Assembly (NCBI GenBank): GCA_947644305.1
Contig: CANRYS010000009.1
Location: 1-64,000 of the forward strand
Direction of reading: 5' to 3'
DNA from: an uncultured Roseburia sp.
Lineage (GTDB): Bacteria; Bacillota; Clostridia; Lachnospirales; Lachnospiraceae
Length of the DNA: 64,000 nt
Shown: piece by piece, positions 1 through 64,000 of the stretch
Layout of the letters: every line of letters starts with the position of its first letter
How positions within the stretch are numbered: the stretch's first letter is position 1
Notes under the pieces: generated by a model
What the model saw: only the letters and a program-made list of their open reading frames with translations
The model's database searches: none
Told to the model about the DNA's origin: nothing
Translations under genes and position numbers: made by a program

Positions 1-46
1 TATACTTGTTATCATCCTCTCCCCTCCCGATAATCATCTATTATCG

Positions 47-976
47 TTACCAGCCTCCCACCCTCATCTGATTCCTGGGATGCTTGGTTTTCAGTATCTC
101 CATCTGCTTCCGGCTGGCAACCTCCGTATAGATCTGGGTCGTCAGGATGGAAGAATGCCCCAGCATTTTCTGGATATAACGGATGTCCACATCCTCTTCC
201 AGAAGCAGGGTGGCAAAGGTGTGCCGGAACATGTGAGGGGTTATGTTCAGACAGATTCCGGCCTGTCTGGCATACTTTTTGATCATCTTGCGGGCAGACT
301 GCTCTGAGTAACGTTTTCCGTATCGGTTGAGAAAAAAGAACTGCTCAGTCTGGATCTCCTTCTTCCAGTGGGCGCGGTACTTCTTCATCTGATGAAGTAC
401 TGCGGTATTTCCGATCTGGATATAGCGCTCTTTGGAGCCTTTGCCACGGATGCACAGAATCCCCTGCTCCAGATCCACCCGGTCTGGTCTCAGATGGCAA
501 AGCTCGGAAATTCTCAGACCTGTGGCAAATAATAGTTCAACTACTGCCAGATCCCGCTCCACAGTTATTCTCTGCCAGGGAGTCAGATCTTTGTCATTTT
601 GAAGCGAATACATAAACGCTAACAGCTGCTCCACCTGAACTGCAGGTATGGTTCGGGGAAGCACTTTTTCCTCCCGGAAATCCATACGGATCCTGCGCAA
701 AGGATTTGCCTCTATCTTCTCCTCCATTTCGAGGTAATTGTAAAATGCCTTCAGGCTTGCAATCTTGCGCTTGACCGTTTTCTGTTTATACCTCTGATGA
801 AGTCCGATCACATAGCTCTCCAATGTCTTTTTGGGAACCATAAGGGATTCCTCCTGACAGAACGCTTTAAACTGCAGCAGATCATTGGCATAGGCACGTA
901 TCGTCTTTTCATCCAGTCTGCGTTGGTTGGTACAAAAATATAAATATTCCTGAATTGCCTCATCCATTGTTTTCAT
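47..976 (-). CDS. Tyrosine recombinase/integrase, XerC/XerD-like
   Basis: This 309-residue protein has the layout of a site-specific tyrosine recombinase. An N-terminal SAM-like core-binding domain (about residues 5-90) is followed by a catalytic domain. The catalytic set is visible: Arg in the GLRISEL box, the HMFRHTFAT box with His-x-x-Arg, the LGH box, and the nucleophile Tyr in QIYTEV. The start is supported by an AAAAAGGAGAG ribosome site just upstream. The length fits XerC/XerD-type enzymes, which resolve dimers or invert or integrate DNA. No second recombinase or obvious att site lies beside it, so a chromosomal Xer role and a mobile-element role cannot be told apart. It is followed only by a weak hairpin (about 29-46). 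Confidence 0.88.
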   Translation of the reverse strand: MKTMDEAIQEYLYFCTNQRRLDEKTIRAYANDLLQFKAFCQEESLMVPKKTLESYVIGLHQRYKQKTVKRKIASLKAFYNYLEMEEKIEANPLRRIRMDFREEKVLPRTIPAVQVEQLLAFMYSLQNDKDLTPWQRITVERDLAVVELLFATGLRISELCHLRPDRVDLEQGILCIRGKGSKERYIQIGNTAVLHQMKKYRAHWKKEIQTEQFFFLNRYGKRYSEQSARKMIKKYARQAGICLNITPHMFRHTFATLLLEEDVDIRYIQKMLGHSSILTTQIYTEVASRKQMEILKTKHPRNQMRVGGW

Positions 977-1277
977 TTGTATGCTCTCCTTTTTTATTCA
1001 AGGATACCATACTTCTCACGTTTAAGGCATAAATATCTGAATCTATTCTTGTCCAACTAATGCTACGGATTGCTTCGTTGTTAGTACTATTATAGCATCT
1101 TTTTTTCCTCTTGTGTTGAAAATGCCGTGAACGACATAAACTTGCGACAAACGACATAATTGTATACGATTTTCCGAGATTTAAAAAATAATTTTTTTTG
1201 ATTTTTGAACCTGGAAGCAGTTCATTTCTGGAAAAATATGTATCCCCTCAGCATTATATTAATGAAGATATATTAAA

Positions 1278-1356
1278 CCGCGAGCGTCACGTTTCGCAAG
1301 ACCGCTCAGGTTCGCGGGTACGCTCGAATTCCTTGCGAGTAAGCTCGCAGGTATTC
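1278..1356. repeat. GC-rich cluster of short inverted repeats in the 977-1437 gap
   Basis: The 460-base gap between the recombinase and spoVG is AT-rich except for this block. It contains several nested palindromes, for example CGAGCGT (from about 1281) against ACGCTCG (to about 1324), CTCG/CGAG, and CGAG-taag-CTCG. It looks like a REP-type intergenic element. A related core (TTCGCGGG) recurs near 25590. I see no convincing gene in the rest of the gap. Confidence 0.4.
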
Positions 1357-1372
1357 TCACTTTACCTTCGCG

Positions 1373-1418
1373 TAAAAAAATTCAGCCACCCCGGGAACAC
1401 ACCCGACTGGCGGCTGAA
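1373..1418 (-). terminator. Rho-independent terminator of the glgC-glgD-spoVG operon
   Basis: On the minus strand a stem TTCAGCC...GGCTGAA, with extra G/C pairing inside, is followed directly by a run of seven T. It lies about 20 bases after the spoVG stop codon. Confidence 0.85.
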
Positions 1419-1437
1419 CTTATTGTTGGAAACATTT

Positions 1438-1713
1438 TTAATTTTCATCCGGTAATTCATCTAGTGCCTGTTTAAAACGCTCCACGATTGCTTCCTGAAG
1501 TAAGTTCCTCATCTCAGCGTTGATGGGATGGGCAATATCCCTATACTCGTCACCGTGAGTCTTCTTACTTGGCATCGCAATAAAAAAACCTCTTTCGCCC
1601 TCGATGACCTTGATATCGTGAACGACAAATGAATCATCAAATGTAACTGACGCTACCGCCTTCATCTTGGACTCGTTACTAACAACTCGAATGCGAATAT
1701 CTGTTATTTGCAT
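1438..1713 (-). CDS. spoVG: SpoVG, septation/sporulation regulator
   Basis: The 91-residue product matches the SpoVG family over its full length: an N-terminal MQITDIRIR beta strand, [28 protein letters not shown] and the IAHPIN motif. SpoVG is a small nucleic-acid-binding protein that modulates cell division at sporulation onset and many other genes in Firmicutes. The start at 1713 is chosen because AAGGAGGAACAAAGG precedes it; an upstream in-frame start at 1755 lies inside glgD and has no ribosome site. It begins only 22 bases after the glgD stop codon, with a 6-bp hairpin (1728-1743) between them, so it is probably cotranscribed with glgC-glgD. Confidence 0.95.
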
Positions 1714-1735
1714 CCTTTGTTCCTCCTTACTGTTT

Positions 1736-2857
1736 TTACAGTACGTAACGCGCATTCTTTTCCAACACTATTTTAATTTTTTCCGGTTCTCCAACATAGT
1801 TGGAGTTTGCTCGAATGGTATCATGGCTCTCAACGATGCAATTCTCAATGTAAGTATTATCGCCAATATACACATCATTTAAAATGATGGAATTGCGAAT
1901 GGTACAGTTATTACCTACGTACACTTCTTTAAACAAAATGGAATTACTTACCTCACCATTGATAATACATCCACTTGAAATCAGACTGTTTGTCACCTTG
2001 GACCCGGCATTGTATTTCGCTGGTGGCAAGTCCTCAATCTTGGAGGCAACCATTGGGTACTGATTAAAGAAATAGTCCCTTGTCTCCCGATTCAGGAAAT
2101 CCATATTGGTCTTATAATATGAATCAACTGTTGTGATATTACTCCAATAGGAGTCCATCTGATATGCATACAGCTTTTTCAAGCCTCTGTAACGGATAAA
2201 TATATCCTTCACCAGATCAAAACCGCCTTCATTGCCTGCCTTTTCGATTAGTTCGATCAATTGCCTGCGGCGTATCACATAAATACCTGTGGATACCGTT
2301 GTCTTTGATGTAACGATCGGTTTCTCCTCGTACTCTGTCACCAGTCCAGATTCGTCGATCGATACCACACCAAATCTACTAGGGTCATCCCGTTCCCCGA
2401 GATCCTTTGTTACGATGGTGATGTCCGCATTCTTCTCTACATGAAACTCCAGCACCTTATTCAGATCCAGTTTATACACACAGTCTCCCGAGGCAATCAC
2501 CACATAAGGCTCATGGCTTGATTTCAGAAAATCAATATTCTGGGCAATGGCATCTGCTGTGCCCCGATACCAGTAACTGTTATCCTGAGTCTGAGTAGGT
2601 GTAAATACGAACAGCCCACCCTGTTTTCTACCAAAGTCCCACCATTTAGATGAACTCAAATGCTGGGTCAATGATTTTGAATTATACTGGGTAAATACAG
2701 CAACTTTACTGATGTGAGAGTTTGACATACTGCTAAGCGCAAAGTCAATACTGCGATAACCTCCTGCAATCGGCAGCGCAGAAGTGGCTCTCTTTGTCGT
2801 AAGTTCCGTCATGCGTGTGCTGCTTCCACCAGCTAAAATAATCCCTATCGCTCTCAT
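1736..2857 (-). CDS. glgD: GlgD, regulatory/partner subunit of ADP-glucose pyrophosphorylase
   Basis: This 373-residue protein has an N-terminal nucleotidyltransferase fold ([13 protein letters not shown], residues 4-16) and a C-terminal left-handed beta-helix with hexapeptide-like repeats (about 285-350). It follows GlgC and resembles it, but the N-terminal GGxGxRL loop is altered to GGSSTRM, as expected for GlgD. In Firmicutes GlgD pairs with GlgC to make ADP-glucose for glycogen synthesis. Its start codon overlaps the glgC stop codon (ATGA), so the two are translationally coupled. Confidence 0.95.
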
Positions 2858-4131
2858 AATATGTCACCTGCCTTTATCAAAGTTCCGCCGCCTTCGAGTA
2901 CATTATCTGGATAGTCCTCTTTCGTTGTGACCCCTGATATGGCAGTGTTTTTACCGATTGTAACACCATCCGGTATTACCGTATCATCCCCAACTGTAAC
3001 AAGATTGAATGCATAAACATCCGGTTTCACCTGATTCACGGCACCGTCTTCTCCTGCCCCCAATTTGCAGTTGTCTCCGATGACCGTATCCTCTGCTACA
3101 ATGGTCTTGTCTAACACCGTGTTCTTACCAATCCTGGTAGAATTCATAATAATAGAATCCCTGACGATCGCCCCCTCTTCAATAATAACGTTCGATCCGA
3201 TCACTGAGTTATGTACCTCACCGTACACTTCACAGCCATCTCCCATGATTGCCTTGTCTATGATGGCTGAATCCGCAATATACTGCGGGCGCAACCACTC
3301 ATTCTTAGTATAAATCTTCCAGAATTCCTCGTACAAATTAAATACAGGAATCAGGTCGATCAGCTCCATATTGGACTCCCAATAAGATCCCAGAGTCCCC
3401 ACATCCTTCCAATAGCCATTAAACTCATAAGCAAAAATCCGGTCTCCCCGTTCATGACAGTATGGAATGATGTGCTTTCCAAAATCACAGCCCGGCTGAT
3501 CCCTAAGCGTGATCAGAGCCTCTTTGAGCACTGGCCAGGAGAAAATGTAAATCCCCATGGAGGCAAGATTACTTCTTGGCTGCTCCGGTTTCTCCTGAAA
3601 CTCCAAAATCCTCCGGCTGTCATCCGTAATACACACCCCAAACCGATTTGCCTCTTCAATCGGCACTGGAATCGTAGCCAAAGTAACATCCGCATTGTTT
3701 GACTTATGAAAGTCAAGCATTACCTGATAATCCATCTTGTAAATATGATCTCCACCCAATATCAGAACATAGTCTGGATTATAATAGTCCATATATTTTA
3801 AGTTCTGATAAATCGCATTCGCGGTACCGGTATACCATTCACTGCTATTACTTTTCTCATAAGGAGGGAGAATAGAGACACCTCCCACATTCCTGTCCAG
3901 ATCCCATGGAATACCAATCCCAATATGAGTATTCAGTTTGAGAGGCTGATACTGTGTCAATACTCCCACAGTGTCAACTCCTGAATTAATACAGTTACTC
4001 AATGGAAAATCAATGATACGATACTTTCCCCCAAAAGCAACAGCAGGTTTTGCTACATTGGCGGTCAGAACACCAAGGCGGGATCCCTGGCCTCCAGCCA
4101 GCAACATAGCTATCATTTCTTTCTTTATCAT
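2854..4131 (-). CDS. glgC: GlgC, glucose-1-phosphate adenylyltransferase
   Basis: The catalytic subunit of ADP-glucose pyrophosphorylase makes ADP-glucose from ATP and glucose-1-phosphate, the committed step of bacterial glycogen synthesis. The 425-residue protein has the pyrophosphorylase loop GGQGSRLG (residues 13-20), the GIYIF and DVGT segments of the sugar-nucleotide site, and a C-terminal beta-helix. The start at 4131 is chosen because AGGGGTGA precedes it. A longer frame to 4281 exists, but its first 50 residues are unlike the family and cover the leader. First gene of the glgC-glgD-spoVG operon. Confidence 0.96.
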
Positions 4132-4156
4132 GTAATCACCCCTGTTGTAGTTAGTA

Positions 4157-4206
4157 CCTGCCGGAGACGTGAATCCCGCAGGCCGTATTTGTATAAAAAG
4201 ATTATA
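4157..4206 (-). promoter_or_regulatory. Probable glgC promoter (-10) and leader hairpin
   Basis: On the minus strand GTTATAAT gives a perfect -10 hexamer (4201-4206); the -35 region is AT-rich but weak. Downstream, the leader contains an imperfect GC-rich hairpin (CCTGC...GCAGG, about 4157-4184) placed 25 bases before the glgC start codon. It has no T-run and so is probably not a terminator. Confidence 0.45.
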
Positions 4207-4406
4207 ACACACATGATACAAAAAATAAATAATTTTCATAAAAATTTTTTGTTTTTTTTTACTTTTTTGGTAATTTTGCACAAACCAAAAAGAGTGCGCT
4301 CATACATTTTCACCTTTCCCTTGTAATTTCTGTATATTCGATTTATACTTATAGCAGTTTCAACATATTCTTATTAATAATGAAAAGAAGGGATGGTTTC
4401 AGAGCT

Positions 4407-5789
4407 ATGTATAATATTGACTTTAGTGTTCCACAAACGGCATATTTTATCGGTATTGGCGGTATCAGTATGAGTGGTTTTGCGGAGCTTCTTCAGACCA
4501 TGGGATTTACGGTAACAGGTTCTGACCGGACAGAGTCAAAAATCACCAGACATCTGGAAGGGCTTGGGATAAAAGTAGTATATGAACAAAAGCGTGAAAA
4601 TATAACCTCTAATATAGATTTTATTGTTTATACGGCGGCAATTTCAGAGGACAATCCAGAATATGTCCGCGCAAAAGAATTAGGGATTCCCATGATGGAG
4701 CGGGCTTCCATGGTCGGTCAGGTGATGAAAAATTATCCTACCGCCATCGCCGTTGCCGGCACCCATGGCAAAACTTCCACCACCTCTATTGCCTCTCATA
4801 TCCTTTTGGAAGCAGATATGGATCCTACCATCTCTGTAGGTGGCATTCTGCCAGAGATCGGAGGAAACATTCGAGTTGGGAGATCCAAAAATTTTATCAC
4901 TGAGGCATGTGAATACACCAACAGCTTTCTCAAATTTTTCCCCACCATCGGAATCGTTCTTAATATAGAAGCAGAACACCTGGATTTTTTCAAAGATCTG
5001 CAAGATATCCGAGACAGCTTTCGACGTTTTTCAGAGCTTATTCCCGCTGAAGGCACTTTGATCATTAATGCAGACATTGAAAATTATGAGGAGATCACCA
5101 AGGGACTTGCCTGCCAAGTCATCACCTATTCTGTGGACAATAAAGAGGCTGATTTTTCAGCTTCTGATATTGAATTTGACAAAATGGGCTGCGGCAGCTT
5201 TACACTTCTACACAATGGCACAAAAACAGACCACTATACCCTTGGCATCGTCGGAAAACACAATATTTCCAACACCCTCGCCTGCCTAGCTTTGGCCTCC
5301 CTTTTTGGCATCTCTCCAGAAGTGTGTCAGGGTGGTCTATCCAAATATAAAGGAACAGAACGCCGCTTTGAGCTCAAAGGAGAATACAACGGCGCCACAA
5401 TTATTGACGACTATGCACACCACCCGACAGAAGTACGCGCCACATTGACTTCCGCTAAGAACTACCCTCATAAGACATTATGGGTCGCTTTCCAGCCCCA
5501 CACCTATTCACGCACCAAAAACTTCCTAACAGACTTCAGCGATGCGCTCTCCCTCGCTGATAAAATCGTCTTGGCCGATATCTATGCCGCCAGGGAAAAA
5601 GACCCCGGCGATATTTCCTCCAAAGACCTGGCAGATCAGCTCAAAAAGTTGGGCAAAGAAGTCTTCTACATCGGTAGTTTAAATGAGATAAAAAACTTTT
5701 TTGAGAAAAATTTAATGAACGATGATTTGTTGATAACTATGGGAGCAGGAAACATAGTGGAAGTTGGGGAAGAATTGCTCAAGCAATAA
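4407..5789 (+). CDS. murC: MurC, UDP-N-acetylmuramate--L-alanine ligase
   Basis: This ATP-dependent Mur ligase adds L-alanine to UDP-MurNAc, the first step of the peptidoglycan stem peptide, in the cytoplasm. The 460-residue product shows the N-terminal Rossmann motif GIGGISMSG (residues 16-24), the ATP loop GTHGKTSTT (118-126), the central H...HLDFF segment and the C-terminal DDYAHHPTE motif. I prefer the start at 4407, because AAGAAGGGA lies upstream of it and the family begins here. An alternative start at 4380 adds nine residues and has no ribosome site. It runs opposite to glgC and is followed immediately by the DnaA-box region. Confidence 0.95.
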   Translation: MYNIDFSVPQTAYFIGIGGISMSGFAELLQTMGFTVTGSDRTESKITRHLEGLGIKVVYEQKRENITSNIDFIVYTAAISEDNPEYVRAKELGIPMMERASMVGQVMKNYPTAIAVAGTHGKTSTTSIASHILLEADMDPTISVGGILPEIGGNIRVGRSKNFITEACEYTNSFLKFFPTIGIVLNIEAEHLDFFKDLQDIRDSFRRFSELIPAEGTLIINADIENYEEITKGLACQVITYSVDNKEADFSASDIEFDKMGCGSFTLLHNGTKTDHYTLGIVGKHNISNTLACLALASLFGISPEVCQGGLSKYKGTERRFELKGEYNGATIIDDYAHHPTEVRATLTSAKNYPHKTLWVAFQPHTYSRTKNFLTDFSDALSLADKIVLADIYAAREKDPGDISSKDLADQLKKLGKEVFYIGSLNEIKNFFEKNLMNDDLLITMGAGNIVEVGEELLKQ

Positions 5790-5790
5790 G

Positions 5791-5991
5791 TTATCCACAT
5801 TATTCACAGTCTTATCAACAATGAGTAGAAAAGACAGGCTGTGGATACTTTTTTTCTTTTTTAATTTTGTGAATAACTATATTTTTCTTACAAACCCAAA
5901 TAAAGGGCGAAAAATAGTCGTTTTTAAGATTTTTTTCTACATGAATAGTATGTCCAATTATTAGTTATCCACACTATACACATTATCCACA
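5791..5991. promoter_or_regulatory. Cluster of DnaA boxes upstream of the primosome operon
   Basis: Within 200 bases there are three exact TTATCCACA boxes (5791-5799, 5965-5973, 5983-5991) and two TTATTCACA boxes (5800-5808, and 5868-5876 on the minus strand). There are also two near matches: 5812-5820, and 5840-5848 on the minus strand. Between them lies a very AT-rich stretch (about 5848-5950). DnaA, the replication initiator, binds TTATNCACA sites cooperatively. The cluster starts one base after the murC stop and ends 38 bases before the -35 of the dnaD promoter. It could control that promoter or titrate DnaA; a replication origin is less likely given gene orientation. Confidence 0.8.
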
Positions 5992-6028
5992 GCTTTTGTT
6001 CTACTGAAAAAGTACATTTTTTTGCCTA

Positions 6029-6057
6029 TTTACAGATTCAAAAAATTAGGGTATTAT
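6029..6057 (+). promoter_or_regulatory. Sigma-A-type promoter of the dnaD-dnaI operon
   Basis: TTTACA (6029-6034) and TATTAT (6052-6057) are separated by 17 bases, about 80 bases before the dnaD start codon and just downstream of the DnaA boxes. After it come two copies of TTAACTT within the untranslated leader (about 6090-6110). Confidence 0.55.
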
Positions 6058-6137
6058 CTAGAGTGCAAAGCAAGTATTTGTCACAATTAACTTGCAGTTA
6101 ACTTACATTTCAGAAATTTCAGGAGGCAGTACAGAGC

Positions 6138-7352
6138 ATGGGGGTAACATTAACAAATCATTTTTTAGAATGCAGCACACAGGTTCCGAATCGGTTTATC
6201 GATGAATATATGCCCCACGCGAATGGCAGTTTCGTGAAAGTGTATCTGTATCTACTAAGACAGATGAGCTCCGGCACAACCGCACTGACCATCGAAAGCA
6301 TGGCGGATATGCTCTCCAATACAGAGGCGGATATCCTGCGCGCATTACATTATTGGGAAAAACAAGGGCTTTTATCCATTTCGTTAAAAGATGGACAACC
6401 GGATGGCATCTGCCTTCTTCCCTTTCCAGAGAATGACAACTTTGTCAGACATGTCGTTAGACCTGCTTCTACTAAGGATTCGATCCCTTACAGACAGCCA
6501 GAGAGTAAGGCAGAACAGGAGATAGCCGCCGCCAAAGATACGTATCCAGAACGTATTTACGAGCCGGAATTTCAACCAGTTTCTCAGCCAGACTTTCAAC
6601 ATACTTCCGAGTCAGACTTAAATTATACTTCCGAGCCAGACTTAAATTATACTTCGGAGCCAGAACTTCCCAAACGCCATACCTATTCTCCTCTTCAGGC
6701 AGAGGCATTGAAAAAAGACGAAGAAATCGACGCCTGCCTGAGTATGGTAGAAGCCCTATTGGGCACTACCATGGGAGATGCCCATATGCAGCTAGTTCTC
6801 TATCTCATGTCAGATCTCGGTTTTTCTTCCGAACTTGTGATCACATTATACGAGACCGCATTGTCACGGGGAAAGAGTAAGACCGCTTACCTTGAAACCA
6901 TTGCCCTAGACTGGGCAAAAAAGGGGATACATACAGCAAAAGAAGCGCTGGAAGAAGCTTCTTCCTTTAACGGTACATATAAGCTCGTGTCAAGTGCTTT
7001 AGGAATCCGACGCGCCCTGGCTCCCGCCGAAAAACGTATTATAGACAAATGGGAAGATTACCATTTTGCAGATCCTATTATTGAAGAGGCATGTAGCCGC
7101 ACAGTTCTGCAATCAGGAGACACCAATTTAAACTATACTTCTAAAATACTGGAAGATTGGCATCAAAAAGGTGTAACCTGTTTAAAAGATATTGATGACT
7201 GTGATAAATCATATTTCCGGCAAAAAACCATTACTGCCCAAAACAATAGCCGGACTTCTACAGCGGCAAAAAATAAATTCCAGAATTTTCCACAAAGAGA
7301 TTATTCCCAGGAGGATTATGCTGATCTGGAAAAACAGCTACTGCATCCGTAA
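6138..7352 (+). CDS. DnaD-domain primosome protein
   Basis: The 404-residue product has an N-terminal winged-helix region (about 10-100) and a charged linker. Two C-terminal DnaD/DnaB2-type helical domains follow, each ending in the family motif YxxxIxxxW: YLETIALDW near residue 252 and YTSKILEDW near 335. In Bacillus, DnaD and DnaB help load the replicative helicase at the origin; many Clostridia carry one two-domain protein of this kind next to a DnaI-like loader, as here. AGGAGGCAG supports the start. The linker holds a short tandem repeat (LNYTSEPD) with near-identical 24-base units. Expression is probably under DnaA influence, given the boxes upstream. Confidence 0.88.
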   Translation: MGVTLTNHFLECSTQVPNRFIDEYMPHANGSFVKVYLYLLRQMSSGTTALTIESMADMLSNTEADILRALHYWEKQGLLSISLKDGQPDGICLLPFPENDNFVRHVVRPASTKDSIPYRQPESKAEQEIAAAKDTYPERIYEPEFQPVSQPDFQHTSESDLNYTSEPDLNYTSEPELPKRHTYSPLQAEALKKDEEIDACLSMVEALLGTTMGDAHMQLVLYLMSDLGFSSELVITLYETALSRGKSKTAYLETIALDWAKKGIHTAKEALEEASSFNGTYKLVSSALGIRRALAPAEKRIIDKWEDYHFADPIIEEACSRTVLQSGDTNLNYTSKILEDWHQKGVTCLKDIDDCDKSYFRQKTITAQNNSRTSTAAKNKFQNFPQRDYSQEDYADLEKQLLHP

Positions 7353-7446
7353 TATATAAAGACTGACACATCGATTTGAACCAACACAAATATAATTTCT
7401 TTGCCGACAGCAACATATATCCTGTGTGATTGGAGAAAAATATGCT

Positions 7447-8448
7447 ATGCAGCTATTAAACGAACAATTTAATTCTATCTATTTGGAATACAATGAAACC
7501 CAGTTGCGGAACAGCCGCCTTCTTTTGGAGCGTCAGAAGGAAATTCATGCCAAAATTCCTGAAATCGCAGAGCTGGACCGCCGGATTTCTGAACTATCTC
7601 TCAACGCCGCAAAGCTGGCGCTGGATGGATCTACGACAGATTCATCAAATTTGAATCATGACATTAAAACGATTTCTCAGAAAAAAGCGGTACTTCTCTC
7701 ACAGCATGGCTATCCGAAAAACTACCTGCAGCCTATCTATAGTTGTCCAGACTGCCAGGATACTGGGTATATTGGTGACGAAAAATGTCACTGCTTCCGC
7801 AAACGGATCGTCTCGTATCTCTATGAACAATCCAATCTTCAAGACGTTTTTAAAACAGAGAATTTTTCACAATTTAATGAAGAATATTATCCAGATGACT
7901 ATGTAGAGAATTCTACCGGAATGACGCCTCGGGATAACATTCGCAGGATACGGGAAACTGCTCTGTCTTTCAGCCAAAATTTTCATCAAACCCACGACAA
8001 CCTTTTATTATATGGTAACACCGGTGTCGGAAAAACTTTTCTGACTCATTGTATCGCTGGAGAGGCTCTGCAGCACTCTCACACCGTTGTCTACTTAACC
8101 TCTCTCGGTCTATTTGATATTTTAGAGAAGAACAAGTTCGATAAGAATCTGACTTCTGTGGAAAAAAGCGCGACAGTCTCCTATATTCTTGACTGTGATC
8201 TTCTGATCATTGATGACCTCGGCACAGAACTGAACAACGGCTTTACCTCTTCACAGCTCTATCAGGTGATCGACACCCGCTTGATCCATAAGAGATCTAC
8301 GATCATCTCTACGAATCTTTCCTTTGATGATCTTAGGGAACAGTACAGCGAGCGAATTTTCTCAAGGTTAACTAGCAGTTACACTCTACTGAAACTGACT
8401 GGAGACGATATCCGTCTCAAAAAGGCGATTACCGCCAGACATACATAG
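7447..8448 (+). CDS. Helicase loader ATPase, DnaI/DnaC type
   Basis: This AAA+ ATPase probably loads the DnaB-type replicative helicase. The N-terminal half carries a zinc-type cluster CPDCQDTG...CHC, as in Bacillus DnaI. The C-terminal half has a Walker A (GNTGVGKT) and a Walker B (LLIIDDLGTE), followed by the STNLSFDDL sensor region. The start at 7447 (333 residues) is preferred because TGGAGAA lies nine bases upstream. A GTG at 7426 would add seven residues without a ribosome site. It lies about 90 bases after the DnaD-domain gene, in the same direction, forming a primosome pair. Confidence 0.9.
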   Translation: MQLLNEQFNSIYLEYNETQLRNSRLLLERQKEIHAKIPEIAELDRRISELSLNAAKLALDGSTTDSSNLNHDIKTISQKKAVLLSQHGYPKNYLQPIYSCPDCQDTGYIGDEKCHCFRKRIVSYLYEQSNLQDVFKTENFSQFNEEYYPDDYVENSTGMTPRDNIRRIRETALSFSQNFHQTHDNLLLYGNTGVGKTFLTHCIAGEALQHSHTVVYLTSLGLFDILEKNKFDKNLTSVEKSATVSYILDCDLLIIDDLGTELNNGFTSSQLYQVIDTRLIHKRSTIISTNLSFDDLREQYSERIFSRLTSSYTLLKLTGDDIRLKKAITARHT

Positions 8449-8510
8449 GCCTTCTATTGCCATACTGGCATTAGTACATAAATAACACTATACATTTGGA
8501 GGAAACATTC

Positions 8511-9680
8511 ATGAGTTCGAACAATTTTGCAGACATCATCCCCTATGGAGATCTGGGAATCATAGCATTGGAGAGCAGCCGGGAAATCGGTAAGAAGGTT
8601 GACAGCTACATTTCTTCCTGGCGTACCAGAAGTGAAAATGACGAAGAATCTATTCACTTTGCCAGCTACAAAAAGGATTCCTACCTGTTGGATGCATCCT
8701 GCCCACGTTTTGGTTCTGGGGAGGCAAAGGGCATTCTCAACGAATCCGTCCGGGGCAAGGACTTATATATCCTGGTGGATGTATGCAACTACAGCCTCAC
8801 TTACAAGCTATGTGGTCAGATCAACCGAATGTCGCCAGATGACCACTACCAAGATCTCAAAAGAATGATCGCGGCAGTCAGCGGCAAGGCAAGACGTATC
8901 ACTGTTATCATGCCATTTATGTATGAAAGCCGCCAGCACAAGAGAAGCTCCAGAGAATCCCTGGACTGTGCTCTGGCACTCCAAGAGCTTGTTAATATGG
9001 GAGTAGACAGCATTATTACCTTTGATGCCCACGATCCCCGTGTTCAGAACGCGATTCCTCTGAATACTTTTGAGACGGTACAGCCCACGTACCAATTTAT
9101 CAAGGCAATGCTGAAAAATGTACCAGATATCAAGATGAATCCGAAAAATATGATGATCATCAGCCCGGATGAGGGTGCCACAGGACGCGCTATTTACTTT
9201 GCCGGCGTCGCTGGTGTGGACATGGGAATGTTCTATAAACGCCGCGATTATACGAAGATTGTGGAGGGAAGAAATCCCATCGTGGCTCATGAATTTCTTG
9301 GATCGGACGTTGAGGGAAAAGATGTAGTTGTCATTGATGACATGATCTCCTCCGGGGAAAGTATGATCGACGTCGCTACCGAATTAAAGCGCCGCAAAGC
9401 AAATCGTATCTTTGTAGCCTCGACCTTCGGTCTTTTCACCAATGGCCTTGAGAAATTTGATAAAGCCTTTAGCAGCGGACTGATCTACCGTCTTATGACC
9501 ACTAATCTGGTTTACCAGCCAGAAGAACTTTTGAAAAAAGAGTACTACATCAACGTGGATATGAGCAAATATATCGCCCTTCTCATCAACACGCTGAACC
9601 ATGACGCTTCCATCGCAGGTCTTTTGGATCCATCAGAACGGATACAGAGGATTCTGAAAAAATACGAAAAGAATAAATAG
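8511..9680 (+). CDS. prs: Ribose-phosphate pyrophosphokinase (PRPP synthetase)
   Basis: PRPP synthetase makes phosphoribosyl pyrophosphate from ribose-5-phosphate and ATP for nucleotide, histidine and tryptophan synthesis. The 389-residue protein contains two phosphoribosyltransferase-like folds. In the C-terminal one the PRPP loop reads VVVIDDMISSGESM, a variant of the usual DDxIDTGGT. At 389 residues it is longer than the 310-320 typical of the bacterial enzyme, so it belongs to the longer clostridial subgroup. AGGAGGAAA sets the start at 8511; the TTG at 8496 is part of that ribosome site. A strong terminator follows. Confidence 0.9.
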   Translation: MSSNNFADIIPYGDLGIIALESSREIGKKVDSYISSWRTRSENDEESIHFASYKKDSYLLDASCPRFGSGEAKGILNESVRGKDLYILVDVCNYSLTYKLCGQINRMSPDDHYQDLKRMIAAVSGKARRITVIMPFMYESRQHKRSSRESLDCALALQELVNMGVDSIITFDAHDPRVQNAIPLNTFETVQPTYQFIKAMLKNVPDIKMNPKNMMIISPDEGATGRAIYFAGVAGVDMGMFYKRRDYTKIVEGRNPIVAHEFLGSDVEGKDVVVIDDMISSGESMIDVATELKRRKANRIFVASTFGLFTNGLEKFDKAFSSGLIYRLMTTNLVYQPEELLKKEYYINVDMSKYIALLINTLNHDASIAGLLDPSERIQRILKKYEKNK

Positions 9681-9727
9681 TTCGACGACCTAATAAGCCG
9701 ATCAATCAGTGCCATCGAGCTATGACA

Positions 9728-9780
9728 ATAAACGGCTTCGCCTTTCGCAAAAATCATAAGCGAAGGGCGAAGCCGTTTAT
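9728..9780. terminator. Bidirectional terminator between prs and the PBP gene
   Basis: A near-perfect 20-bp stem (ATAAACGGCTTCGCC... against ...GGCGAAGCCGTTTAT) with a short loop is followed by T-rich sequence on the plus strand and by T-rich sequence on the minus strand. It sits between convergent genes. Confidence 0.9.
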
Positions 9781-9804
9781 TTATTTTTTAATCAATTATT
9801 TGAA

Positions 9805-12156
9805 CTATGGTTGAACTACCCCATTTTCGTCTTTAAAGGTGGTATCATCTGGAGAATAACTGGTATCGTCATTGGATGAGTTTCCTGTACCATCTCCTGG
9901 ATTCGTTCCCGGATCTGCTCCCTGATTTCCACTGTCCTGTGTACCCCCTCCATTCGGATCGGTGACAGGCGGCTGAGGCTCCTCCTCTTCGGGTAGCGAT
10001 GTATCATCATCCTCATCAGGAGTTTTCGTCGCCTTGGGCTTTTTCGTCTTCTTCGGTTTTTGCTTCTTATCATCCTCCTCGTCGTCCTTATCCTTCTTTT
10101 TATCATCGGGATCAGGCTGATAATCCGGTTTCTGATCCGAAGAGGTTTTATTTTTCCAGTCGTCCCGGCTCTCGTAGGCAAACTCTTTCGGTTCCAGGTC
10201 CTTGTGGATCTCATTCATAAATGCCTTCCACGTACGTCCTGGATAGGTTGCACCATACAGATCTGGAATCGAGACAGGGTTGTCACATCCTACCCATACT
10301 GCTGTTGTAAAATATGGTGTAAAACCGCAGAACCAACCATCCTTTTTATCATTGGTAGTTCCTGTCTTACCAGCAGCAGTCATTCCATTATCCAGCGAAA
10401 GTGCCGAACCAGTACCTCTCACGAGAACACCTTTCAGTATATCCACCATCGTATTCGCCGCATGGGCATCATAGATGTATTTTTCGTCCACATCATCATC
10501 CAATATGGTATTTCCATCTGAATCTAATATCTTTACGATACAAGTCGGCTCACGGTACTTCCCGTCATTCTCTATAGTCGCATAAGCCGACGCCATCTCC
10601 AACGGACTGCACCCATAGGTCAGACCACCTAAGGATGAGGCGCTGAAATAATCATTCTTCACAATCTTGGAAAAATTCATATTCAGTAGATACTGAAGCC
10701 CTATTTCCGGCGTCAACTCCTCAAAGAGCTGCCAGGCAATGGTATTCAATGACTGCTCCACTGCATACCGCAGGGTAACACGTCCGTGATACTTTCCGTT
10801 GGAATTGGAAGGACCTCCTTCGAATTTATGGTCATCCACTATGGTATCCGGCGTATAATCCCTCTCCAGAGAAGGCGTATACACAAGCACAGGCTTAATG
10901 CTACTGCCCGGCTGCCGGTATGACTGATAGGCACGGTTCAAGGTATAACCACTGGTCTTCTGGCTCCTTCCTCCCACTACTGCCACGACTCTACCGGTCT
11001 TATTATCAATACAAACGCCGGCACCCTGCATCTTATATATGCCATTTGTCCCCTTCTCGGTAAATCCAGCCAAATTCGTATTGATCGCCTGCTGCAGAGC
11101 TTTCTGTTTTTTCAAGTCAATGGATGTATAAATCCGGTATCCATTGTTTAAAAGCTGTTTTTGCGCCGAGGCATAAGCTTCGTTGTATTCTTCTTTGTAT
11201 GCCTCTTCTTCCTTTTTTGAATCAAATCCATTGCGGAACTTAAATCCATTCAATTCCATCAGCTTTCTAGTAGAACAATAGGTCACAAAGGTCTGAATAA
11301 AATTTCGTTTTACTGGCTCAGTGATATTAAGTTTTATCTTCTCATCCACCGCCAGATCATATTCTGCCTGGGTGATCGCCTTATCCTCTAACATCTGTTT
11401 AAGGATTCGATCACGCCTCTTTAGCGTATTTTCCATGCGCTCCACCGGATCATAAAGTGTCGGGTTATTCGGAATCGCACAGAGGAAACAAAGCTGGGAC
11501 AGACTCAGCTCTTTGCAACTGGCACTGAAATACCCTTTTGCCGCCGCTTCTATACCGTAGTAGCCATTGGAAAAACAAATATTGTTCAGATAAAACTCGA
11601 AAATCTGCCGTTTGTTGTATTTCTTTTCCAGCTCCATGGCTATAAATATTTCTTTGATCTTTCTCTCATAGGTTTTTTCCGTAGTCAGGAAAATACCTCT
11701 TGCCAACTGTTGGGTGATCGTACTGGCTCCCTGACTGATCTCACCCTTATTCTGGATCTGAACCCACACGGCACGAATAATTCCTTCCGCATCGATTCCA
11801 TTGTGAGAATAAAACTTCTTATCCTCCGTCACAACAAAGGCATCCTGCACATACTCAGGAATCTCATCAATTGGAAGATAATATGAATCCTTATCTCCCT
11901 TGAGCACAGCGATCTGCTTTCCCTTGGAATTATAGGCGATGGACGTTTCGGAGCTGCGAAAGGTTTCCAGTGTGGAGTTTTTCACCAACTGGATCGCCTG
12001 ATCCTGTGCGGCAAAAATATCCCTCCCGTACATCACATAAAATATAATTCCTGCTACAAGTAGAGCGACTAGGAACAGCAAAATAAATATTTTAAAGCCA
12101 AGCCAGAACTTCGGATGCTTTCTCTGCTTTTTCTTTTTTACTTTATTCTTAGCCAT
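9805..12156 (-). CDS. Class A penicillin-binding protein (PBP1A family)
   Basis: This bifunctional peptidoglycan glycosyltransferase/transpeptidase is anchored by one membrane helix (about residues 22-46) after a very basic N-terminus. The GT51 domain shows the catalytic Glu in TEDKKFYSHNG and the QGASTITQQLARG motif. The transpeptidase domain shows SSIKP (SxxK), SLN, and KTGTT. The 783-residue length is usual for the family. The last 120 residues are a low-complexity tail, first Lys/Asp-rich and then Gly/Asn/Pro/Asp-rich, outside the membrane. Nothing next to it is an obvious partner. Confidence 0.93.
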   Translation of the reverse strand: MAKNKVKKKKQRKHPKFWLGFKIFILLFLVALLVAGIIFYVMYGRDIFAAQDQAIQLVKNSTLETFRSSETSIAYNSKGKQIAVLKGDKDSYYLPIDEIPEYVQDAFVVTEDKKFYSHNGIDAEGIIRAVWVQIQNKGEISQGASTITQQLARGIFLTTEKTYERKIKEIFIAMELEKKYNKRQIFEFYLNNICFSNGYYGIEAAAKGYFSASCKELSLSQLCFLCAIPNNPTLYDPVERMENTLKRRDRILKQMLEDKAITQAEYDLAVDEKIKLNITEPVKRNFIQTFVTYCSTRKLMELNGFKFRNGFDSKKEEEAYKEEYNEAYASAQKQLLNNGYRIYTSIDLKKQKALQQAINTNLAGFTEKGTNGIYKMQGAGVCIDNKTGRVVAVVGGRSQKTSGYTLNRAYQSYRQPGSSIKPVLVYTPSLERDYTPDTIVDDHKFEGGPSNSNGKYHGRVTLRYAVEQSLNTIAWQLFEELTPEIGLQYLLNMNFSKIVKNDYFSASSLGGLTYGCSPLEMASAYATIENDGKYREPTCIVKILDSDGNTILDDDVDEKYIYDAHAANTMVDILKGVLVRGTGSALSLDNGMTAAGKTGTTNDKKDGWFCGFTPYFTTAVWVGCDNPVSIPDLYGATYPGRTWKAFMNEIHKDLEPKEFAYESRDDWKNKTSSDQKPDYQPDPDDKKKDKDDEEDDKKQKPKKTKKPKATKTPDEDDDTSLPEEEEPQPPVTDPNGGGTQDSGNQGADPGTNPGDGTGNSSNDDTSYSPDDTTFKDENGVVQP

Positions 12157-12205
12157 AACAGCCTCCCATCAAATACTAAGTTACTTATTTTTAGTCCGCC
12201 AGCAC

Positions 12206-13408
12206 TTATTTTAACATAGTTTGTGGTATCTTGCAAAGAATTTCTGTATGGAGAAACCGCGCCCTGTGTGCCCATGTATGCCCTCTGTTCGCCATACGGT
12301 ATCCCTGTTCAACCAAATATTCCCATTTCTCTTTGTCTGCGAGGATCTGCTCTGCTTTACTCGGAAGCTCTTCCAGTTTTGTCAAATCATACCGGACAAA
12401 GTGTCTTCCATCCTCAAGTATTTCATCCATATAGCGGGAACTGTCGCTGAGACTGGCTGCCCCATTCAGCATAGAATTGAATACCCGGTCGTGAGCGCCG
12501 TCTTTAAACCAGGGCATAACATTCAAAGATAACCGGCTGCGGCTAATCTGCTGGAGACACCCCAGAGAATCCAGCACATTGCCGTTTACAATATTTTCTG
12601 GATGTTGGCAATCCAACTGATCCCAGCCCGATCCAAAGCAATGTACCCGAAAACCATGATCCACCAATTTCTTCACCACTTCGCCGCGAAAATAGTGACG
12701 TACGTACAGATCGATAAAGATCATATTGGGCATAGTCTCTTTCAGTCCCTTTTCATCGATATCCTCCACATCACGGTTCAGATGTTCCATGATCGTGGCA
12801 TCCATCGATTTCCAGGGATGACGAATCAGATCATGGATAATATCATAATAAAACTCCGCATATTCGTCTCCATGGCGATGAATCGCCTCATGAAATATCG
12901 TTGGCGGATTATAATTGCCCGTAAACACAATATCATATTTTCTGTCATTAAATCCAGGGAATTTCCCGTTTTCCCACAAACTTGTTCCTCCCAGTGGCAT
13001 AAATGGCCCCCGGCGCATCTCTGGGAAAAACCGTCTGAGATAGGCTTCGTGTTCCCTGTCAATCGAAATCTGTATATATTTCTTAGGCAGATAAGGAAGA
13101 AACTTATGATAATAAAATGGATGATCCACCACGATATTGATAAACAGCACATCCCTGGCGTCAAAAAAAGACACGCCCTCTGAATCAATAAAATAATCTT
13201 CCCCAGCACAGCCGTCAAAATTGAAACTGATCGCGGCCGTCACTCCGGGCTCACAAAACCAGATCAGGTCGCTTAAACTCCGGTACTCTTTGCACTGGTC
13301 AAAGTAGAACACTTCATATCCCAGCAGTTCAAAAGTCTTTCCCATCTGTTCGGAGAAAAACCACAAAGTCTCAATCCCCTTTGTAAATAGTATAATTTTT
13401 TTGATCAT
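12206..13408 (-). CDS. CgeB-like glycosyltransferase family protein
   Basis: The 400-residue cytoplasmic protein begins with a Rossmann-like strand (KKIILFTKG). Its C-terminal half has a GT-B signature region (SRLSLNVMPWFKDGAHDRVFN, then an ALSLSDS-like segment and DEILEDG), as in the Glyco_trans_1_2/CgeB families of spore-coat and surface-glycan transferases. The substrate cannot be told from the sequence. It stands alone between the PBP gene and a divergent sigma-D-type gene. Its promoter region shares the gap with that gene, so co-regulation with motility is possible but unproven. Confidence 0.7.
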   Translation of the reverse strand: MIKKIILFTKGIETLWFFSEQMGKTFELLGYEVFYFDQCKEYRSLSDLIWFCEPGVTAAISFNFDGCAGEDYFIDSEGVSFFDARDVLFINIVVDHPFYYHKFLPYLPKKYIQISIDREHEAYLRRFFPEMRRGPFMPLGGTSLWENGKFPGFNDRKYDIVFTGNYNPPTIFHEAIHRHGDEYAEFYYDIIHDLIRHPWKSMDATIMEHLNRDVEDIDEKGLKETMPNMIFIDLYVRHYFRGEVVKKLVDHGFRVHCFGSGWDQLDCQHPENIVNGNVLDSLGCLQQISRSRLSLNVMPWFKDGAHDRVFNSMLNGAASLSDSSRYMDEILEDGRHFVRYDLTKLEELPSKAEQILADKEKWEYLVEQGYRMANRGHTWAHRARFLHTEILCKIPQTMLK

Positions 13409-13510
13409 ATTTTACCTCATTCGCGTTCGCACAAACTTGTAGAGGGGAAAAAATTTTTTTCCCTTTTTTTCTGTTTTTATCTTACCTCTAAATTCTTTGA
13501 ATCTCAAGGT

Positions 13511-13536
13511 TAAGTTTTAAATATTTGGTCCGATAT
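13511..13536 (+). promoter_or_regulatory. Sigma-D (sigma-28) type promoter
   Basis: TAAG (13511-13514), 15 bases, then CCGATAT (13530-13536). The Bacillus sigma-D consensus is TAAA, 14-16 bases, CCGATAT, so the -10 is exact and the -35 has one change. The start codon lies 54 bases downstream. Confidence 0.7.
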
Positions 13537-13589
13537 ATATACTAAATAAGGATTTATGTCCGTAAATTAAAACCAAGGAGGGGAAAAAA

Positions 13590-14195
13590 ATGAGTGTTAA
13601 CGGAATTTCTAATTCTCAGTCCACAGCCTACAGTCCGGTATCTAGCAAAACCACAACGGCTGCAGACAAAACAAAGAGCGAATCTGTTTCTTCTAAAGAT
13701 GCAGGTGTTGTTTATGAACCATCTAAAGCTACGGAGAGCGCCGGTTCAAAAGTAAAAGATTATTCCAGTATTGCAAAGAAGATGAAAGGTGAGCTGAATA
13801 CAAAAAATCAGCAGCTACAGAATCTGGTAAATCAGCTTCTGAGCAAACAGGCAAACAAATACACCAAGCTTTCACAGCTATTTGAGGATGTCAAAAACGG
13901 AAGAATCAGCGTGGACCCAAGTACGGTAGCTCAGGCACAGAAAGACATTGCCGATGATGGTTACTGGGGCATCGAGCAGACCAGCGACCGTCTGGTTTCC
14001 ATGGCTCAGGCTCTTAGCGGCGGGGATGCTTCCAAGGCAGATAAAATGATCGCTGCGATTAAAAAAGGTTTTGACCAGGCAGCTAAAGCATGGGGAGGCA
14101 AACTTCCAGATATCTGTCAGAAAACGATTGACGCAGCTACAAAGAAAATGGAAGACTGGCGAGATGGCCTTTCTACTCCAAAGACCGAGGAATAA
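13590..14195 (+). CDS. Unknown protein behind a motility-type promoter
   Basis: The 201-residue protein has no signal peptide or membrane helix. Residues 1-60 are Ser/Thr/Lys-rich and probably unstructured. Residues 60-195 are predicted helical, with a coiled-coil-like stretch (about 68-95) and a compact C-terminal motif: GYWGIEQTSDRL, then SGGDASKADKMI and AAKAWGGKLPDI. I recall similar C-terminal motifs in uncharacterised proteins (possibly the DUF5610 group) but cannot confirm this. The AAGGAGGGG ribosome site is strong. The sigma-D-type promoter suggests a role tied to flagella, chemotaxis or cell separation. It has its own terminator, so it is monocistronic. Confidence 0.75.
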   Translation: MSVNGISNSQSTAYSPVSSKTTTAADKTKSESVSSKDAGVVYEPSKATESAGSKVKDYSSIAKKMKGELNTKNQQLQNLVNQLLSKQANKYTKLSQLFEDVKNGRISVDPSTVAQAQKDIADDGYWGIEQTSDRLVSMAQALSGGDASKADKMIAAIKKGFDQAAKAWGGKLPDICQKTIDAATKKMEDWRDGLSTPKTEE

Positions 14196-14213
14196 TAAAC
14201 AACATATTCGTTT

Positions 14214-14265
14214 AGGGGCATCTGCACGAGAGATTCATATCCCCCTTGCAGATGCCCCTGTTTTT
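14214..14265 (+). terminator. Terminator of the sigma-D-type gene
   Basis: A 13-bp stem AGGGGCATCTGCA...TGCAGATGCCCCT is followed by G and five T, 20 bases after the stop codon. Confidence 0.9.
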
Positions 14266-14272
14266 GTATATT

Positions 14273-15361
14273 TTAATTTTCATAATAATGTATCCATTCT
14301 GTTTCATTGCCATCATTTGTCTTATAGGTTTGCACATAGAAATCTAAGTCGTCACCATTCACTTTTAACCACCCAGGAAAAGCAACTATTGGGTCATCTT
14401 TAAACACACTATCTTTTTTATTATAATACATTTTGCTTATGGGCAGCATAACATTCCACTCTTTGTCTGTAATTTTACCACTGTATATTCCATGATTTGA
14501 AATGAAGTAACCGTTTTCTGAATCTACGATTAAATCAGACATCGCGCTTATACCACTGATACCATTACATTTTATAACACGTTGTGGCATAGTATCATCT
14601 ATGGAAAAACACTGAATATATTGCTGTGAATTTGACAAACTATAATAATTTCCTTTTTCATCAAATATTATATTGGAAGAGATCGTGGTTCCCATTTTAG
14701 TGCATTCCTCCGTAAAAGGGTTAAAGAAAAATATATTACATTTTTCATCTTCACTATCCTTCTCCCCATATAACAGTGCTAATATGGAATCATTTATTAT
14801 GTCAAAATTCACTAAAATCTTATTATCATTGATTGCTAGGGAATCGATCTCTTTGATGTCAATATTGCGAAATTCACCCTCATCACTGATAGAATAAATT
14901 AAAACATCTCCCTCATCTCCCAAAACAGAACAATACTTTCTTCCAAGCTGATCCACTTGATAACTTATCAATCCCGTCGGAGCAATTTTTTTAATTTCCG
15001 TGCTCCAATTCGGAATACTTATTTTCCATTCCATCTCCTGGGTCAATTCATATTCTAAATAATTTATTTTATCGTTTACATCAAGAAAACAACATATCAG
15101 GCTAGGATAATCCCGTCCTCCCACTTCTCCAAATGCTGGCGGCAACTCCGAATATTCCTCTTTCAGTTTTATTTTATTCCTTTTAATATATTCAGAAAAT
15201 TTTTCTGGTGGTGGAATAATATCATAACTTATGTCTTTTTCTCTATGAGTTATGACTTTTGTTTGTAACTCTGTCGCTTCATGAGTTACTCCCGAACCAC
15301 AGCCAGTGCAGCATATGACTAAACTTAAAAATATTATTAATTTTTTGATCATTTTTATCAT
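14273..15361 (-). CDS. Putative lipoprotein of unknown function
   Basis: A lipoprotein signal peptide is visible: basic N-terminus, hydrophobic stretch IIFLSLVICC, then a TGC lipobox with the modified Cys near residue 21. The mature 340 residues are rich in short beta-type segments, suggestive of a beta-propeller-like surface protein, with no catalytic motif that I recognise. GGGGAG upstream supports the start. It is convergent with the sigma-D-type gene, and its AT-content is higher than that of its neighbours. The function is unknown. Confidence 0.75.
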   Translation of the reverse strand: MIKMIKKLIIFLSLVICCTGCGSGVTHEATELQTKVITHREKDISYDIIPPPEKFSEYIKRNKIKLKEEYSELPPAFGEVGGRDYPSLICCFLDVNDKINYLEYELTQEMEWKISIPNWSTEIKKIAPTGLISYQVDQLGRKYCSVLGDEGDVLIYSISDEGEFRNIDIKEIDSLAINDNKILVNFDIINDSILALLYGEKDSEDEKCNIFFFNPFTEECTKMGTTISSNIIFDEKGNYYSLSNSQQYIQCFSIDDTMPQRVIKCNGISGISAMSDLIVDSENGYFISNHGIYSGKITDKEWNVMLPISKMYYNKKDSVFKDDPIVAFPGWLKVNGDDLDFYVQTYKTNDGNETEWIHYYEN

Positions 15362-15497
15362 TTCGTGATCTCCCCATTTAAAAATAATATAACAGCACTA
15401 TACATCTCTGGCACCATCAGAAATGCCAATTCAACATAGTAGGTTCCCTTACTAAGTTATAAATCCCCCGATTTGTTCAAAACAACTCCAAAGACAC

Positions 15498-15544
15498 AAA
15501 AAAGGTATTCCTCAGTCACATAATAACTTGAAAAATACCTTTTT
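15498..15544 (-). terminator. Terminator downstream of the GH13 gene
   Basis: On the minus strand AAAAAGGTATT...AATACCTTTTTT forms a stem with a T-run in its 3' arm, 24 bases after the GH13 stop codon. Confidence 0.75.
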
Positions 15545-15567
15545 ATTATCTGATTGATGCTATTCTA

Positions 15568-17625
15568 TCAATACCCCCGTTCCACGGATTTCACAATGAT
15601 AGAAGCGTCTGGCTCCAGATCTACGGTAACTTTCCCGTCTTTCACCACATAGATTCGCGCATTAACATCAAACCCACCGTTGTCGCTGTAAATCATGGAA
15701 GCCATGGTCTCGCCATCATGCATCTCCAGGCGCCATACCGGCACCTCTACCTGACGTCTTTCTCCGCCCGCCTGCACCAGCACAAAGGCTTTGTCTTTCT
15801 CATCGAAACGACCATAACCGATCAGATTTCTCTCATTGACAAGGTAAATCAGCCCACCGGAGCGAAATGCATCATAGTCTTTGTGAATGCGAATGGCCTC
15901 CTTGTGAAAAAGAATCAGTTCATGATCCTCTTTGCCCCATGGATAGGTCCGCCGATTATCAGGATCGGTCCAGCCGCGGACTCCCGCTTCATCACCATAG
16001 TAGACGGTGGGAGCGCCCAGCCAGGTCATCTGAATGATCACTGCTGCCATCATGGCAGCCTTGCGCACTCCGTAGTTCGCCGACTCCGGTCCAGCGGAGG
16101 CTGTTCTTCCAACACGCCCGTTGGTTCTAGTCAAAAACCGGGAATGATCGTGATTGGATAACTCGTTCATCGCCACCATAAGGGACTGCATGCTGAACTT
16201 AGCTGTGAATTCTGTCATTCGCGCAAAAAACAGATCGCCGTTTCCTTTTAAGTCGGGACGGCTCACATCGCTGTGCTTCTCCATTCCCGTTAAAAACCAG
16301 CTCACCGGCTCCATAAAGGCATCGTAGTTCATCACCGTGTCCCATTGGTCCCCTTCCAGCCAGGATGAGGGATCTCCGTAATGCTCTGCCAGTATGATCG
16401 CTTCTGGATTTGCTTCCTTCACATTTTTTCGGAAATCCCGCCAGAACTTATGGTTAAATTCCTGGGAGTGTCCCAGATCTGCCGCCACATCCAGACGCCA
16501 TCCGTCCACATTATAAGGCGCAGATACCCATTTTCTCGCAATACGCATTATATATTCATAAAGTTTATCCGAATCTTCGTAATTCAGTTTCGGCAGGGTG
16601 TCATGCCCCCACCAGCCGTCATAGTGGGTATTCCGGGGCCAGGTACCATCTGGAAAAAATTTGAAGAAATCATGATAGGGACTCTGTTCTTCTATAAATG
16701 CTCCTTTTTTATAGGAAGCATCCGTCTCATAGATTCCCTCTCTGTCGATCCATTTATTAAAGGAACCGCAATGGTTAAACACACCGTCCAGAATGACCTT
16801 CATTCCACGCTCGTGTACTTTCTCCATAAAATAGGCAAAAAATTTATTGGACGCCTCCAGATTCTTTTTGTCCACAACACGCTTTATATATTTGGATGCA
16901 TGGCTATTGTCATGATCCCCTTCTTCCAAAGTCTCTCCGCCATCCTCCTGAATAACTGTAAAATGCGGATCGATATAATCATAGTCCTGTGTATCGTATT
17001 TGTGGTTGGAAGGAGAGACAAAGATAGGATTCAGGTAGAGCACCTCCACGCCTAAATCCTGAAGATAATCCAGCTTATCCAAAACTCCCTGAAGATCTCC
17101 ACCATAAAATTCCCGCACTCCCATAGACGCGGGATATTTACTCCAGTTCGACACACCTTTTACATGCTCACCAATGTAAGAATACTCATCATTCACCACA
17201 TCGTTGGTGCGGTCTCCGTTGTTAAACCGGTCCACATAGATCTGATAAAACACCGCACCCTTCGCCCAGTCCGGCGTCTTGTAGCCTGGAAAAATACGAT
17301 AGTAAAATCTCTGCTCCGGCTGATCCACGTCGCCTTTCTTCGTAAAATAAACCTTTTCCTCCCCCCGCTGGACAAGAAAACAGTACCCAAAACTTTCTGT
17401 ACCCAACTGTACCGTAGTTTTGTAATAATCAAATAGCTCTCCAGAATTCTCTTTTTCCATCTGGATCTTCCCGTTCTCTGTCACAAGATATACCATATCA
17501 GCATTATCTTTTCCTGTGCGGCAACGAATCACTACCTGCTCATTGATCCCAGGTTCCATCGGTGAGACATACTGTTCCGTGCCTGAACTAAATATTGCTT
17601 CCCGAATTAATTTTCCTGTTTTCAT
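15568..17625 (-). CDS. GH13 alpha-glycosidase (neopullulanase/maltogenic amylase type)
   Basis: The enzyme belongs to glycoside hydrolase family 13 and has no signal peptide, so it probably degrades imported maltodextrins or glycogen fragments in the cytoplasm. All four GH13 regions are present: DGVFNHCG (I), GWRLDVAAD with the nucleophile Asp (II), ILAEHYGD with the acid/base Glu (III), and LSNHDHSRF (IV). An N-terminal domain of about 120 residues precedes the barrel, as in cyclomaltodextrinases and neopullulanases. The start at 17625 follows GAGGAGT; a start at 17640 would overlap that site. It is monocistronic. Confidence 0.9.
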   Translation of the reverse strand: MKTGKLIREAIFSSGTEQYVSPMEPGINEQVVIRCRTGKDNADMVYLVTENGKIQMEKENSGELFDYYKTTVQLGTESFGYCFLVQRGEEKVYFTKKGDVDQPEQRFYYRIFPGYKTPDWAKGAVFYQIYVDRFNNGDRTNDVVNDEYSYIGEHVKGVSNWSKYPASMGVREFYGGDLQGVLDKLDYLQDLGVEVLYLNPIFVSPSNHKYDTQDYDYIDPHFTVIQEDGGETLEEGDHDNSHASKYIKRVVDKKNLEASNKFFAYFMEKVHERGMKVILDGVFNHCGSFNKWIDREGIYETDASYKKGAFIEEQSPYHDFFKFFPDGTWPRNTHYDGWWGHDTLPKLNYEDSDKLYEYIMRIARKWVSAPYNVDGWRLDVAADLGHSQEFNHKFWRDFRKNVKEANPEAIILAEHYGDPSSWLEGDQWDTVMNYDAFMEPVSWFLTGMEKHSDVSRPDLKGNGDLFFARMTEFTAKFSMQSLMVAMNELSNHDHSRFLTRTNGRVGRTASAGPESANYGVRKAAMMAAVIIQMTWLGAPTVYYGDEAGVRGWTDPDNRRTYPWGKEDHELILFHKEAIRIHKDYDAFRSGGLIYLVNERNLIGYGRFDEKDKAFVLVQAGGERRQVEVPVWRLEMHDGETMASMIYSDNGGFDVNARIYVVKDGKVTVDLEPDASIIVKSVERGY

Positions 17626-17660
17626 AGTCATACTCCTCATTTTTATGATTCCAAATAGTC

Positions 17661-17691
17661 AAAAGGACAGCTTCACGTCGGCTGTCCTTTT
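17661..17691 (-). terminator. Stem-loop between ftsH and the GH13 gene
   Basis: AAAAGGACAGC and GCTGTCCTTTT form a perfect 11-bp stem with a 9-base loop. On the minus strand the stem ends in TTTT, so it could terminate the ftsH operon. It also lies only 35 bases before the GH13 start codon, so it may instead act in that leader. The rest of the 17626-17871 gap holds a weaker hairpin (CGATAAG...CTTATCG, about 17754-17780) and nothing else that I can name. Confidence 0.5.
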
Positions 17692-17871
17692 GGGAGAAGG
17701 TATTTTTGTTACTTATGGGGTGTAGCAAAAACTATATAATGTATTGGGGTTTACGATAAGAAGTATAGCACCTTATCGCAAATAAGTGTGCACAAACATT
17801 GATTAATTTTGAAAAATTATTTGTGAGTATTGCCCAATCATTTCTCCTCTTTTGAGAACCTGCACAATCGC

Positions 17872-19710
17872 TTAAGCATTTTCTACGGTTTCATCGTCAT
17901 TTTGCTCAAAAAGCAACTCGAACTCATCTCTGGTAATCCTCTCCTTTTCTATCAGGAGTTTCGCCAACCGGTCAAGAATATCCTGGTTTGCTTTTAAAAT
18001 GCTGGTTGCTTTCTCATGACAGCTATTGATAATCTTTTTGACCTCTCTGTCAATGATCTCTGCAGTGCCCTCACTAAAGGTTTTGGTGTGGGCGATATCC
18101 CTTCCTATAAACACTTCATCATCCGAGGTATCGTAATTTATCATTCCCAGTTCCTCTGAGAATCCATACCGGGTAACCATATCTCTGGCCGCTTCTGTCG
18201 CCTGTTTGATATCCTGGACAGCGCCGGTTGTCACATCATCAAAGGCAATACTTTCTGCGATGCGTCCGCCAAGACATACCGTGATGTCCTGGAGCATCTT
18301 GCCCTTCGTCAAATGCAGCTCATCCTTTTCTGGCAGCGGCATCGTGTATCCTGCGGCTCCCTGGCCGGTAGGAATAATGGAAACGGTGTATACCGGTCCT
18401 ACATCCGGCAGGAGATGAAACAGGATCGCATGCCCCGCTTCATGATAGGCGGTGATCCGCTTATCTTTGTCAGAAATGACCTTGCTTCTTTTCTCCGCTC
18501 CGATGCCTACCTTGATAAAGGATTTCTTGATATCTTCTTCTACAATAAATACCCGATTATCTCTGGCCGCCGCGATCGCCGCCTCATTCAGAAGATTTTC
18601 CAGGTCAGCCCCCACAAAACCTGCCGTGGTTCTGGCGATATCTTCCAGATTTACGTCATCCGACAGCGGTTTATCCTTTGCGTGAACCTTCAGGATCTCT
18701 TCCCTTCCCCGCACGTCCGGTCTACCTACTGTGATCTTCCGATCAAATCTTCCCGGTCTCAGGATCGCCGGATCAAGTATATCTACACGGTTTGTCGCCG
18801 CCATAACGATGATTCCCTCATTGATGCCGAAACCATCCATCTCCACCAGCATCTGATTCAGAGTCTGCTCTCTCTCGTCATGACCACCGCCCAGGCCGCT
18901 ACCTCGGCGTCTCGCCACCGCGTCAATTTCATCGATAAATACGATACACGGTGCATTTTTCTTTGCCTCTGCAAAGAGGTCACGTACTCTGGAAGCCCCC
19001 ACACCGACAAACATTTCCACAAAGTCAGAACCGGAAATGCTGAAAAAGGGAACACCTGCTTCTCCGGCAACCGCCTTCGCCAGCAAGGTTTTTCCAGTAC
19101 CTGGGGGACCCACCATAATGACTCCCTTTGGAATCCTGGCACCGAGCTTTGTATATTTTCCAGGTGCTGAAAGAAAATCTACGATCTCCTCCAACTGCTC
19201 TTTTTCCTCCACCAGACCTGCCACATCCTGAAAGGTTTTCACCTTATCGTCCGGCATCGTAAGTTTGGCACGGCTCTTTCCAAAATTCATCATCTTTCCG
19301 CCGCCACCGCCTCCGTTGGCATTGGAGGACATCATGCTAAACAGCAGCAGGATCAACACTACTCCGATGATATATGGCAGAACTTCCAGATACCATGGAG
19401 TTCTCGCTACATCCCCCACTCTCACATGGGTGAAGTTTTTTTCATCTAGAAACTGCAGGATCTGGTTGACGTCCGATACATAGACCCGCTTTTCACCATT
19501 GGAGTACTTAGCGGTCAATTCACCCGTAGGCACCTCTGCATTCTGTCTCACTTCCACACTCTGGATCTTTTCCTCCATGATGTCCTGCTTAAACTGTGTC
19601 ACCGAATAATTGTCCCGGTTTGAATTTATAAAATATTCATTGGCGATAAACACTAACGCCAGTACCAGAAGCATCAGCACAAAAAAGCCATAGCCCTTAA
19701 ATGTCTTCAT
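17872..19710 (-). CDS. ftsH: FtsH, membrane AAA+ zinc metalloprotease
   Basis: FtsH degrades misfolded and regulatory membrane and cytosolic proteins. The 612-residue protein has two membrane helices (about 7-25 and 107-127) around a short external domain, then the AAA+ module and protease domain. Walker A GPPGTGKT is at 201-208, Walker B VFIDEID is near 258, and the zinc site HEAGH is at 423-427. A Gly-rich linker follows the second helix. In spore formers FtsH also affects Spo0A phosphorylation. Its start codon overlaps the hpt stop codon (TAATG). It is last in the tilS-hpt-ftsH group, the same order as in Bacillus. Confidence 0.97.
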
Positions 19711-20243
19711 TATTTGCCCTCCTTAAAGACCAGTTCACCGATATATGGCAGATTCCTATATTTCTGCGCATAATCCATCCCAAACCCAACAACAAAAACG
19801 TCTGGGACTTCGAAGCCCACATAATCCACTGCCACTTCTGTCACACGGCTTCCCGGTTTGTCAAGAAGTGTACACAGCCGCAGGCTTTCCGGTTTGCGTT
19901 TCGCCAGCATATGAAGCAAAAATGCGAGGGTTCTTCCGCTATCCACAATGTCCTCCACCACGATAACATTTTTCCCCTTTACATCCAGGTCTACATCATT
20001 GCTCAACTCCACTGCCCCGGAACTGGTCATTCCGTCCCCGTAGCTGGACACACTTAAAAATCCAAGCTTTACAGGAACTTTTATATATTTGGAAAGTTCA
20101 CAAGTAAAATATACACTGCCCTTCAGGATACAGAGCAGATATACTTCCTTTCCTTCATAATCCCGGTTGATCTGATCTGCGATCTCCCGAATCTTTGACA
20201 TAAGCTGTTCTTCTTTGAATAATACATTTACTTCTTCTTTCAT
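19710..20243 (-). CDS. hpt: Hypoxanthine phosphoribosyltransferase
   Basis: This salvage enzyme makes IMP or GMP from hypoxanthine or guanine and PRPP. The 177-residue protein shows the PRPP loop VIVVEDIVDSGRTL, the flexible-loop SSYGDG segment and the C-terminal DFVVGFGMDYA-like base site (VFVVGFGMDYAQKYRNLPYI region). AAGGAGAGAACG sets the start at 20243, 13 bases after the tilS stop codon. The tilS-hpt-ftsH order is conserved in Firmicutes, where TilS and Hpt have been reported to act together on ftsH expression. Confidence 0.95.
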   Translation of the reverse strand: MKEEVNVLFKEEQLMSKIREIADQINRDYEGKEVYLLCILKGSVYFTCELSKYIKVPVKLGFLSVSSYGDGMTSSGAVELSNDVDLDVKGKNVIVVEDIVDSGRTLAFLLHMLAKRKPESLRLCTLLDKPGSRVTEVAVDYVGFEVPDVFVVGFGMDYAQKYRNLPYIGELVFKEGK

Positions 20244-20256
20244 CGTTCTCTCCTTA

Positions 20257-21648
20257 TCATCCCCATGCCAGCACAACCACTAGAACTAATCTGGTCTCTT
20301 TAGTAACTTTATATGCATTACTGATCCGTCCCGGAACTGCCCAGATCACATGATTTTCTTCAGCCAGCACAATCTCTTTTGCTCTTTCTGACGCAGGAAT
20401 TTTTTTATCAATAAAATATCGGGAAAGCTTTTTTCGGTTTCCCGCTGCATCCATGATAAAATAGTCACCCTTTTTTGGGTTCCTAAGACATAAGTTACCC
20501 TTTATTTTATCATAATCCAACCATTTCGTATAGTCTTTTTCTGGAATTTCTTCCGGGAGTTTCCTTCTGGGAACTACATCCATGGCGATTCGCATTCTGT
20601 CTTTTCGTATTTTCACCAGTCCTTCATAGGGAAGCAGGCATTTCTGATAAAACATTTCTCCATTCTGATCGGTTATATTACGGTACCAGACACATCCATA
20701 CCTCCGCTCAACGCATACTTTTCCTGGCAGACTGACCTGTTTGCCCACCTCCATTCTAGACATGGCGATCAATTTTTTATAGTGGGTCTCGCTGATATCC
20801 TTTACCGATTCCCGAAAATTTTTCAACACGAGACGGATGATCTCGATCTGTATGACGAGATCCAACCGGTCAAATTCATCACAATTATAATAATACTGTC
20901 CCTGGTCCGCATGGACCACCCGCATATACTCTTTTTTTGCCTGCTTCTCCACATATGCATTCTGGAGGGCAATTTTCTGTGCAGCCTTTGCTACATGGGC
21001 CTTCGCTCTGTTATTTATTTCCCGTTCTACATAAGGAAATACCCGAAGCCGCAATTTATTTCTGGAATACTCCTCAGAATAATTGGTCTGATCCTCGCAG
21101 TATGCCAGTTTGTTCTCCCGCACATATTCTTCGATCTCCCGTCCCTCCGCAAATAAGATCGGGCGAATCACATATTCCCGCTTGGGATGAATCCCTGACA
21201 ATCCTCTGGGACCGCTTCCTCGAAACATTTGAAAAAGTACCGTCTCCGCCACGTCATCCTGATGGTGCGCCACGGCGATCTTATCAAAACTCTTTTCCAT
21301 GCACACATGACGCATGATCTGATACCGAAGAAAACGCCCTGCCTCCTCTTCTGTCATTTTCCGCTCCTTGGCAACCTGACGGACATTCACACGCTCACTG
21401 TAACATTCCAGTCCCCGGTCTGCTGCCATATCCTTCACGAATTGTTCATCCCTGTCTGCCGCCTCGCCGCGAATCCCGTGGTTGACATGAACCACCAGTA
21501 GCGTCAGGTCAAACTCCTCCCGACACCGGTCCAATACATCCAGCAAGCAGACGGAATCCTTGCCTCCAGATACTCCCACGACGATCCGGTCCCCTCTATG
21601 AAAAAGTTTATTCCGTTTGTTGTACTTTAGTACTTTATCCTTAAACAC
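20257..21648 (-). CDS. tilS: tRNA(Ile)-lysidine synthase
   Basis: TilS modifies C34 of the tRNA-Ile that reads AUA, using ATP and lysine, and is essential for decoding. The N-terminal PP-loop ATPase motif GVSGGKDSVCLL is near residues 25-36; AHHQDDVAET and RGLSGIHP follow. The C-terminal TilS domain (about 370-455) is present. At 463 residues it is full length. It lies 13 bases after spoIIE and leads into hpt. Confidence 0.95.
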   Translation of the reverse strand: MFKDKVLKYNKRNKLFHRGDRIVVGVSGGKDSVCLLDVLDRCREEFDLTLLVVHVNHGIRGEAADRDEQFVKDMAADRGLECYSERVNVRQVAKERKMTEEEAGRFLRYQIMRHVCMEKSFDKIAVAHHQDDVAETVLFQMFRGSGPRGLSGIHPKREYVIRPILFAEGREIEEYVRENKLAYCEDQTNYSEEYSRNKLRLRVFPYVEREINNRAKAHVAKAAQKIALQNAYVEKQAKKEYMRVVHADQGQYYYNCDEFDRLDLVIQIEIIRLVLKNFRESVKDISETHYKKLIAMSRMEVGKQVSLPGKVCVERRYGCVWYRNITDQNGEMFYQKCLLPYEGLVKIRKDRMRIAMDVVPRRKLPEEIPEKDYTKWLDYDKIKGNLCLRNPKKGDYFIMDAAGNRKKLSRYFIDKKIPASERAKEIVLAEENHVIWAVPGRISNAYKVTKETRLVLVVVLAWG

Positions 21649-21661
21649 TATTGTTCTCCAT

Positions 21662-23968
21662 TCATTTTTTCCATATTCCTGCCACCAGCACGCTCATATC
21701 ATCCGACGCCTCCCTAGCATTTCTGGCAAGCGCCTGCATCAGCACGCCATTTGCTACCTCTGACGGATTGTTGCTGTCTATATTCTCCAGTATGTTTTCT
21801 ACATAAAATTCTTTGTCCTCTCCCGGAAATGCATCGATGATACCGTCCGATACCATAACTACCATATCGCCATCATTCAGGCTTGTCCGGGTAGATTCCG
21901 GCGCTGCCTCCATATCGATGCCCATAGGAAGAGTTTTAGCAAAAATAGTCTCCACACCCTCGGAGCGTTTGATAAATGTGGCAGCCGCGCCATTTTTAAC
22001 CGTCTCACATTCTCCACTATAAAGGTCTATCGCTGTCATGTCAAGGGTTGTAAACTTTTTTCCCTCATAAGACATAACAAATAGCGTATTCATGAGACGA
22101 ATCGCCGATTCTTTGCGGAACCCTGCCTCGATGAGACTCTCCAGTACCTCTACCAGATTTTCACTGTCCTGGCATGCCCGGCTTCCACTGCCCATCCCAT
22201 CCGAGAGCACCATAACCAGTTCCCCAGTGGAGAGCTCCATAAAAGAGAAATTATCACCGGATACCGTCTCACCGCTTTTCGCCACTCTGGCAAGACCGGT
22301 GAGCGTCTTATAATTCATATCCCGCACAAAGGAAACTGCCTCGTATTCTTTGGGGATAACATTTCTCATGTACCTGCCGGGACACATCCGCTGATCCAGC
22401 GCATGCTCCAGCGCCACGCACACATCCTTCTTTGTGATACAGGCATTTCCTTTGGCCTTCGCCACAAAACAGATCTCCAGATTCCCTTTTCGGTCGGTTT
22501 TGAAAGACAGATTTTTCACCCGGATCCCCAGACTTCGCAGGGCAAAGAGAACCTTTTTCTTCGTCTCCACCGGCACCTCGGTCGTCTGATTCAGCTCCAT
22601 CGTAAATTCTTTCAGCGCCTCGGCGATCTCCATCATCTGACCTGCCATCGCCTCCCGGCTCTCCGCCATTTTATTGCGCCAGCTCAGGTTCATCCTGGCC
22701 ACCGCCATACGCTCATTGATCTTTTCGATGTATTCATCCAGTCTCAGGCAGCGGTTTAAAAATTTCTCACTGATGTTCTCTTCTTCCACCACGCCCTGTT
22801 CACTTGCCGCCGCAAGAATGTTTTTTATGTTCTCATAGGTCTCTTCGTAATTCGTCTCCCAACAGTAGTGACAGTTCACACACTGCCGACAGACTTTGCC
22901 AGACAGGTCGTCGAAGATCTCCTGGATCTCATCGCCGGATATCTGTCGTTCCTTTTCCGTAAAATCACTGAAGGATTTTGCCAGCCGTTTAAATGCCGTG
23001 GCGAACCCGTCGATCTTATAATTGGCAAGGGTTCGCAGATCCTCCTTGGCAAAAGGATTTTCCTGATCTTTCGTCAGATCATTTTCGATGGTTCGAATGA
23101 AGGAACCGGGGATGGATAGAAAAATGATTGCCGCAGATACCATTCCTCGCAACTCTACGATTCCCAGCACCTCATTTCTTATGACATATGCCATAATGAT
23201 CCCCATCACAAGAAATGCCACGGTACTCATAATACGCCCAATCTCTCGGAAAATTCCCACGCCGATGCCGAGGAGGCAGTATACCCCCACCAGAACCATA
23301 CCACTGCCGGAGGCCGCTGCCAGGATGCCCCCAGCTGCACCTGCCATCGCCCCCGGCGCCGCCCCATAACGGTATCCCACAAACAATACAAGAAGATAGC
23401 TGAGAGTCTCGATAAAGGAGTACACCCCCTCAAAAGTCCGGGGCATTCCATAGACAACCAGGGCCGCCAGGGATATAAGACTGATCATCTCCTCATTTCC
23501 AAGAATCTTTGCCCAGTCCTCATATAATAAGAACCGCACTCCCCACTGAAATACATTTGCCATGGCAACGATACACAGGCTCTCCAACAAGCTCAGCCAG
23601 ACCGCTTCCATCGTATTGTTGTTTACTACACCCGTAGTGAATCCAAGAATAAAATTGAGTATCCCACTGACACACGCCACCGCAAGGACACTCCCCTCCT
23701 TGCCATCGATCCGCCGCATGACATACTGCACAAACCCAGTCAACAAGATTAGAAAGGTATACTGCAGAAAATTCAACCCTCTCGCCTGAGTCAACACACC
23801 TCCCAGGACAGATACCATCACCAGCATCCGACTGCCAGGATAGACTCCTGCCGCACACAGATAGGCGGGGGCAAAGGGATTGATGGAAAACATCCACACC
23901 CGCCCAAGCATAAATCCTAGTACTGCCTGTAATATCCACCTTTTTTTTGAAACCGCACCTTGTATCAT
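21662..23968 (-). CDS. spoIIE: SpoIIE, stage II sporulation serine phosphatase
   Basis: SpoIIE dephosphorylates SpoIIAA in the forespore to release sigma-F, and helps place the polar septum. The N-terminal 300 residues hold about ten membrane helices, then a central coiled region, then a C-terminal PP2C-type phosphatase (about 570-765) with the motifs LSDGMGSG and MVSDGIIDAF. The start at 23968 is preferred because GGAGG lies five bases before it; an ATG at 23980 sits in front of that site and would add four residues. The promoter upstream has the special Spo0A-type architecture. Confidence 0.95.
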   Translation of the reverse strand: MIQGAVSKKRWILQAVLGFMLGRVWMFSINPFAPAYLCAAGVYPGSRMLVMVSVLGGVLTQARGLNFLQYTFLILLTGFVQYVMRRIDGKEGSVLAVACVSGILNFILGFTTGVVNNNTMEAVWLSLLESLCIVAMANVFQWGVRFLLYEDWAKILGNEEMISLISLAALVVYGMPRTFEGVYSFIETLSYLLVLFVGYRYGAAPGAMAGAAGGILAAASGSGMVLVGVYCLLGIGVGIFREIGRIMSTVAFLVMGIIMAYVIRNEVLGIVELRGMVSAAIIFLSIPGSFIRTIENDLTKDQENPFAKEDLRTLANYKIDGFATAFKRLAKSFSDFTEKERQISGDEIQEIFDDLSGKVCRQCVNCHYCWETNYEETYENIKNILAAASEQGVVEEENISEKFLNRCLRLDEYIEKINERMAVARMNLSWRNKMAESREAMAGQMMEIAEALKEFTMELNQTTEVPVETKKKVLFALRSLGIRVKNLSFKTDRKGNLEICFVAKAKGNACITKKDVCVALEHALDQRMCPGRYMRNVIPKEYEAVSFVRDMNYKTLTGLARVAKSGETVSGDNFSFMELSTGELVMVLSDGMGSGSRACQDSENLVEVLESLIEAGFRKESAIRLMNTLFVMSYEGKKFTTLDMTAIDLYSGECETVKNGAAATFIKRSEGVETIFAKTLPMGIDMEAAPESTRTSLNDGDMVVMVSDGIIDAFPGEDKEFYVENILENIDSNNPSEVANGVLMQALARNAREASDDMSVLVAGIWKK

Positions 23969-24062
23969 CATTTCCTCCATTCTGAGACGCTCTCCAAAGC
24001 AGCGGCATAACCAAACCGCTGCCTGCGTCCCGCCTCAACAAATTACACTTGTAGTACAAATA

Positions 24063-24127
24063 AGTATAGACAAAGTGGGTATCAAATTTTGTCAAAAAAA
24101 GAATCATGCCAAAAAAACTTTTCGACA
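24063..24127 (-). promoter_or_regulatory. spoIIE promoter with 21-bp spacing and a Spo0A box
   Basis: On the minus strand TTGACA (24090-24095) and TATACT (24063-24068) are separated by 21 bases, not 17. A perfect Spo0A box TGTCGAA (24121-24127) lies 25 bases upstream of the -35. In Bacillus, spoIIE and spoIIG use sigma-A promoters with 21-22 bp spacing that fire only with phosphorylated Spo0A. A GC-rich hairpin (about 24000-24023) sits in the leader. Confidence 0.8.
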
Positions 24128-24133
24128 CGATTC

Positions 24134-24421
24134 TCACTCTGCTTTGAAAATTATCTCATCATCATATACGAGGCCAAATTTTTCCCTGGCCGCGTTCTCT
24201 ATGTATTCATCTGTCTGCATGTATGCCTTCTGCTCCTGAATGGACTTCTTTTCCTTCTGAAGCTCGTCTTTTTTCTGCTGCAGTTCCTGTTTCTGCTTTT
24301 GCAGCTCAAGACAGTTCGCCTTCAAAGAAATACTATGAATCCCAAGGGTAGCGCAAAACAGCAGAACCACCGTCATCACCAGAAAAAGCCCGGTGCGGTT
24401 TCTTCGCCTTCTTCTTCTCAT
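24134..24421 (-). CDS. divIC: DivIC/FtsB-like septum formation initiator
   Basis: This small single-pass divisome protein has a strongly basic start (MRRRRRR), one membrane helix (about 12-30), and a long coiled coil of Leu/Gln/Lys repeats. It ends with the conserved YIENAAREKFGLVYDDE block. It stabilises FtsL/FtsQ-type division complexes at the septum. I chose 24421 because GAGGAAA lies six bases upstream. Upstream alternatives are ATG at 24433 and GTG at 24463, both with poor ribosome sites. It lies between yabQ and spoIIE, as in Bacillus. Confidence 0.88.
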   Translation of the reverse strand: MRRRRRRNRTGLFLVMTVVLLFCATLGIHSISLKANCLELQKQKQELQQKKDELQKEKKSIQEQKAYMQTDEYIENAAREKFGLVYDDEIIFKAE

Positions 24422-24525
24422 ATATTTCCTCATTTCTACGGGGGAAGCTTGTTTCCCCTTCACTTAGTTTTCTATAGCTGTAGACTGCTGTGTAATTGAT
24501 ATTATAATGCGTTTTTTAGCAAATA

Positions 24526-24915
24526 TCAAGAGTTTTTTTCTCTTTTTTTTATGATTTTTCTGAATTGCTTACAAAGAAATAAAAGGGGACGGGTAAGCAG
24601 CCGAAATGTCTTTTGGACGGCCCTCACGCAGAGGTTGGATATCTTTGTTCCAAAGGTCTTCCGAAACAAGATCGCCCCTGCCCCAAAGGCAAAGATGAAA
24701 AAGCTCCGTATCGTTCCGTTGTTGCACAGAAAGATCATCTGGAATACACATATTCCACTGACTGTAAAAAACACCACGTCCAGAAACAATTTGCCCACGA
24801 TCCCCGGCCGGAACAGTCCCCGTATAATATTAATAATCTCATAGGCAAGCATCACCGCCACGCCGCTTATAAAGGAACCCAGAAGAAAAATAACCTGACT
24901 TTTTATCTCATCCAT
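24526..24915 (-). CDS. yabQ: YabQ, spore cortex/forespore membrane protein
   Basis: The 129-residue protein has about four hydrophobic helices: residues 8-33, 42-62, 66-84 and a shorter one near 100-115. The YabQ-type N-terminal pattern (QVIFLLGSFISGVAVMLAYE region) is also present. YabQ in Bacillus is a sigma-E-controlled membrane protein needed for cortex formation. Its start codon overlaps the yabP stop codon, so the pair is translationally coupled, and divIC follows. Confidence 0.9.
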   Translation of the reverse strand: MDEIKSQVIFLLGSFISGVAVMLAYEIINIIRGLFRPGIVGKLFLDVVFFTVSGICVFQMIFLCNNGTIRSFFIFAFGAGAILFRKTFGTKISNLCVRAVQKTFRLLTRPLLFLCKQFRKIIKKREKNS

Positions 24916-25247
24916 TATTTAAACAGCTTTCCAAAAAATGTGCCGGCATCCTTCACAGAATGGGTATCTGAATATTTTAACTCACAGATATTTCCCTCCA
25001 GATCCACCTCACCCTTTTCCAAGGTCAACCGCTTGACATGAAGATCCTCTCCCCGAAATGAAAGCATTCCTCTGGTGGTTTCAAGCAGGATCTCATTGCT
25101 GTCAAAGGAGATTACCTCCTTCACGCCGGACACCGCTGCTTTCCTGCGGTCGAACATGTTTACATCCTGCCTTCCCGTCAGCCCCTCATTCCTCGTCTCC
25201 GCATACTGGTTGTATCTGCTTTTCTGGGAATCCTGCAATTTGCCCAC
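24915..25247 (-). CDS. yabP: YabP sporulation protein
   Basis: The 110-residue product carries the YabP/YqfC domain (about 35-108): GVKEVISFDSNEILLET, RGEDLHV, and a C-terminal FFGKLFK like that of Bacillus YabP. The start is uncertain. The frame opens with GTG at 25247, but the best ribosome-like site (GAGGTG) overlaps that GTG and points to a TTG at 25238. Both give a normal YabP length. It is preceded by a sigma-E-like promoter and overlaps yabQ. Confidence 0.88.
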   Translation of the reverse strand: MGKLQDSQKSRYNQYAETRNEGLTGRQDVNMFDRRKAAVSGVKEVISFDSNEILLETTRGMLSFRGEDLHVKRLTLEKGEVDLEGNICELKYSDTHSVKDAGTFFGKLFK

Positions 25248-25267
25248 CTCAAAAATCCATTTAACAT

Positions 25268-25297
25268 AATATATGCGGCAGCTTGGGCAGATATGAC
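25268..25297 (-). promoter_or_regulatory. Sigma-E-like promoter of yabP-yabQ
   Basis: On the minus strand GTCATATC (25290-25297), 14 bases, then CATATATT (25268-25275). The Bacillus sigma-E consensus is close to KMATATT, 13-15 bases, CATACAMT. It lies 20 bases before yabP, a known sigma-E gene. Confidence 0.65.
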
Positions 25298-25322
25298 AGA
25301 TCGTTAATTTGTCCGTTTCTTC

Positions 25323-25562
25323 CTACAGATAGCGGTACAGTTCCTTTGCCTCATCTTTTTTGTAGGTTTCTTCAATGCTGAGCACTTCCACCTTCGTATT
25401 CTTATTTCCAAACTGTATCTCAATAACATCACCCGGTTTTACATTAAGGGAAGCCTTTGCCACCTTATCATTTACCAGGATTCGCCCGGCATCACACGCC
25501 TCATTGGCCACCGGTCTCCTCTTAATTAATCTGGATACTTTTAAATATTTGTCTAATCTCAT
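25323..25562 (-). CDS. rqcP: S4-domain RNA-binding protein, RqcP/YabO/Hsp15 family
   Basis: The 79-residue protein is almost entirely an S4 RNA-binding domain: MRLDKYLKVSRLIKRR, then ACDAGRILVNDKVAK and VKPGD. RqcP works with RqcH in ribosome quality control, helping add alanine tails to nascent chains on stalled 50S subunits. GGAGGATCAT sets the start at 25562; an upstream ATG at 25586 is less likely. It sits between HU and yabP, as in other Firmicutes. Confidence 0.93.
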   Translation of the reverse strand: MRLDKYLKVSRLIKRRPVANEACDAGRILVNDKVAKASLNVKPGDVIEIQFGNKNTKVEVLSIEETYKKDEAKELYRYL

Positions 25563-25621
25563 ATGATCCTCCATTCTGTTTCTCACGTTCGCGGGCGGCG
25601 CTATGGCTTTGCCTTACGCGC

Positions 25622-25658
25622 AAAAACGCCGATCCTGACAGCATCCAGAATCGACGTT
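25622..25658 (-). terminator. Terminator downstream of the HU gene
   Basis: On the minus strand AACGTCGATTCTG...CAGGATCGGCGTT pairs over 13 bp, with two G-U pairs, and ends in TTTTT. It lies 37 bases after the HU stop codon. Confidence 0.75.
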
Positions 25659-25694
25659 ATATTTAACAATTCAAAATCCCATAAAAACGCTTAA

Positions 25695-25970
25695 TTATGC
25701 GTTAACAGCATCCTTCAATGCTTTACCAGCTTTGAATTTCGGTGCCTTAGATGCAGGAATGCTCATCGGCTTCTTCGTAAGTGGGTTGATTCCCTCTCTT
25801 GCTGCTCTCTCAGTTACTTCAAAAGAACCGAATCCAACAAGCTGAATCTTTTCACCCTTCTTCAATTCATCCGTAATAACGTCAACAAATGCTTTTAATG
25901 CTTTCTCAGCATCTTTCTTTGACAAATCTGCCTGATCAGCAATAGCCGCAACTAATTCTGTCTTGTTCAT
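25695..25970 (-). CDS. hup: HU-family DNA-binding protein
   Basis: The 91-residue protein matches bacterial HU over its full length: MNKTELVAAIA, KKDAEKALKAF, VQLVGFGSFEV-like IQLVGFGSFEV, and the DNA-binding beta arm ending in INPLTKKPMSIPASKAPKFKAGKALK. HU compacts and bends DNA in the nucleoid. A strong AGGAGGATAT ribosome site precedes it. It lies between spoVT and the S4 gene and has its own terminator. Confidence 0.97.
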   Translation of the reverse strand: MNKTELVAAIADQADLSKKDAEKALKAFVDVITDELKKGEKIQLVGFGSFEVTERAAREGINPLTKKPMSIPASKAPKFKAGKALKDAVNA

Positions 25971-26144
25971 GGAATATATCCTCCTCGTGATTTTACATTA
26001 TTTTTTCGTAAACCTACAATCCCTGTAAACCTACTAAACATATTTATAACCTTTTTTCAGCCATTTGTCAAGGTTTTTTGCAGTTTTTGGCATTTTAAAG
26101 CCAACATTTTAGCTCTACAGGTTCTATCTGACACCGTCATCAGA

Positions 26145-26690
26145 CTAGCTTTCCATCTGTCTGCCCAGAAAGTTTGCACCACACAATGCCATTTTCTCTT
26201 CAAACTCCCCAAATTTTAATTTATCATCCCCGGAGACCAGAATTACCGCGCCAATGGCATCTCCTTCCGATACAATGGTTCCCACCGCCTGGTTCACCTC
26301 GGTTTCCCCATCTTCCGTTATCCTGCAGCGAGATTCCTTTTTGTTTGTGGATAATATATTAGTCCGCTCATCTATACACTGCTTTAATTCTTTATGAATA
26401 TCTTTTCCCGAATAGTTTTTCTTGTCTGGACCGGCTGCTGCCACGATCTGATCCCTGTCCGCCACACAGACCGTACATTTGGCTACATTCGCCACAGACT
26501 CCACATATTCTTTTGCCAACTCTCCCAATTCTCCGATAGGGGAATATTTTTTGAGAATGATCCCTCCCTCATGGTTGGTGAATATCTCCAAGGGATCCCC
26601 TTCACGGATTCTCAATGTCCTTCGTATCTCTTTTGGTATCACGATTCGTCCAAGTTCGTCGATCCGACGCACAATTCCTGTTGCTTTCAT
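26145..26690 (-). CDS. spoVT: SpoVT, forespore transcription regulator
   Basis: The 181-residue protein has an N-terminal AbrB-type swapped-hairpin domain (MKATGIVRRIDELGRIVIPKE; residues 1-50) and a C-terminal GAF-like domain (about 55-178). SpoVT is made in the forespore under sigma-G and tunes the late sigma-G regulon and germination properties. The start at 26690 follows GGAGGAAAAAATAT. A longer frame to 26750 covers the leader. A matching sigma-G-like promoter lies upstream. Confidence 0.95.
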   Translation of the reverse strand: MKATGIVRRIDELGRIVIPKEIRRTLRIREGDPLEIFTNHEGGIILKKYSPIGELGELAKEYVESVANVAKCTVCVADRDQIVAAAGPDKKNYSGKDIHKELKQCIDERTNILSTNKKESRCRITEDGETEVNQAVGTIVSEGDAIGAVILVSGDDKLKFGEFEEKMALCGANFLGRQMES

Positions 26691-26761
26691 ATATTTTTTC
26701 CTCCATAGCCATTTTTCTTGTTTGTTACAAAGATTTGCTTTCCAAATCATTGCTATGGAGT

Positions 26762-26792
26762 TAGTATGTGGAAAAGATGGGGATTTATTCGC
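26762..26792 (-). promoter_or_regulatory. Sigma-G-like promoter of spoVT
   Basis: On the minus strand GCGAATA (26786-26792), 17 bases, then CATACTA (26762-26768). This fits the sigma-F/sigma-G pattern GNATR, 17-18 bases, CATNMTA. The start codon is about 70 bases downstream. Confidence 0.7.
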
Positions 26793-26810
26793 GAAATGAA
26801 AGGTACTTTT

Positions 26811-27713
26811 TTATTCTGTCTGCCCACAGGCAGCCAGAGCAGCCACCGCGCCATCTGCCGCCGCTGTCACCAATTGATGAACTTGCTTCGTGCGGCAATC
26901 CCCTGCTGCATAGATTCCTGGCACACTGCTACAGCAGCTCTCATCCGCCTTTATATAACCACTGGAATCCAATTCCACCACATCCCGGAATCGTTCGTTT
27001 TCCGGCATTTGTCCCACCGCCACAAACAAGCCATTGACGGACAGTTCACTGACGATACCCGAAACCCTGTTTTTTATGATAATGCCCGAAAGCTGCTCTT
27101 TTCCCCTCAGTTCTGTCACCACACTATCCAGAACAAATTCTACATTTTTTGTCTGAAGCAGCTTGTTTACCATGGCATTTTCTCCTCGAAAACGGTCTCT
27201 GCGGTGAATCAGATAGACCTTGCGACAGATCTCAGAAAGATAGAGGGCATCCTCTAAAGCCGTGTTGCCACCTCCCACCACCGCCGTGTCTTTACCCCGA
27301 AAAAATGCACCATCACACACGGCGCAGTAGGAAACACCCTTTCCTGTCAAGTGCTCCTCCTGCTCCAGCCCAAGCTTCCGGTACACCATGCCGGTGGCGA
27401 GAATAATCGAATTACACGCCAACTCCTCATCGCCGCATCTCACCAGCTTTTTTTCTCCCTCACACCGGATGGCTTCCGCAGGAGCATACTGAAACTGAGC
27501 CCCTGCTTCCTCTGCCTGCTCCTGCAATCCCTGAATAAATTCAAAACCAGAGATATGCTTGATGCCCGGATAATTATCAACCTCCGGTGAGTTCACGATC
27601 TGACCACCTGCGTTTTTCTGCTCCAGAACGAGCACACGTTTCCCGGCTCTCGCCCCGTACACCGCCGCAGAAAGCCCCGCTGTTCCGGCACCGACCACAA
27701 TAATATCATACAT
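26811..27713 (-). CDS. trxB: Thioredoxin reductase (NAD(P)H-flavoprotein)
   Basis: The 300-residue flavoprotein has an N-terminal FAD motif GAGTAGLSAAVYGARAG (residues 8-24), the redox-active pair in YCAVCDG near residue 130, and an NAD(P)H-binding GGGNTALEDALYL. The C-terminal GDCRTK motif of the FAD site is also present. The active site reads CAVC rather than CATC. It reduces thioredoxin or a related small thiol protein. It lies 15 bases downstream of rubrerythrin in the same direction, which suggests a shared oxidative-stress function. Confidence 0.92.
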   Translation of the reverse strand: MYDIIVVGAGTAGLSAAVYGARAGKRVLVLEQKNAGGQIVNSPEVDNYPGIKHISGFEFIQGLQEQAEEAGAQFQYAPAEAIRCEGEKKLVRCGDEELACNSIILATGMVYRKLGLEQEEHLTGKGVSYCAVCDGAFFRGKDTAVVGGGNTALEDALYLSEICRKVYLIHRRDRFRGENAMVNKLLQTKNVEFVLDSVVTELRGKEQLSGIIIKNRVSGIVSELSVNGLFVAVGQMPENERFRDVVELDSSGYIKADESCCSSVPGIYAAGDCRTKQVHQLVTAAADGAVAALAACGQTE

Positions 27714-27728
27714 CTCCTGTCTGCTCCC

Positions 27729-28343
27729 TTATGCCCATGCCTTCTGACCATCAGTAAATGGGGAGAGACTTACCCGGATAAAGTATCCTTTGTCATGGTC
27801 ACACACCGGACATTTTTCCGGCACTTTTTCACCCTCAAAAATGTAACCACAGTTCAGACACATCCAGCCCGCCTTCACATCGGATACATAGAGCTTATTC
27901 TGCTCCAGATACTCTGCGAACCGTCCAAAACGGTCACCGTGCACTTTCTCGATCTCTGCGATCATTCGGAAGGAATTTGCCACTTTCGTAAATCCTTCCT
28001 CCATCGCTTTTTCACCGAATTTTTTATATACGTCGTCATGCTCTTCATATTCATTATGCTGCGCCATTCTCAAAAGCTGGCCCAGATCCTCTGAGATATC
28101 CACTGGATAGCCCCCATCTACATGAATCGTCTCTCCAGAGAGTTCTTTCAGATGATGATAAAAAATCTCCGCATGTTCTTTTTCCTGCTCTGCCGTAAAA
28201 AGAAATGCCATGGAGATAACCTGCTGATTCTGTTCCTGCGCCTTCTGTGCTGCGAACGTATAACGGTTTCTCGCCTGGCTTTCACCGGCAAATGCACGCA
28301 TCAAATTGTCCTTTGTCTCGCTGTTCTTAAATTCCACTGCCAT
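27729..28343 (-). CDS. rbr: Rubrerythrin
   Basis: Rubrerythrin reduces hydrogen peroxide in anaerobes. The 204-residue protein has an N-terminal ferritin-like diiron domain, with Glu in AGESQARNRY and ExxH in EQEKEHAE, then a second EIEKVHGDR motif. A C-terminal rubredoxin-like domain carries the iron-binding pairs CLNCG and CPVCD. AAGGAGGAAT supports the start. It probably forms an operon with the thioredoxin reductase gene. Confidence 0.95.
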   Translation of the reverse strand: MAVEFKNSETKDNLMRAFAGESQARNRYTFAAQKAQEQNQQVISMAFLFTAEQEKEHAEIFYHHLKELSGETIHVDGGYPVDISEDLGQLLRMAQHNEYEEHDDVYKKFGEKAMEEGFTKVANSFRMIAEIEKVHGDRFGRFAEYLEQNKLYVSDVKAGWMCLNCGYIFEGEKVPEKCPVCDHDKGYFIRVSLSPFTDGQKAWA

Positions 28344-28457
28344 GTTAGATTCCTCCTTGCAAACTTAATTTTCCCATAGCATTACCAGAATTTACATAGA
28401 ATATACGAATTTTTTCCAAAAGAACTTTTAAATTAATTTTAAATGTATGTTTTTATA

Positions 28458-28988
28458 CTACTCCATTTCTTCTTCATCCTCTGGACGCCATGCCTGACCA
28501 AATTTTACATCCCGAAACAGCGCTGAGAGGCCAGTGATCTGCTTTAGTCTCAGTATTTCATCCCGATCCATACCCAAATGCCTGCTGATCCAGGCATCGG
28601 ACCGTCCAATCTCATGAAGTTCTTTGACGATATTACTCATAAGGTCCACATTGTGACTTCCTCTGGCGCGGTTGTGACGAATGGTGCTTGCCATTCGGTG
28701 GTCAATGGGTTTATCAATAACCGATACCGGAATCATTCCCTTTTCTCGTTCGTAGATATCCGGGAATTCCATCATGATACGATAGCGGTGGAATCCGTCC
28801 ACGATCACGTATATATCTTTTTCTTTGGAATAATAGCACACGATGGGCATCGTGTAGCCATCCTCTTTTATACTTTCATATAGAAGTTTCATCTCCGGCG
28901 GCGCCACAGCGTTGGGGTTATATGTATTGGGTTTTACCTTTTCCACTGGTACAGATATCACATTGTAAACCGGACTTTTGTATGCCAT
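28458..28988 (-). CDS. ParB/sulfiredoxin-fold protein, IbrB-like
   Basis: The 176-residue protein has a ParB/Srx-like N-terminal domain: VPVEKVKPNTYNPN, then the conserved VDGFHRYRI motif, which resembles the ParB catalytic/nucleotide GxHR(Y) box. After it comes HNRARGSHNVDLMS and a C-terminal helix-turn-helix-like stretch (WISRHLGMDRDEILRLKQ). This matches IbrB, which pairs with IbrA, a PAPS-reductase-family protein, on phage-like islands in E. coli, where the pair affects surface-protein expression. The biochemical role is not known. It lies 17 bases after the IbrA-like gene, in the same operon. Confidence 0.82.
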   Translation of the reverse strand: MAYKSPVYNVISVPVEKVKPNTYNPNAVAPPEMKLLYESIKEDGYTMPIVCYYSKEKDIYVIVDGFHRYRIMMEFPDIYEREKGMIPVSVIDKPIDHRMASTIRHNRARGSHNVDLMSNIVKELHEIGRSDAWISRHLGMDRDEILRLKQITGLSALFRDVKFGQAWRPEDEEEME

Positions 28989-29005
28989 TTGTTATTTCCC
29001 TCTTT

Positions 29006-30328
29006 TCATCCTAACTCTCTTACGTTTTTGTATTTCATCTTAATTATGTCAATACGCTTTTGTTGCTGCCTGGTCAAGCCGAATCCCATAAACCGGCAGA
29101 TGTGATCATTTTTCAAAATGCAATAACACATTCTTTTCCAACTAGGTATATCTTTCGTGGATTTGATATCATCCGTATGATCGGGAATCTTTCCCTCAAA
29201 GACAACCCTAGATTTCTTATTCAGTGTGTAATTCGAGACTCCATTGCGCCGGATCTTATAACCATGGGCCAAAAGCTCTTCGATCGTCTCCTCATCCAAA
29301 CCTCCTCCCGTGTTATGCCAGAACTTAATGGAAGTGTTAAATTTTTTTACATAATTATTTCTGAGACGAACCGGCAGTGTGTCCAACAGAAATTTTGTAT
29401 AAGATTCCCATGTATGCCCTTCGGGAAGCGTCACATTGCGGTAGCCCATCGCCTTGCTCCTTCCATAGATACATGCGAAGTTGGCCCCCTGGACCCGGCC
29501 GATCAGCTTCGCCCAGATCTCAGGATCGATCACCCGGTATAAGTTCAAGCTGTCCTTCGAGTAGTCGTTAAAGGGCGAGGCCACCCTCATCTGGGAAGCG
29601 CTCAGACCCGCCATATAGTACAGATCATAGAGATGGTTATAATCATAATCAAACAGATAATTGGCATGCCAGACGTCGCTGGTGGACCAGTCATAAATAG
29701 GAGAAGCACACCATACATCCTTAAACTGCCTGCTGATCCAGCACTCATCCTGATACCCATATTTTTTATTTAGAAAGCCACTGTACCTCTGCATGGACTC
29801 ATCCGCACGCATACCCAGCAGACACACTGTTTTCTTCCCCTCGTGGGACATACTGTACCACCTGCCAAACTGCTTCGCCAAGTCCTCCTGGTGCATCCGG
29901 TATTTATAGGTAGTCATCGGATTATTTTCCAGGTTTATCACATAATCATGATTTGGCATCGGGCGCACCCAAGCCTCCTGCTTCTTATCATCCCAGGGAT
30001 ACCAGAACATCTCATAGCTGCTCAGGGCAGTCCGCGTCGCCATGGGAAGGCATACCCAGTATGGCTCCACGTCCTTTTCAATGCGTTTAAAAGTTCGCTC
30101 AATATATTCTGTAGTCACCGTGTACTGCGCTTCAAAATCCTGATGAAACACACCGATCTTCTTCTCCGGCGCGTATTTCTTCTGATAATCCAGTACTAGA
30201 TTTAAAAGAAGTCCGCTGTCTTTTCCTCCCGAAAATGAAACATATATATTGTCAAATTCCTCAAAAATAAACTTTAACCGCTCCTGCAAAGCGTCAAATA
30301 CATTTTTTTGTACATAAGAACGTATCAT
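29006..30328 (-). CDS. PAPS-reductase-family protein, IbrA-like (DUF3440)
   Basis: The 440-residue protein has an N-terminal adenine-nucleotide alpha-hydrolase (PP-loop) fold with the motif VSFSGGKDSGLL near residues 30-41, then GVFHQDFEAQY. The C-terminal half (about 180-420) is the DUF3440 region, with YDWSTSDVWHAN and ASPFNDYSKDSLNLY. Sulfonucleotide-reductase catalytic cysteines are not evident, so it is unlikely to be a plain PAPS reductase. It starts the operon with the IbrB-like gene. A long leader with three stems lies upstream. Confidence 0.82.
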   Translation of the reverse strand: MIRSYVQKNVFDALQERLKFIFEEFDNIYVSFSGGKDSGLLLNLVLDYQKKYAPEKKIGVFHQDFEAQYTVTTEYIERTFKRIEKDVEPYWVCLPMATRTALSSYEMFWYPWDDKKQEAWVRPMPNHDYVINLENNPMTTYKYRMHQEDLAKQFGRWYSMSHEGKKTVCLLGMRADESMQRYSGFLNKKYGYQDECWISRQFKDVWCASPIYDWSTSDVWHANYLFDYDYNHLYDLYYMAGLSASQMRVASPFNDYSKDSLNLYRVIDPEIWAKLIGRVQGANFACIYGRSKAMGYRNVTLPEGHTWESYTKFLLDTLPVRLRNNYVKKFNTSIKFWHNTGGGLDEETIEELLAHGYKIRRNGVSNYTLNKKSRVVFEGKIPDHTDDIKSTKDIPSWKRMCYCILKNDHICRFMGFGLTRQQQKRIDIIKMKYKNVRELG

Positions 30329-30368
30329 GTGTTACCTCCATGCGCGCACAAACATTTTTGTGAAGGGA

Positions 30369-30453
30369 GTAACGTGCCGTAATCGGCGCGTTACGAGAGA
30401 TTGTCTGGTGAGGTTTTAATGCCTCCAACGGAGGCATTGGAACCGACAATCTC
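30369..30453 (-). other. Structured leader or palindromic element upstream of the IbrA-like gene
   Basis: Two structures sit side by side. GTAACGTGCCG-taat-CGGCGCGTTAC (30369-30394) is an 11-bp hairpin with one G-U pair. A nested pair follows: outer GAGATTGTC (30397-30405) with GACAATCTC (30445-30453), and inner TGCCTCC-aac-GGAGGCA (30420-30436). In the minus-strand transcript this is a 5' leader that ends 40 bases before the start codon. No T-run follows either stem, so it is not a simple terminator. Confidence 0.6.
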
Positions 30454-30474
30454 CTTTACACTTATGTCACTTTA

Positions 30475-30499
30475 TGGTAAATATACCACATTATGGTAT
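30475..30499 (-). promoter_or_regulatory. Operator-like phased half-sites
   Basis: TGGTA, TACCA and TGGTA occur in alternating orientation at about 10-base steps, forming TGGTA-aata-TACCA (30475-30488) and ATACCA-catta-TGGTAT (30483-30499). Such spacing suits dimeric repressor binding. It lies upstream of the IbrA-like leader. Confidence 0.4.
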
Positions 30500-30590
30500 T
30501 TATTTCAACTGGCACCTTGAAGTCGGTTGAGAGAATACCATACTGAAAAATATGAGACCTGTCCTATAATTTAGAACTTTACTTAAAGAC

Positions 30591-30622
30591 AAAAGAAGAG
30601 TACCAATCTGTACTCTTCTTTT
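30591..30622 (-). terminator. Terminator of the radical-SAM DNA-metabolism operon
   Basis: AAAAGAAGAGTAC-caatct-GTACTCTTCTTTT is a perfect 13-bp stem ending in TTTT, located 84 bases after the stop codon of the gene at 30706. Confidence 0.85.
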
Positions 30623-30705
30623 CAATAATTATATATTTCTCCCAAGTCCTTTTTTAAACCGGTGTAATGACACTGTCCAAATATAGAAATCCCTGATGCA
30701 ATACA

Positions 30706-31482
30706 TTAAGGCCCCTGCATTTCCTTCATGTATTTCCGAAAACGTTTTGGCAGCATCTGCATCTGAAGCCTGGGATTGATCCTCTCTTTAATGGCGATGG
30801 AATCCACAAAGCGTTTCCACAGTCTCTGCCACAATTCTTCACTAGCTGAGACACTTAATTCCAATGCCTCCAAGTCCACGTCAGACATCTCCGCTAGGGA
30901 GCATCCCTTTCCGCTCTCGTGGATGAGCACCATCCGATGAACTGTATCGGCGATCACCCAATTCTCTCCGGAAAAGCGGTCTGCAAAATGCTCGGCCATA
31001 TAAGGAAGGACAGCATTTTTCGGATTGATCTTTCCAAACAACACTCCATTTTCCAATTCCTCAAACCGGAGAAACTGAAGTTCATGCTGTATCTCATTGA
31101 CAATATGGCGCTCCAGCTCCATCAGATACTGAATCTCCGGCCGGGTTAAATGATCCATCACCTTCCCTCCCATGTGCAGAGCCAGAATAACCCCCCGATA
31201 AATCCCATCTGCCTTTCCTGGATCATAAGAGACAGAACATTTTTTCAGCCATTCATAGACCGGAATGGATACCTTATTCCGCAGGGTACGCGCCACCTTC
31301 TCAGCCCGTTCATAGTCGGTCTCCACTGGGATATATCTGGCAAACAACTCCTGATGATACATCCTGTCACAGATCTGAATGCGGTTGGCGGCGTGGGGGT
31401 GATGTTCCTCATAAGCCTGGTACACTGCGGTAAATATCCCATCCAGGGAATCTTCGCAAAGATAAATCCATGTCTCATCCAT
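30706..31482 (-). CDS. Probable DNA-metabolism protein, DUF4130/TIGR03915 family
   Basis: The 258-residue protein begins WIYLCEDSLDGIFTAVYQAYEEH. It contains the middle GGKVMDHLTRPEIQYLMELERHIVNE segment and the C-terminal RLWKRFVDSIAIKERINPRLQMQMLPKRFRKYM block; both are typical of the DUF4130 (TIGR03915) family. This family is always found with a radical SAM protein (TIGR03916) and often with uracil-DNA-glycosylase-like proteins. A role in DNA repair or modification is predicted, not shown. It overlaps the radical SAM gene upstream by 8 bases. Confidence 0.85.
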   Translation of the reverse strand: MDETWIYLCEDSLDGIFTAVYQAYEEHHPHAANRIQICDRMYHQELFARYIPVETDYERAEKVARTLRNKVSIPVYEWLKKCSVSYDPGKADGIYRGVILALHMGGKVMDHLTRPEIQYLMELERHIVNEIQHELQFLRFEELENGVLFGKINPKNAVLPYMAEHFADRFSGENWVIADTVHRMVLIHESGKGCSLAEMSDVDLEALELSVSASEELWQRLWKRFVDSIAIKERINPRLQMQMLPKRFRKYMKEMQGP

Positions 31483-32998
31483 ATCTCCCCACCCCCTGCG
31501 TTCCTGAGGTTGTCACAGCACCAGGATACAGATCCAGAAGTGACATCTGTTCAAACCGGTTTTCCCCAGTGACAGAGGCCGGAAGCCGCTCTCTGAGCCC
31601 CAACAGATTGGTCAAAATAAAGCCCTCGTTCATGCGAAGGGGAACCATCGTCTTCCCACCACAGGTGATAAAATACATCGCCCGCTTTAATACCACTCCA
31701 AACTTTTTCAGTGCCTGATAGTCCAGACTGCCAAGCCGCCTCGCTGCCATAATGCGCTTGGCTGATTTGACGCCCACTCCCGGAATACGAAGCAGTGTGT
31801 GATAATCTGCCGTCTGTACCTCAACTGGAAAAAATCCCAAATGATTCAGCGCCCAGTTGCATTTTGGGTCCAGATGAACATTTAAAAAAGGATTCTCCGC
31901 TGAAATGATTTCTTCTGCCCGAAACTGGTAAAACCGCATCAAAAAATCTGCCTGATAGAGCCGGTGCTCCCGAAGCAGCGGCGGCCCTTCTCTTCCCTCC
32001 GGCAGCGCTGGATCTTTCGTCGTATTTACAAACGCTGAATAAAAAACCCGTTTCAGATCAAACTTCCGGTACATCGCCTCCGCCATGTGTACGATCTCAT
32101 AATCGCTTTCTCCCGAAGCCCCCACGATCATCTGCGTGCTCTGTCCCGCTGGCACAAAACTGGCATCCGGATGAAATTCCTGCAGGGCAAAATTCTGGTT
32201 TACCGCCGGCAAAGCTTCCTGCCGTGCAGAACTTTTTCCTTCACTCCTCACCTTTTGTTCCACTCCCAGCTTCCCACTAGTCTCTCCCGGCAGGGCATTC
32301 GGCTGTGAAAAGCTTTTTCCAGTTCCCGGCACACTTTGGTTAGCACCTGGTAGTTCAGGCATACTGCCTCCTCCCAGCAACAGCCGGCTCTCCCGGCGCC
32401 CCATCTGAATCTGGCGCATGGGAGTCAATATCGTCTTCCTGGACTTCTGGGGAGCCAGTGATCTCAAGCCATCAGCTGTGGGCAGTTCCAAATTCGCACT
32501 CATCCTATCTACTAGCCATCCCGTCTTCTCGATCAGCAGAGGATCCGCCCCAGGAATGGCTTTGACATGGATATATCCATTAAAGCGGTATTGAACCCGC
32601 AGAAGATGCACCGCCTGATAAATCTGTTCCATGGTAAAATCCGGGTTCTTTCGTATCCCGGAACTCAAAAATAAGCCCTCGATATAATTCCGCCGGTAAA
32701 AGGAGATGGTGAGCTCCGCTACCTCCTCCGGGGTAAAGGAAGCGCGAGGGACATCATTGGAGAGACGGTTCAGACAGTATTTACAGTCGTATACACATTC
32801 ATTTGTCAGTAATATCTTTAACAGTGAAATACACCTTCCGTCCGCGGAGAAGCAGTGGCAAAGGCCCGCAGCCACGGCATTTCCCATACTTCCCTTCACT
32901 CCTTTGCGGCTGGAACCACTGGAAGTACATGCCACATCATACTTCGCCGCGTCCGAAAGAATCTCTAATTTTGAAAAAATATCCGCTGTCAGTTCCAT
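31475..32998 (-). CDS. Putative DNA repair/modification radical SAM protein (TIGR03916)
   Basis: The 507-residue protein has a radical SAM CxxxCxxC motif, CVYDCKYC (Cys 68, 72, 75), preceded by a second group of cysteines (GLCHCFSADGRC). Near the C-terminus is a helix-hairpin-helix DNA-binding motif (LLRIPGVGVKSAKRIMAARR). The start at 32998 is set by GGAGG seven bases upstream; the longer frame to 33061 is less likely. Between about residues 212 and 280 lies a Ser/Gly/Pro/Gln-rich insertion that looks unstructured and makes the protein longer than the usual 420 or so. It is coupled to the DUF4130 gene. Confidence 0.88.
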   Translation of the reverse strand: MELTADIFSKLEILSDAAKYDVACTSSGSSRKGVKGSMGNAVAAGLCHCFSADGRCISLLKILLTNECVYDCKYCLNRLSNDVPRASFTPEEVAELTISFYRRNYIEGLFLSSGIRKNPDFTMEQIYQAVHLLRVQYRFNGYIHVKAIPGADPLLIEKTGWLVDRMSANLELPTADGLRSLAPQKSRKTILTPMRQIQMGRRESRLLLGGGSMPELPGANQSVPGTGKSFSQPNALPGETSGKLGVEQKVRSEGKSSARQEALPAVNQNFALQEFHPDASFVPAGQSTQMIVGASGESDYEIVHMAEAMYRKFDLKRVFYSAFVNTTKDPALPEGREGPPLLREHRLYQADFLMRFYQFRAEEIISAENPFLNVHLDPKCNWALNHLGFFPVEVQTADYHTLLRIPGVGVKSAKRIMAARRLGSLDYQALKKFGVVLKRAMYFITCGGKTMVPLRMNEGFILTNLLGLRERLPASVTGENRFEQMSLLDLYPGAVTTSGTQGVGRYG

Positions 32999-33075
32999 CC
33001 TCCCACCTCCGAACATCTGTTTTATATTATTATAACACACATGTTCGAAAATATCAAACATTTGTTTGTATTTTT

Positions 33076-35070
33076 TTATTCATTTATAATTTTCCGACTG
33101 CAGCGGTATGTGATCGTAAAATAAATGGCATATACCGCAAGAAGCACCGCTGACGTAGCTACGATGGAAAACAGCATTCCTGTTGTACCAAATGACTCCA
33201 TAATATACATGCTCACCTGAATGCCAAAGATGGAATGTATGATGGCAAGGAGAAGTGGTGTGCTGAAAAAGATCAGGTTCTGCCGGAACAGAGAGCGATG
33301 TATCATCCCTTCATCTACTCCGATCCTTCGCAAAGTCCGATATTTTTCCCGACTGTCCGCTGCCTGAGACAGCTCCTTGAGCGAGAGCAGGGCAAAACTG
33401 GAAAGTACGAAGATAATGCCCAGATATAGGCCCAGAAAAACGATCAGAGCGGTAAGCCCGATGCTCCTCTGATGTATCTCCGTTTTGGTGGACACATAGA
33501 TCCCTGTCTTTTCCCCAAACTCTTTATTGTTTAGAAGCCGATCCATCTCCTCCACACTTTTTTTATTTGTATCATAATTGGCAATGTAATATATATGATC
33601 TGGATGAAGGTTTTCATCCGTCGGAATATCATCAGGAACAACGGTAAAACCTAGCTCAGAACGACTTGATGACATTTGCAGAAAACCATCCTGACAATTT
33701 TTATATTTTGGATGATACTCCTTTCCTCCAAGCCGGATCACATGGCCTTTTTGCAGATATTGTTCATTATACATTCTTAATGTGTAATCATAATTTGAAA
33801 CGACCATATATTCATCCGATGCTAATGTGTACTGCTTTAATCCATAAATCTCCGCCACTTTATTGTAATCACTTAGTTTTATCACACCAGAATTGGCAAA
33901 GATATTTTCACCGTCAACAATACCTGTTTCCTCTTTTTCATCCCATCTATAATAAGCAAAACCTGTGAGTTCTACCACATCTTCAAACAAATCCGTATCC
34001 ATTCCCTGGTTCTGCAGTTTTTCAGTAATGGTCTGCTTTTCACTGTCATAAGGGAGGCCCTGGTCATACGTATACATAAGATTTGCGTCCGCCGGCACAA
34101 GGGTTTTGAGATTATCATTTATGGATTTATTAATCGAAAAACTCGTGGAAAATATACATATGGCTATAAACAACAAAAGGCAGATGATGCTCCCCGCAAA
34201 AACGTTTGTATTTACCCGGCTACTGATCTCCTTTGTCGTAAAGGCATTGATCCCCTTCAAGTAGTTTTTCTTTCTGATTTTTGACAAAAATATTAATAAG
34301 CCGGACAGCGACCAGAAGATCAAAAAGGTAGCTATGATTCCTTTTACAATCTGAAGTAATACCTGACTCTGCTCCGTAAGATTCTCGGCATTTCCCGTCA
34401 CCATCCAATAAGCATGACCGAGCACCACTGCTGCCACCACAAATACCACCAGACAGATCCATGGATTCTTCGCAATATTTTTTTCTGACTTCTTCTCCGC
34501 ATTTAAAAGATTTATCAGCCGCGATTTGCCCACTACGAATAGATCCAACAAAAGGACCAAGGCATACATAATGAGAAAATAAATAACGGTCTTCCCAAGA
34601 GCTTCCCCTGACACATCAAAGGTAAACTGTGACATATCCGCCTCAAAGAGTTTTGCTACCAGCAAACTCATTCCCTGAGACAAAATGATCCCCACTCCCA
34701 TTCCTATCAGCAGGGAAAATACTCCGATAATCACAGTCTCTGCCATAAGGACTCCTGCTATTTTTTTCTTTCCCATGCCAAGGAGCATATAGATTCCAAA
34801 CTCCTTCTTCCTCCGTTTCATAAGATAGCTGCTGGCATACACGATAAGAAATGCCAGTACCACCGACACGATCACACTTGCCACCGAAAGAGTGCTTTTC
34901 ATCAGATCGAGGATATCATATTCTTTTGTAAATATTTTTGTCACTACCGTCTGGTCTGAGATGGCATTGAATATATAAAACACGGAAATACCAATGATAA
35001 GTGTCACGAAATATACAGCATAATCCGACATGCTTTTTTTCATATTCCGAAAAGCAAGTTTAAAAATCAT
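33076..35070 (-). CDS. ABC transporter permease, FtsX-like (BceB family)
   Basis: The 664-residue protein has about ten membrane helices, two FtsX-type permease blocks (about 60-180 and 560-655), and a large external loop (about 310-510) between helices 7 and 8. This is the arrangement of BceB-type peptide-antibiotic detoxification transporters. The start at 35070 follows GGTGAT; the frame to 35082 is less likely. It overlaps the ATPase gene upstream by 11 bases. No two-component pair is adjacent, although a BceRS-type pair lies at 59.2-60.8 kb. Confidence 0.9.
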   Translation of the reverse strand: MIFKLAFRNMKKSMSDYAVYFVTLIIGISVFYIFNAISDQTVVTKIFTKEYDILDLMKSTLSVASVIVSVVLAFLIVYASSYLMKRRKKEFGIYMLLGMGKKKIAGVLMAETVIIGVFSLLIGMGVGIILSQGMSLLVAKLFEADMSQFTFDVSGEALGKTVIYFLIMYALVLLLDLFVVGKSRLINLLNAEKKSEKNIAKNPWICLVVFVVAAVVLGHAYWMVTGNAENLTEQSQVLLQIVKGIIATFLIFWSLSGLLIFLSKIRKKNYLKGINAFTTKEISSRVNTNVFAGSIICLLLFIAICIFSTSFSINKSINDNLKTLVPADANLMYTYDQGLPYDSEKQTITEKLQNQGMDTDLFEDVVELTGFAYYRWDEKEETGIVDGENIFANSGVIKLSDYNKVAEIYGLKQYTLASDEYMVVSNYDYTLRMYNEQYLQKGHVIRLGGKEYHPKYKNCQDGFLQMSSSRSELGFTVVPDDIPTDENLHPDHIYYIANYDTNKKSVEEMDRLLNNKEFGEKTGIYVSTKTEIHQRSIGLTALIVFLGLYLGIIFVLSSFALLSLKELSQAADSREKYRTLRRIGVDEGMIHRSLFRQNLIFFSTPLLLAIIHSIFGIQVSMYIMESFGTTGMLFSIVATSAVLLAVYAIYFTITYRCSRKIINE

Positions 35071-35824
35071 TGAGATCACCACCCATCAGCGTAACAACGT
35101 CCATTATCTTATCAAAAAATTCTTTTCTCGTATCCGATCCCTTTCTCACCTCATTAAAGATCTTCCCATCCTTCAAAAAGATGACTCGTGTGGCAAAGCT
35201 CGCAGCAAATGCATCGTGTGTCACCATAAGAATGGTGGCATCGTAATTTTGGTTCATCCCCTCCATGCTCTCCAAAAGGCTCTTGGCTGATCTGGAATCC
35301 AAGGCCCCTGTAGGCTCATCCGCTAGCACCATCGCCGGGTCTGTGATCAGAGCACGCGCCGCCGCCACCCTCTGCTTCTGTCCTCCACTCATCTGATAGG
35401 GATACTTTTTCATCACATCACTGATGCCAAGGATCTCCGAAATATCATCAATCTTAGCGTCGATCTTCAAAGGCGCCATATTTTGGATAGACAGTGGCAG
35501 CGCAATGTTTTCATATGCCGTCAGCGTATTTAAAAGATTAAATTCTTGAAAGATAAATCCAAGTTTTTCCCGACGAAAACGGTTCAAGGCATTTCCTTTT
35601 ATCCCGGTGATGTCCTTTCCTTCTACATAAATCCTGCCGCTGGTCACTTTATCAATCGTGGAGATGCAGTTCAGCAGAGTGGTCTTTCCTGAACCGCTGG
35701 CTCCCATGATGCCTACAAATTCTCCCGTCTCCACCTCGAAGGAGATCTGATCTACCGCCTTGGTGAGATTGGAAGTATTTCCATAATATTTTTCTACGTT
35801 TTCAAGTTTTAATATTGTGCTCAT
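35060..35824 (-). CDS. ABC transporter ATP-binding protein (BceA family)
   Basis: The 254-residue ATPase has Walker A GASGSGKTT (about 43-51), signature MSGGQKQR, and Walker B MVLADEPTGALD. It belongs to the MacB/LolD/BceA branch that works with FtsX-like permeases. AAAGGAGCG sets the start at 35824; the frame to 35872 covers leader sequence. It probably exports or removes a cell-wall-active peptide together with the downstream permease. Confidence 0.93.
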   Translation of the reverse strand: MSTILKLENVEKYYGNTSNLTKAVDQISFEVETGEFVGIMGASGSGKTTLLNCISTIDKVTSGRIYVEGKDITGIKGNALNRFRREKLGFIFQEFNLLNTLTAYENIALPLSIQNMAPLKIDAKIDDISEILGISDVMKKYPYQMSGGQKQRVAAARALITDPAMVLADEPTGALDSRSAKSLLESMEGMNQNYDATILMVTHDAFAASFATRVIFLKDGKIFNEVRKGSDTRKEFFDKIMDVVTLMGGDLNDF

Positions 35825-35863
35825 TGTGTATCGCTCCTTTCTAGTACAACGGAAATTAAGTTT

Positions 35864-35985
35864 TTGATACATTCACGCAGGATAATTGTTTCAGATGCAA
35901 GGAAGAAAATCGACGGTGTAGCGTGTGGCTACAGCTAGATTTTCTGACGAAGCAGCTGGACAATTAGGCAAGTGAATGTGTCAAT
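35864..35985. repeat. Long imperfect palindrome (about 120 bases)
   Basis: The left arm (ATACATTCACGCAGG-ATAATTGT, from 35864) pairs with the right arm (ACAATTAGGCAAGTGAATGTGT, to about 35985). The centre has a second stem, AGAAAATC...TAGC-gtgtg-GCTA...GATTTTCT. The rest of the gap to 36174 holds a remnant minus-strand frame (about 36060-36190) that looks coding but has no start and no recognised family. The whole element resembles a MITE or other palindromic intergenic repeat. Confidence 0.6.
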
Positions 35986-36174
35986 TATTTAATATTCGTT
36001 GTACTAGTCAGAGCATATCGCAAATGAGGGGATTTATCCATCGAATTTTCTTACAGAGGCTTACGAAATTGTAAGATTCTAAAGTTTAGGGTATCTTTCC
36101 GAATGTCTACAAAAGCCTGTAAATAGAGGGGTTCTGAGAGATTATGCTTCTCAATCTCATCCCGTATACGCTTG

Positions 36175-36696
36175 TCATCCACATGATTTTATACTTTCGG
36201 CATAATTCCTGCGGATATAGTCTTCTGAAACAGCATGATTGAACATAGACGATAAAACTTTATGGATCAGTGTAATGCTTGCATTCCCTACGCCATCCTC
36301 CTGCATTTCCTGATAACAGTCCAGAATATGCGTCTTTCGTACTACCTGTATGGGTATTCCGGCAAACTTCCGTTTACGCATGTTCTTATTCAACATTTTT
36401 GTATAATTCTCAATGGTATGGACACTGATTTTCCCACGCTTTTGTTTCATCTTGACATAGAAATCAAACAATTCATTGACCGTCATGCTGCCATACGAGG
36501 TAGCAATCATATCGAATCTGTCCCGCTCAATCAAGGTTGAGCAATTTCTTTTTGAAATGTTGGATTTTCCAAATGCCCATGCCCCTTTCCTAATCTGGAT
36601 TAAGCATAGCAGGAAAGCAGGAGATGAACCTTTGACTGATATGGTACTTTTTACTGGATTACTACCATGACATGGTATTATTTGACGGCTGCACAA
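36175..36696 (-). pseudogene. Truncated phage/transposon integrase (N-terminal part)
   Basis: The last 110 residues match the core-binding domain of Tn916/phage-type tyrosine integrases: YGSMTVNELFDFYVKMK, TIENYTKMLNKNM, and ITLIHKVLSSMFNHAVSEDYIRRNYAE. The frame stops at SIKSCG, before any catalytic domain, and no Arg/His/Tyr catalytic residues follow in any frame. The first 60 residues are unlike integrases and probably spurious; the true fragment is about 36175-36520. It marks an old insertion at the left edge of the accessory island. Confidence 0.75.
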
Positions 36697-36804
36697 TCCG
36701 ACAGACAGAACGAATAAAGAAAAATTTTTACACCAAAATCATGATTTTATAAAGAAACGTGGTGTAGGAAGGATACACCAAAATGGCAAAATGATGTAGA
36801 GATC

Positions 36805-37657
36805 CTACACCATTTTGTAAATATCATGTAAGATAGGGGGATTTTTCTCAAAAAATATAGGTTCAGTCAAATGTTCATTTTGACCCTTTGTAATTTTTAT
36901 TTCTGGCACATTGGCACTTTGAAGTGCATTATATTTAAGCATAATATCCCCACCATGGACAATATATTCTGTTTCATCCGCACCAAGCGTTTTACAGGCA
37001 TCACATATTTTTTGAATGCCACGCCCCCAACATTCAATGTAACCAGCCCGATAAAAAACTCTCGCAATATCAGGATAAAAAGGCTTTGAAGAATGGGAAT
37101 GCATCAATGTTTCTGCAGTCCAGCCAAAGGGTAGCATACTGCTGTTGCTGATATACATCACATCTTCTTCAATTCGAATCTGTATAGGGATATTATCTGC
37201 CCAATTAGAATGAATCAGTGCATTAAACACAGCTTCCCTCACTGCCTCCCGTGCAAATGGTATGTCTCCACTCTTGTTTCCTTGTGGTAGGATATCGCTG
37301 CTTTCGATAAATTAAATCAATCACCCTGTCTGCAATAATAAGCAGAGAACCTCTTACTTTATCCTGATACAATAAGTCACTACCTTCAAACTTGCCGATT
37401 TTCACATAACATCCGCTAATAACTTTTTCTGCCTTACGGTAAAAACACAATGCACCCGCACGTTTTAGCTTTCCATCTTCTATTAAATCTAATTTTTCGA
37501 GGAGTTCTGTATTTGAAATTTCCAAATCTTTATCTCTCCAACATATATCTTTCCCCCCTGTGCGTTTGCAAATCCGCAAATCCACTTAAGAAACTCGTCA
37601 TGCCAAGGTTCCTTCCATTCTATCGTTTGACGTTCTGGTATATATACCTGACTTCCC
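36805..37657 (-). pseudogene. Frameshifted AlbA_2/HATPase-type ATP-binding protein
   Basis: Three pieces of one gene lie in different frames. Near 37560-37657 a piece reads QTIEWKE...EFLKWICGFANAQGGKIYVG, the start of an AlbA_2 (Schlafen-like) domain, with no start codon. From 37300 to 37540 a second frame carries DLEISNTELLEKL, LKRAGALCFY and ADRVIDLIYR. A shift near 37300 then returns to the frame with FAREAVREAVFNALIHSNW and RGIQKICDAC, the HATPase_4 C-terminal domain. At least two frameshifts and a deletion make it non-functional. A repeated GTGTAGGA/TCCTACAC pair lies just beyond (36750-36810). Confidence 0.8.
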
Positions 37658-37676
37658 TTTTAATTAATATGCCTTG

Positions 37677-40070
37677 TCAAAAAATACTTCTGATTGCTTG
37701 ATATAATAATTGCTCTTCATATTGATCCAAATCATCTGTCATTCTTTGTAAATTATCCCTGACAAACTTTTTTGTCTCATCGGCTCCATATCTAACAAGA
37801 TTTTCATTTCTTTCCTCAATCCTTCTAATAGCATCTACCGGATATCCATATTCTATTAACTGCTCTCCAAAATAACTTTTCACTCCTGTTTCATAAAATC
37901 TTATTACTTTTGAAAGTGAAAAATTTTCTAATACCATATTTTTCATAGAACATGCGTGAACAAAAATACTTTCAAATAGTGCTAACATTTTTGGAATTTT
38001 GTGTTCCAGTATTTCCTTTTGTGTTTTAAATGCCGCCATATATGCATTATCGACTGTTTGAACATTACCATATTTATCCGGGATTTTAGTTCTCTTCAAT
38101 TCATACTTTAATATTCCTACAAATCCTTCTCCACAATAACTTCTACTAATAGCTTTATATCTTTTCATTATTGGTTCTTCTATTAATTTCGCGTTAAAAA
38201 AAATATCTAGGATGGCGTTTATCGCTTGATATTTTGTGAATTGAAGCAATATATCCGCATACTTTGTTTTCTTATAAAATTTATTAAATAATTCTTTATC
38301 ATTCAACAGATAACGCAACAAAGTTTCTTGATTTTCTTTTTTTATCAATCTATTTTTCTGAAACACATTCTCTGGCAATAGATATTCTTTTTGCTTTTCT
38401 ATACGAGTTTCTTTTATCTCTTTATTAGCACTTAAAAGGTCATCCATATTTGCATTATCTATATCAATAGCATCTAACTTTTTCTCACTATATGTAATGA
38501 AATCCAACATCAAATTTTCATTATCTTCAAGTTCTTTTAACTCTTTGTCTACCAAAAAATATCTTCCTATAAAATTATGATAATATCTTCCTGCTCGTCC
38601 TATAATATTTTTTAAATCAAAAGTTGTGAGTGGAACACTTCCCTTTGTATGATTCAATACTACCATATTCTTTGCATCCGTATTAACCCCTTCCACAATT
38701 GTTGAGGTACAAAATAGCAAATCAAATACACCCCGATTAAACAAATCTAATACTTCTTTTTGAATATACTTTGGCAATTTCCCATGATGCATTCCAAAGC
38801 CCTTTTCCAAAACGCTAACAAAACTCCACTCGTTAATTATATTGTAAATATTATAATTTCGCTTTAGATGCCTTAAAAACATCTCAAACTTCTCATCAAT
38901 TATGACTTTTCCCTGATGATTATTGGATAATTCTTTTGCATACTCATTTGCTTTTCCCGGAGTTGTACAATATAATAAAGTGGCACCATATTTCTTATCT
39001 GCTATGTATTTAACAATATCACAAATTCTATCATTCTTTTTTGTGCTTATAGTCTTTGGCTGAGGATTATCCAAATATTCCATTCCTAAATAATTCTCGT
39101 TTATTTTTGTTCCATATGCCTCAACTTGAATGCGCTTTGTAGGTTCAAATTCTATTTCAACCACCGAGATATTGTTATTCTTAATGTATGCTTGCATACC
39201 GTAACCAAATTGCTTTTTCTTTAAATTGGGTCCTGCCAAATAATAATCTTCTACTTGTCTTGAAAGCAAATATAAACAAATACGGAAAGTCTTGGCCCTT
39301 GCCTCATCTAAGAAAGATACACTGCCTTTAAACGTATTTTTCTTATCCTCATCCTCCTGCTCATCCAATTCATCAACACACAAATCTTCATCAATTTTAT
39401 ACATTTCATCATAAAAGAAAAAATCAATTTTTATGTCTGCATAATTTGCAATCAATTGCATTGCTCTTTCAGGAGTAAAAACAAAGATATTTCGTCCTTT
39501 TACATCTATCTCACTATCTATTGATTTTATTACATGATATCCCATTTCACATTCACAATTCATTTCCTCCATATTTAAAGCATTTTCTCTAAGCAAAGCC
39601 ACTGTTGGAAACACTAACAAAACATTTCTGTATTTTTTATGGTTAAGAAATAATATTTCACGCATGATAAATGTTTTTCCATAAGATGTAGGGGCACTAA
39701 CTAACATCCTCCTTTTCTCTAATGACTGGAAATGGTCTATAACATCCTTCTGTGATTTATCCAAAAAATTATTAGGTCTAACTTTCGATCGATATTGTTG
39801 TAAAATTGCGGCATCACTTAACAAACTTATACTTGATGCTGTTATATTAACGGAATTTCCTTTTCTATAAAATCCATTCTGAACATTATATCCAAATACT
39901 CTCATTTTCTGCGATGCGATATATAGAAGTTCTCTAATAACAGGGTCGTCTTTCTGTTTCTCATCATCTGATATTATACATACCAAATCTCTCAATTCCA
40001 TTTTACTTTTATCATCGTTATCATTATAATTATTTATTGCCCTTGATAACAAATTAATGTAATCCTTCAT
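37677..40070 (-). CDS. hamB: HamB-like helicase of a Hachiman defence system
   Basis: This is a 797-residue superfamily 2 helicase. Walker A is APTSYGKT (about 126-133), Walker B DEMY (221-224), and motif VI IIGRAGRYYHN with the preceding TSTIVEGVN. Its start (40070, after GGAGG) lies inside the end of the upstream HamA-like gene. In Hachiman, HamB is a DNA-scanning helicase that holds HamA inactive until phage replication damages DNA. The assignment rests on the DUF1837 partner and the gene order. The gene is clearly AT-richer than the genes outside the island, in keeping with horizontal transfer. Confidence 0.85.
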   Translation of the reverse strand: MKDYINLLSRAINNYNDNDDKSKMELRDLVCIISDDEKQKDDPVIRELLYIASQKMRVFGYNVQNGFYRKGNSVNITASSISLLSDAAILQQYRSKVRPNNFLDKSQKDVIDHFQSLEKRRMLVSAPTSYGKTFIMREILFLNHKKYRNVLLVFPTVALLRENALNMEEMNCECEMGYHVIKSIDSEIDVKGRNIFVFTPERAMQLIANYADIKIDFFFYDEMYKIDEDLCVDELDEQEDEDKKNTFKGSVSFLDEARAKTFRICLYLLSRQVEDYYLAGPNLKKKQFGYGMQAYIKNNNISVVEIEFEPTKRIQVEAYGTKINENYLGMEYLDNPQPKTISTKKNDRICDIVKYIADKKYGATLLYCTTPGKANEYAKELSNNHQGKVIIDEKFEMFLRHLKRNYNIYNIINEWSFVSVLEKGFGMHHGKLPKYIQKEVLDLFNRGVFDLLFCTSTIVEGVNTDAKNMVVLNHTKGSVPLTTFDLKNIIGRAGRYYHNFIGRYFLVDKELKELEDNENLMLDFITYSEKKLDAIDIDNANMDDLLSANKEIKETRIEKQKEYLLPENVFQKNRLIKKENQETLLRYLLNDKELFNKFYKKTKYADILLQFTKYQAINAILDIFFNAKLIEEPIMKRYKAISRSYCGEGFVGILKYELKRTKIPDKYGNVQTVDNAYMAAFKTQKEILEHKIPKMLALFESIFVHACSMKNMVLENFSLSKVIRFYETGVKSYFGEQLIEYGYPVDAIRRIEERNENLVRYGADETKKFVRDNLQRMTDDLDQYEEQLLYQAIRSIF

Positions 40071-41010
40071 AGAAACCTCCATTACCCCTTAACCCCATTA
40101 AGTTTTCAATAGGGAATACAAAAAACAATAAATTGGGCTGAAATCCACTGAAAACATATTTATGCGAATCAAAATATTTTTCTATTCTTTCTATCTCTCT
40201 ATTTATTTGGTCCTCTACATCTGATACACTCTGATAAATACTGTCTTTTCCATATGCTAACAAGCAAGGGATATTAATAGAAATATTTTTCTGTAACAAA
40301 AAATCAACGAATGCTTTTGCTCTATTTTGTTCATTTTGTTCAATTGTAATCATATTTAATTGATTTATTATATCGGTTAATTGTATCCCCTCATCCGATA
40401 AACCTACTTGTTTTTCTGCTATAAAAAATATTTGCTTACTTAAATACTCTGTATCAAACTTTGATGTCAAATCCTGATTTATGCCAGATTTACAGTAAGT
40501 TTCATCGCCCAATTTAGCCTGACCAAGCCATAATGTTATCCGCCCATTTTTATTGGTAAAATAGGTCAAATCATACCCTTTAATCTCATTATTATCATTT
40601 TGTCTGAGTATCGCCCTAACTGCTAACTTATAGGCATCGGGCAAAAGACTTTGTATTAGCAAATCAAACAACACTTCACTCGGCAATCCATCTTGAGTAG
40701 GCATTCTTTTAGGAAGGCGGTTCTTATATGCATATTTTATAGCATTTTCAAGATTAAAAAACAGACCGCTCTTATACTTTTTAACAACCTCTTCTTCCCC
40801 ATAACAGTAAAACACAAGATTTTTTCTCATCAATTCACCAAGTGTTTTATAACAATCATGGGAACAGGCACTACATTTCCCCTTACAATTATGGCTTAAT
40901 GGAACTATAGTCTTTTTATCATCATGTAACGGATAAACAGCTATTTCTGTGTCAAACATATCTTCAATTTGATTTTTGTATATATCTTTATACTCTTTAT
41001 AAATTGCCAT
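40054..41010 (-). CDS. hamA: HamA-like (DUF1837) nuclease of a Hachiman defence system
   Basis: The 318-residue protein matches the DUF1837 pattern. It includes SEVLFDLLIQSLLP (Glu112), KGYDLTYF (Asp147), and LWLGQAKLGD (Gln164, Lys166), a PD-(D/E)xK-like nuclease core with Gln in place of Glu before the Lys. HamA is the effector nuclease of Hachiman, released by HamB upon DNA damage. A cysteine group (Cys42, 46, 49, 53) near the N-terminus suggests a metal site that I do not recall in the family. AAAGGTGAAATA supports the start. The next gene overlaps its 3' end by 17 bases. Confidence 0.82.
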   Translation of the reverse strand: MAIYKEYKDIYKNQIEDMFDTEIAVYPLHDDKKTIVPLSHNCKGKCSACSHDCYKTLGELMRKNLVFYCYGEEEVVKKYKSGLFFNLENAIKYAYKNRLPKRMPTQDGLPSEVLFDLLIQSLLPDAYKLAVRAILRQNDNNEIKGYDLTYFTNKNGRITLWLGQAKLGDETYCKSGINQDLTSKFDTEYLSKQIFFIAEKQVGLSDEGIQLTDIINQLNMITIEQNEQNRAKAFVDFLLQKNISINIPCLLAYGKDSIYQSVSDVEDQINREIERIEKYFDSHKYVFSGFQPNLLFFVFPIENLMGLRGNGGFYEGLH

Positions 41011-41048
41011 TATTTCACCTTTTACTATTTTCTATGGTATCAAAAGCA

Positions 41049-41263
41049 CTAATCAATCAACCGATTTTCTTTTAATGCCGTATTCCCTTTCTTTGTTACC
41101 AGCTCCCAGTTAATCAACGTCACACTTCCCGGTTGAAACCCTGAAGGCATAGAGTGTCGGTGCCTGACTGTAATAACCTGTTTGCTGTTTATATCAACCG
41201 TCTTATCTATCAAAATCCCACACACTCATTTTGAAATTCATAATCTTTCATACCATTTACCAT
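41049..41263 (-). pseudogene. Small frameshifted gene of unknown family
   Basis: A frame starts at ATG 41261-41263 after a good GGGAGGCAAG site, reads MVNGMKDYEFQNECVG, and stops. A one-base shift restores an open frame, ILIDKTVDINSKQ...RHRHSMPSGF...LINWELVTKKGN, to a stop at 41049. Together they would make a protein of about 70 residues. I do not recognise it. The rest of the 41011-41361 gap shows no other gene. Confidence 0.5.
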
Positions 41264-41361
41264 AATTCTCTTGCCTCCCAAAGTTTAAAATCAAATGTTA
41301 CCCTACATGCAGAAACGGGGTTTTCATCACACTTATTGTTGTAGCTTGCTCGTTTCGTTTT

Positions 41362-42240
41362 TTATTGCCCATATATATCTTTTTCTTCTTTACCGACTTC
41401 TGCAACTTCTTCTATTACATTCGTAACAACAGTATTAAGTTCTGCTGCGTTTTTCGATGTGATTACCGATGTGCCTGTTCGAGATTCCACCGCTTTTCTC
41501 GCTTCGGCAGCCGCCTCTCCGCCTGAACGAGCCACTTCCATATTTTCAGCAAAAGTAGAAGGCTTTTCCTGTTTCGATATCTCCGTTGAAGTGGATTCTG
41601 CAAGCATATTCAAAATCAATTCCATATCCGACATATTGTCGCGGAGATTTTCTTTCTTCAACCCTTTGAGATTTTTATACTGTCTCGTACTCATGCCCGA
41701 CCATGCTTTTGTTATCTCATCAGTAAGAATAGCATACTCCCTGCCCTGCTGGACTCCGTTTTTCTGCCATTCATCCGTAAGGGCATTTCTGACACGGATA
41801 GAAAGAATCCTTTGATGAATCCACTCATCACTGTATCCTTTTTTTTGGTATGTATCGAGTGCACGGTCGATTGCCTGTTCCGGGTCAATCGTCTCCTCAA
41901 TTCGCTCTCTTCCAACTTTAGCAAGCCATAGTTTAAACGGTTCTGCCTTTGGTGAAGGAATTGACTGGATGATACGCAAAAGCTGTTCTGTCGTTGTAAC
42001 ATCGGTAATTCTTTTCTTGCCATCTGCTGCGGTCATTTTCAAACCGTGACAATTTGTCACGGTTTCATTTCCCTCTTCCTTCAAACGCTGTTTCAGTTTT
42101 CTCCAATATGCTGCTGGGTCTTTACTTTCCGTAAGCACTGCAACAACATCAACAACAGAAAAATACCATTCCTCTTTTTCTTCGTCCCAAGCGGTTCTGA
42201 TTTTTTGGTCTTCAAAAAGCTGTATGTTATCTTTCCCCAT
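41362..42240 (-). CDS. BRO-N domain protein (phage antirepressor/DinD-like)
   Basis: The 292-residue protein carries an N-terminal BRO-N domain: IRTAWDEEKEEWYFSVVDVV, YWRKLKQRLKEEG, and TEQLLRIIQSIPSPKAEPFKLWLAKVGRERIEE. This occurs in phage antirepressors and in the DNA-damage-inducible DinD group. The C-terminal half is helical and Ala/Glu-rich, with a GGEAAAEARKAVESRTG segment that often follows BRO-N domains in Lachnospiraceae. It probably regulates a nearby mobile element or responds to DNA damage. It is monocistronic. Confidence 0.82.
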   Translation of the reverse strand: MGKDNIQLFEDQKIRTAWDEEKEEWYFSVVDVVAVLTESKDPAAYWRKLKQRLKEEGNETVTNCHGLKMTAADGKKRITDVTTTEQLLRIIQSIPSPKAEPFKLWLAKVGRERIEETIDPEQAIDRALDTYQKKGYSDEWIHQRILSIRVRNALTDEWQKNGVQQGREYAILTDEITKAWSGMSTRQYKNLKGLKKENLRDNMSDMELILNMLAESTSTEISKQEKPSTFAENMEVARSGGEAAAEARKAVESRTGTSVITSKNAAELNTVVTNVIEEVAEVGKEEKDIYGQ

Positions 42241-42291
42241 TTTCCTGATACCTCCGTACCTCCCATCTTTTTTCCTTCTAGCACAATTATC

Positions 42292-42507
42292 CTATGTAAA
42301 AGGCCTTTCAGCCTTACTCAGACACAAATAGTTAAAATGACATTTGCTGCAATTCTCTTTATCACATTTCCTTGGTAAATGATTCCTCCATATATTTGTT
42401 GCCGCATCTTTTATGTCTGTCGGAATCATCTCCTTACTTTTCGGATTCTTCCTGACTATATTATATACATTTATTTTTCGCCTTACAATAGAAAAAACAA
42501 CAAATTC
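42292..42507 (-). pseudogene. Cysteine-rich C-terminal gene remnant
   Basis: An open stretch of 71 codons without a good start codon ends with four spaced cysteines (CDKENCSKCHFNYLC: C-x4-C-x2-C-x5-C) and a short tail. This pattern resembles the C-terminal iron-sulfur or zinc cluster of Cas4/AddB-type nucleases and of UvrD-linked PD-(D/E)xK proteins. It is too short for such an enzyme, so I read it as a leftover 3' end. A minor alternative is a 45-residue protein from the internal ATG. It fills most of the gap between the BRO-N gene and the recombinase. Confidence 0.4.
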
Positions 42508-42540
42508 TTAATTTACCTCTGCCCCCATCTCCTCCCTCCA

Positions 42541-43356
42541 TCACAGCCCCAGCGCGTCCATCTGCTCTCTGATCTCCTCCCCAGTGCGCATGGTATAGAT
42601 CCGCGTCGTCTCCAGGGAATTATGCCCCAGGATATTTGCCAACGCCGTGATATCTCCGCACTTATTGATGTATGTCTTAGCAAAAAAATGGCGGAAGGAG
42701 TGGGGATGCGCCTTTGCCTTGTCCACCCCCGCCCTGTCGGCGATCTTCATAAGCATCTGCCACACAGCGCTGCGGGACAAGACGCTACCTTTCGTTCCGG
42801 TGAAGATAGTCCCCTGGCAGATATCTCTCTGTCGGCAGTACTCCATTAAAAGCTCTTGAAGCCCCGGAGAAATAAAGATCTCCCGGTATTTTCCCTTGTT
42901 GTATACGACTCCACGCCCACGCTTTACATTTTCCACCGTTATATACCTCAGTTCTCCCACCCGTATCCCCGTCCCAGCCAGCACTTTCATTATATAGTAA
43001 TATTTTTCACGCCCTGTCTCCCTGGCATAGTCTAACATCATCCTGTAATCCTCATCGGAAATGACGTTGTCCAGCACAAACATTTTTTTTAGTTTCTTTG
43101 TATGTATTTTCATGTCCTCATTTCCACTCCATTTCAGATAACTGTTAATGGCGATCGCATACAAATTTACCGTAGCTGGTTTATACTGCCTTTTCAACAT
43201 CTCCACATAATGCTCCACCACGCTTCTGTTTTCCGGGTGTTTTCCACAAACCGCCACAAACCGCTGCGCTTGACGTATATAAGTAGAAATTGTACTATTT
43301 GCTTTATCCTCTCCAACCAGGAACTCCCTATACACTTTCATCGTTTTATCTTTCAT
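42541..43356 (-). CDS. Tyrosine recombinase (Xer/phage integrase family)
   Basis: The 271-residue protein has an N-terminal SAM-like domain (about 8-85) and a complete catalytic domain: GTGIRVGEL (Arg), the Lys-containing NKGKYREIFI beta hairpin, HPHSFRHFFA (His-x-x-Arg), LGHNSLETT, and the nucleophile in RIYTM. It looks functional. It lies beyond the terminator of the six-gene operon at 43.5-47.4 kb. It may mobilise this island or resolve DNA. I do not see paired att sites close by. Confidence 0.88.
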   Translation of the reverse strand: MKDKTMKVYREFLVGEDKANSTISTYIRQAQRFVAVCGKHPENRSVVEHYVEMLKRQYKPATVNLYAIAINSYLKWSGNEDMKIHTKKLKKMFVLDNVISDEDYRMMLDYARETGREKYYYIMKVLAGTGIRVGELRYITVENVKRGRGVVYNKGKYREIFISPGLQELLMEYCRQRDICQGTIFTGTKGSVLSRSAVWQMLMKIADRAGVDKAKAHPHSFRHFFAKTYINKCGDITALANILGHNSLETTRIYTMRTGEEIREQMDALGL

Positions 43357-43457
43357 TGTACACGCCCCATTTCTTGACTAAAATGTATAATAACATGAAC
43401 AAAAACCTGCATATTTTCCGTATACTCAAGGTGCATATCTTTTATGACAAAAGCAGG

Positions 43458-43502
43458 AAAAAGGCTGGTACAGCCCTGTTTCTAAACGGCACCAGCCTTT
43501 CT
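43458..43502 (-). terminator. Terminator of the DUF6765-to-CHAP operon
   Basis: On the minus strand AAAGGCTGGT...ACCAGCCTTTTT pairs over 10 bp and ends in T, about 20 bases after the CHAP gene stop codon. Confidence 0.8.
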
Positions 43503-43518
43503 TCCTTACGAATCCCCT

Positions 43519-44019
43519 TTATGTATCATATTTAGGACGTATGATGCACCGGATCAAGCTTGTGCTGCGAGTCCGTTTCATCACCATACCGCCATTGCTG
43601 TTATTCCCAGTACCGGTATTTCCCTCGATCGTTGTATAGGTTCCGTCATTGTTATTCTTTATTATAATCCCTATGTGGCAGGCCCTTCCACTGTGTGTAA
43701 AGTCAAAGATTACAAGATCGCCTTTTTTCCCTTTGCTCTTATTACTGATGGCCAGATGCTTGTTTTTTCCCCAGCTCTCCACAGCAGCACAAAGGGCTGT
43801 TTTCTGCCCGTCATAAAATAATTTAGAAGCTCCGCACATTCGGAACACGTCCCAAACAAAGGCACAGCACCACGGATACGCTGCTCCTTTCACCTCATGT
43901 CCATAATAATGTGTATTAAAAATTACATTATTGCTATTTGCTGGGGACTCTTTTACTCCCTCAAATTTCTTCGCCTGTGCAATGATCATGTCGGGCGTTA
44001 TTTTTTTCTTTTCTCCCAT
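43519..44019 (-). CDS. CHAP-domain hydrolase (NlpC/P60-like fold)
   Basis: The 166-residue protein is essentially one CHAP domain. The catalytic Cys is in AYPWCCAFVWD (about residue 51), the His is in CHIGIIIK, and an acidic residue follows in IEGNTGTG. CHAP enzymes are amidases or endopeptidases acting on peptidoglycan or peptides. There is no signal peptide or membrane helix, so it must act inside the cell, leave by lysis, or use another protein for export. AAGGAGGAGAAGC gives a strong start. It overlaps the upstream membrane-protein gene by 59 bases and ends the operon. Confidence 0.85.
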   Translation of the reverse strand: MGEKKKITPDMIIAQAKKFEGVKESPANSNNVIFNTHYYGHEVKGAAYPWCCAFVWDVFRMCGASKLFYDGQKTALCAAVESWGKNKHLAISNKSKGKKGDLVIFDFTHSGRACHIGIIIKNNNDGTYTTIEGNTGTGNNSNGGMVMKRTRSTSLIRCIIRPKYDT

Positions 44020-44575
44020 GCTTCTCCTCCTTTTTCTTTTTCAGTCTCTTTCCCTCTTCCTGCTCCTCTTCGATCGGGGCAATATCGTCTTCCTGTCTTT
44101 TCAGTTCCAGTTGGGACCAGCCCTCATTTTCCTTTGCGGCGATATCTTCTATCTTCTCAAGAAAATTGCTGTCCCGCAACTCAGGATCACTGTAATCCCC
44201 GATCTCCGCCATGTAATAAACCGCCTCGCATTTAATCTGTTCAGTACAACTGCGGTACCCCACTGATTTTTCATGCCACTTGTAAAGGCTCCCGAGTCCA
44301 TTGGCGATGGCGGCGACAGCAGAAATAACCGAAATCGTAACTTTACAGAAAACATGCATCCCTTCAAAATCCTGAATATCATTAAATACAATGACAAATG
44401 TGGGAAGAATAAGCCCAAGCAAACTGATTACATGATAGCGGAATTTATATTTGTGGTACATAACCATGTACCATTCCAGGCTTCCAAGAAGGCACCTTCT
44501 TACGTAATCGTCAGTGACGTATTCATCCACCATATCCAGAAATTCCATATCGTTGTTATAACTAAAACTTCTCAT
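43961..44575 (-). CDS. Two-helix membrane protein, DUF4231/SLATT-like
   Basis: The 204-residue protein has two adjacent membrane helices (about 51-70 and 78-102). They are followed by the typical SLATT/DUF4231 block LYKWHEKSVGYRSCTEQIKCEAVYYMAEIGDY, here given only by its key residues Trp, Tyr-Arg and Glu. The C-terminal 60 residues are highly charged (Glu/Lys/Arg). SLATT proteins are predicted pore-forming effectors in phage-defence and conflict systems. AAAGGAAAT sets the start at 44575; the longer frame to 44626 overlaps the gene before it. Confidence 0.7.
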   Translation of the reverse strand: MRSFSYNNDMEFLDMVDEYVTDDYVRRCLLGSLEWYMVMYHKYKFRYHVISLLGLILPTFVIVFNDIQDFEGMHVFCKVTISVISAVAAIANGLGSLYKWHEKSVGYRSCTEQIKCEAVYYMAEIGDYSDPELRDSNFLEKIEDIAAKENEGWSQLELKRQEDDIAPIEEEQEEGKRLKKKKEEKHGRKEKNNARHDHCTGEEI

Positions 44576-44610
44576 AACATTTCCTTTCGTTGTAACATCT
44601 GCAGAGCGTG

Positions 44611-44877
44611 TCAGTGCGCTAACCATGGAGGCTTTCTGGCGAAGCCCACATGGTACACCACATACTGCATGACCACTTGATGTTCCCCGATGTTTAGGAT
44701 ATAAAAATTTTTCTCCTGGGCGATGATCTTCCCTTTCGGGAACTCATTCAAACAACGGTTCAAAAGCTCCGTCTGCTTCCTGTAATGCTCTTCATCCGGC
44801 TGTTTTTCCGGATTGTCGTTACCCACTATGATCCGGTGAACGTACCCTACATCCGCCACAGAAAATGTCTCCGCCAT
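44611..44877 (-). CDS. Small unknown protein of the DUF6765 operon
   Basis: The 88-residue protein begins MAETFSVADVGYVHRIIVGND and has alternating strand-like segments (KIIAQEKNFYILNIGEHQVVMQYV). No family is recognised. GGAGGGATTGT sets the start at 44877, 31 bases after the DUF2589 gene. It has no signal peptide or membrane helix. The tight position in the operon suggests a regulator, adaptor or immunity-type role, but nothing in the sequence proves it. Confidence 0.65.
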   Translation of the reverse strand: MAETFSVADVGYVHRIIVGNDNPEKQPDEEHYRKQTELLNRCLNEFPKGKIIAQEKNFYILNIGEHQVVMQYVVYHVGFARKPPWLAH

Positions 44878-44908
44878 ACAATCCCTCCATTTGCGCCTCA
44901 TTTACTTA

Positions 44909-45640
44909 TTAATTCTTACCGGAATGTCCGCCGGACGAGCCTCCTGATGTACTGCTGCCCGATGAACCGCCGCTGGATGTGCCACTTCCTGGCGTCGTAC
45001 CACCCGTTGTGCTGCCCGCCTTGTTGTCAGGTATCCTTTCATTTTTCACTGCCTCGATCTGAGCCGGTGCACTTGCTGTGGAAAGAATATCCAGCACCTT
45101 AGCCAGTCCCTCCGGCATTCCCGAATCCTTGGCATGCACTTCTACATGATACTTCGCTGAATTATCGCTCTTCCTCGTATTGCTCTCATGAGCAGAAACA
45201 GAACCCTTTATGCTCACATCTGCGCTAAAGGGGCCAAGTTTCAAGCCCATCTTGGCATCCAGTGATCCCGACTTATCGGAAGTCTTTTCACTGCTGACAG
45301 AAGATTTTACCTCCATATCAAAAGTCACATTGACATCGTCTACTGAGAGGGCAGGTATCTTCACAATAGATAAGAGGGGAACGCTTAAATTTACCTTTTC
45401 CATGCCGATTCCATTTCCATCTCCCGCCGTAGACGGTCTTTGGAAAGAAAAATCTACCGTTCTTACCTTTCTAACCCCACTGGCATCCACATCATCCATA
45501 CCCACATGCTGGATAAAATCAGATGTCGCTTTTGCCATCATGATCTGGGCGTCGCACGCCGCTTTCAACGGCCCGCCGATCAATGCTCCCATGTCCAGTC
45601 CACTGAACTGATCCTGCATCTTCACCAATTCATCTGCCAT
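44909..45640 (-). CDS. DUF2589 protein, long paralogue
   Basis: The 243-residue protein starts with the DUF2589 signature: a short amphipathic region with LIGGPLKAACDAQ and ATSDFIQ. A beta-rich core follows (VPLLSIVKIPALSVDDVNVTFDM) with alternating hydrophobic strands. The C-terminal 35 residues are a Gly/Ser/Thr tail. DUF2589 proteins usually come in pairs and have no known function. GGAGGCTATT sets the start at 45640. It lies about 70 bases after the shorter paralogue. Confidence 0.82.
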   Translation of the reverse strand: MADELVKMQDQFSGLDMGALIGGPLKAACDAQIMMAKATSDFIQHVGMDDVDASGVRKVRTVDFSFQRPSTAGDGNGIGMEKVNLSVPLLSIVKIPALSVDDVNVTFDMEVKSSVSSEKTSDKSGSLDAKMGLKLGPFSADVSIKGSVSAHESNTRKSDNSAKYHVEVHAKDSGMPEGLAKVLDILSTASAPAQIEAVKNERIPDNKAGSTTGGTTPGSGTSSGGSSGSSTSGGSSGGHSGKN

Positions 45641-45710
45641 AATAGCCTCCTTTCCTGCACATATACCTGTGCATATCATTATTTATAGAAAAGACTCTCC
45701 CACCAACCCA

Positions 45711-46193
45711 CTACAGCGATACCCGAATGAGCTCGTCCTGAATGCGCATGATCCCCTCCGGGGGATCCTGGGAAGTAAACTGTAACGTGATATTAGCAAA
45801 ATCCTCCGAATTTCTTTTGACCCCTCCACCTGGAAGATAACCGAGATAAGAACGTCCCCTTTTGTCCGTTCCGTTTTCAGCGTCTTCGCCTGCCTTTTCT
45901 TTAAGTGCAACCTCCCCCGTAAGCTTAACTTTAAAATCTACTTTGATTCCGTCCAGTTTCAGTGATGATATGGGAACAAGGCACAGTTTGGGAATGGATA
46001 CATCTTTATACGTTACATTTCCACTGTCATCGAACTGAGGCATACTAAGAGGTATACTAACTGGTTTATTCTCCGAATCAAAGAATCCCGATAACATTTC
46101 GATATGTTGTTTCTCTGCGAGTCGGCTGCACTGCAAAAAAGACTTCTGGATAGCCGCTACTAATTCATCAAAATTCTGCTGTCTCACTCTCAT
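45711..46193 (-). CDS. DUF2589-like protein, short paralogue
   Basis: The protein of about 160 residues opens with an amphipathic helix (NFDELVAAIQKSFLQCSRL) and has a beta-rich core containing the same pattern as its neighbour: LCLVPISSLKLDGIKVDFKVKLTGEVAL. A strand-rich C-terminus follows (ITLQFTSQDPPEG). It lacks the Gly/Ser tail of the long paralogue. The start is either ATG at 46193 or GTG at 46187, both near GGAG. It sits between the DUF6765 gene and the long DUF2589 gene. Confidence 0.72.
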   Translation of the reverse strand: MRVRQQNFDELVAAIQKSFLQCSRLAEKQHIEMLSGFFDSENKPVSIPLSMPQFDDSGNVTYKDVSIPKLCLVPISSLKLDGIKVDFKVKLTGEVALKEKAGEDAENGTDKRGRSYLGYLPGGGVKRNSEDFANITLQFTSQDPPEGIMRIQDELIRVSL

Positions 46194-46279
46194 TACTCCT
46201 TTCGGACTGCTCTTGTACAGCCGGGCGGCATCGCCCCGGCGCACCGGCAGAAAAGTCTGTTTCTAACCCATTTAAACTT

Positions 46280-47425
46280 TTAATACTTCCCTGTCACAAT
46301 TCTTCTCAGTTCATAGGTCGCCTGATTGAACAGATAAAAAATAATTTCATTTTCAAAACGATAAATCGGAACACCATTCACATTTCCCGCCACTGCCTGT
46401 CCAAATAAACTCTGAGTACTGTACTCAAGCCAGGCCATCTTATCCTGATCATGGAAATAATTTGCCGCCCATACTGCTGCAAGTTCCTCGGCATGGGTTA
46501 CATCATCCATCTCACTGGTGATAAGACATGCCGTCTCCATAAGGGGCTCCCTAATCTGGTTCCATCTGGCTGCGGTTTGATCCTGTGCCCTGGACAGCTT
46601 CATAAACCACTCAAAAATATACTTTGCGCACTGCTCGAACACAATGCGGTTACAACGGCATTTTTCCTTGGAAAAATCATCATTTTCCTGGGCCTTATAC
46701 CGATACCAGAAGGTGGCGCTGCATACATCCGGCAAATGTGCTAACTGCCCATGCCCGCATGCAGTAAGACTTCCAAGACGGTCTGAAAAATGCTCGATCC
46801 CCTCCCGTCCTCTCTCCTGAAGCCCCGCATCGAAAATATTGATGATCTTTGCCTCGTTTTCCCATCCCAGAGAGCCACTGAAACCATCATGGGCGAAAGT
46901 GTCTGCAAACACGTGAAGAAGCATTCCGAATTGAACTAAGTCCCCAAGTCTCTTCGAGTCATCCCCCGCTTCCTGGTCTTGAACCATACTGTCTACGATA
47001 GCATCAATGGCGTTATACAGATAACTTCCCCGCAATGCCGGCTTTGTCCGCAGAATACTGCGGTCCTCTGGATTCTCTGTATAATTTTTCACAAAAAAAT
47101 GGAAAGGCGTCACACTTTCGAGCTGGTGGAATTCTTTTCTCGCATCCAGCAGTCCAAATGATGTGATGGAAGGCAGGAATTCATAATAATGGTCCCCTGC
47201 CTCCCCTACCATGGCATTTTCCTGAAAATATTTCGGGGGTTGGTTTTCTACATAGATTTTCAGCATCTTTCCCTTCTGCGTCGGAAACTGCTCTCCTTTG
47301 AAAAAATCCGGTGTCACATCGTCCACCATCTGGGAAGTCAGCGCTATGATCTGTGCCTCATCCTCACTTAATCCTGCCTCGATCGCCATGGCTTTAACCA
47401 AATAATAATGAAAATTAATGTTCAT
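46280..47425 (-). CDS. DUF6765 protein, predicted metal-dependent hydrolase
   Basis: The 381-residue protein has the DUF6765 N-terminus (NFHYYLVKAMAIEAGLSEDEA followed by SQMVDD). A central block, LLHVFADTFAHDGFSG, has His and Asp spaced as in zinc phospholipase C and S1/P1 nuclease folds. A second His/Asp set lies near the C-terminus (EMDDVTHAEEL). This suggests a mainly helical, metal-dependent hydrolase of lipid or nucleic-acid phosphodiesters; that is inference. AGAGGAGAG precedes the start. It is the first gene of a six-gene operon with DUF2589, SLATT-like and CHAP proteins. Confidence 0.78.
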   Translation of the reverse strand: MNINFHYYLVKAMAIEAGLSEDEAQIIALTSQMVDDVTPDFFKGEQFPTQKGKMLKIYVENQPPKYFQENAMVGEAGDHYYEFLPSITSFGLLDARKEFHQLESVTPFHFFVKNYTENPEDRSILRTKPALRGSYLYNAIDAIVDSMVQDQEAGDDSKRLGDLVQFGMLLHVFADTFAHDGFSGSLGWENEAKIINIFDAGLQERGREGIEHFSDRLGSLTACGHGQLAHLPDVCSATFWYRYKAQENDDFSKEKCRCNRIVFEQCAKYIFEWFMKLSRAQDQTAARWNQIREPLMETACLITSEMDDVTHAEELAAVWAANYFHDQDKMAWLEYSTQSLFGQAVAGNVNGVPIYRFENEIIFYLFNQATYELRRIVTGKY

Positions 47426-47472
47426 GTTATTCTCTCCTCTCTTGCGTTGCTTGCTACAAACTTTTTCCCGGC

Positions 47473-47501
47473 TTTATATACATATTACAATATTGTGTTA
47501 A
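47473..47501 (-). promoter_or_regulatory. Promoter of the DUF6765 operon
   Basis: On the minus strand TTAACA (47496-47501), 17 bases, then TATAAA (47473-47478), about 48 bases before the DUF6765 start codon. Confidence 0.6.
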
Positions 47502-47641
47502 GTGCCCATAGGCGGAAAAAGGGGAAAACTTCCAACAAAAAAAGAAGCGTTCATTGGAATTCATTCCAATGATTCGCTTCTTCTTAAAATAATTGCACTT
47601 TTATCTTGACAAAGTATTCATATTATTGTATTGCGTTAAGT
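47477..47641. repeat. Pair of 27-base direct repeats around a terminator
   Basis: Positions 47477-47503 and 47615-47641 match at 22 of 27 bases (TAT-x-CATATTA...TATTG-x-GTTAAGT). The first copy forms the DUF6765 promoter. The second copy lies just after the stop of the next gene cluster, with a plus-strand TTGACA at its edge. Confidence 0.55.
47536..47584 (-). terminator. Terminator of the 48-56 kb operon
   Basis: On the minus strand AAGAAGCG...CGCTTCTT with an inner ATTGGAAT/ATTCCAAT stem is followed by seven T, about 70 bases after the last gene of the two-component/ABC cluster. Confidence 0.85.
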
Positions 47642-47652
47642 ATAAAGCCGTC

Positions 47653-48483
47653 CTACTTAGCCTGACGGTGCCAGCCTTTTTGCGCCGCGTGTTTGAGGGC
47701 GAAGCTGGCGATAAGACAAATCCCAAAAGAGAGTAGTCCGTACTGTATATGAAGCAGCTTTGTCTGGATCTCATTCTCTTCTGTGATCACCACCTCCTTA
47801 TTTTCAATCCCATACCCCATTTTTCTTAACTGTTCTACATGAAGCCCATCCAGGTCGTGCTTGTCAAACAACACCCTCAGACTAAAAGCCTCTTTTAGCA
47901 ATCGCCCCTCTGCTTCGGCAGTACATGCCAGGGCTTTCTCATCCTGCCCATCGTCTTTCGCCACGATCAGCTTCGCCGACTTATAACTCTCTGCCACGGA
48001 ATAGCGGATATCCACCCCGGTACTGCTAGCTGCCAGCTTCAGACTTTCTACATCCGTCAAATCCTCATTCTCTTCTGAGATCCCCTGCAACATCTCAGAA
48101 AATGCCGTCTCATTCATATAAATCCGCTTTGTGCCAATGGGAAGTTTTATATCAAACAATTTCTCCATATAGTCCTGAGACAGAAGATTGCAGTTGATCA
48201 CGGCGCTCATTCCCCGGTACATCACCGTGATGGAAACTTCCATCTGACGACTCACTCCTGCCACATCCCCCATCTGCGCCAGTTCATCCATCCGTTTTTG
48301 GGAAATCGTCCCCTCTCCCGTCAGCACATATTCCGCCGGCGTATTGACAAAACGGTAGATATCCCATGTATGGTATATCACGCTGGCAAAAAAAGCAGCT
48401 GCTGCCAATGCAAAAAGACAGATCACCTTTACCGTATCGCTCTGTTTTCTAAGTCTTAGAAAGCCACGGATCTTATTATTCAT
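47653..48483 (-). CDS. Membrane protein of the ABC/two-component cluster
   Basis: The 276-residue protein has one N-terminal membrane helix (about 19-40), an external domain of about 200 residues, and a C-terminal helix (about 246-266). The shape resembles the external domain of a MacB/FtsX-type protein without its permease bundle. No catalytic motif is seen. It overlaps the repeat-protein gene upstream by 8 bases and is the last gene of the operon. Function unknown; a partner of the ABC complex is likely from context. Confidence 0.65.
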   Translation of the reverse strand: MNNKIRGFLRLRKQSDTVKVICLFALAAAAFFASVIYHTWDIYRFVNTPAEYVLTGEGTISQKRMDELAQMGDVAGVSRQMEVSITVMYRGMSAVINCNLLSQDYMEKLFDIKLPIGTKRIYMNETAFSEMLQGISEENEDLTDVESLKLAASSTGVDIRYSVAESYKSAKLIVAKDDGQDEKALACTAEAEGRLLKEAFSLRVLFDKHDLDGLHVEQLRKMGYGIENKEVVITEENEIQTKLLHIQYGLLSFGICLIASFALKHAAQKGWHRQAK

Positions 48484-50404
48484 TCACATCCCCGCCTCCG
48501 GTCTGTTTCCCTTTTGATCTTCTCATAAAGAATATCACTGCTGCCAAAATCAGAAATCCCACGATCACAGCCATGATCACCCACCACTGCCTGGTATCGT
48601 CCTCTGACTCTTCCTCGTTTTCACCACTCAGCGGAGATAAAATATCCGTCTCAAAGCTCTGCTCCTGAGTCATCTCATTTCCCGCCTCGTCTGCATAATA
48701 AAATGTGATCTTTCCCTGGGTGCTACCGTACAGATTCGTACCCGTCAACCCCTCCGCTGTAATCTCCATACTTCCCGCTATGGAAGTGCCTGCCTCGATA
48801 TCCCCAATAAATGCAGCACCCGAAGGAGTAAGTCCATCCGCCTCCAGCGTGGCACGGACATTGTACAGTTTTCCCTTCCCGAGATTCATCACCTGGGTCT
48901 GCAGCTCCACCGTCTCCCCCAGTTGTATCGTTTTGGGCACACTCACCGCAGGTATCTGAATCTGTACCGACTGCTCAGCGGATACTTTCATCGAGCCCTC
49001 CGCCGTATGGGTTCCTCCTCTGGCATCCGCATAATCCATGGCAACTCCAATACTGTACTGTCCCCGGGGGGCCGCAGCATTTATCCGAAAGCGAAAGGAT
49101 AGATCACAACTGCCGCCGGCTGCCAGCTCCTGCACATAACTGTTGCCCGTCCTGCCAAGGAGTTCTACATTCTCCCCTGGAGTGACGGAAACCATCATGT
49201 TCTTCACAGGTTCCGAATTGCTGGTATTATGAAGAGTAATCCTCGCAGTAAATTTTTCTCCGCACAGAATCTTTTTCTTGGAAAATCGATAAGAATCTAT
49301 CATCACCTTGGGCGCAAATTTTGTGGTAGAATCCTCCCCCTCCTGGGCGCCCTCTGCCCCCCCTGCCTTCTTTCCATCTGTAATGGTGACATACACCGTA
49401 AATTCCTGACTGATTTCACTTCCAGATTCATCCTGTCCGCTGACAGTCACGATCACAGGGTAGCTTCCATTGTAACGATCGTTCTTTAACTTTAGATGAA
49501 ATGAAATAAGATAGCGCCCTGCCTTTTTTCCCTGTCTTCCTGTCTTATAATTCCTCAACTTTACCGCCTTTTCGTAATTCTTATGAACAAAGGGAAGATT
49601 TTCTCCCTCCCCGAATTTGAGGGCGGCCCTCACCCGATTTCCGGAGATCTTATGTTTTGCCTGCAGCGGCAATATAAGAACCGCACTGTCATTCTCGATC
49701 TTTGGAACATATCCTCTAGAGTAGGACTTCTCCATTCCCTTGTAGACATTCTGATTGTCGATAACAAACCCCGCCGCATCACCTCCTTCAGCCGCATCTC
49801 CCTTTGCGTCACCCTCTGCCTTTTTTCCATCTGAAATAGTGACATACACCGTAAATTCCTGAAGGATGTCATTTCCGGCTTCATCCTGTGCACTAGCGGA
49901 CAATGTGACAGGGTAACTTCCATTGTAGCGCTCCTTCTTTAGATCCAGTTGAAAGGACACAAGATAACAACCTGTGGTTTGTCCCTGTTTTCCTGTCTTA
50001 TGGTATCCAAAGGAAACCGCCTTTTCATAATTCTTATACACAAAGGGGTGATTTTCCGATTCCCCAAAGCGGAGGGTGACCGTCATCTTATTTCCTGACA
50101 GTTTTCTTTTTGCCTGCAACGGCAATACAATCACCGCTTTGTTTTTTTCAATCTTCGGAACATACCCTCCAGCATAGGAATTTTCCATTCCTTCGTATAT
50201 ATTTTGGTTATCTATGCTAAAACCAGATATTCCTTCGGTATCGGACACGCCCTGTTTGCTGTCTCCCTCCGAAGATTCCGCCCCGGAACTGCCTGTTTTC
50301 TCCTGTCCTGCAGCACAGATCTGGGAAACTTCTGGACTTGTATCCAATACGAGACAGCTCATCAGACACAATATAGCTGCTGCTTTTTTCCATCTACTAC
50401 TCAT
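48476..50404 (-). CDS. Surface protein with two tandem domains and CARDB-like repeats
   Basis: The 642-residue protein has a signal peptide (about 1-32), an acidic Ser/Gly linker and two copies of one domain (about 61-195 and 212-345). Each copy begins with IDNQN-Y-GME-SY, has GYVPKIE and NGSYPV, and ends with QEFTVYVTI-DGKKA. Two Ig-like/CARDB-type domains (about 365-480 and 490-590) and a C-terminal membrane helix (about 605-628) with a basic anchor follow. It is probably displayed outside the membrane. It lies between the ABC ATPase and a small membrane protein, so it may bind the ligand of that system. Confidence 0.8.
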   Translation of the reverse strand: MSSRWKKAAAILCLMSCLVLDTSPEVSQICAAGQEKTGSSGAESSEGDSKQGVSDTEGISGFSIDNQNIYEGMENSYAGGYVPKIEKNKAVIVLPLQAKRKLSGNKMTVTLRFGESENHPFVYKNYEKAVSFGYHKTGKQGQTTGCYLVSFQLDLKKERYNGSYPVTLSASAQDEAGNDILQEFTVYVTISDGKKAEGDAKGDAAEGGDAAGFVIDNQNVYKGMEKSYSRGYVPKIENDSAVLILPLQAKHKISGNRVRAALKFGEGENLPFVHKNYEKAVKLRNYKTGRQGKKAGRYLISFHLKLKNDRYNGSYPVIVTVSGQDESGSEISQEFTVYVTITDGKKAGGAEGAQEGEDSTTKFAPKVMIDSYRFSKKKILCGEKFTARITLHNTSNSEPVKNMMVSVTPGENVELLGRTGNSYVQELAAGGSCDLSFRFRINAAAPRGQYSIGVAMDYADARGGTHTAEGSMKVSAEQSVQIQIPAVSVPKTIQLGETVELQTQVMNLGKGKLYNVRATLEADGLTPSGAAFIGDIEAGTSIAGSMEITAEGLTGTNLYGSTQGKITFYYADEAGNEMTQEQSFETDILSPLSGENEEESEDDTRQWWVIMAVIVGFLILAAVIFFMRRSKGKQTGGGDVNE

Positions 50405-51044
50405 TTATCTCATTCCTTTCCAACATCAGATCCTTTACATGGTCGCAAAGCTCTTCGATATCCTGTGCATTATGGCTTGCTAGCAGAATGGATTTTCCAT
50501 CGGCTTTCAAGTCCTTGAGCAGCGCCCGGATTTCCACCACCCCGTACCGGTCTAGCCCGTTGAATGGCTCATCCAGGATAAGCACATCTGGATCTTCCAT
50601 GATTGCCTGAGCGATCCCGAGCCTTTGACGCATTCCCAGAGAGTACTTTGATACCGGCTTTTTCATGTCTGGATCAAGCCCCACTCTCTGTAGCGTCTCC
50701 CGAATCTCTGATTTTCCAATCCTTCCCTTTAGTGCAGCAAGAATCTTAAGGTTTTTGTATCCAGTCAGATTGGGGATAAAACCCGGCGTCTCGATGATCA
50801 CGCCTAGCCGGTCCGGAAAATCTACTTCCCTCCCCACCTGCCTGCCATTTACAACAATCTTTCCTCTGTCACATTTCATAAAGCCGCATATACATTTCAT
50901 AAGTACCGTCTTACCGCTTCCATTATTTCCCACTACCCCGTATATACTTCCCGGTGGGATCGAGAAATTTACATCGATCAACACCTGCTCTTTTCCAAAT
51001 GATTTATATACATGATCTACTTCGATTCCAATATTTTCTTCCAT
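50397..51044 (-). CDS. ABC transporter ATP-binding protein
   Basis: The 215-residue ATPase has Walker A GNNGSGKTV (about 38-46), signature YSLGMRQRLG, and Walker B VLILDEPFNGLD. It resembles the CcmA/lantibiotic-immunity group that drives ABC-2-type exporters. AAGGAGGGAG sets the start at 51044; TTG at 51050 adds two residues. It overlaps the surface-protein gene and follows two permease-like genes, which should form its membrane part. Confidence 0.92.
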   Translation of the reverse strand: MEENIGIEVDHVYKSFGKEQVLIDVNFSIPPGSIYGVVGNNGSGKTVLMKCICGFMKCDRGKIVVNGRQVGREVDFPDRLGVIIETPGFIPNLTGYKNLKILAALKGRIGKSEIRETLQRVGLDPDMKKPVSKYSLGMRQRLGIAQAIMEDPDVLILDEPFNGLDRYGVVEIRALLKDLKADGKSILLASHNAQDIEELCDHVKDLMLERNEINE

Positions 51045-51086
51045 GATCAATCTCCCTCCTTGTTAGCCTGACGATACCATTGTGCT

Positions 51087-51989
51087 TTAATTCGACGCTG
51101 CCTGGCTGCCAGTAAAGGAAAATGGATAATTCTTTATTTTCATAAGCGAAACCACAAAAAGCAACATACTAAACAGCGAAAAGAACAGATAAGACTGCCA
51201 CAGTTTGGGCAGATTGTCATAGCCAAAGCTGTGCATATAATAGGTGGCATGGTTCAGAGGCGAAATCCAGCCGCTTATAATATTGGCGAAGCGGATCTTC
51301 TCCATGGAGATTCCAAACCATTCCGCCACGATATCCGGATTCATCAGGAGGCCGAATCCACTAAAGATCACACCACCTATCATTCCGCCATTACTCCTAA
51401 AAAGATTTAATAACAAAATGACTCCCGCCATGGAGACCGCATAGCCCGTCATCAATAAAAAGATGTGCAACGTACAGCGATAAGGATCCGTCAGCTCTAG
51501 AACCTTTACAAAGGAAGGCACTGCGATCTTTTCCCCAATGCCTGAATATCCTAAGATTGCCGCCGTGTCACTCCACAGATTTGCCGGATATGCCCTTCCC
51601 GCCGACAAGAGCACCGTCGCCAGAAGGATAAAGACCATAAAACAAAAAGTTGCAGATATCAAATATACGATCTGTCCCAGCATCCATATCCTTCGGTCCG
51701 TTCTTACCATAAAATAGGGCACTTCATTGGATAGGTTGGGCATATCTGAAAAAAGAAGAAGCAGCAGAATCGAGATGGCGAGTACCGACTGTGCGTCACC
51801 AAACGTCCATATAAAAGCTTCCATCCCCTGCAGATACGTTCCATGTTCCTGTGCAAACTGCATCACCTTATCGGACAACAGAAAACAGAATATAAAGGCG
51901 AGGAGAAAGCACATTATGATCTGCGGATTTCTGTGCCATTTCCTAAAGTTAGAGCGGGCAATGTACAGAATCTGTCTGACCTTATACAC
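51087..51989 (-). CDS. ABC-2-like permease subunit
   Basis: The 300-residue protein has six hydrophobic segments (about 24-41, 64-83, 105-128, 175-198, 205-222 and 265-285) and no soluble domain of note, as in ABC-2-type permeases. It begins with GTG after AAGGAGGTG, an 8-base overlap with the previous membrane protein. With its neighbour it probably forms the membrane channel for the downstream ATPase. The substrate is unknown. Confidence 0.75.
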   Translation of the reverse strand: MYKVRQILYIARSNFRKWHRNPQIIMCFLLAFIFCFLLSDKVMQFAQEHGTYLQGMEAFIWTFGDAQSVLAISILLLLLFSDMPNLSNEVPYFMVRTDRRIWMLGQIVYLISATFCFMVFILLATVLLSAGRAYPANLWSDTAAILGYSGIGEKIAVPSFVKVLELTDPYRCTLHIFLLMTGYAVSMAGVILLLNLFRSNGGMIGGVIFSGFGLLMNPDIVAEWFGISMEKIRFANIISGWISPLNHATYYMHSFGYDNLPKLWQSYLFFSLFSMLLFVVSLMKIKNYPFSFTGSQAASN

Positions 51990-52605
51990 TTTCGATACAC
52001 CTCCTTAGTATTTCGTAATAGAAAACGCCAATGAGCAGGATCATCCCAGCCAGCAACAGCACGACCCCCGTATCCCCCAACACCCACGTATGTTCCGGGG
52101 CATACCATTCCACCGGATACAGGCAGTACAATGTCTTAAAATAGCGCTCATACAATATGACTAGCATATAAAACAGTACAAACGCACCACCGTAGGCGAC
52201 ATACCTGCTATTTGCAGCGGCGGCGAGGGTAGCCGCCACAACCGCCCACAGCATCCCAGATAGGAAGATTAAGAGAAGCTTCCATTTCATATCCTCCCCG
52301 CCGGTCAGAAGACCGAATAAACATGCCGCTGTGAGCAGACCGCCTCCGCTTATGCCACAGGCGAGGAATTTTCCCAGTATATAGGATGTTCTTCCACACC
52401 GAGGCAGGTATTCTTTAATGTAGCCACTCTGGTAATCGCCAAGCCATGCCGTGGAATAAGGCAGGGAGGCCAAAACCGGCACACTGATCTGGAACAGTTC
52501 CGACTCAAACCCTGCACGCCATAGAATGATACACTCGATCAGTAGCCCCGCTAGAAAATTTACACTGCCAAATGCCCGTTTTATATCTGTTTCAAAACTA
52601 TTCAT
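51982..52605 (-). CDS. Membrane protein, second permease-like subunit
   Basis: The 207-residue protein has about six hydrophobic segments: 15-35, 42-58, 73-100, 109-131, 137-153 and 175-200. Residues between the second and third carry LGDYQSGYIKEYLPR, similar in position to ABC-2 permease coupling regions. It starts 55 bases after the lipoprotein gene and overlaps the next permease by 8 bases. Confidence 0.7.
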   Translation of the reverse strand: MNSFETDIKRAFGSVNFLAGLLIECIILWRAGFESELFQISVPVLASLPYSTAWLGDYQSGYIKEYLPRCGRTSYILGKFLACGISGGGLLTAACLFGLLTGGEDMKWKLLLIFLSGMLWAVVAATLAAAANSRYVAYGGAFVLFYMLVILYERYFKTLYCLYPVEWYAPEHTWVLGDTGVVLLLAGMILLIGVFYYEILRRCIESV

Positions 52606-52660
52606 AGCCGCAATCCTTCCTCTAGTCAGCCCCTTGATATTCGTGTACTGATATCATATA

Positions 52661-54196
52661 CTAGTACCCCAGTTCCTGGTTTATAACGGAACCGTCGATG
52701 GCATTTATGGAAAGGATAATGCCTGTCTTTTTGCCCGCCTTTCCACCTCCGTATTCGTCCACCACTGTCCCCTCAAAATTCCAGACAGGAACTACCAGTC
52801 CCGTGTCAAAACTGTCCTTCTCACTGATCCTGGTATATACGAGGTTTACATCTGTCACCTTGACAGATACGCTTCCCTCTGCCTCCTTATCCTGTGCTGC
52901 ATTTTCTATGACAACCATTTTCTCAAAGGTCTCTTTAATCTCGTCGAATGGCTTTATGCGGCTGTCTTTCACCACCGTTTCACTTATGGAAAGCGGGGAA
53001 AGATAATGGAAACCTACGATGCCACTGTCATTTACAGCCACTGCCACTGCTTCGCTTCCCCACATTTTTTTCACATAATCTTTGCCCTGCCAGCCATCCG
53101 TCAGCTTGTAACCAGCCTGATTGTTAACAAACACGTTATCCAATTTTCTCAGACACAGAAAACGATATACATTCCTATACTTATCTGTCACGTCTCCATT
53201 CTGTAAAAGCTGCGAGTATACCCCCTGTTCATAACATTTGTAATCATCAAGTCCCAGTTGTTCAAGGAGAGTATTCACCTTCTGTTCTGCCTCTTCCTGA
53301 GACAGAGTCAAAGGTTCATTGTCGGCACAAGTTAAAGATCCCCCTGGATCAACCATTGGAAATTCCGGTTCCTGACCATCTTTTTTCGGTGTGATCATTT
53401 GAAAATCATTCTCCACAACGGCAGAACTCAGATTATCACTATACCCGTTTTTGCTGCACTCGTACCGCAGACAGTTGCCATAATTTTCAGAATTCTGCAC
53501 AAACAGCGTATGATAGTTTCCATCTTTTCCATCGCTCAATCCATAATACATCTCCCCATCCCCGTGCAAATCATGTAGCCAACTATAGAACGTATCCTGC
53601 GGGTCACTGTCATACAGACTCTTTATGCTGAGAATCTTGTTCTGGGAGGGATAATCGGTAAGCTTCACATGATCTGGCGCTTCTTCATATTCCTTTTTCA
53701 GATCCGCTATACTGCCTTCATACTCTTCAGCCATGACAGTATCTCCTGATTTTTTAGCATCATTCAATGCTTTCTTACAGTCTCTTATTTCTTTGGCAAC
53801 ATCAGATTTTATGCGGGTCTTCGCTTTACTGCCGTCATAATAGGTCATCCCTGGTGTCAGCGTTTTTTGAACGCGGTCCAAAAAATCCTGCTTGATCTTT
53901 TGTGCCCGCACCCGGTATACCGAAAGCTTTTCTACCTCTGGCACCTCTACTTTTGCATCCACATCGACAACAACCTTTAATTTGTTATCCTCGATACGGG
54001 TCTTGTAGGTCTCATACTTTTTCACTTCTTCCTTGATCTGATCAAACGTATTTGTATCATCTGTTTTTTGGGCCTCCTGCAGCATTTTATCCATATTCTT
54101 TTCTTTGACCACTGATTTCTCAGGATTGCTGGCACATCCGGCCAGTGTAAAAACCATCATTCCTGATAACATCAATGCCATGCATTTTTTTCTCAT
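52661..54196 (-). CDS. Large lipoprotein, DUF6034 type
   Basis: A lipoprotein signal is clear: MRKK, a hydrophobic run, and the TLAGC lipobox with the modified Cys near residue 20. The mature protein of about 490 residues mixes helices and strands; a Lys/Glu-rich helical part (about 25-210) is followed by a beta-rich part. It resembles the DUF6034 group of Lachnospiraceae. GGAGGGAAC sets the start at 54196. It lies between the histidine kinase and the permease genes, where a substrate-binding or sensing lipoprotein would fit. Confidence 0.75.
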   Translation of the reverse strand: MRKKCMALMLSGMMVFTLAGCASNPEKSVVKEKNMDKMLQEAQKTDDTNTFDQIKEEVKKYETYKTRIEDNKLKVVVDVDAKVEVPEVEKLSVYRVRAQKIKQDFLDRVQKTLTPGMTYYDGSKAKTRIKSDVAKEIRDCKKALNDAKKSGDTVMAEEYEGSIADLKKEYEEAPDHVKLTDYPSQNKILSIKSLYDSDPQDTFYSWLHDLHGDGEMYYGLSDGKDGNYHTLFVQNSENYGNCLRYECSKNGYSDNLSSAVVENDFQMITPKKDGQEPEFPMVDPGGSLTCADNEPLTLSQEEAEQKVNTLLEQLGLDDYKCYEQGVYSQLLQNGDVTDKYRNVYRFLCLRKLDNVFVNNQAGYKLTDGWQGKDYVKKMWGSEAVAVAVNDSGIVGFHYLSPLSISETVVKDSRIKPFDEIKETFEKMVVIENAAQDKEAEGSVSVKVTDVNLVYTRISEKDSFDTGLVVPVWNFEGTVVDEYGGGKAGKKTGIILSINAIDGSVINQELGY

Positions 54197-54275
54197 GCTT
54201 GTTCCCTCCTTCAAAACGAACGTCCATGTTGAAATCATTCTAACATGGACGCATTCACCAAGTATTCATCGTTTT

Positions 54276-55658
54276 TTAAACAAATTGTAAAATCATCTGA
54301 GTCCCCTGTCCCACTTCGCTCTCAATCTGGATGCGGCAGTTGTGCCTTTTTAATATCAGCGCTGTGATAGCAAGTCCAAGTCCGGCGCCGCCGCTTTTTC
54401 TGCTCCTCGACTTGTCGATCATATAAAATGGTTCCAGGATCCTCTCCCTCTCCTCTTCTGGAATACCAGTTCCAAAATCCCTGACACAGATCCTACTTCC
54501 AGAAGCGGAGAGCAAGATCCGATCTCCCCTCTGGCTCGCCTTTCTGGCGTTGTCAATCAGATTGATCAATACCTCGGTAAACAGGTCAGCATCCACCAGA
54601 AAAACTTCACCCTCTTCCTGGCATTCCAAGCGGATACCGTCCTGCTCCAGACTTTGGCTACAGGCCTCCGCTGCTCTATGGAATAATACACCTGCCGCTA
54701 TCTCTTCCAAATAAATGTTGTCATTTTCCTCCAACAGCAGCAGATCCATCATCTTTCGTGAGAGCCGCTCCAGCCGGCAGCTTTCTTCATATATATAAGA
54801 AAGCGCCTCCTCTTTATCCTCTTCCGAGAGCTTTACTGTCAGGAGTGTTCTGGCATACCCAGAGATGGCTGTCATAGGAGTTTTTAGTTCATGAGTCAGA
54901 TTTCCCATAAATAATGTCCGCTTCCACTCTGCCTCCTTTAGCTTTTCGATGCGAAACTGCACCGCCTCTGCCATCTGGTTAAAGTTCTCACTTAATTCTC
55001 CGATCTCATCCTTTCTCTCCACCTGAATCCTCTCATCGTACTGACCCCTGGCGATCTGTTTTGCCCCGTCATTTAGCTGCTGCAGAGGAAAAAGCACCTT
55101 ATTTAATACCATAAAAAGCAGCAGGCAGACCACCATCGTAATAATACAGGTGAGAACAACCAGCCCAAATCCCAGCAGTCTCATGCGCTCCCACACATAG
55201 GTGATATCCTCCAGTTTATAAAGAGTACACTTGTCCCCTATTTGTGTGTTATAAACAAAAAAATGCTGATCCTCCCACTCCATCTGTGCCATCTTCAGAT
55301 CAGGATCAGAAATATCACTATACTCTAAAGCATTCAGCTCCTTCTGTTCAAACACCGTTTCATTATAGATCTCCTCCCCATCCTTTTCTGAGGAAAAGCA
55401 GACCATCAGATCATCATTATGCTGTTTGAGAATGTATTGCAGCACCTCTGTATCCAGAGAAAATCTCATGTCGTCACTAATCGCATTGATGCGATCTTCC
55501 AGTTGTGAGATCCCCTCCGTCACATTTTTAAGACTCTGTCCTTCCGCTGCCTCTAGAGAAATTCTTTTTACCAGACCATAGACCGCCACACTGCAGAACG
55601 AACATGAGAACAACGTACTGATACAGCATATAAGAATGATCTTTGTCTTTAATCTCAT
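54276..55658 (-). CDS. Sensor histidine kinase
   Basis: The 460-residue kinase has a membrane helix (about 7-28), an external domain (30-160), a second helix (about 160-185), a HAMP domain, the His box THELKTPM near residue 256, and the N, G1 and G2 ATP-binding boxes (LIDNARKA, DFGTGIPEEE, GLGLAIT). It is paired with the response regulator that starts 3 bases before it. GGAGGAATAGC supports the start. It probably senses an envelope signal and controls the adjoining lipoprotein/ABC operon. Confidence 0.93.
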   Translation of the reverse strand: MRLKTKIILICCISTLFSCSFCSVAVYGLVKRISLEAAEGQSLKNVTEGISQLEDRINAISDDMRFSLDTEVLQYILKQHNDDLMVCFSSEKDGEEIYNETVFEQKELNALEYSDISDPDLKMAQMEWEDQHFFVYNTQIGDKCTLYKLEDITYVWERMRLLGFGLVVLTCIITMVVCLLLFMVLNKVLFPLQQLNDGAKQIARGQYDERIQVERKDEIGELSENFNQMAEAVQFRIEKLKEAEWKRTLFMGNLTHELKTPMTAISGYARTLLTVKLSEEDKEEALSYIYEESCRLERLSRKMMDLLLLEENDNIYLEEIAAGVLFHRAAEACSQSLEQDGIRLECQEEGEVFLVDADLFTEVLINLIDNARKASQRGDRILLSASGSRICVRDFGTGIPEEERERILEPFYMIDKSRSRKSGGAGLGLAITALILKRHNCRIQIESEVGQGTQMILQFV

Positions 55659-55661
55659 AAG

Positions 55662-56336
55662 CTATTCCTCCAGCCTGTAACCCATCTTAGAGACAGTTTT
55701 TATATTGTCATTTAAAGAAAGCTTTTTTCGGAGCTGCCCGATATGCACATCCACCGTTCTCGTCTCTCCGAGGTAATCCACTCCCCACACTCGCCGCAGT
55801 AGCTCTTCTCTAGAAATGGCAATATTTTTATTCCGCGCCAGCACACAGAGGAGGTCAAACTCCATGGGCTTCAATAATACCTCCTCGCCATTTTTCCTGA
55901 CAGAATGCTCCAGAAAATTGATCTCCACATCCAAAATGCGGATGACATCTCCGAGTTTCTTCGTTCTCTCCAGCACCTTTTCCATCCGCACCATAAGCTC
56001 CAACATATCGAAGGGCTTTACAATATAATCTTCCGCCCCGCCCTGCAGCCCCTGTATCTTTGAGTTAATATCGTCTTTCGCAGTCAAAAATATGACCGGT
56101 ATCTCATAGGTCCTGACGATCTCAAACAGATCAAATCCATCCATTCCGGGCAGCATGACATCCAGCAGGGCGATATCATAGGCGTGCTCTTCTTCTAACG
56201 CCTCTGCCGCTTCCCTGCCATCATGAAACATTTTCGTCTCGTACCCCGCCACTTTAAGATTCATCGCTATCATCTTTGCAATGGAGATCTCATCCTCCAC
56301 GATCAATACCCTGTTCTGAGCCATCTTTGTACTCAT
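55662..56336 (-). CDS. OmpR-family response regulator
   Basis: The 224-residue protein has a receiver domain (acidic pair EDE near 15-17, phospho-acceptor Asp in LLDVMLPG, Lys in FLTAKDD) and a C-terminal winged-helix DNA-binding domain (about 130-222). It is the first gene of an eight-gene run that continues with the kinase, lipoprotein, permeases, ATPase and surface protein. Confidence 0.94.
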   Translation of the reverse strand: MSTKMAQNRVLIVEDEISIAKMIAMNLKVAGYETKMFHDGREAAEALEEEHAYDIALLDVMLPGMDGFDLFEIVRTYEIPVIFLTAKDDINSKIQGLQGGAEDYIVKPFDMLELMVRMEKVLERTKKLGDVIRILDVEINFLEHSVRKNGEEVLLKPMEFDLLCVLARNKNIAISREELLRRVWGVDYLGETRTVDVHIGQLRKKLSLNDNIKTVSKMGYRLEE

Positions 56337-56428
56337 ACAGCCAGCCCCCTTTGCGAATAACTACACTTTAATTATTATAGCAACTTACAAAAACAATATC
56401 AATTGAGTAAATGTGATATTTTCATGTC

Positions 56429-56457
56429 TTGTAGATTTTGCCTTTATGATATATAAT
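56429..56457 (+). promoter_or_regulatory. Sigma-A-type promoter of the hybrid kinase gene
   Basis: TTGTAG (56429-56434), 17 bases, then TATAAT (56452-56457), 43 bases before the start codon. It is divergent from the response regulator operon. Confidence 0.7.
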
Positions 56458-56500
56458 GGTACCAGGGTCAAAGTACTTTAACTATGTATGAGGTGAAAAC

Positions 56501-59056
56501 ATGAAAAATAAAACATCCCGCTTTCTTATAGGAAGCTTTATTCTGGTATTTATATTAAGTGCATGCATATTTATCTTCCTTATGAACCGCATGGCAGACA
56601 AGAGCAGGGAAACGTCCGCCAAGATCGGAAATTTTTATATGGAGAGAATGAGCACAGAAATCACCAAGCACTTTGAGACAACGATGGATATCAAGTTGTC
56701 CCAGGTGGAAGGCATGATCAACGCAACACCACCTGACGGAGACCTGAAAGGCGATAAACTGATAGAAGCTATGGCAGCAAGCGCTGCCTCCAGAAATTTT
56801 AACTTTCTGGGGCTTTATGCGGAAGACGGCAGTGTGGAACTGATCCTCGGCGACGATGTAACCATCGCCGACTCCGAACCTTTTTTCTCTTCCTTAAAAA
56901 ACGGGGATAAAAAGATAGCCATCGCAAGTACCCCTGATCCAAAATTAGAACTTGTACTGCTGGGTGTTCCCTGCGAGTATGAAATGAACGACGGGAAAAA
57001 AAGTATTGCACTGGTTGGCGGCATAGATATCAAATTTATAAGCGATACACTTTCTCTTGATGATGAAAATACCGAGACATATTCACATATTATAAGAAGA
57101 AACGGCGATTTTGTCATAAAGAGTGGTTCAGCAGTTTTAAATAATTATTATGAACGCCTAAATAAAATGGTACTGGATACAGATGAGCGGGGCGCGGATT
57201 ACTATATAAAGAATTTTCAGAACGCGATAGATAATAGGGTTTTGTACTCCGATATCCTCTCCACCAATGAGGGTATAAGGTGTGTGTACTGTACACCGCT
57301 ATCATATTCTGAATGGTATCTGGTGACCGCTATGTCCTATGATTCTCTGGAAGATATTATACTAGAACTGGACGAACAGAGACTGACCTCCTTTTTGATG
57401 GCATTATCGATGATGTACATTATCTTTATGGTGGTATTTGTGATATTTTATAAACTGGCGAAAAAACAACTGATGGAAGTGAAGCAGGCGCGAAATGAGG
57501 CCATCAAGGCAAACCAGGCAAAGAGTGAGTTCCTGTCAAATATGAGCCACGATATCCGTACTCCTATGAATGCCATTGTGGGTATGACCACCATCGCCAC
57601 AACGAATATCGATAACAAAGAACAGTTAATGAACTGCCTGAAGAAAATAACACTGTCCAGTCGGCATCTGCTCGGTCTTATCAATGACATTCTGGATATG
57701 TCTAAAATCGAGAGCGGGAAAATGACGCTGAACATAGAGCTGATCTCACTGCGGGAGGCCATGGAGAGCATTGTAAGCGTGATTCAGCCACAGGTGAAAG
57801 CGAAAAATCAAAAATTTGATATATTTATATCCAACATTTTGTCTGAGAATGTGTACTGTGACAGCGTCCGGTTAAATCAGGTTTTGATCAACTTCATGTC
57901 CAATGCCTTCAAGTTCACACCAGAGGGTGGCGAGATCCATATCTATGTAGATCAGGAAGAATCACCAAAGGGCGATAATTTTGTCCGTGTCAACTTCCGT
58001 ATTAAAGACAGTGGTATCGGTATGACGCCGGAATTTCAGGAAAAAATATTTGACGCCTTTGTGCGGGAGGACAATCTAAGAGTACACAAAACAGAAGGAA
58101 CCGGTCTTGGTATGGCTATCAACAAACACATCATCGATGCCATGGAGGGAACGATAGAAGTCCACAGTGAACCTCAAAAGGGAACCGAATTCCATGTCAT
58201 CCTCGATCTGGAAAGGGCTACGGTCTCAGAGGCAGATATGATTCTTCCCGCCTGGAATATGCTTCTTGTGGATGATGATGAGCAGCTTTGCAAAGATACC
58301 GCAGCGAATCTAAAAGAAATGTCCGTCACATGTGACTGGACCCTTGATGGAGAGTCCGCCATCGAGATGGTGGAAGAACATTTAAGAAAACACAATGACT
58401 ATCAGATCGTATTGCTAGACTGGAAAATGGAAGGGATGAGCGGCATCGAAACAGCTAGGGAGCTGCGTAAGCGCTTTGGAAGTGACATTCCAATCCTTCT
58501 CATATCCGCTTACGACTGGAGCGATATTGAAGAAGATGCCAAAGGCGCAGGCATCAGTGGATTCATTGGCAAACCACTATTCAAATCCACCCTTTACCAT
58601 GGACTTATGCAGTTTATGGATCCGATCCAGGGCAAGCAGCAGGAGCAGTCACAAAAGAGAAGGGACTTTAACGGTGTTAAAATACTACTGGCAGAGGATA
58701 ATGACCTCAACTATGAAATTGCCAATGAACTTCTTACCAGCATAGGTATGGAAGTTGAATGGGCGCAAAATGGCCAGATCTGCGTCGAAATGTTCCAGAA
58801 CTCAGAAGAAGGTTATTATGATGCGGTGCTCATGGATATCCGTATGCCGATTATGACAGGATATGAGGCAAGTGCAAAGATTCGTACCCTCGACCGCTCC
58901 GATGCCGATCTACCGATAATCGCGATGACAGCAGACGCATTTTCCGAGGACGTGAAAAAATGCCTGGATCACGGGATGAACGCCCACACTTCCAAACCGA
59001 TTGATATGGACGTTCTGACGCGGGTATTGGCACGTTTCCTGCCAGAAAAAGAATAA
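56501..59056 (+). CDS. Hybrid sensor histidine kinase with two receiver domains
   Basis: The 851-residue protein has an N-terminal membrane helix (about 9-31), an external Cache-like sensor domain (35-295), a second helix (about 300-322), the His box [13 protein letters not shown] near 352, an ATPase domain with DSGIGMT and GTGLGMAI, and then two receivers. The first has the Asp in [11 protein letters not shown] and the second in [11 protein letters not shown]. No DNA-binding output is fused, so it must signal through an unlinked regulator or Hpt protein. It is monocistronic, with its own promoter and terminator. Confidence 0.93.
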
Positions 59057-59096
59057 AACCATCCATAAAAGTAGATGTTTTATGGGAATCGTATAT

Positions 59097-59134
59097 AAAA
59101 AACCGGAATACTCTGTCAGTTTTCCGGTTTTTTT
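59097..59134. terminator. Bidirectional terminator between the hybrid kinase and BceS-like kinase
   Basis: AAAAAACCGGAA...TTTTCCGGTTTTTTT forms a stem with T-runs on both strands between convergent genes. Confidence 0.88.
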
Positions 59135-59159
59135 ATATGTTTTTCCCTGTTGCATGATC

Positions 59160-60164
59160 TCATAAATAATAATCATCCCTGCCAAACTCTATCGTAACCC
59201 TTGTGTATTTTCCTTCCTCTGACTCCAGCCAGATCCGGTGTCCCAGTTTCTCACACATCTTGCGACAGATATACAATCCCATACCAGTAGAAGCGGACAC
59301 CTTTCTTCCATTCTCTCCGGTAAAAGATTTTTCAAAAACTCTCTGGACATCCCCGGAACAGATGCCAAGACCATGATCTTCCACAGACAGTCTCACCATG
59401 TCACAGTCCTCCTCCACAGAAAAGCCAATATAAGGCTTCGATGGTTTTTGATATTTCACACTATTACTTATGATCTGCCCCAGCATAAATTTGATCCACT
59501 TGGCATCAGATACGACGGTTACTTCCGTATTCTCCTTCGAAATCTTAAAATGACCTTCGATCAGCTCTTCCTTATGTTCCAGAAGAACCTCATTGATCAA
59601 CTGGTCCAGCCGGCATTTTTTCATTAGATAATCCTTCTGGGGCGCATCTGCACGTACATAATACAGGATCTGCTCCACATATTGGGAAATCTTCGCTACC
59701 TGCACGCGGTAACTTCCGATATCTATCTTTTCATTATAATTCATGAGAGACAACGCTGAGATTGGAATCTTGATCTCATGAATCCACATCTCCACATAAT
59801 CCTTAAATTCCCTGACCAGGCGCCCCATATCTCCTACCCGCTCATTCATGGACTTGTCAATATCGTACAACGCATCATAAAAAAGCTGTCCCTCCAGAAA
59901 CTCCGGCCTGCGTACCATCTCTGTGATCAGATACTTTTTATCCAGCTCTTCCAGGTTATGAAACAACTCCCCATAAAATGCATGTTTTTTCTGGTATTCA
60001 CTCACCCACATGAAAGCAAGAACCACAGCCTCCAGGAATACAACACTCCCCCAGAAAAAGGGGTGAACTTCCAATGCAAAACCGATGAGTGCCACCAGCA
60101 GCATCTGCAACGACAGGATGGCGATCCATCCCGCCCTTTCTTTTAAAAAATCTCTTCCTCTCAT
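59160..60164 (-). CDS. Intramembrane-sensing histidine kinase (BceS type)
   Basis: The 334-residue kinase has two N-terminal membrane helices (about 14-31 and 36-54) with almost no external loop, the mark of BceS-like intramembrane-sensing kinases. The His box is HEIKIPISALSL near residue 129. The ATPase boxes are present (ISNSVKYQ, VEDHGLGI, STGMGLYICR). Its start overlaps the response-regulator stop (ATGA). Such kinases work with BceAB-type transporters; the candidate partner lies at 33.1-35.8 kb. Confidence 0.9.
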   Translation of the reverse strand: MRGRDFLKERAGWIAILSLQMLLVALIGFALEVHPFFWGSVVFLEAVVLAFMWVSEYQKKHAFYGELFHNLEELDKKYLITEMVRRPEFLEGQLFYDALYDIDKSMNERVGDMGRLVREFKDYVEMWIHEIKIPISALSLMNYNEKIDIGSYRVQVAKISQYVEQILYYVRADAPQKDYLMKKCRLDQLINEVLLEHKEELIEGHFKISKENTEVTVVSDAKWIKFMLGQIISNSVKYQKPSKPYIGFSVEEDCDMVRLSVEDHGLGICSGDVQRVFEKSFTGENGRKVSASTGMGLYICRKMCEKLGHRIWLESEEGKYTRVTIEFGRDDYYL

Positions 60165-60829
60165 CCCATCACATACCCGATCCCTCTCTTGGTCCGGATC
60201 AGATCTTCCACACCATATTCCTTTAGTTTTGCCCGGACACGGTTTACATTCACCGTCAAAGTATTATCATCCACAAATTCTTCCGTATCCCAAAGATAGC
60301 TGATCAGTTCCTCCCTTGTCACGATCTTTCCCTGATGTTTCATCAGATAAATGAGTATCTTCATCTCATTTTTTGTCAAATCCACCTCTTCCTCTCCGAT
60401 GTGAAGGGTTCCTCGCTCTTTGTCCAGACTCAGGCAGCCACAGGTAAGCACCGTCTGTTCTGCCAGGTGGGTAAGCCGCTTAAATACCGCCTCTATATGC
60501 AGTAAAAGAATCGCTGGATTGTAGGGTTTCGCAATAAAATCATCCGCGCCATAACTCATGCAGATCACTTCGTCCATCTCCGTATTTTTACTTGTCACGA
60601 TGATGACAGGCACCTCTGAGTCCTGCCTCACCTTTTTTAAGATCGCAGTCCCATCCGCCCCTGGCAGTGTCAGATCCAGGAGAACCATATCCGCCCCCGC
60701 CGAAAGGATTTGTCCTGAACAATCCCCATAGTCTGTCACAATGCTGCATTTATATCCGTTGTTTACTAAAAAGTCCGCCAGTTGGCCACGGATCACTGGA
60801 TCATCCTCGACAATCGCTATTTTCTTCAT
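60161..60829 (-). CDS. BceR-type response regulator
   Basis: This 222-residue OmpR-family regulator has its phospho-acceptor in LLDLTLPGADG, the conserved Lys in IVTSKNTEM and a C-terminal winged helix (about 125-220). It is coupled to the BceS-like kinase. The 60830-61013 gap is shared with the divergent chemoreceptor gene and probably contains promoters for both. Confidence 0.93.
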   Translation of the reverse strand: MKKIAIVEDDPVIRGQLADFLVNNGYKCSIVTDYGDCSGQILSAGADMVLLDLTLPGADGTAILKKVRQDSEVPVIIVTSKNTEMDEVICMSYGADDFIAKPYNPAILLLHIEAVFKRLTHLAEQTVLTCGCLSLDKERGTLHIGEEEVDLTKNEMKILIYLMKHQGKIVTREELISYLWDTEEFVDDNTLTVNVNRVRAKLKEYGVEDLIRTKRGIGYVMG

Positions 60830-61013
60830 GCCATCCTCCCATCATTAAGCTAGGCGATACCAAGCTGCATTCTTTGCTGTCTTTTTCTTTTTATGATATT
60901 ATATTATTATACTTATTTTCTTTTTTCAATATAAAATCAAAATTATGTAATTGCCACGCAGCGGATTTCTATGATAAAATGTCTATAATTATGACCATTT
61001 GGAGGAAAAGCAA

Positions 61014-62957
61014 ATGCAGAGCTACAGTGAAAAATTTCAAAAAGAAATTGTAAAGTACCTTAGAATCAGTATCATATCCATTCTTACGCTGGCACTGGTC
61101 CTGATAGGCTGGCTTGAAATCACTTCCTTTCAGGATAAACATGCAATGCTGAAATCCCAGAGCCACCATAATGTAGAAAGCTGGTTTAATGACAGAATTA
61201 GTATTCTCGATTCATTCATGTCCTATATCAGCTATGATACAGATATCATGAATGATTATGAGGCAACGCAAAAATATCTGGAAACCACTGCAAAGAAACA
61301 CACAGATCTTCTGAGCGTATACATCGGATCTCCTTCCTTTCATACAAAATTGATTTGCAGCGACAACTGGATTCCTGAAGATGACTACGTCGTGGCAGAA
61401 CGGGACTGGTATTCCGGCGCCACAAAAAATGATGGGCTTTTTGTATCCGAGCCCTATGTGGATGCCACCTACGGTGAACTTTGTATCACGATATCCAAAC
61501 CGGTCCCCGGCACCGATGCTGTCATCGCCATTGATATCACGCTGACTACCCTTCAAGAAGCCATAAACAGCTTCTGCACCAATCTTCAGATGGTCAGTCT
61601 AATCTCCTCTGAAGGCACTATCGTAACATGCCCTCTGGAGAACTATGCCATGACAGATAAAAATTCTGTAAAAACAGTGGACACCCCCTTTGGCTCTGTC
61701 CGGGAAAATAAAAGTTCATTGATCCGCACCTCTGGTCTTCGTTATTATTTTACAGCGGCTGTGCCATTGGAAAAGATCTCCTATCAGCTCTATGTCAGTA
61801 CCGGAACAAGGACCATTATGTTCCAGTTTACTCTGCTGATCTTTGCCTATGTGCTGATCCTGTTTCTCTATATCATCGGATTCAAAAAGCTGATTACCAG
61901 AGTGATCACCGAAGGCTTCCAACCCTTTGAGCACATCAAAGAAAAAATCCTGGCGCTTTCCGACTGCCAGCTAGACGTTCATTTTGGAGAAGATACGAAC
62001 ATCAAAGACATCAAGGAATTACAGGATGCTCTGGACACCATGACCTCAACCTTACGAAGTTACATTCAGGACATTCGGCAGATCTTATCCCAGGTGTCTG
62101 ACAACGATCTCAGCGCTAAAAGTGAGATCACCTACCGCGGGGATTTTGTGGAGATTCAGTCAGCCATCAACCAGATCATAGAAAAATTTAGAAACATTAT
62201 AGGAGACATCAATACTGTCTCCGCAGACTTGAATACCTCTTCTGGACAAATTGCCGCCGTGGCAGAAGAAATCGCCGGCAACAGTTCGGATCAAACCCGT
62301 TCCATGGGAGAACTCCGCCAGGAATTTGACCAGTTCCGCCAGGACATGACGCAGATCCACGAACAGATCACCAACACCAATGAGGCGATAGCAGTCAATA
62401 GCGAAGCACTGAATGATATTGGAAGCAACGGAATGAAAAAACTGACAAAAAGCATAAGCCAGATCCAGACGAGTTCCGAGTCCATCTCCGAATTTGTAAA
62501 TAAGATAGAAAGTATTTCTTCCCAGACCCAGATGCTATCGCTGAATGCTTCCATCGAGGCAGCACGGGCAGGAGATGCCGGAAAAGGATTTGCTGTGGTA
62601 GCTGGCGAGATCAGCAAACTCAGCGAGGATACCATGAGGGCAAACCTTGAAATCGCCCAGATCATCAACGACAATAATTCCTACGTTAGAGAAGGTATCG
62701 AGATCGCAGACTCCACAAGAGAAACCCTTCTTGCCTCCCTGAGTGATAACCGTAAAATGGCAGAAAAGATGGAACAGATCACCAACATCCTGGATTCCCT
62801 GCTGGATCAGACCCAGCAGATTGAATCAGAACTCCTGATCTCCGTAAAGCTTGGCGAAGAAAATGTATCCATGACAGATACCTGCTGTTCCAGCACAGAA
62901 GAACTCCTTACCAGTTCGAATACCTTAAAAGGAAATGTAGAAAAGTATATATTATAG
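61014..62957 (+). CDS. Methyl-accepting chemotaxis protein
   Basis: The 647-residue receptor has a membrane helix (about 19-38), an external dCache-like domain (40-265), a second helix (about 270-292), a HAMP-like region and a cytoplasmic signalling domain with the hairpin tip NASIEAARAGDAGKGFAVVAGEI near residue 510. It senses small molecules outside the cell and signals to CheA/CheW. TTTGGAGGAAAAG sets the start at 61014; the TTG at 60999 is part of that site. Together with the sigma-D-type promoter elsewhere it supports a motile host. Confidence 0.93.
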   Translation: MQSYSEKFQKEIVKYLRISIISILTLALVLIGWLEITSFQDKHAMLKSQSHHNVESWFNDRISILDSFMSYISYDTDIMNDYEATQKYLETTAKKHTDLLSVYIGSPSFHTKLICSDNWIPEDDYVVAERDWYSGATKNDGLFVSEPYVDATYGELCITISKPVPGTDAVIAIDITLTTLQEAINSFCTNLQMVSLISSEGTIVTCPLENYAMTDKNSVKTVDTPFGSVRENKSSLIRTSGLRYYFTAAVPLEKISYQLYVSTGTRTIMFQFTLLIFAYVLILFLYIIGFKKLITRVITEGFQPFEHIKEKILALSDCQLDVHFGEDTNIKDIKELQDALDTMTSTLRSYIQDIRQILSQVSDNDLSAKSEITYRGDFVEIQSAINQIIEKFRNIIGDINTVSADLNTSSGQIAAVAEEIAGNSSDQTRSMGELRQEFDQFRQDMTQIHEQITNTNEAIAVNSEALNDIGSNGMKKLTKSISQIQTSSESISEFVNKIESISSQTQMLSLNASIEAARAGDAGKGFAVVAGEISKLSEDTMRANLEIAQIINDNNSYVREGIEIADSTRETLLASLSDNRKMAEKMEQITNILDSLLDQTQQIESELLISVKLGEENVSMTDTCCSSTEELLTSSNTLKGNVEKYIL

Positions 62958-63009
62958 GAAAACTTGTCTTAATGGTAGTCAAAGTTCTTTCCTAATCTGA
63001 CACAAATCC

Positions 63010-63078
63010 GGGGGAGGGGCTGTCGGGAAATAAGACAGTTCAACTCAGGGACCAGTATTAACCGACAGCCCCTCCCCC
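63010..63078. repeat. Perfect 17-bp inverted repeat with a 35-base loop
   Basis: GGGGGAGGGGCTGTCGG (63010-63026) pairs exactly with CCGACAGCCCCTCCCCC (63062-63078). No T-run follows on either strand, so it is not a standard terminator. It separates the convergent chemoreceptor and AraC-type genes. Confidence 0.8.
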
Positions 63079-63085
63079 CAAATTA

Positions 63086-63934
63086 TTAGACTTCCTTTCG
63101 CATCTTAGAAGGAGAGACACCATACGCTTTTTTAAAGAGTTTACTAAAATGATAAGCATCTTCATAACCAACTCTCTCAGCGATCTCTCCTATGGACAGG
63201 GAAGTCCCCGATTCCAGGAGCGCTTTCGCCTTCTCCATCCTCACACGAATGAGATAATGAATTGGAGATTCCCCTATCTCTGATTTAAAGATCTTCGAGA
63301 TATAAAATGGGCTAAGATACATATTTTCTGCGATCTGGTCCAGCGAGATCTTATTGGCATAATGTTCCTCCAGATAATCAGCGATCTTTTCTGCGGTATC
63401 TTTCTTTCCCGCATAGTCAAATTCCTTTCCCTCTGTCAATTCCACCTGTCCTGTCTGCTCTCTGACGATATTTAATAAGAGCTGTACAAGGAATGACTTG
63501 AGCATAAAATAGCGCCCCGGCATCCTTGTCTGATTCTCCTTCACCATCTCTTCACAGATGCGGAAGATTTTCCTCTGTGTCTTTCCTTTGGTATGCAAAA
63601 CATTTCCGCCGTCTCTCAAGTCGATATGATTCGGTCTCATGCCGCAAAATTTTATATCGGTAAAACCGAAAAAAAATTCCACCCGCCCTTTATCGCTATC
63701 GCCGATGATGCTCTGATGTCTCGTTCCCGGATTGAAGATGAGTACATCCCCGGTTCTCACCGGTATGTATTCATCATCCAAATGATAGAGCCCCTCACCC
63801 TCCAAAATAATTCCAATTTCCGGGAAATCATGGCTGTGGTAATTATTTTCACTTTCTTTGCGATCAATCTTCACCCCAAATAAAAAGGTAGGATTTAATT
63901 CCTCCGTAACCAGATCAAATTGTATATTTTCCAT
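63086..63934 (-). CDS. AraC-family transcription regulator
   Basis: The 282-residue protein has an N-terminal cupin-type sensing domain (about 25-100; YHSHDFPEIG and IPVRTGDVLIFNPGTRHQ), then two C-terminal helix-turn-helix motifs (ISLDQIAENMYLSPFYISKIFK and SIGEIAERVGYEDAYHFSKLFKK regions). Such regulators usually control sugar-use genes in response to a bound sugar. The target is not in the window. Positions 63935-64000 hold only its upstream region. Confidence 0.93.
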   Translation of the reverse strand: MENIQFDLVTEELNPTFLFGVKIDRKESENNYHSHDFPEIGIILEGEGLYHLDDEYIPVRTGDVLIFNPGTRHQSIIGDSDKGRVEFFFGFTDIKFCGMRPNHIDLRDGGNVLHTKGKTQRKIFRICEEMVKENQTRMPGRYFMLKSFLVQLLLNIVREQTGQVELTEGKEFDYAGKKDTAEKIADYLEEHYANKISLDQIAENMYLSPFYISKIFKSEIGESPIHYLIRVRMEKAKALLESGTSLSIGEIAERVGYEDAYHFSKLFKKAYGVSPSKMRKEV

Positions 63935-64000
63935 CCGTCGTCTCTCCTAATAACTGCATTCTGCATAATATAGCCAGATACTTATTATTCTTAGTTCTCT

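What the first reader, a model, noticed from the sequence alone, without database searches (positions are those of the whole stretch)
43519..47425. Six-gene operon joining DUF6765, paired DUF2589, SLATT-like and CHAP proteins: candidate undescribed system
One promoter (47473-47501) and one terminator (43458-43502) bound a compact minus-strand operon. It encodes a predicted metal hydrolase (His/Asp pattern in VFADTFAHDGF), two DUF2589-type proteins of different length, an 88-residue unknown, a two-helix membrane protein of the SLATT/DUF4231 type and a cytosolic CHAP hydrolase. The last two genes overlap by 59 bases. SLATT proteins are predicted pore-forming effectors in conflict systems, and a CHAP protein without a signal peptide beside one suggests a membrane-and-wall-attacking pair. 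It lies next to a Hachiman system, a recombinase and gene remnants. Inference: a defence, abortive-infection or contact-toxin module.
Basis: partly seen in the sequence, partly recalled or inferred. Interest (0 to 1): 0.75.

Follow-up and report, generated by a model that had tools for sequence, protein, structure and literature searches.

The report
Undescribed core of mobile toxin clusters
A set of three small uncharacterised genes recurs across distant bacteria, usually beside a cell-wall-cutting enzyme or a changing toxin-like enzyme, which suggests an unrecognised way for bacteria to release or deliver toxins.

Summary
The six-gene minus-strand operon is real, at the stated coordinates. 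Its heart is not DUF6765, SLATT or CHAP but a three-gene core: two paralogous DUF2589 proteins (A, B) and an unnamed ~90-residue family (U). In 90 loci found through B, A occurs in 89 and U in 84. The core spans Bacillota, Pseudomonadota, Thermodesulfobacteriota, Bacteroidota and plasmids; two Amycolatopsis loci have A-B without U. The rest is interchangeable: a phage-type peptidoglycan hydrolase within 4 kb in 64 of 90 loci (at least six Pfam families) and toxin-like enzymes in 21 of 90, DUF6765 among them.

The parts
47473..47501 (-). promoter-like site TTAACA-17-TATAAA
   Evidence: read from the sequence; not listed by the scan, whose rule needs T at position 6; function untested
46280..47425 (-). 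DUF6765 protein, 381 aa, candidate zinc-phospholipase-C-like cargo enzyme
   Evidence: PF20551 8.7e-40; PF00882 Zn_dep_PLPC only 0.045, below cut-off; H6, D35, D36, H109, H171, D175, H179, H225, D233 kept in at least 93% of 18 sequences
45711..46193 (-). core gene A, DUF2589, 160 aa
   Evidence: PF11655 1.1e-17; relative in 89 of 90 B-anchored loci
44909..45640 (-). core gene B, DUF2589, 243 aa, most conserved DUF2589 protein of the locus
   Evidence: PF11655 1.1e-45; 261 relatives in genome contigs; paralogue of A, hhalign 97.7%, E 1.9e-12
44611..44877 (-). core gene U, unnamed family, 88 aa
   Evidence: no credible Pfam match in 11 members; no credible PDB match; in 84 of 90 B-anchored loci
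43961..44575 (-). DUF4231/SLATT two-helix membrane protein, probable partner or immunity of DUF6765; frame open from 44626
   Evidence: PF14015 1.8e-10, NF033634 5e-17; two hydrophobic segments; mostly missing together with DUF6765 in L059/L173
43519..44019 (-). CHAP peptidoglycan hydrolase of phage-endolysin type, no signal peptide seen
   Evidence: PF05257 6.8e-11; phrog_21357 endolysin 1.3e-39; no hydrophobic segment over the threshold
43458..43502 (-). terminator-like hairpin and T-run
   Evidence: read from the sequence
42541..43356 (-). tyrosine-recombinase-like gene that accompanies the locus in many Bacillota
   Evidence: its family recurs in 15 of the 100 loci clustered; not part of the core

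Best explanation
The operon is one allele of an undescribed, horizontally mobile toxin locus. A (DUF2589), B (DUF2589) and U (unnamed) are the constant machinery. Around them most loci carry a phage-endolysin-type peptidoglycan hydrolase and/or a changeable toxin-like enzyme, sometimes with a partner gene. In the window the hydrolase is CHAP, the toxin-like enzyme is DUF6765 (probably a metal-dependent phospholipase-C-like lipid hydrolase), and SLATT is its membrane partner, most likely the self-protection gene. Proposed working, inferred and not shown: A and B, which are paralogues, co-assemble, with U as cap or adaptor, into the element that takes cytoplasmic cargo without signal peptides across the membrane or carries it outside. 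The endolysin opens the wall, so the producer releases, or the particle delivers, the cargo. SHOWN: conserved core, its spread across phyla, exchangeable hydrolases and toxin-like genes, joint absence of DUF6765 and most of SLATT in one allele. INFERRED: mobility beyond its patchy spread, release or delivery, the roles of A, B and U, the immunity role of SLATT, the DUF6765 chemistry.
For: Searching genome contigs with B found 261 relatives, 80 kept. In 90 loci A is present in 89 and U in 84, neither used as bait. U lies on B's strand in 84 of 84, within 300 bp after B in 70, median gap 20 bp. At 70% B identity, 29 clusters: A 29, U 26. Reverse test: all 13 loci found with U have B next door, but nine of these lie in genomes I had chosen because they hold B, so only four are independent (a second copy in G701 and three genomes). 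A hydrolase lies within 4 kb in 64 of 90 loci, 63 of them on B's strand, against 3 of 90 at 5-9 kb. Pfam names Amidase_2, Phage_lysozyme, GH19, GH108, Glucosaminidase and CHAP. Toxin-like cargo: TcdA_TcdB, Patatin, Exo_endo_phos, WHH/Colicin-DNase, EndoU, Peptidase_C58; Jacalin lectins too. A Pfam tally of 144 near genes lists Amidase_2 (4), Phage_lysozyme, Patatin, Jacalin and C58 (2 each); the top 25 families of 144 distant genes list none of these. One genus holds at least three cargo sets. DUF6765 and most of SLATT are absent together in L059/L173. Of the six operon proteins only SLATT has hydrophobic segments over the threshold.
Confidence: 0.55

Rival explanations
1. Altruistic-lysis release, functionally like a type 10 secretion system or a colicin lysis gene: A-B-U is a non-canonical membrane-opening or timing device that lets the endolysin reach the wall, and the cargo simply spills out.
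For: The window's endolysin-type hydrolase has no signal peptide, nor did those of relatives that I read; a TcdA/TcdB-type glycosyltransferase sits with a glucosaminidase or amidase; T10SS endolysins with holin and spanins release toxins by lysis (PMC10847048, passages).
Against: No holin or spanin recognised; the window's A, B and U have no hydrophobic segments; EndoU in Pseudomonas appears to have its own signal peptide (sequence read); 26 of 90 loci lack a recognised hydrolase.
Confidence: 0.3
2. Anti-phage or abortive-infection system: A-B-U senses infection and unleashes a membrane, wall, nuclease or lipase effector inside the cell.
For: Patatin, HNH and SLATT also serve as defence effectors (recalled); Hachiman lies next door in the window; L060 has a methylase-like gene at the same spot.
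Against: PADLOC has no hit for the six genes, nor for four neighbour genes tested from L064, L068, L076 and L077. Lectins, TcdA/TcdB-type glycosyltransferase and C58 protease are typical of exported toxins rather than of known defence (recalled). A-B pairs occur in viral contigs themselves. Enrichment in defence islands was not tested.
Confidence: 0.12
3. Remnant or domesticated phage module: A-B is a phage structural or lysis pair, kept with endolysin and moron genes by drift and hitch-hiking.
For: A-B in 6 of 6 viral contigs found with A1, other than the L022 contig, TerL in L140; endolysin-like hydrolase.
Against: I noticed no capsid, tail or terminase gene beside the cellular loci that I read, and none is in the Pfam top 25 of the near genes. 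U was not found in the viral contigs with the divergent pair. B keeps about 50% identity between phyla, which means strong selection; A-B-U is kept while neighbours change.
Confidence: 0.12
4. A-B-U is an envelope or housekeeping gene set whose hydrolase and toxin neighbours reflect a shared insertion hotspot.
For: Patchy distribution and a recombinase at many sites; CHAP persists without A-B-U in L174.
Against: Hydrolases and toxin-like genes concentrate within 4 kb of B, nearly all on its strand, in several phyla. Rarity, U in 4 of 299 Pseudomonadota genomes (one of them chosen beforehand), argues against housekeeping.
Confidence: 0.1

Closest known systems
Type 10 secretion system (holin/endolysin/spanin toxin release; PMC10847048, passages read)
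   Same: phage-type endolysin next to toxin-like cargo
   Different: no holin or spanin recognised; instead two DUF2589 proteins and U
Polymorphic toxin systems (e.g. TANFOR, PMC7073777, and LXG, PMC5555719; listings and abstract starts seen)
   Same: exchangeable toxin domains (EndoU, HNH, lipase, protease, glycosyltransferase) around a constant part
   Different: toxins are separate genes with no shared N-terminal delivery domain noticed; constant part is a three-gene set; a wall hydrolase is the most frequent partner
Pfam DUF2589 (PF11655), including AF0414-AF0417 of Archaeoglobus fulgidus (PMC3949148, one passage read)
   Same: A and B belong to this family
   Different: function unknown there; no pairing with U or cargo described in the passage
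SLATT/DUF4231 effectors (Burroughs and Aravind, recalled)
   Same: two-helix domain matches the NCBIfam SLATT model
   Different: no nucleotide-second-messenger or SLOG gene among the six; partner is DUF6765

Membership tests
Type 10 secretion system | endolysin | tested here: met
   CHAP matches phrog_21357 endolysin 1.3e-39; other wall-hydrolase families in relatives
Type 10 secretion system | holin | tested here: not met
   in the window no hydrophobic segment in A, B, U, CHAP or DUF6765; SLATT is the only membrane protein of the six and its relatives are in 5 of 90 loci; no holin among Pfam or PHROGs matches of the six. Relatives were not scanned for holins one by one; a membrane protein of unknown kind (cluster 6) recurs in 11 loci
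Type 10 secretion system | spanins (Gram-negatives) | tested here: inconclusive
   small secreted or lipoprotein-like genes are near in some loci (clusters 17 and 19), not identified as spanins
Polymorphic toxin system | one constant N-terminal trafficking domain fused to varying C-terminal toxins | tested here: not met
   cargo and core are separate ORFs in the loci inspected; B is about 200 to 410 aa and its C-terminal extensions look like coiled coil or linker by eye
Polymorphic toxin system | varied toxin domains at one locus type in related genomes | tested here: met
   at least three cargo sets in one genus
Polymorphic toxin system | immunity genes | tested here: inconclusive
   SLATT mostly lost with DUF6765; small gene after EndoU without credible Pfam match
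PADLOC-listed defence system | match to a PADLOC model | tested here: not met
   0 families for all six proteins
DUF6765 (PF20551) | profile score above cut-off | tested here: met
   137.7 bits, cut-off 26.6
Zinc-dependent phospholipase C (PF00882) | profile score above cut-off | tested here: not met
   14.1 bits, cut-off 26.8; only profile positions 82-98 of 167 align, over the H-x3-D-x3-H stretch
DUF2589 (PF11655) | profile score above cut-off, A and B | tested here: met
   65.2 and 156.2 bits, cut-off 23
FliF/MS-ring-like ring-building fold for B | structural match well above background | tested here: inconclusive

The most novel reading that the evidence does not exclude
A-B-U is the minimal apparatus of a previously unknown protein export or delivery system. 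A and B would form a mixed oligomeric ring or barrel, their S/T/G-rich long hairpins making the channel or spike, with U as gate or cargo adaptor. It would be spread over several bacterial phyla, of phage ancestry, plug-and-play with unrelated toxins, and would use a co-encoded endolysin to cross the wall.
Probability: 0.3. Interest if true: 0.93.

Novelty: categorically new. Interest (0 to 1): 0.78.

Why it matters
A constant three-gene core with exchangeable wall hydrolases and toxin-like enzymes, with 261 genome-contig relatives of its B gene (80 fetched) from gut Bacillota to Xanthomonas and sulfate-reducing bacteria, looks like a toxin-release or delivery route with no name. If true it gives a handle on how bacteria without the known secretion machines antagonise others, assigns a context to DUF2589, DUF6765 and a family that Pfam does not recognise, and offers a bait for finding new toxins.

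Tried and rejected
Rejected: (a) six genes as one conserved unit: DUF6765 and SLATT relatives in 5 of 90 loci only. (b) DUF6765 as anchor: 16 of 299 phylum genomes have it; the 13 full-length or near-full-length relatives (L001-L012, L017) score far below the window's own group, and no A, B or U relative was found in the short stretches held around them (about 1.5 kb each side). (c) Defence: see above. (e) Recombinase-flipped cassette: the best inverted pair of the region (I1, 24 nt, 79%) does sit at the operon ends, 43389-43412 and 47408-47431, but its 12-base shared core is not found at both ends in any of nine relative loci, so I take it as chance. (f) Viral origin of L022: its B is identical to a Roseateles copy (L083), so the contig may be bacterial. 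(g) Papers: DUF2589, 1 paper; DUF6765, 0; PF11655, 0; a polymorphic-toxin query and a type 10 secretion query showed no description of this gene set in listings or abstract starts. These searches cover open-licence PMC only.

Rows dropped before the 90-locus counts: L139, L146 and L066 as duplicates; viral contigs L140-L145; divergent DUF2589 loci L050-L053, L057 and L058. U is absent in all 12 of the last two groups. The 90 still hold close relatives (59 clusters at 90% identity of B). The hydrolase and toxin seeds were chosen from near genes, so the near/far contrast is partly circular. The Pfam tally shows only the 25 commonest families of 144 deduplicated genes each (144 of 158 near, 144 of 296 far). 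Nine of the 13 loci of the reverse test lie in genomes chosen for holding B.

Led nowhere: the U fold model could not be queued; the VIA list for B is too weak to name a fold. Absence of other folds there proves nothing. The plain Foldseek search of the PDB never ran.
Full report
OBSERVATION. Family calls hold: DUF6765 8.7e-40, DUF2589 1.1e-17 and 1.1e-45, DUF4231 1.8e-10, CHAP 6.8e-11, SLATT 5e-17. The small protein has no match up to E 1 in Pfam, PADLOC, PHROGs or NCBIfam. The promoter hexamers (TTAACA-17-TATAAA) and the terminator hairpin can be read in the sequence, but promoter-like sites in the region are at the chance level.

WHAT IS CONSERVED. Using the second DUF2589 protein (B) as bait, 261 relatives were found among genome contigs and 80 kept; a few more came from plasmids, Lachnospiraceae-like genomes of the window's family and one IMG/VR contig. 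In 90 loci, after dropping 3 duplicates and 12 divergent or viral loci, the other DUF2589 (A) is present in 89 and the unnamed small protein (U) in 84. Neither was used as bait. U lies on B's strand in 84 of 84, within 300 bp after B in 70, with a median gap of 20 bp; the best-scoring A lies directly before B in 60 of 89. In Burkholderiales-type loci U precedes B, and in two Amycolatopsis loci there is no U. Counting one per cluster of B at 90% identity, A is in 59 and U in 55 of 59; at 70%, 29 and 26 of 29. The reverse search agrees: all 13 loci found with U have B next door, although only four of them are independent of my choice of genomes. The family is rare and patchy: DUF2589 in 10 of 397 genomes of the family and in none of 14 well-known control genomes; U in 4 of 299 Pseudomonadota genomes, one of them chosen beforehand; B in 10 of 39 genomes of the window's own genus, one of these weakly.

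A and B are paralogues (hhalign 97.7%, E 1.9e-12). B is extremely conserved (window against distant phyla about 50% identity). No solved structure is related by sequence to B; U and A have only insignificant matches (best 1.6 and 0.097). The B tree groups mostly by phylum, with Vibrionaceae and the two Amycolatopsis copies inside or beside the Bacillota part.

WHAT IS VARIABLE. Around the core sit peptidoglycan hydrolases of unrelated families: CHAP (window, L059-L063), Amidase_2 (e.g. L074, L077), GH19 (L105 and others), GH108 with PG_binding_3 (L127 and others), Phage_lysozyme (L079, L049), Glucosaminidase (L124), and a PG_binding_1-linked enzyme (L091 and others). One lies within 4 kb of B in 64 of 90 loci, 63 of them on B's strand, against 3 of 90 at 5-9 kb (685,471 and 601,547 bases examined). 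The seeds came from near genes, so this contrast is partly circular. A Pfam tally of 144 near and 144 distant genes points the same way. Toxin-like genes were recognised in 21 of 90 loci: TcdA/TcdB-type glycosyltransferase (L071, L124, after B and before U), patatin (L077, L111), exo/endonuclease-phosphatase (L072; L076 by sequence reading), WHH/colicin-DNase (L068; its relative in L070), EndoU (L110; relatives in six others), C58 protease with a jacalin lectin gene (L128), and DUF6765 (window, L060-L063). Within the window's own genus at least three cargo sets occur: DUF6765-SLATT-CHAP, glycosyltransferase with a glucosaminidase or amidase, and amidase alone.

THE WINDOW ALLELE. L059 and its twin L173 match the window contiguously here except for two missing pieces: window 46274-47441 (DUF6765 and its leader) and 43999-44528 (most of SLATT and the first codons of CHAP), while A, B, U and the rest of CHAP remain. 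SLATT therefore goes with DUF6765, as an immunity or partner gene would, and not with CHAP. L174 has the same flanks with CHAP and the recombinase only. DUF6765 keeps H6, D35, D36, H109, H171, D175, H179, H225 and D233 in at least 93% of 18 sequences. The H-x3-D-x3-H stretch resembles zinc phospholipase C (the comparison is recalled), but the Pfam match is below cut-off (0.045).

KNOWN SYSTEMS. Type 10 secretion systems share the endolysin-plus-toxin logic, but a holin was looked for in the window operon and not found. Polymorphic toxin systems share the exchangeable toxins, but the fused constant domain was not found. PADLOC has no match. Open-licence papers contain DUF2589 once, DUF6765 never and PF11655 never. 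I therefore call the kind new, while noting that its parts behave like known toxin and lysis modules.

LIMITS. There is no experimental evidence, gene calling was by longest ORF, several contigs are short, defence-gene enrichment around the relatives was not tested, and the U model was never run because the queue was full.

Noticed in passing
window 37677-41010 (-): Hachiman-like pair: HamB 5.7e-97 and HamA 7.4e-17 in PADLOC; past the recombinase, and not at that spot in L059 or L060 as far as read.
   Followed up: partly
window 41362-42240 (-): Strong match to candidate defence model PDC-S13 (7.2e-137) between Hachiman and the recombinase.
   Followed up: no
L060, about 3.4-5.5 kb after B: A methylase-like gene and a neighbour lie past the recombinase (sequence reading), perhaps a restriction-modification system at the spot where the window has Hachiman: a possible defence hotspot.
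   Followed up: no
L140-L145: Six viral contigs carry a divergent A-B DUF2589 pair without U; L140 has a terminase large subunit nearby. Role in the phage unknown.
   Followed up: partly
L050, L058, L192: Divergent DUF2589 loci also sit beside lectin-like or muramidase/lysozyme-like genes by sequence reading or a seed match; possibly a sister system.
   Followed up: no
L150/L067 (Eubacterium callanderi): The U match carries an in-frame TAG in this strain: a broken copy or a sequencing error.
   Followed up: no
L174 (G1003): Same flanks, but only CHAP and the recombinase remain; DUF6765, A, B, U and SLATT are absent.
   Followed up: partly
L022 against L083: The B protein of IMG/VR contig 2831471034 is identical to that of Roseateles aquatilis; the 'viral' contig may be bacterial.
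   Followed up: no
L046 5677-6926 (-): A jacalin lectin gene (4.4e-16) follows a 198-aa protein without Pfam match that looked to me like an ADP-ribosyltransferase; unverified.
   Followed up: no
window 43486-43499 and 47665-47678 (-): The string AAGGCTGG[T/C][G/A]CCGT occurs on both sides of the operon in the same orientation; may be chance or terminator-related.
   Followed up: no
window 43389-43412 and 47408-47431: Imperfect inverted repeat (24 nt, 79%) at the operon ends; its shared core is not kept at both ends in nine relative loci.
   Followed up: yes
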